Below are positions 1 to 31,637 of a stretch of 31,637 nt of DNA, one piece after another. A program made the translations under genes and the position numbers. Within the stretch, counting starts at the first letter, position 1; every line of letters starts with the position of its first letter. This DNA is from a virus. The notes beneath the pieces were generated by a model. It saw only the letters and a list, made by a program, of their open reading frames with translations, made no database searches and was not told the origin of the DNA. The stretch spans positions 1 to 31,637 of IMG/VR virus record IMGVR_UViG_3300036045_000049; one strand, 5' to 3'.

Positions 1-351
1 ATCCAGCCCTTGCCGCAACGCACGAACCTGTCCTTCGCCAACAATCGGAATCGAGCAGTACCCGCTTCCTTCCGTTTGCCACGTCAAGTCCCCTTCCAGC
101 GAACCGAAGTCGTCCGGTAGGTCATACTCGTCGTCGTCGGCCGCCGTCGTGAGCGTTGTCGTCGGTCTCAAAAACGTCCATTCGTGCCCGTTCGGTGGGT
201 AATAAAACTGCCGCAACCCGCTTTCCAAACACGAATCGATGTCCGCTTGCTGTCCCGCCGTCCAACTACCCGAAGTCCGTCCATATCCCAGCGTGTAGCC
301 GATTTCTTCACGCAAATCGGCGCGCGTCAGCGATAACGTCGATTCAGCCAC
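1..351 (-). CDS. Head-tail adaptor-like virion protein, 3' truncated by window edge
   Basis: This open frame of 117 codons runs off the left edge with no stop. I chose the GTG at 351 because AAGGAG lies 7 nt upstream, while the nearby ATG at 359 stops after four codons. The visible part has an N-terminal helical region (start VAESTLSLTRADLREEIGY), a segment with SGLRQFYYP, and then a beta-rich acidic stretch. That arrangement is typical of small phage head-completion or tail-adaptor proteins encoded just after the capsid gene. It lies 12 nt downstream of the lectin-fold gene in the late operon. The exact family cannot be fixed from a fragment. Confidence 0.6.
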   Translation of the reverse strand, partial: MAESTLSLTRADLREEIGYTLGYGRTSGSWTAGQQADIDSCLESGLRQFYYPPNGHEWTFLRPTTTLTTAADDDEYDLPDDFGSLEGDLTWQTEGSGYCSIPIVGEGQVRALRQGLD

Positions 352-363
352 ACGTCATGCTCC

Positions 364-1158
364 TTACACCGCGAGTTGCGCCGCTTGCCACCAGTCGATA
401 CCGGAATCGCCCGGCGTGCTGCCCGTGGCATTCAGCACCGCGAACACCATGCCCAACAGCACGTCGTTGGGGAAGTCGGTCCCGTCCGCCGTTGGAATGG
501 TTTTCGTGTCGTCAAGCTCCGTGCCGTTGCGATAGAACCGCAACTTGAAGTCCTTGGGGTCGAACTTCATGCCGAGTTTGACCCAGGTATCGGCCGCCAG
601 CACCCCGGCGTCGGCCTTCACCGTTACCGCCGTCACGCCGTTGGCCTTGTACACCGTGTCCACATAATCGCCGTCGCCTTCCAAGCGATGGAAGCCGACA
701 AGATTTTGGTCGGCCAACGCTCCGGCGGCCGTGAGCGGAACCGTGGCCGACAAGGTGGCCGTGTCGATCAGGCCCAAGAAAAAACCGTGCTTGGTGTCGG
801 CAATCGTCGAAGTCCGAATCCGGGCTTCAAACCAAAACTTCCCTTGGTCCCGGTCAATTTTGAACGGCTTCATCGCCTGGGCGATGCTCGCGCCTTCGTT
901 GTCGTCGTCGCTGGACAGCGTGAGTACGCCGCCCGGCAGCGAAGTCGAAACCGCTCCAGCGCCACCCGTGGAAGCAAAGCCGTGGTAGCTCCCATACAGC
1001 GCCACCGAACCGGCGGCCACCGCTGGTTGATTCACGAAATCGTCTCGGAAGAACCAACCTACGCTGTTGTCCCAGGTAATGTCGGGCGGAAGGTCGTACC
1101 AAATGTTCGGCGAGGCACCGCGCCCACTGTTGTGTCCGCGATAATCGGGTAAAAGCAT
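364..1158 (-). CDS. Virion protein with concanavalin A/LamG-like beta-sandwich
   Basis: A 264-residue protein encoded after the probable major capsid gene. Residues from about 90 to 260 alternate strands in the pattern of a concanavalin A-like lectin fold: FWFEARIRTS, HGFFLGLIDT, WVKLGMKFDP and KLRFYRNGTEL are the usual inner strands of such jelly rolls. There is no signal peptide or transmembrane segment. In phage heads this fold commonly serves as a decoration, cement or host-carbohydrate-binding protein, so a head decoration or fibre role is inferred from fold and position. The start at 1158 is preceded by AGGA at a suitable distance. Confidence 0.65.
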   Translation of the reverse strand: MLLPDYRGHNSGRGASPNIWYDLPPDITWDNSVGWFFRDDFVNQPAVAAGSVALYGSYHGFASTGGAGAVSTSLPGGVLTLSSDDDNEGASIAQAMKPFKIDRDQGKFWFEARIRTSTIADTKHGFFLGLIDTATLSATVPLTAAGALADQNLVGFHRLEGDGDYVDTVYKANGVTAVTVKADAGVLAADTWVKLGMKFDPKDFKLRFYRNGTELDDTKTIPTADGTDFPNDVLLGMVFAVLNATGSTPGDSGIDWWQAAQLAV

Positions 1159-1197
1159 GGCTCGTTATCCTGCAAAAAAAGGCTCTGGAAAATTTCA

Positions 1198-2286
1198 TTA
1201 CGCCATCGGGTCGCTCTTAGCAATGAGCGTTTGACGGCGGCGGTCGGTACACAGCAGATTCCAAGTCAAGTTCTTCCAAACCGCCATCACGTCGTGGCTG
1301 TTGCCCATGAAACGCGGGCCGGTACGCCGCATGTAATCGCCACGCAAGAACACGGGATGGAAGTAATTGAAGTCGAGCATCAACACCGGGTCGCTGCCGG
1401 ACGCAATCGCAGTCGTGCCGCTATCATCCCAAGAGGCGACTTCCCGAATCGGGTTGCCCTGAAACGTAATCGCGTTGTCGTAGCGGTAGAGGTCGCGGCC
1501 GAGGTTCTCGTTTTGCGCCTCGCCCACATTTTCAAAGGCCAGCCGCGTGTCCAGATTGCAGTAGATGCGATAGCGGTCCCCCTTGCCCGAACGGTAATCG
1601 GGCAAGTCCACCACGCTCTTGAACCGGGTTTTCGCGGCGGCACGCTTCATCTTGTCGATGAGGTCCACCTTGCTAACGGTCGTGTACTGCGCCGTGTAAT
1701 TCTTCCAGCGCGGGTTGCTCGTAGCCGACAAGTTGCCGGGGCCGGAAGTGAAACCGCTGGCGTTGCCACCGTTGAAGCCCTCGCTGGCGTTGTACACCAG
1801 CCAGTAAAACACGCCGAACACCTTTTTAATTTCAGTGGCCGTGGTGCTATCCACGGGTTTCGACCAAAACCGCGTTTCGCAGTGTTCGGCCAAGCTCAAG
1901 GTGGCCGCCGCTTCGCGGCTTTTCACCACGTCGAACAGCTTGGGAGCGCCGCCGCTACCGACGTTCATCAGCATTTCTTTCACGTCGTAGATGTAGCTGA
2001 CTTCCGTATGCCGCCACGGAATGTCGATTTGCACCATCACGTCGCGGAACGAAACGTCGTCGGTCTCGAACAGCGCCACGTCGCGCGCCGTGCCGAGGTC
2101 ATCCATCATCAACTGCCGCTGGATGCCCGTGCCGCCGTCGAATTCCACGCGGTCCTTGCGGAGCAAGCGGGAAAACGCCTCGAACTGTCGAATGTCCGTG
2201 GCAATCTCGTTGAACTTGCCAGCGCCAAGGTGCTTGTATTGCGCCTTGACCAAATCAAGAATGTTTTCCGCGTGAATGCCAACCAT
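1198..2286 (-). CDS. Probable major capsid protein
   Basis: A 362-residue protein with no signal peptide or membrane segment, directly downstream of the scaffold-like gene in the portal-scaffold-capsid order that tailed phages usually follow. The N-terminal half includes an E-loop-like stretch (about residues 45-60). The C-terminal half is beta-rich with DLYRYDNAITFQGNPIREV, which resembles the P-domain and A-domain segments of HK97-fold capsids, where a named residue or fragment feeds back to FQG-PIRE. It is 23 nt from the scaffold-like gene and 39 nt from the lectin-fold gene. Assignment rests on gene order, length and general character; I did not recognise a specific subfamily. Confidence 0.7.
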   Translation of the reverse strand: MVGIHAENILDLVKAQYKHLGAGKFNEIATDIRQFEAFSRLLRKDRVEFDGGTGIQRQLMMDDLGTARDVALFETDDVSFRDVMVQIDIPWRHTEVSYIYDVKEMLMNVGSGGAPKLFDVVKSREAAATLSLAEHCETRFWSKPVDSTTATEIKKVFGVFYWLVYNASEGFNGGNASGFTSGPGNLSATSNPRWKNYTAQYTTVSKVDLIDKMKRAAAKTRFKSVVDLPDYRSGKGDRYRIYCNLDTRLAFENVGEAQNENLGRDLYRYDNAITFQGNPIREVASWDDSGTTAIASGSDPVLMLDFNYFHPVFLRGDYMRRTGPRFMGNSHDVMAVWKNLTWNLLCTDRRRQTLIAKSDPMA

Positions 2287-2309
2287 GATTGAGTTCTCGC
2301 ATTAAAAAG

Positions 2310-3254
2310 TTAAATTTCGTCGTCGCCACCGGCATGGACTGGCAAGCCGAAACGACGCAACATGTCGTTGGTTTCCGCGACCGCCGCCGATTTGCCTCGC
2401 AATTCACGCCCCTTCCGAGAGGTCGGTTGCGAGACAAATTGCGACCGCCGCTGTTTGATTTGCTGGCCCAGTTCTTCGCGCGCCAGGTCCGCCCCAAATT
2501 CCATCTGCGCGGCGCGCTGCAAGAGGTCCACCATCGGCGGCGGTTGCATTCCGTGGTGCCAGTAACCCGCTTCCAGAATGCGGGCTTGGTCCACTACCTT
2601 TTGTCGCATCAACCGTTCCGGGGCGTTGGGCTGCAACTTGAAAATCGACCCTTGGCCGAAGCGACCGGAGTAGCGCTCGTTCATCCCGTCGAACACCGAA
2701 TCAATCTCATCGGTAATTCGCTTTTGTTCCAGCGAAGCCATGTGCTGCATGGCCGCTTGATATTGCTGTTCGCGCTGCGTGACCCCTTCGAGCCGCTCAT
2801 TCAACCGGTCGATGACCTTCTTGGCTTCCGGGTCGAATGTTTCCGGGTCGATGCCTTCCCACGGGTCAAACGCTTTGGGAGCTTCTTGCGGTTGAGCGAC
2901 TTCTTGGCGGTGCTGCGCCTCGAATCGCGTCAGCGCTTTTCGCATCGCGGCGGCCGAGGAGAAGTCGCCTTTCTCGAAACCCCAACTTGCGGCGCGACTT
3001 AACAATTCTTCATTGAAGTCGTCGGCGGCAGGAGCTTCGGGTTCCCGTTCAGCAACCACCGGTTCGGGTTCCGGTGCCTCGGCCATGCCGGTTGCTTCGT
3101 CGGTTTCCCAATCGAAGTCCGGTTCCGTGGAGGTTGTCGCGCCGTCGTCGGGTGGCGAAATGCCCAGCGGCCCATTGGAGGGACCATCCACCGGCACGGG
3201 CATGGACGCGACCGGTTCCGGTGCGCTTTCGGGGGCTGATGTTTTTTTGGCCAT
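2310..3254 (-). CDS. Probable capsid scaffolding protein
   Basis: A 314-residue protein. The first 100 residues are low-complexity, rich in Ala, Pro, Glu and Asp, and predicted disordered. A charged, Gln-rich helical region with coiled-coil character follows (about residues 140-195), and the tail is basic. An acidic disordered N-terminus, a helical middle and a basic C-terminal end is the classic layout of phage internal scaffolds, whose basic end contacts the capsid protein. The gene directly precedes the probable major capsid gene. It has its own leader with several hairpins (3267-3393), so its level may be set separately from the portal genes. Confidence 0.65.
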   Translation of the reverse strand: MAKKTSAPESAPEPVASMPVPVDGPSNGPLGISPPDDGATTSTEPDFDWETDEATGMAEAPEPEPVVAEREPEAPAADDFNEELLSRAASWGFEKGDFSSAAAMRKALTRFEAQHRQEVAQPQEAPKAFDPWEGIDPETFDPEAKKVIDRLNERLEGVTQREQQYQAAMQHMASLEQKRITDEIDSVFDGMNERYSGRFGQGSIFKLQPNAPERLMRQKVVDQARILEAGYWHHGMQPPPMVDLLQRAAQMEFGADLAREELGQQIKQRRSQFVSQPTSRKGRELRGKSAAVAETNDMLRRFGLPVHAGGDDEI

Positions 3255-3266
3255 TGCTCGTTACCC

Positions 3267-3305
3267 AAAAACAAAAAAGGAGGGCCGCGACGAACGCGGC
3301 CCTCC
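3267..3305 (-). terminator. Strong intrinsic terminator, minus strand
   Basis: A perfect 11-bp inverted repeat (GGAGGGCCGCG, loop of 5, CGCGGCCCTCC) at 3279-3305. Read on the minus strand it is followed by a U-rich tract (6 T, G, 5 T) at 3278-3267. It ends or attenuates transcription coming from the packaging and portal genes, just before the scaffold-like and capsid genes. Confidence 0.8.
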
Positions 3306-3393
3306 CAAATGGGCAACGATCAATTTGGGTTGATCTTCGCGGGTAGCTACTCCCGCGTTCAACCACACCTAGCGAGAACCGCGTTCGACGCGG
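3304..3393. promoter_or_regulatory. Hairpin cluster between portal cassette and scaffold gene
   Basis: Three further inverted repeats sit side by side: CCCAAAT/ATTTGGG (3304-3329), CGCGGG/CCCGCG around a TAGCTA core (3338-3357), and CCGCG/CGCGG (3379-3393). The last one is followed by CCCTCC, copying the right arm of the terminator at 3279-3305. The first overlaps the terminator stem, so an antiterminator-like choice between structures is possible. This is inference from base pairing only. Confidence 0.4.
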
Positions 3394-3460
3394 CCCTCCA
3401 TGAACTTCAATCACTATTAAACATGCGTTTGCTGTTTTTTGCTCACGAATTTTTCTCCGC

Positions 3461-3892
3461 TCACAATCCAAGTTCGCGCAAACCATCAATAATTTCCCGG
3501 CTTTTTTCGGCTTCGATTGCCTTTAGTTCTTCCAGGTCATATTTCAGCGACGGGTCGGAGTAGCCGCCGTTCCGGTCGTAAAATCCCCGCGCTTCGGCCA
3601 GTCGCTTGCGCTGGCGCGGGCCTTCGATGAGTAGCTGTCCTTCGCGGTTGAACGTCGCGGAGATACCCTTTTTCCGGTACAGTTCCGTGGTCCGCTGAAT
3701 ATCATCCGGGGGCACCGCCAACGCATCGGACCAGTAGGGATAATTCCCCGGCGTGTTCCTGAAATGGCGATGGTCGGCGGCAATGTCGCGGAAGTATTTC
3801 CGGCCACGCCGTTTGATAAATTCCGGCTGCTTCCCCATGTCGTAGAAACGCTCGATGACTTCCTCGCCGCGACTGTAACTGTAGAACGGCAC
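3461..3892 (-). CDS. Small protein with FmdB-like N-terminus
   Basis: A 143-residue protein from a GTG start at 3892. This start is preferred because GGAGG lies 8 nt upstream and the gap to the portal stop is only 4 nt. An ATG at 3928 in the same frame would overlap the portal by 32 nt and lacks a good ribosome site. From the GTG the protein opens PFYSYSRGEEVIERFYDMGK, which follows the layout of FmdB-type zinc ribbons (M-P-x-Y-x-Y...), but the usual cysteines are absent. The remainder is basic and helical. Phages often encode FmdB-like proteins beside structural genes. The function is unknown. Confidence 0.6.
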   Translation of the reverse strand: MPFYSYSRGEEVIERFYDMGKQPEFIKRRGRKYFRDIAADHRHFRNTPGNYPYWSDALAVPPDDIQRTTELYRKKGISATFNREGQLLIEGPRQRKRLAEARGFYDRNGGYSDPSLKYDLEELKAIEAEKSREIIDGLRELGL

Positions 3893-3896
3893 CTGC

Positions 3897-5681
3897 TCAC
3901 CCTCCAATTCCGAGTGTGTTACCGCCATCCGCCGAAAGGCTAGACAGCATCCCCATCATGTCCTGCTCCGCCCCTTGCATGGGATTCTGCTTGCTGGCGC
4001 TTTCGCTAATGCGCCGGTAATTTCGCGTCGTGCCGCCCGCCGGTCCCATTTGCTTGCCGTGCGGGTCGCCCGGCAGTTCCGGCACCGTGGACGGGCCACC
4101 GAAGAACAGCATGTCTTGTTCGAGTTCTGGTTGATCGGCGTAGCGGGCGATCATTTTCAGAATGCCCTCGGCGTTCGGCGAGATTTGTTGCGCCTGCAAA
4201 ATCGGGGCCAGCGGCATCACCACTTGTTGCAACGTGGCCATCAAGGCTTGCAGTCGCTCCGAAGGAGTTTTGCGTTGCAGCGAATACGGTTCCACTTGAA
4301 TCGTGTAATCGTTGTAGCCGCCGCGCAGCCTATCGGGCGTCAGGCGAAACGGAATGTCGAGCGTCGAACCGGGCACGCGCTTTTGGAGCGGCACGTTCAG
4401 CAGCGGGTCGCTCAACAACCAGAAGCCGACATCCACACAAATATCTTGCACCCAATCCAACACATCGGATTGCATCGAACGAATCGTCGCCGACGTTTGT
4501 TCGTTCAAAATCTTCTCTTGTCCCAGTGTGTCGGCCCCTTGCGACAGCCCCCCCAGCACGTCGAGGTTGCCGCTCATGTAGGAGAACAGTTGTCGCAACT
4601 GAATCGTGAACGCCAAGTTATTCGCGCTTGGGCCGCCCCAGGACGCCTCTTGCGCGCCCGATGGGTTATCGACCCCGATTGCTTCGCCGTCCGCGCTCTT
4701 GGCAATTCGCTCCGCGTCCAAATCGTTGCCGCGCTGAAACAAGAGATTGGATTTTTGCCGTTCGGCTTGGCGAATCAACTTAGCCATCAAGATATTGGCC
4801 GCGTCGTTCAGGTCTTGCCACGTCGCCGCCGGTGGCAACGGCAGTGAATTACTCGGCACCCCCTGGAATGCCAAAATGCGGTAGGGACCGCTTTTCGGCC
4901 CCGTCCACTGCACGTCGCGCAGCACCAAGCCGTCGAGCGTATTGTGGCTCTGCGAAGCCGGAAGCGTCACGATGCGCCGTTCATCCGGCAACCATAATTC
5001 CCACAACTCGATGTAATCCTGAATCTCGTCTTTGTCGTAGGACGTATCGCCCTGCGAAATACTGGCCGCTAGCGGGTCGCCTTGTTCGTCGTGCAGGCTT
5101 TTGTTCGTCGGTTTCAAACGGTCCTTGATTTCCGGGGCAATGTCCGGGTCGTTCATCACGGTCGAATAGGGCACGCGATACCGATGGCCACTGAACGCGG
5201 CGTCTCGATATGATGTACACGTCATGTCGTGAACCCAATCATCCAGCGACACTCGCCAAATGCCAACTTGTCCGGGGTCGTCCTCGTGACCGTGTTTGTA
5301 TTGGCAGACACCCACCTTCATAATGCCCATGCCCAATAGCGCGTCCATCACCACTTCGCGCATTTCCCTGGCCGCCGAAATACGAATCAGGCAATCGTTG
5401 ATGCCCGCTTCCATTTCCAGCGCGGTCCCACGCCACGCTTGATTATGCGTCGTGGCTAGCACGCGCGGGGTGCCGCTGATAAGACGCTGCCGGTAGGTGA
5501 ACAGCGCGAGCGCCAGCAAGTTGATCGGCATTTTGCAGGTGGTGCCATTGTCGGAGTAATGGCTGCCCACCATATCCCGAATGCGCTCCGTCACCTTAGC
5601 GCGATACGGCTGCATTCGCAACCGGGACTCCTCGACCGCAGTTACCAGCCGCTTCACGTTTTGTGGGTCGCTAAAGTCCAC
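3897..5681 (-). CDS. Portal protein
   Basis: A 594-residue protein encoded immediately after the terminase large subunit. The terminase stop is followed directly by the GTG start of this gene. Its length, mixed helical/beta character, and a long helical region (LNEQTSATIRSMQSDVLDWV, about residues 395-415) followed by a beta-rich wing and a Gln/Gly-rich tail fit the portal family that forms the dodecameric DNA channel at the head vertex. Position between terminase and scaffold/capsid genes supports the call. The C-terminal 60 residues are Gly/Ser/Pro-rich and probably disordered. Confidence 0.78.
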   Translation of the reverse strand: MDFSDPQNVKRLVTAVEESRLRMQPYRAKVTERIRDMVGSHYSDNGTTCKMPINLLALALFTYRQRLISGTPRVLATTHNQAWRGTALEMEAGINDCLIRISAAREMREVVMDALLGMGIMKVGVCQYKHGHEDDPGQVGIWRVSLDDWVHDMTCTSYRDAAFSGHRYRVPYSTVMNDPDIAPEIKDRLKPTNKSLHDEQGDPLAASISQGDTSYDKDEIQDYIELWELWLPDERRIVTLPASQSHNTLDGLVLRDVQWTGPKSGPYRILAFQGVPSNSLPLPPAATWQDLNDAANILMAKLIRQAERQKSNLLFQRGNDLDAERIAKSADGEAIGVDNPSGAQEASWGGPSANNLAFTIQLRQLFSYMSGNLDVLGGLSQGADTLGQEKILNEQTSATIRSMQSDVLDWVQDICVDVGFWLLSDPLLNVPLQKRVPGSTLDIPFRLTPDRLRGGYNDYTIQVEPYSLQRKTPSERLQALMATLQQVVMPLAPILQAQQISPNAEGILKMIARYADQPELEQDMLFFGGPSTVPELPGDPHGKQMGPAGGTTRNYRRISESASKQNPMQGAEQDMMGMLSSLSADGGNTLGIGG

Positions 5682-7526
5682 CTAAAAACTCCTAACCGTC
5701 TCTTTGGTTCGCTCTTGTTTATCCACGGCACGTCGCCACGCAAAACTATGCAGTGGCGGTTCGGTAACAACCTTGGGTTTCGGAACCTTCCGAATCCCCC
5801 TCTCCTGCATTCCCTTCCACACCAGCGCGTCGGCAATCACGCGGTCGCCGTGGTTTTTCCGCGCTCCCGAAGGGTCTGGTATCGACAAGGCAAAACAGTG
5901 TTCAACCGTCTGCCCATCATACACGTATTGCAGGGTTTCCCCGACCGCTTTCTCCGAACGATTGATGAACTCACCGGTACTCAACGCCCGGCGATACTCC
6001 GTCAACAACGCGTGTTTTGCTTCGGGACTAGGCCACCAACCGGGGAAATTCGAGGCCGCATTCTTCACCAGCGCGCTTTCTTCCGTGCGCATATACACGT
6101 TTCGGTAGCCCAGGTCTTTCGTGAGACGATTGCCGAACGTGCGACCCGGCCCGGCCGCTTCCCAAATGGCGAACGCATTGTTGAAGAACCGCGCCGCCAC
6201 GTAGAACAGCAGCGCGAAGCGCTCTTCACGCACGTGTGGCGTGGCAAACTCCGCCACCTTTTCCCCGGTTTTTAAGTCGCCCACCGCGATGGTGCTGTTG
6301 CTAGCCCCGGTCCCCGTGGAAATATCCGCCGCGATGACATACTGTCTGTCCGCCGGTGGCTTGCCACCCTTTTCCATCGTCGTCCACAAACTCCACAATC
6401 CCTTCTCTTGTTCCAACCAGCCAGATGGGGCGAGGCTTTCCGCCGTGAAGTCGATGTCCCCCACGTGATACGGCTCTCGGCACCAATCCTCTTTGTACCG
6501 TTCGATCACCTGCGGCTCGAAAAACAACGATGCCGAACCCGATGAATCAATATCAAGCTCTTGCGCCACCTCTTGCCGGTTGCCAATCTCCTTCACCTTC
6601 GCGTCGTACCACGGCGAACGAAACTTATACCGCGCCGAATCCGGCGGCTGTCGAACGAACTGGTATTCCTCCTTCCTCTCCGGGGTCCAATACTCTTTAT
6701 CGAGCAGTTCCACCGAACCGTCACGACGTACCGTGTACAAGCCCTGTTTCTTTTCGGGGTGCAAACTCCAATGCACCGTGACTACCTCCATGCCGCCGTT
6801 ACGAATGTCCTGGGCAAACGCGGTCCCTTCCCCCTTGTGCGTGGAAACCTTGATGCGGCACTCGGTCGCGCTCGAAGTGGCGCTGTTCACTTCATATCCG
6901 TTTTTTACCGCCGCGAATTCATCCAATAAAATCGCCGTTCGCCGACCACCACGCGACAAATCCCCGTTCGTGCTTTCACCGTCAATCGTACTTCCGGTCC
7001 CCGGATACGAAATGTGACAACCCGTTCGCACCCGCGAACCGGCCAAGAACCTGGGCAACCGCTCGTGAATGAAATCCAGCTTCCAAAACAAACTATCAGG
7101 GTCGCCGGGACAATCCACCAAATCCTCTTTTCGGCTCACACACAAAAATGTCAGGTTCGGCTTGAATCGCGCCAGCCACTCAAACGCGATGAGCGGCAAC
7201 CAAGAACAACCCATGTCCCGGCTTTTCTCAATTATCAACCCATGTCCTTCCTCGACCGACCGCACCATCTTCACCAACAACCCATCCTGAAATTCCGGCC
7301 ACGTCAAAAACGGAATCACCGGGGCCTTCACCTTACGCGGGTCATACGTCCACAAAAAACCGTTGACATAAAACAGAATGTCCTCGGAACAAAGCCGGTA
7401 AAGCTCCGCCGCGAAACCCTCATCCGAAATCCCACGCTCAATCACTTCCCGCCGCCACGCCAGATTCCGCCTCTTCTCCTTCGGAACCAACGGCAAATGC
7501 TTCCCCGCCAATTCGTACCAGTTCAT
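5682..7526 (-). CDS. terL: Terminase large subunit (packaging ATPase-nuclease)
   Basis: A 614-residue protein from the ATG at 7526 (MNWYELAGK); in-frame codons upstream extend the frame but look non-genuine. Residues 99-110 carry a Walker-A-like loop (EKSRDMGCSWL) and 198-203 a Walker B (AILLDE), together forming the packaging ATPase. The C-terminal RNase H-like nuclease shows Asp401 in ADISTGTG, Glu457 in IWEAAGPG and Asp561/Asp566 in HGDRVIADAL, the expected metal-binding acids. It drives DNA into the prohead and cuts concatemers. It overlaps the preceding gene by 89 nt and abuts the portal gene. Confidence 0.92.
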   Translation of the reverse strand: MNWYELAGKHLPLVPKEKRRNLAWRREVIERGISDEGFAAELYRLCSEDILFYVNGFLWTYDPRKVKAPVIPFLTWPEFQDGLLVKMVRSVEEGHGLIIEKSRDMGCSWLPLIAFEWLARFKPNLTFLCVSRKEDLVDCPGDPDSLFWKLDFIHERLPRFLAGSRVRTGCHISYPGTGSTIDGESTNGDLSRGGRRTAILLDEFAAVKNGYEVNSATSSATECRIKVSTHKGEGTAFAQDIRNGGMEVVTVHWSLHPEKKQGLYTVRRDGSVELLDKEYWTPERKEEYQFVRQPPDSARYKFRSPWYDAKVKEIGNRQEVAQELDIDSSGSASLFFEPQVIERYKEDWCREPYHVGDIDFTAESLAPSGWLEQEKGLWSLWTTMEKGGKPPADRQYVIAADISTGTGASNSTIAVGDLKTGEKVAEFATPHVREERFALLFYVAARFFNNAFAIWEAAGPGRTFGNRLTKDLGYRNVYMRTEESALVKNAASNFPGWWPSPEAKHALLTEYRRALSTGEFINRSEKAVGETLQYVYDGQTVEHCFALSIPDPSGARKNHGDRVIADALVWKGMQERGIRKVPKPKVVTEPPLHSFAWRRAVDKQERTKETVRSF

Positions 7527-8133
7527 TGTGCGCCTCCTGACTCGTACTACCACCATTTCCAGTCGAACCCTTGTCCGAATCCACCCCAGCCTTCCGCTGC
7601 GAAGCCATCGTCGGCCACATCTTCACAAAAAACGCTTGCCGGTTCTCATCGCTCTCCCACACCCACATCAAAAGCTCCAACGCCGCAGGTCCGGGCACAT
7701 CTTCCGCCTTCAACTCCGTCGCCGGCTTGGAGTGATTATCCATCACCCACCGCGAAATCTCATACGGGCTACTCTCCGTCGCACACACCTTCCCCAGCAA
7801 ACCACGATACGCCCGCAACCGAGCCTTCCGATCAATCATCCGCGCCTGATCGTCACCAACCAACTCATCCCCTAACCGACCCGCTAACGCCAAATCCACC
7901 AACTTCGCCGCATACTCCCGCTCCCGCAACTTCTCCTCCCAATCACGACGCATCTCCTGCCAAGCAATCCGCGCCGCCTCCACCAAAGTATGACCCTCCT
8001 CCATCAGCATCCCCTTCCGACGCTCCCGCCAAGAAACCGCCTTGTCCCACAACCCAAACCGCTTCAAACCAGCACGCAACTCCGCCTGCTTCATCATCCG
8101 AACTCGACCCTCTCGTAAATTTTCCCTGCTCAT
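7438..8133 (-). CDS. Candidate terminase small subunit
   Basis: A 231-residue protein, the first gene of the minus-strand late block. It is basic and helical in the first 100 residues (WDKAVSWRERRKG, WQEMRRDWEEKL), with a low-complexity Gly/Ser/Glu tail. Position directly before the terminase large subunit and a helical DNA-binding-like N-terminus suggest the small subunit that recognises pac or cos DNA, but no clear HTH motif was recognised. The 89-nt overlap with the large subunit is unusually long; in the overlap this frame encodes the low-complexity tail. A start at Met13 or Met14 is also possible. Confidence 0.5.
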   Translation of the reverse strand: MSRENLREGRVRMMKQAELRAGLKRFGLWDKAVSWRERRKGMLMEEGHTLVEAARIAWQEMRRDWEEKLREREYAAKLVDLALAGRLGDELVGDDQARMIDRKARLRAYRGLLGKVCATESSPYEISRWVMDNHSKPATELKAEDVPGPAALELLMWVWESDENRQAFFVKMWPTMASQRKAGVDSDKGSTGNGGSTSQEAHNELVRIGGEAFAVGSEGEEAESGVAAGSD

Positions 8134-8728
8134 TTTTCACCAAACCCATCTATAAATAAACCATCTACCTCACTGGCCACCGAAGCCAGTAAGCTGAACT
8201 GGCAGCATGCGCCCAAGGCGAAAGCACAGGCTCACCAGTGGCTAAAGCTCTCCCGCTACCGTCGTAAAGCCCAGCCGCTCCCAGACAGGCCGGTACGCAC
8301 GCCAAACCAACACGTCCAGCGTTAAAAGGGAAGTAAGGCTGCACCGGCACTCGTCCGACGCGTGGCCCGCCTACATCCTCACGGAAGGCACAAGAGCATG
8401 GGGGGAGTGCGCAACCAACTCACTAATTAGCCACTTCTCACCACAACGCGCTCGTTTTCGGACACATGTAACAACTCGTTACACAATCTATCGCGCATGA
8501 TACACCCGTTCTCCAGTTTTCAACGGGTGGACACGGGCAAGGTAACACGTTGCGTAGCCGCGAAAATCGACCGGGGGGTTGGGGCAAAATCCCGGCGGAA
8601 TCTCGCAAATAGCCGTTTTTTCCCGCATATATGCAGTGTGCTGACCGAGTGGGACTGCACTTGGCTGTAGTATGTGGCTGCGGCATGGTGCCGTGGCCAG
8701 CACCTCAATCAATACAGGAGAATCAATC
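8134..8728. other. Divergent non-coding region between late and early blocks
   Basis: About 595 bp with no convincing gene, lying between the leftward late operon and the rightward early genes. It should contain the promoters for both. Visible features are a TGTAAC-n5-GTTACA operator-like palindrome (8467-8483), an ACCCGTT-n11-AACGGGT inverted repeat (8504-8528) and a GCATATATGC palindrome (8635-8644) with a TATA-like core. The left half (8165-8400) is GC-rich without clear structure; an open frame of 61 codons on the minus strand there was not accepted. Confidence 0.6.
8467..8483. promoter_or_regulatory. Operator-like palindrome TGTAAC-n5-GTTACA
   Basis: Perfect 6-bp arms with a 5-nt spacer in the divergent control region. 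A degenerate half-similar site (GGTAACACGTTGCG) follows about 70 nt downstream. The size and symmetry fit a dimeric HTH repressor. No cognate repressor was identified. Confidence 0.4.
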
Positions 8729-8908
8729 ATGTGCAGCGTAACTGTAGAGAAGAATGATCTCGTTATTCGCATCCCGATGGGCACGCCAACGCCTTCGGCC
8801 ACTGGCAAAACGCTTGTAGTGGCGAGCACGCGGGGGAACAAGGCCACCGGTTGTTTGATTGACGGCAAGCCGGTCACGGTGGGGGTGAACGCGTACATTC
8901 CGCGCTAG
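8729..8908 (+). CDS. Small hypothetical protein, first early gene
   Basis: A 59-residue protein beginning MCSVTVEKNDLVIRIPMG. The ATG at 8729 is preceded by ACAGGAG at 9-nt spacing. The fold looks like a short beta-barrel or single-domain nucleic-acid-binding type protein (alternating strands, KTLVVAST and KPVTVGVNAYIPR). The start of the rightward block suggests an early gene. I did not recognise a family. Confidence 0.7.
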   Translation: MCSVTVEKNDLVIRIPMGTPTPSATGKTLVVASTRGNKATGCLIDGKPVTVGVNAYIPR

Positions 8909-8994
8909 CGGCCTATCGCACCGCGCCCCTGCCCTGGGGCGTGGACCGATGGGCCGGGCGCTTTGCCGGGCCGGAATTGACGGGAGATCTAGCG

Positions 8995-9405
8995 ATGAGA
9001 CCGTTACCGAACCAGCGGCCGTTATTCAGCGGGCTGGGCTGCCTGCCTGGGCAGCAGGATTTGTTTGCGACTGACGGGGAGTTACCGCCGCCGCCGGATT
9101 ACACGATCCCAAGCACCGAAACGCCGGTTGTGGATTTAGTGATAACGGGCGAGGTTTTTGATGTTGGACCGGGCGCGACTAAGCACCTATCGCCGCAACA
9201 CCGCTACCGTTACACGCAAACGTGCTCCTATCATTTGGCCGATGGGCGACAAACTTTTGGAGAGATACGCGCGCTAACTCGCCCGAAGCTGGCGGCAAAA
9301 GTCCAGCGACTGCGCGACAATATCGCCCGCGCCGAGTTGTTCGCGGTGCACCGGGGCAGCAGATATTGTGGACTTGCAACCAAACTTTCGCTAATGATGC
9401 GATGA
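8995..9405 (+). CDS. Hypothetical early protein
   Basis: A 136-residue protein starting MRPLPNQRPLF with GGGAGA upstream. It has a Pro-rich N-terminal third (ELPPPPDYTIPS) and a basic, helical C-terminal half (TRPKLAAKVQRLRDNIARAE). No known family recognised. The stop overlaps a 17-codon frame at 9402-9455 that is probably not a gene. Confidence 0.65.
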   Translation: MRPLPNQRPLFSGLGCLPGQQDLFATDGELPPPPDYTIPSTETPVVDLVITGEVFDVGPGATKHLSPQHRYRYTQTCSYHLADGRQTFGEIRALTRPKLAAKVQRLRDNIARAELFAVHRGSRYCGLATKLSLMMR

Positions 9406-9413
9406 GGCCGAAA

Positions 9414-9451
9414 CGCGCCACTACGGCGCGTCTGCGGGTAATTTGCCCGCA
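9414..9451 (+). promoter_or_regulatory. Two stacked hairpins between early genes
   Basis: CGCGCC-n5-GGCGCG (9414-9430) is followed after 2 nt by TGCGGG-n7-CCCGCA (9433-9451). No U-tract follows, so RNA stabilisation or processing is more likely than termination. Confidence 0.4.
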
Positions 9452-9487
9452 CTGATGAGGCCAGTTTGCCGACGACAAGGAGATACC

Positions 9488-9697
9488 ATGAAATTTATAT
9501 TTTCGACAACACGCTCGGTTGAGAGAATCATCGTTTTTAGGCGGCTTGACGGCGTGGTTGTCGGCACCGATACAGTGCCCTGGCACGCCGGGCGGTATGT
9601 TTTCAGGGGCAACAAACGATCATTTGCCGCGCACTTGGCTGCGCTAAACGCGGAATACGGCACCGGCTTTGCCGTGGCGGAAGGGGGTGCGGCATGA
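9488..9697 (+). CDS. Small hypothetical early protein
   Basis: A 69-residue protein, MKFIFSTTRSVERIIVFRRL at the N-terminus, with AAGGAG 6-7 nt upstream of the ATG. The C-terminus contains a helical segment (SFAAHLAALNAEYGTGF). It shares an ATGA junction with the next gene, implying translational coupling. Family not recognised. Confidence 0.7.
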   Translation: MKFIFSTTRSVERIIVFRRLDGVVVGTDTVPWHAGRYVFRGNKRSFAAHLAALNAEYGTGFAVAEGGAA

Positions 9698-9957
9698 AAT
9701 TTACCCGCCCCACCCGCACGCCGTCCGCGCTTTTCGGCACGCTCGTTTCGTGGATTAGCGAGGACCGGCAGCGGCGAGTAACCCACCACACCGACGGCCC
9801 TGGCGGCTACACCGCGTGGCGGTTTTTTGAGTGGTGGGACAAGATCGACGAGACTTATTACGGGGGCTGGAAGCCTATTAGCTACCACCGCACGCGCAAG
9901 GCCGCCATGCGGGCTTGTGCGCGGCGGAAGGTGGCACGGGCTGCACCGGCGAGATAA
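9694..9957 (+). CDS. Small hypothetical early protein
   Basis: An 87-residue basic protein, coupled by ATGA to the preceding gene. It is Trp/Tyr-rich in the middle (WRFFEWWDKIDETYYGGW) with an Arg/Ala-rich C-terminus (RKAAMRACARRKVARAAPAR) that could bind nucleic acid. Both this and the preceding protein begin MKF, but they are not obviously related. Family not recognised. Confidence 0.65.
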   Translation: MKFTRPTRTPSALFGTLVSWISEDRQRRVTHHTDGPGGYTAWRFFEWWDKIDETYYGGWKPISYHRTRKAAMRACARRKVARAAPAR

Positions 9958-10052
9958 AGTGAGAGACGCGGCCCGGCCGGAAAATTCGCCTCACAAAAAA
10001 CAGTAAATTAGCCGATGGTGGCCACTTTGGCCGACTCTGCCGCGTGAGTGAC

Positions 10053-10069
10053 GCGGCCACATTGAAGGA
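10053..10069 (+). repeat. Leader repeat, copy 1 (GCGGCCACATTGAAGGA)
   Basis: This 17-nt sequence, which includes the ribosome binding site of the 10080 gene, recurs exactly at 10718-10734 in front of the next gene. Duplicated leaders suggest shared translational or transcriptional control. Confidence 0.6.
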
Positions 10070-10079
10070 GAGACAAAAC

Positions 10080-10673
10080 ATGTACCGCAACACTATTGCC
10101 ACCGTGCCCGCCACCGACATGCGGCGCACCATCGGCCCCGGTGCCACCGAGCTTTACCCGCCGGACGGAATTTTTCGGCCGGATGGACGCGGCCACTATG
10201 ACCCGCAGCGGCCTTCTGCTGGCTACGACTACCAGGATGCCCACGGCCAATGGTGGCACGTCGAAAAAGACGCCGGCCCCGATAATCTGATGCGCGCGGC
10301 CTTCATGATGGCCAATGTGGCCGAGCAAGCGGCGGACCTGCGCGTGTACGGCGACGAGGCCGGGAAGCACACGGTCATCGTCACGATGATCGCGTGCCGC
10401 GTCATTATCGAGCGCGACGGAAAACGGATCACGTCGTCGAAAGTAGCGTCGGTGCCGCTGGGCGGCATCGATCCCGAAATAATCCTTGCGTCTGGCCGCG
10501 TGATTTCGGCGCGCGAAGCACGGCGCGAACCTCATCGCGCGGATCGTGGTGTGGCCTACCTCCGCCAGCGTCGCCTCCATGATCGGACGTGGTGGGCTGT
10601 CGTCGGAATGTACGGGACACCGACGACCGAACACGCCACCCGCGAAGAGGCAATCGCAGCGGCCACGTCCTGA
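10080..10673 (+). CDS. Hypothetical early protein
   Basis: A 197-residue protein starting MYRNTIATVPATDMRRTIG, with GAAGGAGAG upstream of the ATG. It has an aromatic, Gly-rich N-terminal part (DGRGHYDPQRP, DAHGQWWHVEKDAG) and a helical segment of about residues 70-90. It is followed by a strong terminator at 10683, so it ends a transcription unit. No family recognised. Confidence 0.65.
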   Translation: MYRNTIATVPATDMRRTIGPGATELYPPDGIFRPDGRGHYDPQRPSAGYDYQDAHGQWWHVEKDAGPDNLMRAAFMMANVAEQAADLRVYGDEAGKHTVIVTMIACRVIIERDGKRITSSKVASVPLGGIDPEIILASGRVISAREARREPHRADRGVAYLRQRRLHDRTWWAVVGMYGTPTTEHATREEAIAAATS

Positions 10674-10682
10674 TCCGTTTTC

Positions 10683-10716
10683 GCCCGGCGCTCACGTTGA
10701 GCGCCGGGCATTTTTC
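10683..10716 (+). terminator. Intrinsic terminator
   Basis: A perfect 12-bp stem (GCCCGGCGCTCA / TGAGCGCCGGGC) with a 3-nt loop, followed by ATTTTTC. It is a textbook rho-independent terminator after the 10080 gene. Confidence 0.92.
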
Positions 10717-10717
10717 A

Positions 10718-10734
10718 GCGGCCACATTGAAGGA
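10718..10734 (+). repeat. Leader repeat, copy 2
   Basis: Exact second copy of the 17-nt leader found at 10053-10069, here running from just after the terminator U-tract to the ribosome binding site of the 10745 gene. Confidence 0.6.
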
Positions 10735-10744
10735 AAGAAAAATC

Positions 10745-11149
10745 ATGAAATTAACGAGTCAAAAACGCAAAGGACTGTTCGCCGAGCATCACGGCATCGC
10801 GCCCATCGTGCGCGACAAAGTGCGGCTCACCATACCGGTGCGCGAAGCGTTGCTCGCCGCCGGGGCGAAACTCGAAGATCAGCCAGATGGTCGCGCGACC
10901 ATCACGCTGGACGCGACGATGCCCGCTGGCATCGTCGCAAAACACAAGTCTAGCACGACCATGCTCCGCCTGGAGCATGAGCCGGATTGGAGCGATGCCG
11001 AGACTGGCGTGTACGATGACCCGTGGCTCCAGATCGATTGGACGCCGTGCCCCGTGTGCGGCGCGCCGGTTATCTGGTACGAGGCTGGGCACGTGCCGGG
11101 CTATCGCGTGTGTAGCCAGCCGCCTTATCACCACTCACTAGCGAGGTAG
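10745..11149 (+). CDS. Zinc-ribbon early protein
   Basis: A 134-residue protein. The N-terminus is basic (MKLTSQKRKGLFAEHHG). Near the C-terminus CPVC and a later Cys in YRVCSQPPYHH make a probable treble-clef or zinc-ribbon site. Start chosen for AAGGAAAG 7-8 nt upstream. It lies between two strong terminators, so it is probably a single-gene unit. Family not recognised. Confidence 0.65.
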   Translation: MKLTSQKRKGLFAEHHGIAPIVRDKVRLTIPVREALLAAGAKLEDQPDGRATITLDATMPAGIVAKHKSSTTMLRLEHEPDWSDAETGVYDDPWLQIDWTPCPVCGAPVIWYEAGHVPGYRVCSQPPYHHSLAR

Positions 11150-11155
11150 TCCACG

Positions 11156-11239
11156 GTGCCCGCTGCGGCCCCATCAAAGCTCGTAAATGACGTGGAACGC
11201 AGTTCCCAGCGTCAGCTTTTCCGCAGCGGGCACTTTTTT
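11156..11239 (+). terminator. Large composite hairpin ending in a U-tract
   Basis: A perfect 13-bp outer stem (GTGCCCGCTGCGG at 11156-11168 with CCGCAGCGGGCAC at 11221-11233) closes a 52-nt loop and is followed by six T. Inside the loop AAAGC/GCTTT, TGACG/CGTCA and GGAAC/GTTCC nest around a GCA apex. The result is a long imperfect rod. It works as a terminator at least, and the elaborate interior suggests a regulatory or stable small RNA. Confidence 0.75.
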
Positions 11240-11260
11240 CGCAACCACGGACCAACTATC

Positions 11261-11551
11261 ATGCCCATCTCTCACTGGTACATCACCGTCGCCGCCGTGC
11301 GCCAATACATGGCGATTTGCGGCATCGCCGACAGCGCGAACACGTTCGACCGCGCGGCGGTCGAACTCGAAAACCTCGCGCGCGAAGCCCGCTTGGCCCG
11401 CGACGTTGGCCCCGGACAAGAGTCGCAACTGTGGCGAGTCAATGCCACGGTGCGCGGCCGCCGCACGCGGCTCGAATTGATCATATCGCTCGCGCCGCGC
11501 GAGGAAGGCGACTTGCCGCAGCTAATCGCCGTGCGAAATAAGGGAGCATGA
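11261..11551 (+). CDS. Hypothetical early protein
   Basis: A 96-residue protein from ATG 11261 (MPISHWYITVAAVRQYMAI). The upstream ribosome site is weak. It is helical in the first half (NTFDRAAVELENLAREARLA), then strand-rich. The start sits 22 nt after the U-tract of the composite hairpin, so that element may control it. Family not recognised. Confidence 0.55.
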   Translation: MPISHWYITVAAVRQYMAICGIADSANTFDRAAVELENLAREARLARDVGPGQESQLWRVNATVRGRRTRLELIISLAPREEGDLPQLIAVRNKGA

Positions 11552-11590
11552 CCACTTCCACGCGGACGGCTTTTCGGAGGACTACACAAA

Positions 11591-11806
11591 ATGATACACC
11601 GCCGAACCGAATACATCGTAGCGTGCGACGTGCCGTTCTGCGGACACGTCGAGGCACATAATTGCGATACCCGCGCCGAGGCCGAGCAATCGGCCCGGAA
11701 ATACGGCTGGCAACCGATACCGCGCAAACGCTGGGTCTGTCCGGCGTGCGCGGAGAAGGCGCGGGAGAAGTATACTACCACATTAACCCAACCCAAGGAG
11801 AACTAA
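11591..11806 (+). CDS. Small zinc-binding protein
   Basis: A 71-residue protein with four usable ligands: C and C in VACDVPFCGH and CxxC in WVCPACAEKAREK. The layout is that of a zinc ribbon with an inserted helix (TRAEAEQSARKYGW). GGAGG lies 10 nt before the ATG. It probably binds nucleic acid or a host protein; no specific role can be assigned. Confidence 0.7.
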   Translation: MIHRRTEYIVACDVPFCGHVEAHNCDTRAEAEQSARKYGWQPIPRKRWVCPACAEKAREKYTTTLTQPKEN

Positions 11807-11810
11807 GATC

Positions 11811-11989
11811 ATGAGCGCGACATTTACGATTGAATCGCAAAAAACGGCGAACTTGTGATAATTACTCGCAACGACGGTCGCACGGCATTCCTACAAGGGG
11901 ACGACGCGGCTTCGCTTCTGGCCGACCTCGATAAATGCACCGATGACCAAACGATACAAGAACTTGCCGCACAACACATCACCACCTAA
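11811..11989 (+). pseudogene. Small gene broken by a one-base deletion in an A-run
   Basis: AAGGAG precedes an ATG at 11811. The frame MSATFTIESQK runs into a run of six A (11839-11844) and then a TGA at 11856. Adding one A restores a continuous frame to the TAA at 11987, whose product continues NGELVIITRNDGRTAFLQGD. Both halves look protein-like. This fits a recent deletion or a sequencing error. A programmed slip is less likely because the A-run is out of phase for a canonical A-AAA-AAC site. Confidence 0.5.
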
Positions 11990-12009
11990 CCCCCGCGTTT
12001 CTCCTGTCG

Positions 12010-12065
12010 CCCCGCCCGCCGTGTAACTAGCTCGTTGCTAGCCAAGCGGCGGGCAGGGGTTTATT
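12010..12065 (+). terminator. Nested-hairpin terminator before serine recombinase
   Basis: An outer GC stem (CCCCGCCCGCCG at 12010-12021 with CGGCGGGC-A-GGGG at 12047-12059) encloses CTAGC/GCTAG (12027-12041), then TTTATT. It separates the small early genes from the recombinase gene. Confidence 0.75.
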
Positions 12066-12079
12066 CTCACGGTGCCACT

Positions 12080-12835
12080 ATGCAGGAATGCGTTATTTAC
12101 GCACGCTTTTCTCCTCGGCCCAACGCGGCCGAGTGCGACAGCATCGAAACGCAAATTAAAGATTTGACCGCGTTTGCTGCGCGGCAGAAATGGCAGGTTG
12201 TCGCGGAGTTCTCGGACGCCGACCAATCTGGCGACGACTACCACCGGCAAGGACTTTGGGACGCCATGGCCAAACTGAATCGCGGGCAAATTCTTCTTGT
12301 GCGCGACATTTCCCGCCTTGCCCGCGATGAAATTCTCGGTGGTATGATCGCCCAGCACGTCAAAAAGAAGGGCGCTCGCATCGTTGCGTCACAACAGGGG
12401 GACACGCCCGAAACACCTAGCGCCACGTTTATTCGCTCGATCATGTTTGCGTTCGGCGCGTTTCAGAAGGCGATGATTGCCGCGCAGGTGCGGGCGGGCA
12501 TGAGGCGACGGCAGGCCGAGGGGGACAAAATGGGCGGGGTTGCGCCGTATGGTTACTGCCTCGACCCGGCCAATCCCAAGCGCTACATCGAAGCGCCCGA
12601 AGAGCAGAAACTCATCCGTCGTATTGTGGCCATGAGCTACGTTGCCACCACCAGCACACCGGCACGGATTGCTCGGAAATTAAACCAGGACGGCGTGAAA
12701 TCTCGTTGCGGCGGTCGTTGGCATCACACCACGATCTACAACATCCTACGACGGGCCGGGCGGTGTGAGGATACTTGGAACCGCGCGAAGAAACGCAGGA
12801 AAGCGGTTGACTTTGCTTCCTTGCTCAACCGCTAA
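12080..12835 (+). CDS. Serine recombinase (resolvase/invertase family)
   Basis: A 251-residue protein with an N-terminal resolvase domain. It opens CVIYARFSPRP, with Ser11 as the likely nucleophile, followed by the conserved LLVRDISRLARD (about residues 72-84). A helical linker of GMRRRQAEG type and a recombinase domain (about 150-230, GVAPYGYCLD, ARKLNQDGVKSR) follow. It is shorter than large integrases and lacks their extended C-terminal coiled coil. It could act as an invertase, resolvase or minimal integrase. It converges on the tyrosine integrase, and the two stop codons overlap by 4 nt. Confidence 0.85.
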   Translation: MQECVIYARFSPRPNAAECDSIETQIKDLTAFAARQKWQVVAEFSDADQSGDDYHRQGLWDAMAKLNRGQILLVRDISRLARDEILGGMIAQHVKKKGARIVASQQGDTPETPSATFIRSIMFAFGAFQKAMIAAQVRAGMRRRQAEGDKMGGVAPYGYCLDPANPKRYIEAPEEQKLIRRIVAMSYVATTSTPARIARKLNQDGVKSRCGGRWHHTTIYNILRRAGRCEDTWNRAKKRRKAVDFASLLNR

Positions 12836-13659
12836 CCCGTCAATCTCGGCGGCAGCGTAGGTTTCGGCCGCACGATTTTCGGGTCCAGATAGCATTTTTC
12901 GGCCAGCCCTGGCGCGGCGTGCCCCAAGTGCCGCCAGCCCATGCCGGGGTGCGAAGCCTCGACGTAACTGGCCGATGCGCGGCGTAACCATTTCATGCTG
13001 CCGTTTTCCATCTTGGCCCACCGTTTTAGCCTGCGAAACACCGCATAAAATCCGTTTCGGGTTTGTGTGAGCAGCGGCCAGATCGTCCCGGTCTTGCGCC
13101 CATTCAGATAACTCTCGATAGCCTCCATCGTCTCTGGTCGAAGCTGCACGCGATGGGTTCGACCGGTCTTTCGCTGCACGATGGACAGCGAACCATCCGG
13201 CCAAATGTCTTGGCGCTCGATGGAGAGCAAATCACCCAGCCGCAGGGCGGTATCGTAAGCGGCCAACAGCAGTGACTTCCAATACAACGGATTGTTCAGG
13301 TAGTTCGCGGCCCACAAAAGGCGTTGCATGTCGTCAATAGTGAACGCCGTTGGCACGTTTTCCGGCACGCGCACCGAACGCAGTTTTTGCGGCAGGTCGC
13401 ACAAATCGTTATCGGCCGCCCAGCGCCAGAGCGTCACCAGCATGCGCCGCCGCCCTCGCACGGTTTCCGGCTTGCGGCCATTCTCGGCTAGCCATTCGAG
13501 AAACCGATTCACTTTGTCCGGCTGCAAATCCTCCACACTGGCCACGTAGCCGAGGTGGCGCGAGAACAAATTGACGGCATTCGTTAATTGCGCGATGTAC
13601 CCGGCAGACACGTCGCGGGAGAGGGAGAAATCCCCCAGCAAGGCGGAAAGTGTAGGCAT
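12832..13659 (-). CDS. int: Tyrosine integrase
   Basis: A 275-residue phage integrase. Residues 1-100 form the SAM-like core-binding domain. The catalytic domain shows Arg140 (TALRLGDLLSIE), Lys164 (QRKTGR), an Arg226 box in which the usual first His is Lys223 (KWLRRAS), His247 (LGHAAPG) and the nucleophile Tyr257 (EKCYLDP). It catalyses integration at attP/attB. Starting 84 nt from the tRNA-Leu-like sequence places it beside its likely attP. Its gene points away from that site, towards the serine recombinase. Confidence 0.88.
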   Translation of the reverse strand: MPTLSALLGDFSLSRDVSAGYIAQLTNAVNLFSRHLGYVASVEDLQPDKVNRFLEWLAENGRKPETVRGRRRMLVTLWRWAADNDLCDLPQKLRSVRVPENVPTAFTIDDMQRLLWAANYLNNPLYWKSLLLAAYDTALRLGDLLSIERQDIWPDGSLSIVQRKTGRTHRVQLRPETMEAIESYLNGRKTGTIWPLLTQTRNGFYAVFRRLKRWAKMENGSMKWLRRASASYVEASHPGMGWRHLGHAAPGLAEKCYLDPKIVRPKPTLPPRLTG

Positions 13660-13743
13660 GAAAAAGTGCTAGCACGCGATTACCATCCATGCAATTTCCA
13701 CCACTTCAATGCGGGGTCCTTTTTGTCCGTATGTACCGGTTTT

Positions 13744-13816
13744 GCCGGGGAATTACGCGCTAGCTTCAGGAGCTAGTGGGCGCAAGCCCGTGTGGGTTCA
13801 AGTCCCACCTTCGGCA
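13744..13816 (+). tRNA. tRNA-Leu(CAG)-like sequence lacking the D arm
   Basis: Acceptor strands GCCGGGG (13744-13750) and CTTCGGC (13809-13815) pair with two G-U wobbles, and the discriminator is A. The anticodon arm is CTAGC-TTCAGGA-GCTAG with anticodon CAG. A Leu-type long variable arm follows (GGGC-GCAA-GCCC), then a perfect T arm (GTGGG-TTCAAGT-CCCAC). Only 9 nt (13751-13759) connect acceptor and anticodon stems, so the D arm is missing. GGAATT and ACGCGC of a normal tRNA-Leu 5' half are still visible around the gap. CCA is not encoded. It may be a remnant, an att sequence or a true D-armless tRNA. Confidence 0.55.
13756..13816. other. Probable attP core (3' part of tRNA-Leu)
   Basis: 61 nt from CGCGC to the discriminator base match the 3' two thirds of a bacterial tRNA-Leu(CAG) gene. 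The block lies 97 nt from the start of the tyrosine integrase. Tyrosine integrases commonly use tRNA 3' ends as attachment sites and restore the host gene on insertion. That it is an att site is inferred from this arrangement. Confidence 0.65.
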
Positions 13817-13852
13817 TTGTGTTTCGTTTTTGTCTCAACCCAGGAGGCGTTT

Positions 13853-14146
13853 ATGAAACGTGGTTTGATGGTAGCGGTCGTGCTGCTTGTAGCAGCCACG
13901 GCCCAAGCGGAAATCCGGGTGCAGCATGGGCTTGGCCCATCGCTCCCCGCCCCCGTCTATGTCCGGCCGTATGTCACCTACACGGGCAACTATGTGGGTG
14001 GTCATTACCGGTCGGCACCTGACGGGAACTTTTACAACAACTGGTCAACGTACCCGAACTACAACCCCTACACGGGGCAGCAAGGGTATCGGTTGACGCC
14101 GTACCAACCGTACCGGTCGTATTACTACGCGCCGTACCGGTGGTAG
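13853..14146 (+). CDS. Small secreted Tyr-rich protein, possible lysogenic conversion gene
   Basis: A 97-residue protein with a clear signal peptide: MKRGLMVAVVLLVAATAQA with cleavage after AQA. The mature part is rich in Tyr, Pro and Asn, and includes YVGGHYRSAPDGNFYNNWST and NPYTGQQG. This layout recurs in short exported proteins of many bacteria. AGGAGG precedes the ATG. It lies immediately beside the att region and outside any phage cassette, the usual location of cargo genes expressed from a lysogen. Role unknown; an envelope or surface role is inferred. Confidence 0.7.
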   Translation: MKRGLMVAVVLLVAATAQAEIRVQHGLGPSLPAPVYVRPYVTYTGNYVGGHYRSAPDGNFYNNWSTYPNYNPYTGQQGYRLTPYQPYRSYYYAPYRW

Positions 14147-14161
14147 GGAAACAACGCTAGT

Positions 14162-14182
14162 GCGGGAGCGTTCGCTACCCGC
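14162..14182 (+). other. GC-rich hairpin after the secreted-protein gene
   Basis: GCGGG-AGC / GCT-A-CCCGC folds around a GTTC loop 16 nt after the stop codon. No U-tract follows, so its function is unclear; it may stabilise the mRNA 3' end. Confidence 0.4.
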
Positions 14183-14218
14183 GAGGAAACCAAGGAAAAC
14201 ACAACGTACAGCAAACAT

Positions 14219-14292
14219 GGCGAGAGGGTGATTGTGGCCGTAAGGCACAGTGAGGCGTGGCTTAGTCCGCCAGTTCTAACACCCTACTCGCC
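14219..14292 (+). ncRNA. Y-shaped structured RNA element of unknown class
   Basis: A closing stem pairs GGCGAG-A-GGGTG (14219-14230) with CACCC-TA-CTCGCC (14280-14292). Inside are a hairpin with a GTAA tetraloop (14234-14248) and a GGC..GG/CCGCC hairpin (14254-14271), so the RNA folds as a three-way junction. It lies 49 nt before the small HTH gene. It could be a riboswitch, ribozyme or antisense RNA. I could not match it to a known class. Confidence 0.45.
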
Positions 14293-14341
14293 GTGTTTGT
14301 CTTGCTAAATGTCCCGTGTATGTTACTATAAGGGTATGAGC

Positions 14342-14539
14342 ATGGCAACGTCCCTAAAGACCGCAATGACCACAGAGGAAGCCGCGAAGTATCTCGGCAT
14401 TGACGAAAGCATGGTGCGCCGATACTGCCGCCAAGAGAAAATTTCTGCAATCAAAGTTGGCCGCGATTGGCTTATCGAAAAGGCTGCATTGGACAGCTTC
14501 GAGCCACAGCCTCGCGGGCGTGCGCCAAAAGACGATTGA
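14342..14539 (+). CDS. Excisionase-type helix-turn-helix DNA-binding protein
   Basis: A 65-residue protein from ATG 14342. This start is preferred over 14309 or 14336 because AAGGG lies 7 nt upstream. It is a winged-helix excisionase/MerR-like domain: TTEEAAKYLGIDESMVRRYC forms the HTH and KISAIKVGRDWLIEK the wing. Such proteins serve as phage excisionases or as small regulators. Nearness to attP and integrase favours an excisionase or lysogeny role. A strong terminator follows. Confidence 0.75.
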   Translation: MATSLKTAMTTEEAAKYLGIDESMVRRYCRQEKISAIKVGRDWLIEKAALDSFEPQPRGRAPKDD

Positions 14540-14606
14540 CGCAAATCCGTAAAACGGTACACTTACATTAGCGACGCGCCAGTCGCGGCCTAATGAGAGT
14601 GAGAAC

Positions 14607-14658
14607 AACCGCTCCGTGAGACAGCATCTGGCGCTGCTGCTTGCGGGGCGGTTTTTTT
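14607..14658 (+). terminator. Intrinsic terminator after HTH gene
   Basis: A 10-bp stem (AACCGCTCCG with CGGGGCGGTT, one wobble) encloses CAGCA/TGCTG and is followed by seven T. It ends the HTH gene transcript. Confidence 0.88.
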
Positions 14659-14659
14659 A

Positions 14660-15078
14660 TTGCGCTCTGCATTGTTTCCAACTAGGCACTAGACGTAAGA
14701 CGCAAGCCGGAGAAATCGCCGGGCTGCGGGTGCGAGAAGTCGAACTGCCGAACATGGGCATGAATAAGGGCTGACGCGCCAGCGACCCGAAAAGCACGGC
14801 GAAGCGAGTACCAATCCGGGCAATGTCCGATCGCCTGACAACCCGGCCCCATACCATGCGGCAAACTTTGGTGAGCCGTATCGCTTCGGAAAGCACATGC
14901 CGATAAGGTTGGACGGAATCAACGCCACAGGGCAGGATGCCAGGAAACCGGCACCAGCATTAACATGGGCGGGGATAAAGGCGATGGTGCGCACTTGCTT
15001 TTCAACACAAATTCACGGCAGAAAAAAATTTTGCCGATAGGGCTTGTAGTTGATTTGCAATCGGCTTAGAACCCGGTT
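14660..15078. other. Stretch without recognised gene
   Basis: About 420 bp in which I see no convincing gene on either strand. Frames on the minus strand (for example 14689-14994) have irregular composition and no good starts. A CGGC...GCCG inverted repeat with an A7T4 core lies at 15016-15036. It may carry the promoter of the following cassette. Confidence 0.5.
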
Positions 15079-15137
15079 GTGAATCGTGACAAGACTAAGC
15101 ACCTCTTTAGCCCTCTGGCTAACCCGGTGCGATTCAC
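15079..15137 (+). promoter_or_regulatory. Structured leader with alternative hairpins
   Basis: GTGAATCG (15079-15086) pairs with CGATTCAC (15130-15137). Inside, TTAGCC-CTCT-GGCTAA (15107-15122) forms a tight hairpin. CTAAG (15095-15099) could instead pair with CTTTAG, competing for the same bases. AACCCGGT occurs as a direct repeat on both sides. It lies about 120 nt before the 15261 gene and looks like an attenuator or protein-binding leader. Confidence 0.4.
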
Positions 15138-15260
15138 CACAAGGAACCCCGTCGCGCGTCGCGCTCGTTCGATTGTTGCCTACGGCCGTCTGCCTTCGGC
15201 TAGCGGCAACTTGCAAATCGTTTCGAGCGCGGCGCACGGCGGGGTCGGAAAGGCAGAACC

Positions 15261-15974
15261 ATGTGCGACTTTTTATCCGCCCTCGTATTCAGCGACGGCA
15301 AAATTTTCAGCGACCCGGAACACACGGACAGCCACAGCGATTTGATTCTCGTGAAGGGACTCGACGATTCGCGCCCGCTGGAAACGCGCGGATGGATTCG
15401 CGTCGAATTCAAGCCGGACCACGACGACACGCTCGACCAGCCGGAAACGTACAAGCTGAAAGTCGATGAAACGTCAACGCCCGCATGGTTCGACGACGCC
15501 ATGCGGTTCGACATCACCGAGCGGTTGCGCGAGCAAGTCGAAAAAATGATCGTGCGCGACAGCCGCGAAATTCTGCTTGGTGGCTGCTGGATTTTGGCGC
15601 GCGGGGCAAAGGTAGCGAGCGTGAAGAATGGGCGCGTGCGAGCGATGTTTGATAGCCAAGCAACGTTGTGGGGCAACAGCCACGCGACGTTGTTTGACAA
15701 CAGCCACGCGACGTTGTTTGACAACAGCCACGCGACGTTGTTTGACAACAGCCAAGCGACGTTGCGGGAAAACAGCCACGCGACGTTGTACGGCAACAGC
15801 CAAGCGGCGTTGCGGGGCAACAGCCAAGCGACGTTGCGGGAAAACAGCCACGCGACGTTGTACGGCAACAGCCAAGCGGCGTTGCGGGGCAACAGCCAAG
15901 CGACGTTGCGGGGCAACAGCCAAGCGACGTTGTTTGGCAACGGGGCGAAGTTAATTGATGAGCGGATTAAGTAA
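15261..15974 (+). CDS. Protein with C-terminal 8-residue repeats (beta-solenoid-like)
   Basis: A 237-residue protein. Residues 1-130 form a globular domain of unknown family (MCDFLSALVFSDGKIFSD, then FKPDHDDTLDQPETY, and a segment ending ILLGGCWIL). Residues 131-226 are twelve 8-residue repeats of the type N-S-[HQ]-A-[TA]-L-x-[GDE], for example NSHATLFD three times in a row. Short repeats with small residues at fixed places are typical of beta-solenoids. The first gene of the cassette that also carries csrA. GGAAAGG lies upstream. Role unknown; DNA mimicry, scaffold or surface binding are guesses. Confidence 0.75.
   Translation: MCDFLSALVFSDGKIFSDPEHTDSHSDLILVKGLDDSRPLETRGWIRVEFKPDHDDTLDQPETYKLKVDETSTPAWFDDAMRFDITERLREQVEKMIVRDSREILLGGCWILARGAKVASVKNGRVRAMFDSQATLWGNSHATLFDNSHATLFDNSHATLFDNSQATLRENSHATLYGNSQAALRGNSQATLRENSHATLYGNSQAALRGNSQATLRGNSQATLFGNGAKLIDERIK
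15651..15938 (+). repeat. Twelve tandem 24-bp coding repeats
   Basis: The repeat region of the preceding protein. Each 24-bp unit begins AACAGCCA (one GATAGCCA) followed by [CA]GCG[AG]CGTTG. Three identical units come first, then a higher-order 72-bp block (RE, YG, RG units) is present twice. High nucleotide identity indicates recent expansion by recombination or slippage. Confidence 0.9.
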
Positions 15975-15992
15975 CTTTCACGGAGGAAACCA

Positions 15993-16163
15993 ATGCTGAT
16001 TTTGACGCGACGGAAGAACGAGAAAATCGTCATCGACGGCGGCATTGAAATTACCGTTGTCGCAATTCGCGGCAGCAAAGTGCAGCTTGGCATCAACGCG
16101 CCGCCGCAAGTTGCGGTGACGCGGCCCGATGCGAAGTGGCAGCAGAAGCGAGAGGCGGCGTAA
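15993..16163 (+). CDS. csrA: Phage-encoded CsrA, RNA-binding translational regulator
   Basis: A 56-residue CsrA/RsmA protein, MLILTRRKNEKIVIDGG at the N-terminus, followed by IEITVVAIRGSKVQLGI and APPQVAVTRP. Leu4 and Arg44, the main RNA-contacting residues of the family, are both present, as is the strand order of the swapped dimer. CsrA binds GGA motifs in mRNA leaders, usually blocking ribosome entry. CGGAGGAAA lies upstream. It sits between the repeat protein and a 45-residue charged protein. A phage copy may reprogram host or phage translation; the targets are unknown. Confidence 0.93.
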   Translation: MLILTRRKNEKIVIDGGIEITVVAIRGSKVQLGINAPPQVAVTRPDAKWQQKREAA

Positions 16164-16301
16164 GTGATTACACCGAGGTCGAGTAGTTACGACGATTGGC
16201 GCACGGCTTCACCAGAAGATGAAGTCGAGGAACGAGAGCGGCGGGAGCGGGAGATGGAGTTGCGGGAGGATGAAGCCGAGCGACGCTGGGAACAAAGGTG
16301 A
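16164..16301 (+). CDS. Small highly charged helical protein
   Basis: A 45-residue frame from a GTG directly after the csrA stop. Beyond a short N-terminus (VITPRSSSYDDWRTASPEDE) it is almost all Glu and Arg (EERERREREMELREDEAERR) and would form a single charged helix or coiled coil. Tight spacing supports translation in the csrA cassette. Function unknown. Confidence 0.55.
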   Translation: MITPRSSSYDDWRTASPEDEVEERERREREMELREDEAERRWEQR

Positions 16302-16304
16302 TTT

Positions 16305-16619
16305 ATGATGACGCGCAAACAATTCGACGAAGCGGTGTGGGAACTAATTGCTCCCCACGCCAGCGAATTTGATTCCTACCAAACGGAACACTCGTTCGAC
16401 CGCAAAATTATCAACGGTCAGCCCGCGAGCCAAGCTCGCTGCAAATGGAATGTATGGGCGTTTCGCGTGAACAAATACTGCGATACGTGCTACGGCGATG
16501 GCAGCACGCCGGAAGAAACGCTGGACGAACTAGCCAAGCAACTAGCGGCGGAGTTTCCGTCGCGGCAGGTGCCGACCGATGCCGAGCAATACGCGGCGGC
16601 GGCAGGAGGTGACGCATGA
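16305..16619 (+). CDS. Hypothetical protein before the exonuclease
   Basis: A 104-residue protein, start MMTRKQFDEAVWELIAPHA (ATG at 16305 or 16308). It contains a CDTC pair (YCDTCYGDG), possibly half of a metal site, and a helical C-terminal part ending EQYAAAAGGDA. Its stop overlaps the start of the exonuclease gene (ATGA). Family not recognised. It probably belongs to the recombination cassette. Confidence 0.65.
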   Translation: MMTRKQFDEAVWELIAPHASEFDSYQTEHSFDRKIINGQPASQARCKWNVWAFRVNKYCDTCYGDGSTPEETLDELAKQLAAEFPSRQVPTDAEQYAAAAGGDA

Positions 16620-17518
16620 ACGCAACCGCCGACCCGGTGGCCGTGGTGAGCGGCAGTGGACAAATCTACGAATGCACGAACGACGAATACCACGCGGACC
16701 ATTCGCGCATCAGTCGGTCGATGCTGGAAGTGTTCCGCGAAAGTCCGGCACGTTATCACGGGCGGTTTGTCGCGGGCACGATTCCGGCACCAGAGCCGAC
16801 GCCAGCGATGGAGTTTGGTTCGTGGTTTCACGAATACGCGCTCGAGCCGGACAAATACCTTGCCGAGCGGATTATCGCGCCGCAATTCGGGCCGGACGGC
16901 GAACGATGGAATCGGGCGAAGAAACTACACAAGGAGGCGTGGGAGGAACTGGAAACCAAAGCCAACGGTAGGGGCATTATCGACCACGACACGCACTTGC
17001 GGTTGTTCGACATGCGGCGCGCAATCGGCCGCAACGAGAATGCCAAAGCGTTGATAGGCTTGGACAATGGGCCGGTGGAGCAATCCATTTTTTGGGTGGA
17101 TGAGGAAATCGGCCTGACGTTGAAATGCCGCCGCGATAAGGTCTGCCGCGACGGCACGCTGATCGTGGACCTGAAAACGTGCCACGATTCTTCGCCGGAA
17201 GCGTTTGCCCGCGATGCGGTGAATTTCGGCTACCACCGGCAAGCGGCGTTTTATCTGGACGGGCACGCGGCGGTATTCGGCGTCGATGCCATCGGCATGG
17301 TGTTTGTCGCGGTGAGCAAGCAGCAGCCGCACGACGTTGCTTGCTACGAACTCGATTACGACGCGATTGCCTTGGGGCGGCAACAGAATCGCGCATCGCT
17401 GTGGAAGTTATCGGAGTGCATCGAAAGCGGCGAGTGGTTCGCCGCGCACGAACGGCAGATCAACACGGTGTCGCTGCCTAAGTGGGCGTTTTATCAAGAC
17501 CAATGGGAGGTAGCTTAA
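16616..17518 (+). CDS. PD-(D/E)XK exonuclease, RecE/exonuclease VIII type
   Basis: A 300-residue nuclease of the PDDEXK superfamily. His72 (GSWFHEYALEP), Glu155 (VEQSIFW), Asp174 (KCRRDKV), Asp185-x-Lys187 (LIVDLKT) and the GYHRQAAFY helix (205-213) are the expected active-site elements of phage RecE-like 5'-3' exonucleases. These resect double-stranded ends to leave 3' single strands for annealing by a partner protein, which is probably the next gene. Coupled by ATGA to the upstream gene, and 2 nt from the downstream start. Confidence 0.85.
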   Translation: MNATADPVAVVSGSGQIYECTNDEYHADHSRISRSMLEVFRESPARYHGRFVAGTIPAPEPTPAMEFGSWFHEYALEPDKYLAERIIAPQFGPDGERWNRAKKLHKEAWEELETKANGRGIIDHDTHLRLFDMRRAIGRNENAKALIGLDNGPVEQSIFWVDEEIGLTLKCRRDKVCRDGTLIVDLKTCHDSSPEAFARDAVNFGYHRQAAFYLDGHAAVFGVDAIGMVFVAVSKQQPHDVACYELDYDAIALGRQQNRASLWKLSECIESGEWFAAHERQINTVSLPKWAFYQDQWEVA

Positions 17519-17520
17519 TC

Positions 17521-18633
17521 ATGGCAACGGCTGAATTACTCGACCACAACGACGAACTAACTGAAGTTAGCTATTCGTCACTGGAACAACTTAACCGCTC
17601 CGAAATCGATGTGCAAATTTCCACCGCCAAACGCTACCCGCGCAGCATCAAAGCGTTCAAGCAGCAGGCGATGGAAATGGCCACTCTCGATGAAGACACC
17701 GCCGCCAGCATGTTCTATGTGCTGCCGCGTGGTGGCAAAAAGATTGAAGGGCCGAGCGTTCGCATGGCCGAAGTGGTTGGCAGTTGCTACGGCAATCTTC
17801 GCTACGGCGCACGCATCGTAAGCGTTGATGACAAGTTCGTGACGGCGCAAGGCGCTTGCCACGACCTCGAAAAGAACATCGCCATTAACTACGAATCGAA
17901 GCGGCGTATCACCGACAAACACGGCAAACGGTACAACGACGACATGATTCAAACGACCGGCAATGCGGCGGCATCTATCGCATTGCGCGAGGCAATCTTT
18001 CGCGTGGTGCCACGTTCGCTATTTAAGGCGATTTACGAGGAAGCCAAGCTAACCAGCGTCGGCAAGGCCACGTCGATGAACGAGAAGCGGCACAAGGCCG
18101 TTGATTGGTTTCGCAAGGCAGGCGCAACCGATGCACAGTTATTTACTTTCCTTGGACGCGCAGGCATCGACGAAATTACCATCGACGACTTGATTACCCT
18201 TCGTGGCTTGGTGACGGCAATTAAGGATGGCGAAACGACCATTGAAGATGCGTTGGCCGTGCGGGAATCGACGGCGAGTAAAGTTCACGCTTCGCCGCTA
18301 AATCAACCGCCAAGCAGCAAAGGCAAAAACCCGGCCGCCGAGAAATCGAACTCCGAAGTTCACGCGGAAGAAGCGGTCGCGACGGAGCAACCGCAAGCCG
18401 AAACCAAACCTGACCGCTGGGCCGACGTGCGGGCGGCGTTCGACGAGTGCAGCACACTCGAAGAAGTGGCCGACCGGCAACACGAATTCACGACGAATTG
18501 CGCAAGCGATGCCGACGCGAACAAGATTCGTGAGGTTGCGGAAATGGCACGGGCGAGGCTGGCACCGCCAAAAAGCGGTAAGGGAGCAAAGCAGCGGCAG
18601 TTGATGGAAACAACCGACAATGTGCCCGCCTAG
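17521..18633 (+). CDS. Probable recombination/ssDNA-annealing partner protein
   Basis: A 370-residue protein from ATG 17521. Residues 20-210 form a conserved domain: EIDVQISTAKRYPRS, ASMFYVLPRGGKKIEGPSVR and GNAAASIALREAIFRVVPR are characteristic of a phage family usually encoded beside RecE-like nucleases. The C-terminal third is disordered (Lys/Ala/Glu-rich). By position it is likely the single-strand annealing or nuclease-partner protein. The annealing role is inferred from the gene pair, not from an active-site motif. Confidence 0.65.
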   Translation: MATAELLDHNDELTEVSYSSLEQLNRSEIDVQISTAKRYPRSIKAFKQQAMEMATLDEDTAASMFYVLPRGGKKIEGPSVRMAEVVGSCYGNLRYGARIVSVDDKFVTAQGACHDLEKNIAINYESKRRITDKHGKRYNDDMIQTTGNAAASIALREAIFRVVPRSLFKAIYEEAKLTSVGKATSMNEKRHKAVDWFRKAGATDAQLFTFLGRAGIDEITIDDLITLRGLVTAIKDGETTIEDALAVRESTASKVHASPLNQPPSSKGKNPAAEKSNSEVHAEEAVATEQPQAETKPDRWADVRAAFDECSTLEEVADRQHEFTTNCASDADANKIREVAEMARARLAPPKSGKGAKQRQLMETTDNVPA

Positions 18634-18650
18634 GGCAATGGTGGCCAGCA

Positions 18651-18712
18651 GGCGTGAAGGGTGCCGGGCAGGCTCATAACCTGCCTTGACCGTTCAACTC
18701 GGTTCCACGCCA
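18651..18712 (+). tRNA. tRNA-Met(CAU)-like sequence lacking the D arm
   Basis: Acceptor strands GGCGTGA (18651-18657) and CCACGCC (18705-18711) pair at six of seven positions, discriminator A. The anticodon arm is GCAGG-CTCATAA-CCTGC with anticodon CAU, and the T arm is GACCG-TTCAACT-CGGTT. Only 10 nt join the acceptor and anticodon stems where a normal D arm with linkers needs about 19. The variable region is 3 nt and CCA is not encoded. Total 62 nt. It lies between the annealing-protein gene and the initiator gene. Could be a functional minimal tRNA, a decoy or a decayed gene. Confidence 0.45.
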
Positions 18713-18758
18713 GTCGGTTTTGGAAGCTGATAGCCAAGGATTTCAAGGAAGCAACGGC

Positions 18759-19490
18759 ATGGCGGGCGACTTTGTAATGGTGCAGTTCGCTACTCCGCGC
18801 AAGCCGGAAGTGATGAGAATTGCTACCGAATTAAACATCGACGCGGCGCATGCCTTTGGCCTTTGCGTAATAGCATGGATGTGGTTCGACGAGCAGACGG
18901 AAGATGGTCGCGCAGTTGGCGCGACAGATGCGATGCTGGATGCGGTTGTATGTCGCGCCGGGTTCTCCGATGCGCTGCGCAATGTTGGCTGGCTACATGT
19001 CCGCGATGGCGCACTTGTGGTCCCCAACTTTGACCGGCTCATGGGCGATTCCGCAAAAAAACGTGCGAAAAACACGAAGCGCCAACAGCAACACCGCCGT
19101 AACGCCACTGTCACAAAAACGTCGCGCCACGAGCGCGACAAAAGCGCGACCAAAGAAGAGAAGAGAAGAGAAGAGAAGAGAGAAACTACTAACGTAGTTT
19201 CTCACCCCCTACCCCCTTGTCTCGAAACGGAGAAATTTCGCTCCGCTTGGGAACGCTGGGAGCGGCATCGGCGGGAAATCGGCAAGCCGCTGAAACCGAC
19301 GATGCGGCAATCGCAACTGGCAATGCTCGCAGCGAAGGGAGAATCCGATGCCGTGGCCATGATTGACCACACGATTGCGATGGGGTGGCAGGGGCTTCGC
19401 GCACCGGAACCGGAAACGCGTGGTAGCACACCGCAGCAGCCGCCGCGCAAAACACTCGTTGACCTGAACCGCGAACTTTACGGGGAATGA
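18759..19490 (+). CDS. Replication initiator-like protein with internal repeat
   Basis: A 243-residue protein from ATG 18759, with AAGGAAG upstream. Residues 1-100 resemble the winged-helix N-terminal domain of phage replication proteins (MVQFATPRKPEVMRIATELN, then AVVCRAGFSDALRNVGWLHV). A highly basic linker (SAKKRAKNTKRQQQHRR) and a Glu/Lys/Arg-rich tract follow. The C-terminal domain (about 160-240) has SAWERWERHRREIGKPLKPT, found in phage O/DnaD-like proteins. It overlaps the next gene by ATGA. Assigned as initiator by domain layout and position before a helicase-loader-like gene. Confidence 0.65.
   Translation: MAGDFVMVQFATPRKPEVMRIATELNIDAAHAFGLCVIAWMWFDEQTEDGRAVGATDAMLDAVVCRAGFSDALRNVGWLHVRDGALVVPNFDRLMGDSAKKRAKNTKRQQQHRRNATVTKTSRHERDKSATKEEKRREEKRETTNVVSHPLPPCLETEKFRSAWERWERHRREIGKPLKPTMRQSQLAMLAAKGESDAVAMIDHTIAMGWQGLRAPEPETRGSTPQQPPRKTLVDLNRELYGE
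19156..19203. repeat. AAGAG x5 repeat followed by a perfect hairpin, candidate origin
   Basis: Five perfect AAGAG units (19156-19180) run into GAGAAACTAC-TAAC-GTAGTTTCTC (19180-19203), a 10-bp palindrome with a 4-nt loop. Both lie inside the initiator-like gene. In lambdoid phages the origin lies within the O initiator gene. Because a unit of 5 is not a multiple of 3, gain or loss of one copy would also shift the frame. Confidence 0.45.
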
Positions 19491-20245
19491 CCATGACCGA
19501 AGTTGACTGGAAAAACTTTATTCGCCACTTCACCGACACCCTACCAGACGTGGCCTCGTGGCTGCAAAAGGCGGGGGCTGGCACGTTGGCGGTGTGGAAA
19601 GAAAAGTTTGCGAGCGTGGACCTTTGCGATGCGAAGGCGGCGGTCGATGCCGTGATCGACGGCAAGATTGCAGTGCCGTCGCCGTGGTCGTTGCTGCTCC
19701 CGTCGCTGCTTGGTTTTGCCTCTCGGCAATCGCTGGCGCGGCGGCAAGGGTCGGCACCGCCGGTTGCCGAGCGACCTACCATTGGCGTGCGGCATCCGAT
19801 GGCGGCGATGTTCGATTGCATCCGGCAATGCCTCGATGGCGGCATGTCCACCGACGCGGCGATGGTTGTGCTTGACCGGCGGTTCCCGATTGCCGACGAG
19901 GACCGGCAGCGCGTGAAGTGCCAAGAGTGCGACGATACCGGGTGGGTGGAAGTTTGGGGTATCGGCAGCATCCGCTCGTTACAGCGCGGCGATGAGCGGG
20001 TGAAGAAATATCGGGAGAGCGCTCTCTGCATGTGTGCCAAAGGGCACTGGCGGCAGCGGCCAGCGGAGTCGTTGCCGCCCGGCGCGATACCGCAACCGCG
20101 ATACAACCCGGCGATTCATTGCCGGTGGAACACAGGCGAAGTCGCGGAACTGCGGGAATGGCTTGATTGGAAAAAATCGCAAGGTGTGCGGCACCATCCG
20201 AACTATCACGAAGAATTTGCCGGTTACGGTCAGGAGAGTTTTTGA
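19487..20245 (+). CDS. Cys-rich replication accessory protein
   Basis: A 252-residue protein coupled by ATGA to the initiator-like gene (second ATG at 19493). The N-terminal part is helical (WKNFIRHFTDTLPDVASWL). A zinc-binding region near residues 143-185 has CQECDDTGW and CMCAKGHW, the layout seen in phage proteins that load or inhibit the replicative helicase. No ATPase motifs are present, so it is not a DnaC-type ATPase. Helicase loading or regulation is inferred from position and zinc module. Confidence 0.6.
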   Translation: MTMTEVDWKNFIRHFTDTLPDVASWLQKAGAGTLAVWKEKFASVDLCDAKAAVDAVIDGKIAVPSPWSLLLPSLLGFASRQSLARRQGSAPPVAERPTIGVRHPMAAMFDCIRQCLDGGMSTDAAMVVLDRRFPIADEDRQRVKCQECDDTGWVEVWGIGSIRSLQRGDERVKKYRESALCMCAKGHWRQRPAESLPPGAIPQPRYNPAIHCRWNTGEVAELREWLDWKKSQGVRHHPNYHEEFAGYGQESF

Positions 20246-20247
20246 CC

Positions 20248-20460
20248 ATGAGGCGTATTTCCTCGCCCCCGCAGCAGGCGGCGAACAGTGAGGCGGCGAT
20301 GAAAACAGAAACCGAACTACCCATCGTCGCGTTCGATTGCAACGTCTGCAATCAGCGGCACGAAGGGGAGCGGATACCAACGCGGTGCGAGCGGTGCCGG
20401 TGCCAAGAGTTTTCCATAGTACGAGCCACGAATAAGGACCAAAACCATGAGCGAACTTGA
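20248..20460 (+). CDS. Small zinc-ribbon protein
   Basis: A 70-residue protein with CNVC and CERCRC motifs (FDCNVCNQRHEGE and TRCERCRCQEF). The ATG at 20248 has AGGAG 11 nt upstream. An internal ATG at 20299 with AGGCGG nearby would give a 53-residue zinc ribbon and may be the true start. It overlaps the next gene by 14 nt. Confidence 0.65.
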   Translation: MRRISSPPQQAANSEAAMKTETELPIVAFDCNVCNQRHEGERIPTRCERCRCQEFSIVRATNKDQNHERT

Positions 20461-20839
20461 TTTAACAAAGCCGCTGTGCTTCCGCGAACAGCGCGATATT
20501 CGCGAACTCGTTTATATCGGCCCGCTTCCCAACAGGAAGTTGGTATTTGCGGTGAAAATCACGTTCGATGAATGGAACGTGTTCATTCGCGGCATCGACG
20601 GGCGGGTATCCGAGGGAAGTGAACACGGCCTAGACATCATCAACGTACCACCGAAGCCGCGAACCGCGCGGCGGCTAGTGATAATGTACACAACGACGGG
20701 CGGCGGAATTGCCACAACAAGTTTTTACAGCGAGGGCGAGGCTAAACGATGGTGCAAACATTTAGGCTACGAACTCATTGCTTCCAAGTGGGTCACCGAA
20801 GGGGAATTTGCGAAGGAGGAACCGAGCGATGAGCGATGA
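20447..20839 (+). CDS. Hypothetical protein
   Basis: A 130-residue protein, MSELDLTKPLCFREQRDIRE at the start. The core is strand-rich (RKLVFAVKITFDEWNVFIRG), followed by TARRLVIMYTTTGGGIATTS and a C-terminal helical segment (EAKRWCKHLGYEL). The ATG sits in the 3' end of the previous gene, and its own 3' end overlaps the next start by 11 nt. Family not recognised. Confidence 0.65.
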   Translation: MSELDLTKPLCFREQRDIRELVYIGPLPNRKLVFAVKITFDEWNVFIRGIDGRVSEGSEHGLDIINVPPKPRTARRLVIMYTTTGGGIATTSFYSEGEAKRWCKHLGYELIASKWVTEGEFAKEEPSDER

Positions 20840-21209
20840 ACTGCGAGCGGCGGCGAAAGCAATCATGGAAGAACTCAACGACACGATGAGTTATCCGCGC
20901 GAGAACATTGATTTGGGCATGGTTGAAAAACTTGCCACGGCCTGCCTTGCCGAGCATCGCGACGACGATGGGGAGGCGGTGACGGAAGATTGGTTGGTGT
21001 CGATTGGTTTTGAGCCTGACCGCTCCGGGTGTCCGACGATTAGCGGTTTGCACATTCAATGTCAGACTATCGTGGGCGAGCGCGGCAGAGAGTACCCAGC
21101 CTATGCGTGCATTCGCAGTTACCCGATTCCTGTTCCGCAAACCCGCCGCGACGTGCGCGACTTGTGCCGCGTACTCGGCATCGAAATGAAGGAGGAAACC
21201 AATGGCTGA
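20829..21209 (+). CDS. Hypothetical protein
   Basis: A 126-residue protein from ATG 20829, with GGAGGAA 9 nt upstream. A helical acidic N-terminus (MSDELRAAAKAIMEELND) is followed by EDWLVSIGFEPDRSGCPTIS, a WL..GF-type phage domain of small accessory proteins, and a C-terminal helix (RRDVRDLCRVLGIEMK). Family not recognised further. Confidence 0.65.
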   Translation: MSDELRAAAKAIMEELNDTMSYPRENIDLGMVEKLATACLAEHRDDDGEAVTEDWLVSIGFEPDRSGCPTISGLHIQCQTIVGERGREYPAYACIRSYPIPVPQTRRDVRDLCRVLGIEMKEETNG

Positions 21210-21265
21210 ACTTCACGACGCTTGCTGTTGGGCTTGGGGATTGACAACGGAAAGGAGGGTTGACC

Positions 21266-21553
21266 GTGGAATACACGATGACAAAGCCGTGCAGCCAGTG
21301 CCCGTTCCTCAAAAGCATGGCCCACGGTTTCACCCTGAAGCGACTAAAAGAGTTTGCCAGTGGTGTATTTCCGTGCCATAAAACTGCCGAACCGGACGAA
21401 GGCGGGTATCACGCCACTGCCGACAGCGTGCATTGCGACGGAGCTTTAATCTTCAACGAAAAGCGTGGCACCGCAAATCAGATGATGCGTATTTCCGAGC
21501 GGCTCGGTTTATACGACCACACAAAACTAGATATGACCGCCGATGTTCGGTGA
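21266..21553 (+). CDS. Cys-rich phage protein (PCSQCPF family)
   Basis: A 95-residue protein from GTG 21266, chosen because GGAGG lies 7 nt upstream. It has CSQCPF near the start, FPCHKTAEPDEGG in the middle and VHCDGALIFNEK near the C-terminus. This Cys pattern (CxxCPF...PCHK...CxGAL) recurs in phages and may bind a metal or an iron-sulphur cluster. The role is unknown. It ends a cassette, since a terminator follows 16 nt later. Confidence 0.7.
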   Translation: MEYTMTKPCSQCPFLKSMAHGFTLKRLKEFASGVFPCHKTAEPDEGGYHATADSVHCDGALIFNEKRGTANQMMRISERLGLYDHTKLDMTADVR

Positions 21554-21568
21554 CAACAGAAACTAACC

Positions 21569-21633
21569 ACCAGCGCCCGGCATTTCCCTTAACCACGAGG
21601 TGCCAGATGATTTTGCGCCGGGCGCTGGTTTTT
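21569..21633 (+). terminator. Long-stem terminator, possible attenuator
   Basis: A perfect 13-bp stem (ACCAGCGCCCGGC at 21569-21581 with GCCGGGCGCTGGT at 21617-21629) closes a 35-nt loop and is followed by TTTT. It separates two cassettes. A start codon at 21607 lies within the loop. Confidence 0.8.
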
Positions 21634-21660
21634 AACAACGGAAAGGAACCGACGCCGTGA
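21607..21660 (+). CDS. Possible 17-residue leader peptide across the terminator
   Basis: GAGGT precedes an ATG at 21607 inside the terminator loop. The frame MILRRALVFNNGKEPTP runs through the descending stem and ends in a TGA that overlaps the GTG start of the next gene (GTGA). Translation of the right arm would prevent hairpin formation, as in attenuators. Very short, so uncertain. Confidence 0.3.
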   Translation: MILRRALVFNNGKEPTP

Positions 21661-22034
21661 CCGACATTGAATTTTTGCGGCGCGAACGCGACGGCATGGC
21701 TGTCGTAACGCTATACGATTTTCGCAAACACGATGCGTTGACGGCCGCCATTGCCGCGCTGGAAGCGGAGAACTGCGGCATGACCGCAAACGGCTTCCTG
21801 CGATTCGTTGAGTGGTTAAAGGACCGGCAACGGAAAGAGCCGGTGGTTGCATTTACCGCAGGCCCGGTGCGCACTGCGGCAACGGCGGTTTGGGATTCGG
21901 GTGTCTTGGCGGAAATGAAATCGCTGGAGGCGAGGCTTGACGAGGCGTGTTCGTTGCTCGATGCGCACGTGAACTTTGTTTGCGAATGCCAAAAGACCGA
22001 GGAGTTTTTAGCGAAAACACAAACCCAAGATTGA
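21657..22034 (+). CDS. Hypothetical protein
   Basis: A 125-residue protein from GTG 21657, with AAAGGA upstream. Mainly helical: MTDIEFLRRERDGMAVVTLY, HDALTAAIAALEAEN, and SLEARLDEACSLLDAHVNFV near the C-terminus, giving coiled-coil character. It is translationally coupled to the small leader frame. Family not recognised. Confidence 0.65.
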   Translation: MTDIEFLRRERDGMAVVTLYDFRKHDALTAAIAALEAENCGMTANGFLRFVEWLKDRQRKEPVVAFTAGPVRTAATAVWDSGVLAEMKSLEARLDEACSLLDAHVNFVCECQKTEEFLAKTQTQD

Positions 22035-22047
22035 AAGGCGGTGGGTG

Positions 22048-22224
22048 ATGCAAAGTTGTCCCAACTGCGGAGCATACAGTTGTTCGTCGTGTCGCTGTAC
22101 ATGGTCAGAAATCGAACAGGCACAACGTATTTTACGACAGCGCGATGAGGAGCGTTGGCGGCGTGAAGGCAAACCAACGGTTATCGAGAGCGAGCGGCAA
22201 CGGCGACTGAAAGGCGGCGGCTAA
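22048..22224 (+). CDS. Small zinc-ribbon protein with charged helix
   Basis: A 58-residue protein. Cys residues in MQSCPNCGAYSCSSCRCTW give two CxxC pairs, then a strongly charged helix (RQRDEERWRREGK) follows. GGCGGTGGG precedes the ATG. Its stop overlaps the next start (TAATG). Probably a nucleic-acid or protein-binding module; role unknown. Confidence 0.65.
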   Translation: MQSCPNCGAYSCSSCRCTWSEIEQAQRILRQRDEERWRREGKPTVIESERQRRLKGGG

Positions 22225-22787
22225 TGGCGACCGACCAAACCAGTATCCGCCGCTCCGCCGAAATCTCGCCGTGCGGACTGTACCGCTATTGGCTGCGGCG
22301 AGATTGGCACCCCGCCCCCGACTTGCTGAACGGAGGCATCGTCCGTAGTCGCGGCACCGTGTGTTTTGTGATGCTCAATCCCTCCACGGCCGACGCGAAG
22401 ATTGACGACCCGACGATTCGCCGCTGCATCGACTTCGCCGACCGCTGGGGATTTACGTCGCTCGTGGTGAGAAATCTGTACGCTTTCCGGGCGACAAAAC
22501 CAAAGTACATGCTGGCCGCTGCCGACCCGGTTGGGCCGAACAACGACATGGAATTGATGGCAGCCGCGACGGCGGATTTACTCATCGCGGCTTGGGGCAC
22601 TGACGCCAGGGCCGACCGCGTGGAAACGGCAAAGAGATTGTTTGAAGCCACGCCGGTGTGGTGCCTTGGCGCTACGAAGCATAGCCACCCACGGCATCCG
22701 CTGTACGTGCATGGCGAGACTTTGCCGCAGCCGTTTTGGAATTGCGAAGGGAAGAAGTGGAGCGAACTACCGGAGGTGAACCGATGA
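22224..22787 (+). CDS. DUF1643 family protein
   Basis: A 187-residue protein with the signature of DUF1643: CFVMLNPSTADAKIDDPTI, RRCIDFADRWGF, VVRNLYAFRATKP and DPVGPNND. It is found in phages and bacteria. The biochemical function is not established. The C-terminal part (WCLGATKHSHPRHPLYV) has the conserved basic/His residues of the family. It overlaps the next gene by 4 nt (ATGA). Confidence 0.88.
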   Translation: MATDQTSIRRSAEISPCGLYRYWLRRDWHPAPDLLNGGIVRSRGTVCFVMLNPSTADAKIDDPTIRRCIDFADRWGFTSLVVRNLYAFRATKPKYMLAAADPVGPNNDMELMAAATADLLIAAWGTDARADRVETAKRLFEATPVWCLGATKHSHPRHPLYVHGETLPQPFWNCEGKKWSELPEVNR

Positions 22788-23155
22788 CAACAGAATTAAA
22801 ACCCGGCGACAAAGTGTTGGTGGTGGCGGAAGTGGTGCAAGACTATAGCAGTGATTTGGTTCATGTTTGTTGCGGCACCGACGAAATGATTGTACCGCTG
22901 CCCAGCGTAATCACCGGCCCGGTGTACCGCGTGCCAAGGTTGGTGTGGAAGCGCGACGATATTGGTCCATTGGAACGATGGGAAGCGAGAGGGACAGGAA
23001 CACGGTACGCGGTTGAGCAGCAGCCCGAATGTGGATTCATGTATCGTTCGTGCGAGCTGTGGTACGATTGCGACTCCATCGACCACGGCAAGGAGTTGTG
23101 CGAGCGTCACTATCAAGAGTGTGCGGCGAAGGGGTTGGAACCAGTAATCATTTGA
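22784..23155 (+). CDS. Hypothetical Cys-containing protein
   Basis: A 123-residue protein from ATG 22784, coupled to the DUF1643 gene. The N-terminal half resembles a small beta-barrel (LKPGDKVLVVAEVVQDYSSD). The C-terminal half has several Cys (ECGFMYRSCELWYDCDS and LCERHYQECAAKG), possibly a metal site. Family not recognised. Confidence 0.6.
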   Translation: MTTELKPGDKVLVVAEVVQDYSSDLVHVCCGTDEMIVPLPSVITGPVYRVPRLVWKRDDIGPLERWEARGTGTRYAVEQQPECGFMYRSCELWYDCDSIDHGKELCERHYQECAAKGLEPVII

Positions 23156-23182
23156 CGCCGCCACACGGCAGAAGGAAAGACC

Positions 23183-23563
23183 ATGACCGACTTAGCGACC
23201 ATTAAGGCGGAGAACGAGCAGCGGCGGACATCACCCAGTGGTGCATGGTGGTTTTCGGAACACGACATTGGTGATTTGGTTGCCACCGAAGAGGACGCCA
23301 ACCACCCGGCGCACCTCATTCCACGTTCCGCTTACGGTTGGATTTTGCAACAGTTCGCCCGCTCGTTCAACAAAGGAAAGCAGGTGGCCGGTTGGCCAAG
23401 TTACTGTGAAACCATCGACGAATTGGTGGCGGAAGTGGAGCGGCTGCGAAGTGCCGAGGCATTTCTCATCGACGCGGCGGCGAAGTTGAAAATCGAGAAC
23501 GCAAAGTTGCGCGCGAAGGCGAATCAACTGCAACAAGAATTGGCCGCACGGCCCGAACGGTAG
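23183..23563 (+). CDS. Hypothetical protein with C-terminal coiled coil
   Basis: A 126-residue protein, AGAAGGAAAG upstream. Residues 80-122 form a heptad-like helix (ELVAEVERLRSAEAFLIDAA, KLRAKANQLQQELA). The N-terminal half is mixed. Coiled-coil oligomerisation is likely; function unknown. Confidence 0.65.
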   Translation: MTDLATIKAENEQRRTSPSGAWWFSEHDIGDLVATEEDANHPAHLIPRSAYGWILQQFARSFNKGKQVAGWPSYCETIDELVAEVERLRSAEAFLIDAAAKLKIENAKLRAKANQLQQELAARPER

Positions 23564-23566
23564 CTA

Positions 23567-23707
23567 ATGCTGAACGTCCTGATTTTACTGTTGGTGATTT
23601 TGCTCGCGTGTCCGCCCGTACTGCGGAACGTGCAGCGTGGCTATCACAAGCATAGAGCGCCTTACCGTCGGGGTCGCCCGACACAGAAAGCCTCGACATA
23701 CGGTTAG
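23567..23707 (+). CDS. Small single-span membrane protein
   Basis: A 46-residue frame with a strongly hydrophobic N-terminus (MLNVLILLLVILLAC) and a basic tail (YHKHRAPYRRGRP). LLAC could be a lipobox, though Pro after the Cys makes lipidation doubtful. It starts 4 nt after the previous stop. Function unknown. Confidence 0.5.
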   Translation: MLNVLILLLVILLACPPVLRNVQRGYHKHRAPYRRGRPTQKASTYG

Positions 23708-23774
23708 CTTTAGCCCCGGTACGGCGGGGCATGTTGACAACCGATAACATTTTTTGGCCGGGAGGGTGAAAGCG

Positions 23775-24059
23775 ATGGCGAACACACATCCGATGCAGCC
23801 GATCTATTTGGACGACGTTAAGGTTGCAAGGTTCCGCGAAAATGCGATTGTACGATTCCTGCTGGACTGGGCTACGAATCGCGGTATTGGCATGAACGAA
23901 CTTGCGATGATGCCGTTTCACGCCGACGACCGGCAACATTTTGCACAGCTAATTGGTTACAGCGTGAGCGGATACAGAGAGTTGAGTTACTCTGATGAAG
24001 CGATAGTTTCGAAAGCCGATTCCATCGTTAATAAACTCACGACGCAACACAACAGGTGA
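23775..24059 (+). CDS. Hypothetical protein
   Basis: A 94-residue protein from ATG 23775, GGGAGG 9 nt upstream. It contains FLLDWATNRGIGMNELAMM and FAQLIGYSVSGYRELSYS, a helical pattern that recurs in small phage proteins. Family not recognised beyond that. Confidence 0.65.
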   Translation: MANTHPMQPIYLDDVKVARFRENAIVRFLLDWATNRGIGMNELAMMPFHADDRQHFAQLIGYSVSGYRELSYSDEAIVSKADSIVNKLTTQHNR

Positions 24060-24062
24060 ACC

Positions 24063-24158
24063 ATGCCCATCATCGACAAACTAACCGCCGAGGAACGCAA
24101 TCCGCCAACTTACGTGCGTGCCCTGCGCGTCGGGTGGGTGAAGCCCGGCAACTTTTGA
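24063..24158 (+). CDS. Very small hypothetical protein
   Basis: A 31-residue frame starting MPIIDKLTAEERNPPTY, with AGGTGAACC before the ATG and 3 nt after the previous stop. Spacing and the ribosome site support translation; no function can be given. Confidence 0.4.
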   Translation: MPIIDKLTAEERNPPTYVRALRVGWVKPGNF

Positions 24159-24181
24159 CAATAGATAACCCAAGGTGCATT

Positions 24182-24751
24182 ATGAAAAATCCAGAACTAG
24201 GACATTTGCTCGATGAAACGGCGCAGCGCGATGCAATCCACGTTGCTATTGCGCCCGTGGTGGCAAGCGAACTATTGCAGCCGGGTCAGGCCATCGACTT
24301 AGTTGAGCCTGGGTCACATCGCGTTCGCAAATCGGCCAGCGGCGGCATCGGTATTGTCGATCCGTTTCTTCCACGCGCCGTGCAGGCCGAGGAACGTTTT
24401 TATGTGTGCTTGCACCAAAACACCGTAACCGGAATGCGGCACCATTGGAGTCACCCGGCGTTTTGCGATGAGCCTCGCAGCGATACAGGCGACGACGAAT
24501 ACAATCGCGCTCGTGATTGGCTGCGAGGCTACGCCGTTTGTAATTGTCCTCACGACGCCGAAGTTAGCGCGGATTACGCTTACCGGACATTCATGGACAA
24601 TATCAATATCGACAAGCGGGTGTTCTACAGTGGCAGTGATTTACATTCCTTCGCCGAACTCAATGAACCCGAAGAATTGTTTCGCAATTTGCGAATCGTG
24701 CTTGGGCGGGAGATTGACCGGAACGAGTTAACTTACGAGTGCAGTTGCTAA
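24182..24751 (+). CDS. Hypothetical protein
   Basis: A 189-residue protein from ATG 24182 (MKNPELGHLLDETAQRD), with AAGGTG upstream. A central segment has FYVCLHQNTVTGMRHHWSHP, and a Cys-rich stretch follows (YAVCNCPHDAEV). The C-terminus is FRNLRIVLGREIDR-like. Possible metal ligands are His and Cys in the middle. No family recognised. It precedes the small basic protein and the nuclease-like gene of the effector locus. Confidence 0.6.
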   Translation: MKNPELGHLLDETAQRDAIHVAIAPVVASELLQPGQAIDLVEPGSHRVRKSASGGIGIVDPFLPRAVQAEERFYVCLHQNTVTGMRHHWSHPAFCDEPRSDTGDDEYNRARDWLRGYAVCNCPHDAEVSADYAYRTFMDNINIDKRVFYSGSDLHSFAELNEPEELFRNLRIVLGREIDRNELTYECSC

Positions 24752-24765
24752 TCGCAAGGTGCCCC

Positions 24766-24894
24766 ATGAAGAAACCGAAGCCGCCGGAAGTCGAGTGGGT
24801 GAGTGTGGAGGATGGCGGATTGCCAAAAGCCTATGCCGATATTTGGCTTTACAATCCAATCAAGCCGCCACGAAAGAAAGCGAGGAAGCGATGA
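24766..24894 (+). CDS. Small basic protein coupled to nuclease-like gene
   Basis: A 42-residue frame, MKKPKPPEVEWVSVEDGG at the start and a basic C-terminus (KPPRKKARKR). Its stop overlaps the following ATG (ATGA), and the spacing supports translational coupling. Function unknown. Confidence 0.5.
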   Translation: MKKPKPPEVEWVSVEDGGLPKAYADIWLYNPIKPPRKKARKR

Positions 24895-25313
24895 GCAGCC
24901 CGACGCAACGAACGCTGAACATGCTCCGCGAACAAGGATACTCCGCGCAGGTCGTGGAGCGTTGGCAACCGCAGTCGCGGCGGCGCATCGACTTGTTCGG
25001 CGTAATCGACGTGGTGGCGATGGACGGCACGAAAACCATCGGCGTGCAAACCACCAGCGCGGCGAACGTGGGGCACCGACGGGAAAAGATACTCGCCGAA
25101 CCGCTGGCGCTGAAGTGGCTGCAAAGCGGCAACCGCTTGTTCATCCACGGGTGGCGGAAGCGAAGGTTGAAGCGCGGCGGCAAGGCGATGCGGTGGGTGT
25201 GTAACGAGGAAGAAATTGACCAGAGCCATTTTGCGTTTCCGCACTGTTCGGGTTGTACCGACCCGCGCAGCGAAGGAACGCACCAAATGGGAACCGTGGA
25301 GCATCCAGCATGA
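24891..25313 (+). CDS. PD-(D/E)XK-like or resolvase-like nuclease
   Basis: A 140-residue protein from ATG 24891. It begins MSSPTQRTLNMLREQGYSAQ, a DNA-binding-like helix, then RRRIDLFGVIDVVAMDG and KTIGVQTTSAANVGHRREKI. The order Asp-Phe-Gly-x2-Asp-Val-Val then a strand with Gln-Thr-Thr matches VRR-NUC or Holliday-resolvase-like enzymes, where the usual Glu-x-Lys is often replaced by Gln or Ser/Thr. GAGGAAGCG lies upstream. It is two genes upstream of the TnpB/Cas12-like protein, so it may be an independent endonuclease or part of that locus. Confidence 0.6.
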   Translation: MSSPTQRTLNMLREQGYSAQVVERWQPQSRRRIDLFGVIDVVAMDGTKTIGVQTTSAANVGHRREKILAEPLALKWLQSGNRLFIHGWRKRRLKRGGKAMRWVCNEEEIDQSHFAFPHCSGCTDPRSEGTHQMGTVEHPA

Positions 25314-25511
25314 ATGGGGAACTCAGAAATCAACGTGTTGGGCCGACTGAACGGCCCGAAGGCGCGAATAGCTGCGGACTTCGAGAGCCGAGTAGCGCGC
25401 GCCAAACACCTCGCCGGTTGTCGGTGGTTCGGGCTGTTCCCGGCCACCGGCAACCATTTTGTGTGGAGGAAAGATGAAAGTTTATCGCCTCGAATTGGTT
25501 GGCTTCGATGA
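25314..25511 (+). CDS. Small protein overlapping the effector start
   Basis: A 65-residue frame beginning MGNSEINVLGRLNGPKARIA right after the nuclease-like stop (TGA-ATG). It contains KHLAGCRWFGLFPATGNHFV. The last 38 nt overlap the start of the TnpB/Cas12-like gene. An alternative frame from 25310 ends in an ATGA overlap with the effector, but its Arg/Pro-rich composition looks like a shadow. Function unknown. Confidence 0.45.
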   Translation: MGNSEINVLGRLNGPKARIAADFESRVARAKHLAGCRWFGLFPATGNHFVWRKDESLSPRIGWLR

Positions 25512-26760
25512 TCGTGATCTACGGCAATCGCTCTACGATTTAGCCAAGGACTGCCAAGCAATCGTAAATCGTGTGTGGCAAGTTTGGGAATGCTGGCACG
25601 TTGCCAACGATTCCCGCGACAAACTCATCGCGCACTTGAACGCCGATAAGTCGTGGCGCGAAGGCGGCAAGCAGGGGCCGCGCCCCCAATGGCCGGTGGA
25701 CTGTATGCCGCGCATTCCGGGCACGAAGAACGCCAAGGGAAAAGAGTGTTCGCTGCGCGATAAGCTGTACGCGGACATTACCGCGAAGTTCCCGCACGTA
25801 CATGTTCGCGTGGTTGTATTGCTGCTAAACATCACCTGCAAAAAAATTACTTCCGGTAAATCGGCCAGCGGCAGCCTACCGGCATGGGTGGCGATTTTAC
25901 TGAATCAGCAATCGCGGCCCAGTACCACGCGGCCCATTCCGATACCGTTCGACTCGCCGAACTCCAAAATCGTGCCTGGGGCGAGCGATGAAGAAAACGC
26001 ATCGCTGTACATTCGCTTGCACCGGGCGGCCGACAAGCCACGCAGCGTATCGGCGTTTAGTAAATTCACGTTGAAAACGACGGGACCGGCGGCGAGATAC
26101 GTGAAGCCGATGAACCGGTTAGCTACCGGTGAATGGTCGTACAAGGGTTCGAGTTTGTATTACGACGACCGCAAAAAAAAATGGTTTGCGCTAGTTGTCG
26201 CGGAAGCGCCGCCCGGCCCGCAAGTGGAGTCGCAGCCGGGGAGCGTGCTGGTGTTGCGCTGCGGCTATCGGCACCCGATTCAGTTGCGCGTGAATGGCCG
26301 CCGCCGATTCTTGCGCGGGTTCGGCCAGGGGCGCGCGATCGAAGCAACGCGGCGGCAGTTGCTAACGCAGCGTTGGAGCCGCCAAGAGAACTACCGCGTG
26401 GCCGGGCACGCGAACAAAGGGCACGGCAGGCAGCGGGCGTTGGGGCCGGTGTTTTTGTTGTCGCGGCGCTGGAAGGATTTTGTGAAACGGTATAATCATT
26501 CACTTACCGCCGAGATAGTGGCGTTGTGTTTGCGGGAAGGCGTGGGCCGCGTGGTGTATTGCCAGCCGAGTGGCGGTCGTTTTCTTTCCGAGGCCGGTAA
26601 AGTTCCGGGGCGCGATGACGCCACGGGTTGGGACTTTTACCAGATTTATTCGTTGCTGGCGTACAAGTGCGATCGGAGTGGCGTGATTTTGGAGTGCCGC
26701 AAACCGAAGGAAACCCGTGTGGTGAAAGCGGTTAAGAACAGAATGTTGGCGAAGGCGTGA
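25474..26760 (+). CDS. TnpB/Cas12-like RNA-guided DNA-binding effector, predicted nuclease-dead
   Basis: A 428-residue protein from ATG 25474 (GGAGG 4 nt upstream). The N-terminal half is basic and helical. The C-terminal half follows the TnpB/Cas12 RuvC layout: a strand YYDDRKKKWFALVVAE (about 229-244), RuvC-I-like SVLVLRCGYRHP (257-268), a basic helix with GHGRQRAL (316-323), the RWKDFVKRYNHSLTAEIV helix (332-349), RuvC-II-like VVYCQPSGG (360-368) and WDFYQIYSLLAYKC (386-399). In TnpB the RuvC-I Asp aligns with Arg262 and the RuvC-II Glu with Cys363. The zinc finger and RuvC-III Asp are absent, because the protein ends soon after. It likely binds guided DNA without cutting, as in TldR proteins and Cas12m-like effectors. 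No transposase or IS ends seen. Confidence 0.7.
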   Translation: MKVYRLELVGFDDRDLRQSLYDLAKDCQAIVNRVWQVWECWHVANDSRDKLIAHLNADKSWREGGKQGPRPQWPVDCMPRIPGTKNAKGKECSLRDKLYADITAKFPHVHVRVVVLLLNITCKKITSGKSASGSLPAWVAILLNQQSRPSTTRPIPIPFDSPNSKIVPGASDEENASLYIRLHRAADKPRSVSAFSKFTLKTTGPAARYVKPMNRLATGEWSYKGSSLYYDDRKKKWFALVVAEAPPGPQVESQPGSVLVLRCGYRHPIQLRVNGRRRFLRGFGQGRAIEATRRQLLTQRWSRQENYRVAGHANKGHGRQRALGPVFLLSRRWKDFVKRYNHSLTAEIVALCLREGVGRVVYCQPSGGRFLSEAGKVPGRDDATGWDFYQIYSLLAYKCDRSGVILECRKPKETRVVKAVKNRMLAKA

Positions 26761-26900
26761 AATTGCGAGGTGTATTCAGGGGAAAAGCCGACGCAGCGGG
26801 CAACGCAGCGGTTGGCGAAGGCGTGAAATTGCGAGGTGTATTCAGGTAAGAGTGTGTGGGTGGTTCATGCCCTTAGTTGGCGACGGCGTGAAAAAATGAA
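26745..26900 (+). CRISPR. Minimal guide array: two perfect 36-nt repeats, a degenerate third, two spacers
   Basis: A 36-nt repeat (start GTTGGCGAAGGCGTGAAA, end GAGGTGTATTCAGG) is perfect at 26745-26780 and 26811-26846. A third copy from 26876 keeps 17 of its first 18 bases and then decays. The spacers, 26781-26810 (30 nt) and 26847-26875 (29 nt), are unrelated to each other and to the sequence before the first repeat, so a plain tandem duplication does not explain it. The first repeat includes the last five codons and the stop of the effector gene. Overlap of guide scaffold with gene 3' end is known for TnpB and TldR. Repeat and spacer lengths fit type V CRISPR. Confidence 0.6.
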
Positions 26901-27102
26901 CGTCTGCAAATTGTGTTTGTGTTCCATTTCCGAACCGCGCCAATACTGCCGCGAGTGCGCCAGATTCGCGCGGTTCAATTCTCGTTTAAGGAAAACGACC
27001 CATGAAATCGAAAACATCCTACAAGAAAATTCTGGAACAAGCCCGGTCGATGCGATCCACCGCCGTCTCCGCGATTTACGACCGCGTGAAACTGCTCGAT
27101 GA
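26896..27102 (+). CDS. Small zinc-ribbon frame after the guide array
   Basis: A 68-residue frame from ATG 26896, which lies inside the degenerate third repeat. It begins MNVCKLCLCSISEPRQYCRE, with two CxxC pairs (CKLC, CREC) that would bind zinc. The last third overlaps the following gene by 101 nt in another frame, and only one of the two can be fully constrained there. Possibly real, possibly with an earlier natural stop lost. Confidence 0.4.
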   Translation: MNVCKLCLCSISEPRQYCRECARFARFNSRLRKTTHEIENILQENSGTSPVDAIHRRLRDLRPRETAR

Positions 27103-27556
27103 AGCCGTTTTCAACGACGCGGATTTTCGCGCCGACATCGGCAACGCCGATGACTTCAAGGCCGGGGAGTATCTCAACGAATTTTTGGATGACGTGGCCT
27201 ACACGTTCTTGCAGTTGCGGGCAATTCTGACGGCGTTTCCAGACCGCGCGCAGTGGGAAGGTAAATCGCTGGGCGAATTGCGCGGGGCCACGCTACAGCA
27301 GCACGCGGAGCACCAGCCGGAACCGGCCAAGGTGACGCGGCGAACCGTCACCATCAAGGAACATGAGAAAGCGATTGAGGAAGCGGCCAAGCAGACAGCG
27401 CGGGCCAAACACTACGAAACCATGCTGGTGGAAACGCGGCAGAGTTACGACGAGTTGCTGAAAGAAAACCGCGAACTGCGGCACCAACTATCGGTCGCGG
27501 AAGGGCGTATCGTCGAATTGGAACGATTGGTAGGACGCGACTTGCAGGCGGCGTAG
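27002..27556 (+). CDS. Coiled-coil protein
   Basis: A 184-residue protein from ATG 27002, AAGGAAAA upstream. The N-terminal part is basic (MKSKTSYKKILEQARSMRST); residues 125-184 are a continuous heptad-like coiled coil (YDELLKENRELRHQLSVAE, IVELERLVGRDLQ). The middle has a helical acidic segment. Structural or scaffold role likely; no family recognised. Confidence 0.7.
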   Translation: MKSKTSYKKILEQARSMRSTAVSAIYDRVKLLDEAVFNDADFRADIGNADDFKAGEYLNEFLDDVAYTFLQLRAILTAFPDRAQWEGKSLGELRGATLQQHAEHQPEPAKVTRRTVTIKEHEKAIEEAAKQTARAKHYETMLVETRQSYDELLKENRELRHQLSVAEGRIVELERLVGRDLQAA

Positions 27557-27667
27557 GAATGACTGCGGCGCAAGGGACGCGCCGGGCAGGACGCCAGTGG
27601 CACACCGGCCGAATCAACGGAGGATGAGGCCGGGTGATTATCGGGGAGGCGGTGCAAGCCGGATGCG

Positions 27668-27871
27668 ATGATTACATGCCTTAATTGTTGGCGAGAGCAT
27701 ACCGGAAAAGATGATATTTGTGCGCGTTGCAAGCATCCTGGCCGCATTCAAGAGACTGACCTGCGGCACCAGAATGACGCGCAGCGAGCGGCACATTTGG
27801 ACATGGCGGATTACATGGCCAAATCGAGAGACGAAGGCTGGTATTACGACGATGACGACGAAGAAAACTAA
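27668..27871 (+). CDS. Small zinc-ribbon protein with acidic tail
   Basis: A 67-residue protein with CLNC and CARCKH (MITCLNCWREHTGKDDICAR), followed by a helix and an acidic end (YYDDDDEEN). The weak ribosome site is the main doubt. It probably belongs to the group of small zinc-ribbon phage proteins in this half of the window. Confidence 0.6.
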   Translation: MITCLNCWREHTGKDDICARCKHPGRIQETDLRHQNDAQRAAHLDMADYMAKSRDEGWYYDDDDEEN

Positions 27872-27877
27872 ACACGG

Positions 27878-28072
27878 ATGGGACGCATGGGCACGGAAGA
27901 ACAATCCAGCGACCGCAGGCAGTTGCCGGTAGTGTTTTGCACGCCGCCGAAGTGCCCACGGTGCCAAGGCACCAATATCCAAACGCGGCGCAGTGTGCGG
28001 GTCGAAGAATCTTCCACGCGGTTCGTGACGTGCCGCGCGTGCCAGCATCGCTTCAAGATAATCATGGAATGA
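27878..28072 (+). CDS. Small zinc-ribbon protein
   Basis: A 64-residue protein starting 6 nt after the previous stop (ATG 27878 or 27887). KCPRCQGTNIQTRRSVRVEE followed by FVTCRACQHRFKI makes a CxxC...CxxC ribbon similar to TFIIS-type zinc ribbons. It probably binds nucleic acid. No specific role known. Confidence 0.65.
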   Translation: MGRMGTEEQSSDRRQLPVVFCTPPKCPRCQGTNIQTRRSVRVEESSTRFVTCRACQHRFKIIME

Positions 28073-28080
28073 CCGCTAAA

Positions 28081-28129
28081 TTCTAGCGTTGCGATTTTCT
28101 GGAATCGCATACGATGCGCGTGTCTAGAA
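28081..28129 (+). ncRNA. Intergenic structured RNA candidate
   Basis: TTCTAG (28081-28086) pairs with CTAGAA (28124-28129) around TGCGATT-n6-AATCGCA (28090-28109), with a small GCAT-ACG-ATGC hairpin partly overlapping it. A terminator follows 30 nt later, so the region could give an RNA of about 110 nt. No known class recognised. Confidence 0.4.
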
Positions 28130-28159
28130 CACCTGCCTTTAGCAGAGGACCGGGTACGG

Positions 28160-28195
28160 GCCGCCGGTGAGTGCAAGCCACCGGCGGCACTTTTC
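28160..28195 (+). terminator. Intrinsic terminator
   Basis: A perfect 10-bp stem (GCCGCCGGTG with CACCGGCGGC), 9-nt loop, then ACTTTTC. It ends the zinc-ribbon cassette and the structured RNA candidate before the late-region genes. Confidence 0.88.
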
Positions 28196-28219
28196 ATCTG
28201 AAAAAGCGGGGGCTGGGGG

Positions 28220-28411
28220 ATGGCCACACGTTCCATCGGCGGAATTCCCAGCGGCCTAATGACGGTCGAAAGCGACCGCAAGAACGGCGAAACGGAAAGC
28301 CTCAACGACCCGAAGCCTTACAAAAAGTTTACCAGCGTGCGCGGCGAGGAATACGCGGCGTTTGTCGAGCGAAACCGAAAACGGAGTACACGCCATGAGT
28401 GCGCCAACTAA
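28220..28411 (+). CDS. Small basic hypothetical protein
   Basis: A 63-residue protein, MATRSIGGIPSGLMTVESDR at the start and basic at the end (RNRKRSTRHECAN). The GGGGG before the ATG may serve as ribosome site. It overlaps the next gene by 17 nt. No family recognised. Confidence 0.55.
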   Translation: MATRSIGGIPSGLMTVESDRKNGETESLNDPKPYKKFTSVRGEEYAAFVERNRKRSTRHECAN

Positions 28412-28712
28412 AAGTACGTTTGTCGAACGGCTGAAAGCCATTTACGAACTTGTGTCGTTGGTGTCGCAGCACATCGACATTACCAAAGTGGTCGCCCTGG
28501 TGTCGGCCTTTATCGCGGCCAAAGACCTGCGGGCGAAGTTGGTTGCCGTGGTGGATATTTTCGATTCACTCGTGGGGCTGACGCCGAATGATCTGGACGA
28601 TGATTTGGTTGAACTGCTGCATGAATTCTTGACGTGCCCGACAGCCGTTGCCATTCAGGACCGCATCGCGGCCAAGCTGAAAGCACGGTATGCGGCGATT
28701 GAATCCAAGTAA
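28395..28712 (+). CDS. Helical hypothetical protein
   Basis: A 105-residue protein from ATG 28395 (MSAPTKSTFVERLKAIYELV). It is almost fully helical, with amphipathic segments (DITKVVALVSAFIAAKDLRA, LVAVVDIFDSLVGL). No clear transmembrane span. Position suggests a late or virion accessory gene. Function unknown. Confidence 0.65.
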   Translation: MSAPTKSTFVERLKAIYELVSLVSQHIDITKVVALVSAFIAAKDLRAKLVAVVDIFDSLVGLTPNDLDDDLVELLHEFLTCPTAVAIQDRIAAKLKARYAAIESK

Positions 28713-28765
28713 CCACCAGAGCGGCGGTAGTCGCCGCGAAGCCATTGGCGAGGGGAAGGTGATTT

Positions 28766-29125
28766 GTGGGAACGGGTGTTGTGTACGGTGCCGCGGGTTC
28801 GATGTTGTTTGGCTTTATCGAAGTCAAGCCGGTGGTGGATTTGCAGGGGTTGATTGTCCCGGCGGCGATTCTTGTCGGCGTGCTGCTGGTGTTTTCCGAC
28901 TTCATCAAGCCCGCGCTATCGTGGCTGGGGAGCAAGGCGAAAACTCTTGTCCCGTCAGTCAGCACGACCGAACCGGCTGAATTGTCGGCCAGCGACCGCG
29001 TGCAACTTTGGGAGCAACTGTACGCCGCGTGCGACCCGAAGCATGGCGCATGTCCGAAGGCGCGTGAGCTACTCAATGGGGTGTTCCCGCACTTGGCACC
29101 GTACCACGCGGAGGATGCCAAGTGA
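28766..29125 (+). CDS. Membrane protein, holin-like candidate
   Basis: A 119-residue protein from GTG 28766, with GGGAAGG upstream. Two hydrophobic segments, GTGVVYGAAGSMLFGFIEV and LIVPAAILVGVLLVFSDFI, are followed by a charged, Cys-containing C-terminal part (LYAACDPKHGACPKARELL). Size and two spans fit a holin, but other phage membrane proteins look alike. It is coupled by GTGA to the next gene. Confidence 0.55.
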   Translation: MGTGVVYGAAGSMLFGFIEVKPVVDLQGLIVPAAILVGVLLVFSDFIKPALSWLGSKAKTLVPSVSTTEPAELSASDRVQLWEQLYAACDPKHGACPKARELLNGVFPHLAPYHAEDAK

Positions 29126-29511
29126 CCGTCACGCTGAAACCGAAACAAATCATCGGGCTGGCGCTAATCGCGTTCGCGCTGTACTGGCACTACAACGGCC
29201 CGCAAATCAATTTGCCGGCGCTGCCCAACAACAAGGTAACGGCGGCAACCTACGTGTACGACGTGCGCACCACGGGCGGCGTGCCGCCGGGCGTGCTAAA
29301 GGGTCTGGACCGGCTGAACCGCGAGAAACAAATCCTGGCCAGTGCCTACGAGCATACCGATGGGGCCAGCGTGCCGAAGCAATACACGGTGCCGGTTGAG
29401 GAAGCGAAGAAAGCCGGGTTGCCGGCGCTGGTGGTAATGGCGGGCGACAAGCCTGTGAAGGTGGTCAAGGACGTGACAACGGAACAACAGGTTTGGGAGG
29501 CCGCGCAATGA
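29122..29511 (+). CDS. Membrane-anchored protein
   Basis: A 129-residue protein from GTG 29122. The N-terminus has one transmembrane segment (IIGLALIAFALYWHY). The rest is soluble and predicted outside, with repeated Val/Lys strands (PVKVVKDVTTEQQVWEAAQ). It overlaps both neighbours by 4 nt (GTGA, ATGA), so it belongs to a coupled set with the preceding membrane protein. Possibly a spanin-type or lysis accessory; not established. Confidence 0.6.
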   Translation: MTVTLKPKQIIGLALIAFALYWHYNGPQINLPALPNNKVTAATYVYDVRTTGGVPPGVLKGLDRLNREKQILASAYEHTDGASVPKQYTVPVEEAKKAGLPALVVMAGDKPVKVVKDVTTEQQVWEAAQ

Positions 29512-29759
29512 AGTACCGCAAGAAATCAGTCGTAATCGAGGCGGTGCAATGGACTGGCCAAAATGAAGATGAAGTTGACGCCTTCCTTGGTGGCGCTGAA
29601 TGGAAAACTACATCTCCGCCATGCCCTTGCATCAAAACACCAGAAGGAACAATGACCGCCAGCGTCGGCGACTGGATTATCAAAGGCGTGAAAGGCGAGT
29701 TCTATCTATGCAAGCCGGATATTTTTGAGGCTACCTATGAGGCGGAGGCCGCGCAATGA
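29508..29759 (+). CDS. Conserved phage protein (GDWIIKGVKGEFYLCKPDIF family)
   Basis: An 83-residue protein, MKYRKKSVVIEAVQWTGQN at the N-terminus. TPEGTMTASVGDWIIKGVKG and EFYLCKPDIFEATYE are highly conserved in a family of small phage proteins common in tailed phages. Its biochemical role is unknown. ATGA junctions on both sides show translational coupling. Confidence 0.85.
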   Translation: MKYRKKSVVIEAVQWTGQNEDEVDAFLGGAEWKTTSPPCPCIKTPEGTMTASVGDWIIKGVKGEFYLCKPDIFEATYEAEAAQ

Positions 29760-30625
29760 GCCTATGGCACGTTGACCCGTCGCTGATCGACGTAACGCTA
29801 CCGGAATCGGGCTACCCCGACCACTTGGCGAAGCTCGATACGCGCGAAGCGCTGATGGATGCGTGCGGCAATGCCGCGCGGGACTTCCCGCAATCGCTCT
29901 TTATCGAGCAACGAGACTGGAAAGCGAAGGCCGAGGAAAATGACCGCAACAAAACGTGGGCGATGAACTACATCGACCGCTACACGAACCAGTCGCCCAC
30001 CCACGAATGCACGTGCCATTCGCTGACACGCGGCTTCGAGGCGGCCCGCAACCGGCATCGTGCGATTATCTTCCCCGAAGGTCCGAAGAAGAACTTTCGC
30101 TACGCTGAATCGGCCACGTCCGGCAGCGTGTGGGTTTCGTGCTTGTCGGTCTATGCCGAGGCAAATCCCGGCAAGTGGGGCGGCGCGAACGTGCAGCAAG
30201 TGTTGAACATCGCGGCCCGTCGCGGTTTCCTGCCCGACAAAATACAGCCCGCTGAATACGGCTTCAAACATACGCTCGTTGGCACCGATGGGCAGGGCAA
30301 CAGCAATCAATCCAGCGGCGAATGGGTGGCCGTGCGCAACTTCCCCGAAGGGTGGCAAGAGACGGCCAAACTATTCATGCCGCTGGAAGTTGTGTTTCCA
30401 CGGTCGCGCGAAGAAGCCATGTGTTTGATTCTGCACGGCTACGCTTTGTGCGTGGGCCGTCGCGGCCATGCCGTACCGCTGTGCGCGTGGGACCACGAAC
30501 GCAATGTGTTCCCCTACCCGGATTCTTACGACGTTACGCGTTTCGATAGCAGCATCGCGTGGCAAGGTTCGTTTGCGATTATTTCAACCACGGTGCCCGA
30601 CGATTGGAGTAAACCAGCGCTATGA
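29756..30625 (+). CDS. Papain-like cysteine peptidase/amidase fold protein
   Basis: A 289-residue protein. Around Cys85 and Cys87 it reads NQSPTHECTCHSL, matching the Gln...Cys helix of papain-like peptidases. His238 lies in GRRGHAVPLCAW, and acidic residues follow (YPDSYDV, about 254-260). C, H and D/N in this order are the triad of C1-type or related amidases. In phages such enzymes act as head maturation or tail-associated proteases or as cell-wall hydrolases. It sits between membrane/signal-peptide proteins, which favours lysis or entry. Exact substrate not known. Confidence 0.6.
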   Translation: MSLWHVDPSLIDVTLPESGYPDHLAKLDTREALMDACGNAARDFPQSLFIEQRDWKAKAEENDRNKTWAMNYIDRYTNQSPTHECTCHSLTRGFEAARNRHRAIIFPEGPKKNFRYAESATSGSVWVSCLSVYAEANPGKWGGANVQQVLNIAARRGFLPDKIQPAEYGFKHTLVGTDGQGNSNQSSGEWVAVRNFPEGWQETAKLFMPLEVVFPRSREEAMCLILHGYALCVGRRGHAVPLCAWDHERNVFPYPDSYDVTRFDSSIAWQGSFAIISTTVPDDWSKPAL

Positions 30626-31167
30626 GAATCACACACAAACTAGCCGCCGCATGTTTCATTGCTGGTGGTATCGCCGTGGCGTATGAGGCAATCGGCGATG
30701 CGCGCCGCGATTTGGCCGCCGCGCCGGCCATTGTGCCGATTGAACGCGCTTCCCCCGACCCGGCGCAGCCGCGCACGCCCGCCGTGAATCCTCCCGTGGC
30801 TGCGCCGGTCTCTTTATGCCCGTGCGTCGCATGTAAGTGTGAGCCGTGCGAATGCAAGCCGCTCAACGAGCGAATCATCGACTTCCTTGATGACGCCTGG
30901 CACCCCGGCACCTGGACCGTCTGCGAAGGCACCAGTTGTCGCACGGTCAACGGGCAAGTGTTGGTCAACGAGCATGGCCGCTGGGGCTACTCGGATTGCG
31001 GCAAGATGTACCGCATCAAGGACGGCGCAGGGACGCTTCACGCGCCGCCGGTCAAGGCCACGACGGCACCATCAAGGACGATGCAACGCGCGACCGGCGG
31101 CGCATGTTCCAACGGAAGTTGCGGAAGCGTTAGAAGTTTTGGTCGTGGTTTATTTGGGAGGCGATAA
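30622..31167 (+). CDS. Cys-rich membrane-anchored or secreted protein
   Basis: A 181-residue protein with a hydrophobic N-terminus (MRITHKLAAACFIAGGIAVA), a Pro/Ala-rich linker and a cluster of Cys (LCPCVACKCEPCECK), then a WGYSDCGKMYRI segment. C-terminal part is Gly/Arg-rich. The Cys cluster could form disulphides outside the cell or bind a metal. Overlaps the previous gene by 4 nt. Role unknown. Confidence 0.6.
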   Translation: MRITHKLAAACFIAGGIAVAYEAIGDARRDLAAAPAIVPIERASPDPAQPRTPAVNPPVAAPVSLCPCVACKCEPCECKPLNERIIDFLDDAWHPGTWTVCEGTSCRTVNGQVLVNEHGRWGYSDCGKMYRIKDGAGTLHAPPVKATTAPSRTMQRATGGACSNGSCGSVRSFGRGLFGRR

Positions 31168-31169
31168 CG

Positions 31170-31352
31170 ATGTTCCCCGACGTGAAAGCAGCGGCGAAAA
31201 ACGCGAACAGTTTGATACAGAATCTTGACACGCTGATTGGCGACGTGTTGGAAGCCGCCGCTAAATCGTGGCGCGAAAGAAAAAGCAAGCCCATCGGGCA
31301 AGTGGCGATGGGCGATGAGCCGCCGGGGCGCGGCGAGGAGGAAACGGCGTGA
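31170..31352 (+). CDS. Small hypothetical protein
   Basis: A 60-residue protein, MFPDVKAAAKNANSLIQNLD, with GGGAGGCGATAACG upstream. Helical N-terminal two thirds, then a Gly/Pro-rich acidic end. Coupled by GTGA to the next gene. Function unknown. Confidence 0.55.
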   Translation: MFPDVKAAAKNANSLIQNLDTLIGDVLEAAAKSWRERKSKPIGQVAMGDEPPGRGEEETA

Positions 31353-31528
31353 AGTACGAACAACGCTGCGCCTTCGGCCAAGGCTGGGAAGATGCCAAGG
31401 CCGGGAAGTCCGTCGAAAGCAATCCGCACGACATTACGAGCGTGCGCCACGAGTTTTACTTGGACGGTCACGAAGCCTACACCAGTGGCCGTTACAAGAA
31501 CTTGCGAGACGAATGCCAAAAAAAATGA
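31349..31528 (+). CDS. Small hypothetical protein
   Basis: A 59-residue protein from GTG 31349 (VKYEQRCAFGQGWEDAKAGK). It contains HDITSVRHEFYLDGHEAYTS, a pattern of small phage proteins with an aromatic/His core. It is coupled on both sides (GTGA, ATGA). Function unknown. Confidence 0.55.
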   Translation: MKYEQRCAFGQGWEDAKAGKSVESNPHDITSVRHEFYLDGHEAYTSGRYKNLRDECQKK

Positions 31529-31637
31529 GCCACTACACCGCCCTTGCCGACCGCTTGTTACCCGATATGTCCGGCCACCGTTCGTTGTGGTCGCGCCGCC
31601 GGGCCGATGAAGTGCTGCGCCTGGCCGTGGAGTTGAT
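31525..31637 (+). CDS. Partial hypothetical protein cut by right edge
   Basis: A frame of 37 codons that runs off the window (MSHYTALADRLLPDMSGHRS). Arg-rich helical N-terminus (SRRRADEVLRLAVEL). Coupled by ATGA to the previous gene. Too short to classify. Confidence 0.5.
   Translation, partial: MSHYTALADRLLPDMSGHRSLWSRRRADEVLRLAVEL

Follow-up and report, generated by a model that had tools for sequence, protein, structure and literature searches.

The window, by which we mean the whole stretch of 31,637 bases of viral DNA that was analyzed, carries a 62-nt tRNA-like element of Met(CAU) type that has no D arm (hereafter, the Met-type element). The element occupies a 125-nt gap on the coding strand between two same-strand genes, one of them a replication initiation gene (Table 1), and an exonuclease VIII gene lies upstream, placing the element in a recombination-replication gene cluster. 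Near the element, no terminator or promoter consensus was found. Repeated copies of its palindrome in the window did not exceed chance in an operator test, which argues against an operator family. A second tRNA-like element without a D arm, of Leu(CAG) type, adjoins a tyrosine integrase gene in the same window. Other features of the window include a candidate type II hammerhead ribozyme at 9406–9470, which scores 35.7 bits against a gathering score of 37 and contains the core motifs GAAAC, GUC, and CUGAUGA, a weak TnpB-family match at 25459–26760 (NCBIfam guided_TnpB, 4e-6, below the cut-off; phrog_506 transposase, 1.7e-4), and an ORF at 15261–15974 whose C-terminal half carries a short, degenerate repeat (NSHATL.. 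/ NSQATL..).

Table 1. Features of the window and members of the phage tRNA-Arg(ACG) family discussed in the text; positions without a prefix are those of the window.
Feature	Position	Strand	Basis
Tyrosine integrase gene, adjoining the Leu-type element	12832..13659	-	Annotation match
Leu(CAG)-type tRNA-like element, D-armless, 9-nt connector, long variable arm	13744..13816	+	Rfam, parse
Upstream gene, phrog_3657, function unknown	17482..18633	+	Annotation match
Met(CAU)-type tRNA-like element, D-armless, 62 nt	18651..18712	+	Sequence parse, simulation
Acceptor 5' strand, GGCGTGA	18651..18657	+	6/7 pair with 18705-18711
Connector in place of the D arm, AGGGTGCCGG, 10 nt	18658..18667	+	Sequence parse
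Anticodon arm, GCAGG CTCATAA CCTGC	18668..18684	+	Parse and fold prediction
Variable loop, CTT, 3 nt	18685..18687	+	Sequence parse
T arm, GACCG TTCAACT CGGTT	18688..18704	+	Parse; weak in context
Acceptor 3' strand, CCACGCC, and discriminator A; CCA not encoded	18705..18712	+	Sequence parse
Downstream replication initiation gene, phrog_2509	18759..19490	+	Annotation match
tRNA-Arg(ACG) family member	L051:2054-2133	-	
tRNA-Arg(ACG) family member	L076:466-547	-	
tRNA-Arg(ACG) family members	Loci L300-L390		
tRNA-Arg(ACG) family member, Rhizobium phage	MN988519.1:15122-15199		

The layout proposed for the Met-type element by an earlier sequence-only reading was confirmed, with an acceptor helix paired at six of seven positions, an anticodon arm, a T arm, and a 10-nt connector where the D arm would be. 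All six acceptor pairs are Watson-Crick and contiguous, the anticodon stem is fully paired (5/5, with eight pairs possible if G.U is allowed), and the T stem is likewise complete (5/5, one G.U) and closes a loop that matches TTCRANY. Compared with canonical tRNA (RF00005), the acceptor, anticodon, and T arms are present at tRNA spacing, while the D arm and U8 are absent, position 8, in the connector AGGGTGCCGG, being A. The element is like a canonical tRNA(CAU), elongator Met or Ile2, also in its CUCAUAA loop and discriminator A, but differs in its 3-nt variable loop, its weak predicted T arm, and the lack of an Rfam match. Neither the Rfam covariance model nor ARAGORN called it in the window, and with the search narrowed to 200 bases and the cut-off relaxed to E=5, the Rfam tRNA model still gave no match to it. 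Its CTCATAA loop and T arm are similar to those of phage CAU tRNAs, with a top 3'-half identity of 80% (n=176). Bacterial initiator tRNAs are distinguished by an unpaired 1-72 position and, in the anticodon stem, three G-C pairs in a row; this identity was rejected for the Met-type element, which has a G1-C72 pair and an A-U at 29-41 (stem GCAGG/CCTGC).

A second-order Markov simulation of the window yielded 355 D-armless-like matches in 97,347 simulated windows. The variable loop was at most 6 nt in 46 of these matches, corresponding to about 5e-4 per window, and six of the 46 had at least six Watson-Crick acceptor pairs, corresponding to about 6e-5 per window, at scan thresholds that were fixed post hoc, with the element already seen. 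At the same thresholds, the scan had zero matches in about 1.6 Mb of other phage DNA that had been taken without regard to tRNAs. The value of the acceptor pairing was gauged on real tRNA 3' halves, 10.6% of which had a spurious 5' strand pairing at 6/7 positions or more when G.U was counted, 1.6% one that formed six or more Watson-Crick pairs, and 0.6% a chance run of six Watson-Crick pairs from position 1. Since 6/7 pairing with G.U arises so readily, only the Watson-Crick run (0.6–1.6%) argues well for the 5' strand being part of the element. When CAU tRNAs having a short variable loop were sought, nearly all matches were ordinary phage tRNAs with D arms; some of these D-armed genes gave spurious D-armless registers, so a 6/7 acceptor with G.U is weak evidence.

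For the Met-type element folded alone, the minimum-energy structure contains all three helices (z = -2.2), but the T arm reaches a probability of just 0.35. Placed in 160 nt of mRNA, the element has predicted probabilities of about zero for its acceptor and T arms, as the anticodon hairpin is lengthened by the pairing of TGAA with TTCA and of GGT with ACC, and the predicted fold becomes a long imperfect hairpin that outcompetes both arms. In the same in-context test, about 4.6% of 259 real phage tRNAs perform as badly, and the tRNA reading is thus weakened but still possible. The Leu-type element retains its anticodon and T arms in the prediction made in context.

No close relative of the virus record was found in the collections searched, and BLAST in phages and plasmids returned no homolog of the Met-type element. 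A pattern scan of IMG/VR for its core gave no match, in a scan from which the window's own or near-identical records were possibly absent. Relatives reached through the replication protein, the terminase, and the phrog_3657 gene showed no syntenic copy. Most of the terminase relatives are devoid of tRNAs; ordinary tRNAs or partial pieces resembling tRNAs occur in a few, and a D-armless Met-type element in none. The partial pieces in L267 and L268, each at about 1500-1560, are a CAU piece that lacks the T arm and a 3' half like that of tRNA-Asn(GTT). Two terminase relatives come from Planctomycetota MAGs, which, together with the tRNA-Leu match described below, suggests that the phage may infect Planctomycetota. 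In a comparison with the tRNA(CAU) genes of 17 genomes from one Planctomycetota class, only short stretches match the Met-type element.

The occurrence of two D-armless tRNA-like elements in one phage, also put forward by the sequence-only reading, was supported, the Leu-type element scoring 30.9 bits against the Rfam tRNA model in an alignment that skips the D arm. The connectors, which had been described as equal in length, are not exactly so (9 nt in the Leu-type and 10 nt in the Met-type element). The 3' 62 nt of the Leu-type element share up to 92% identity with Planctomycetota tRNA-Leu genes, starting just past the missing D region, and its 5' part, GCCGGGGAATT, resembles a tRNA-Leu 5' half minus the D arm in comparison with L274 and L276. 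The start of the tyrosine integrase gene is about 85 bp away. The resemblance to a D-deleted bacterial tRNA-Leu and the nearby integrase indicate an attachment-site history, and the Leu-type element is best read as a probable att-associated derivative of tRNA-Leu with its D region deleted. A pattern scan of IMG/VR for its deletion junction, from which the window's own or near-identical records were again possibly absent, and a search of a genome collection for exact copies of the tRNA-Leu 3' part gave no match. A serine recombinase gene (12035-12835, +) lies tail to tail with the tyrosine integrase gene, with a 4-base overlap. Phage-borne tRNAs are known to complement a disrupted host tRNA in tRNA-dependent lysogeny (PMC10865867); the phage studied here likewise has an integrase and tRNA-type genes, a likeness relevant chiefly to the Leu-type element.

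A scan of control phage contigs revealed tRNA-like genes that are skipped by ARAGORN, some of them within tRNA arrays. A pattern scan found tRNA-Arg(ACG) genes of one layout in 93 IMG/VR contigs, consisting of a 7-bp acceptor, a 7–9 nt connector (mostly TAWCC..), an anticodon arm, a 20–25 nt region with GTARC.GG, which was required by the pattern used, and a T arm. ARAGORN overlapped one of the 93 members and missed the other 92, and the Rfam tRNA model detected one member, at 35.8 bits. In an alignment of 27 sequences, pairing holds in 99.2% of cells, and both sides have changed in 16 of the 19 pairs, in 134 cells compared with a shuffle average of 33; covariation is strong in all three arms. 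Because of this pairing and two-sided changes far above those of the shuffles, the family looks like a conserved, functional tRNA. Two further pairs may form between a CC in the connector and the GG that follows GTAAC, an arrangement resembling a D arm relocated around the anticodon arm; these two proposed pairs show almost no variation. In Rhizobium phage RHph_I1_18, an unannotated member is located between the annotated tRNA-Ile and tRNA-Phe genes. Similar D-less layouts, mostly of other Arg isotypes, were observed at L076:36-115 (TCT), L076:1713-1791 (TCG), L075:8276-8358 (TCT), L089:1265-1345 (TCG), and L137:1657-1738 (TAT), all of which ARAGORN also skips. The tRNA-Arg(ACG) family is widespread in phages and mostly unannotated, and no description of it was found in the literature, of which the coverage was incomplete. 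It shows that phage tRNAs without a standard D arm exist, which keeps the idea of the sequence-only reading alive in general. The Met-type element shares with this family a short connector in place of the D arm, but has a variable loop of 3 nt versus a 20–25 nt region with GTAAC.GG. Its membership in the family was rejected, as the family model matches the window only at the Leu-type element, and weakly (18 bits).

The explanation that we favor, with about an even chance of being right, is that the Met-type element is a relic of a tRNA(CAU) gene, elongator Met or Ile2-like, from which the D arm was deleted and which is now carried between two genes of the phage recombination-replication cluster. 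It is favored because all of the tRNA parts other than the D arm occur in order and correctly spaced where about 5e-4 such matches are expected per window, because the Leu-type companion, which is clearly tRNA-derived, shows the same kind of loss, and because L267 and L268 also hold partial tRNA-like pieces. The similar loop and T arm of phage CAU tRNAs and the position in a same-strand intergenic gap point the same way. Such a relic would be transcribed within the polycistronic recombination-replication mRNA, in which its anticodon hairpin would form robustly, while the acceptor-T minihelix, which may form transiently, could be a substrate for the host RNase P. RNase P recognizes acceptor-T helices. 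If the relic has any role, the most plausible one would be punctuation, the cutting of this mRNA by RNase P, which is more likely than translation; service as a translation adaptor is unlikely. Against the relic explanation stand the lack of an Rfam tRNA match and the competing in-context hairpin. With no relative carrying the element found, its descent from a full tRNA is not traceable, which also counts against a relic. A relic whose other arms are intact, moreover, requires a recent deletion or selection on the arms.

Alternatively, the tRNA likeness may be coincidental and the element a strong, unrelated hairpin, GGCAGG-N7-CCTGCC, which lies upstream of the replication gene within a longer, imperfect inverted repeat and would serve mRNA stability, as a leader structure, as a DNA operator, or for nothing at all. 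This is possible, if somewhat doubtful. In context, the prediction favors the long hairpin, the element has neither a homolog nor an Rfam or ARAGORN call, and rare matches are inflated by the post hoc thresholds and the many windows scanned. However, chance would produce such an arrangement in just about 5e-4 cases per window, or 6e-5 with the Watson-Crick acceptor, the T loop and anticodon loop both match the tRNA consensus at tRNA spacing, and the palindrome is neither repeated above chance nor accompanied by a terminator or promoter consensus.

It is unlikely that the Met-type element is an active D-armless tRNA or mimic, processed and CCA-tailed, which would either do the work of a minimal Met/Ile tRNA or lure host enzymes that cut or process tRNAs. 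Phage tRNAs are known to aid evasion of tRNA-targeting defenses (PMC10264068, PMC11555353), the D arm alone was lost twice in one phage with the acceptor, anticodon, and T arms retained, and a conserved phage tRNA family of another isotype also lacks the standard D arm. Nevertheless, no relative was found to show conservation of the element, position 8 is not U, the variable loop has 3 nt, the predicted T arm is weak, the model of the D-less Arg family does not match, and the integrase next to the Leu-type companion gives a better account of that companion. The broader proposal that the phage makes two active short D-armless tRNAs, minimal adaptors or bait for tRNA-attacking host enzymes, with D-arm loss selected in its lineage, is quite unlikely. 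A shared adaptive process of this kind, which the sequence-only reading had suggested (minimal tRNAs or decoys), was left unsupported, the Leu-type element pointing to an att history and the Met-type element having no integrase link or detectable homolog.

That the element is part of an attachment site, in which the phage carries for integration the 3' half of a host tRNA(CAU) gene and the 5' acceptor strand pairs by chance, is highly unlikely despite the tyrosine integrase and serine recombinase of the phage and the tRNA gene fragments commonly left behind by mobile elements (PMC9897764), as the element lies about 5 kb from the integrase, which the Leu-type element adjoins, the tRNA(CAU) genes of the 17 Planctomycetota genomes match it only in short stretches, and just about 0.6% of real tRNA 3' halves show a chance run of six contiguous Watson-Crick acceptor pairs. 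Like such fragments, it is a partial tRNA sequence in an integrase-bearing phage genome; unlike them, it has a 5' acceptor strand, no adjoining integrase, and no host tRNA match found.

Even as the relic that we favor, the Met-type element shows that tRNA tools overlook shortened tRNA-like phage genes. Were it functional, it would represent a D-armless tRNA in a bacterial virus, a layout otherwise best known from animal mitochondria, whose tRNAs, such as tRNA-Ser, can be D-armless (PMC7609411, PMC4013460). The mitochondrial tRNAs similarly have a short connector for the D arm and retain the other arms, but they have adapted partner proteins, whereas the Met-type element belongs to a bacterial virus, has a Met-type isotype, and is known from its sequence alone. 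A functional element would be a test of which tRNA parts the bacterial machinery requires. The tRNA-Arg(ACG) family, a by-product of this analysis, may matter more than the Met-type element itself.
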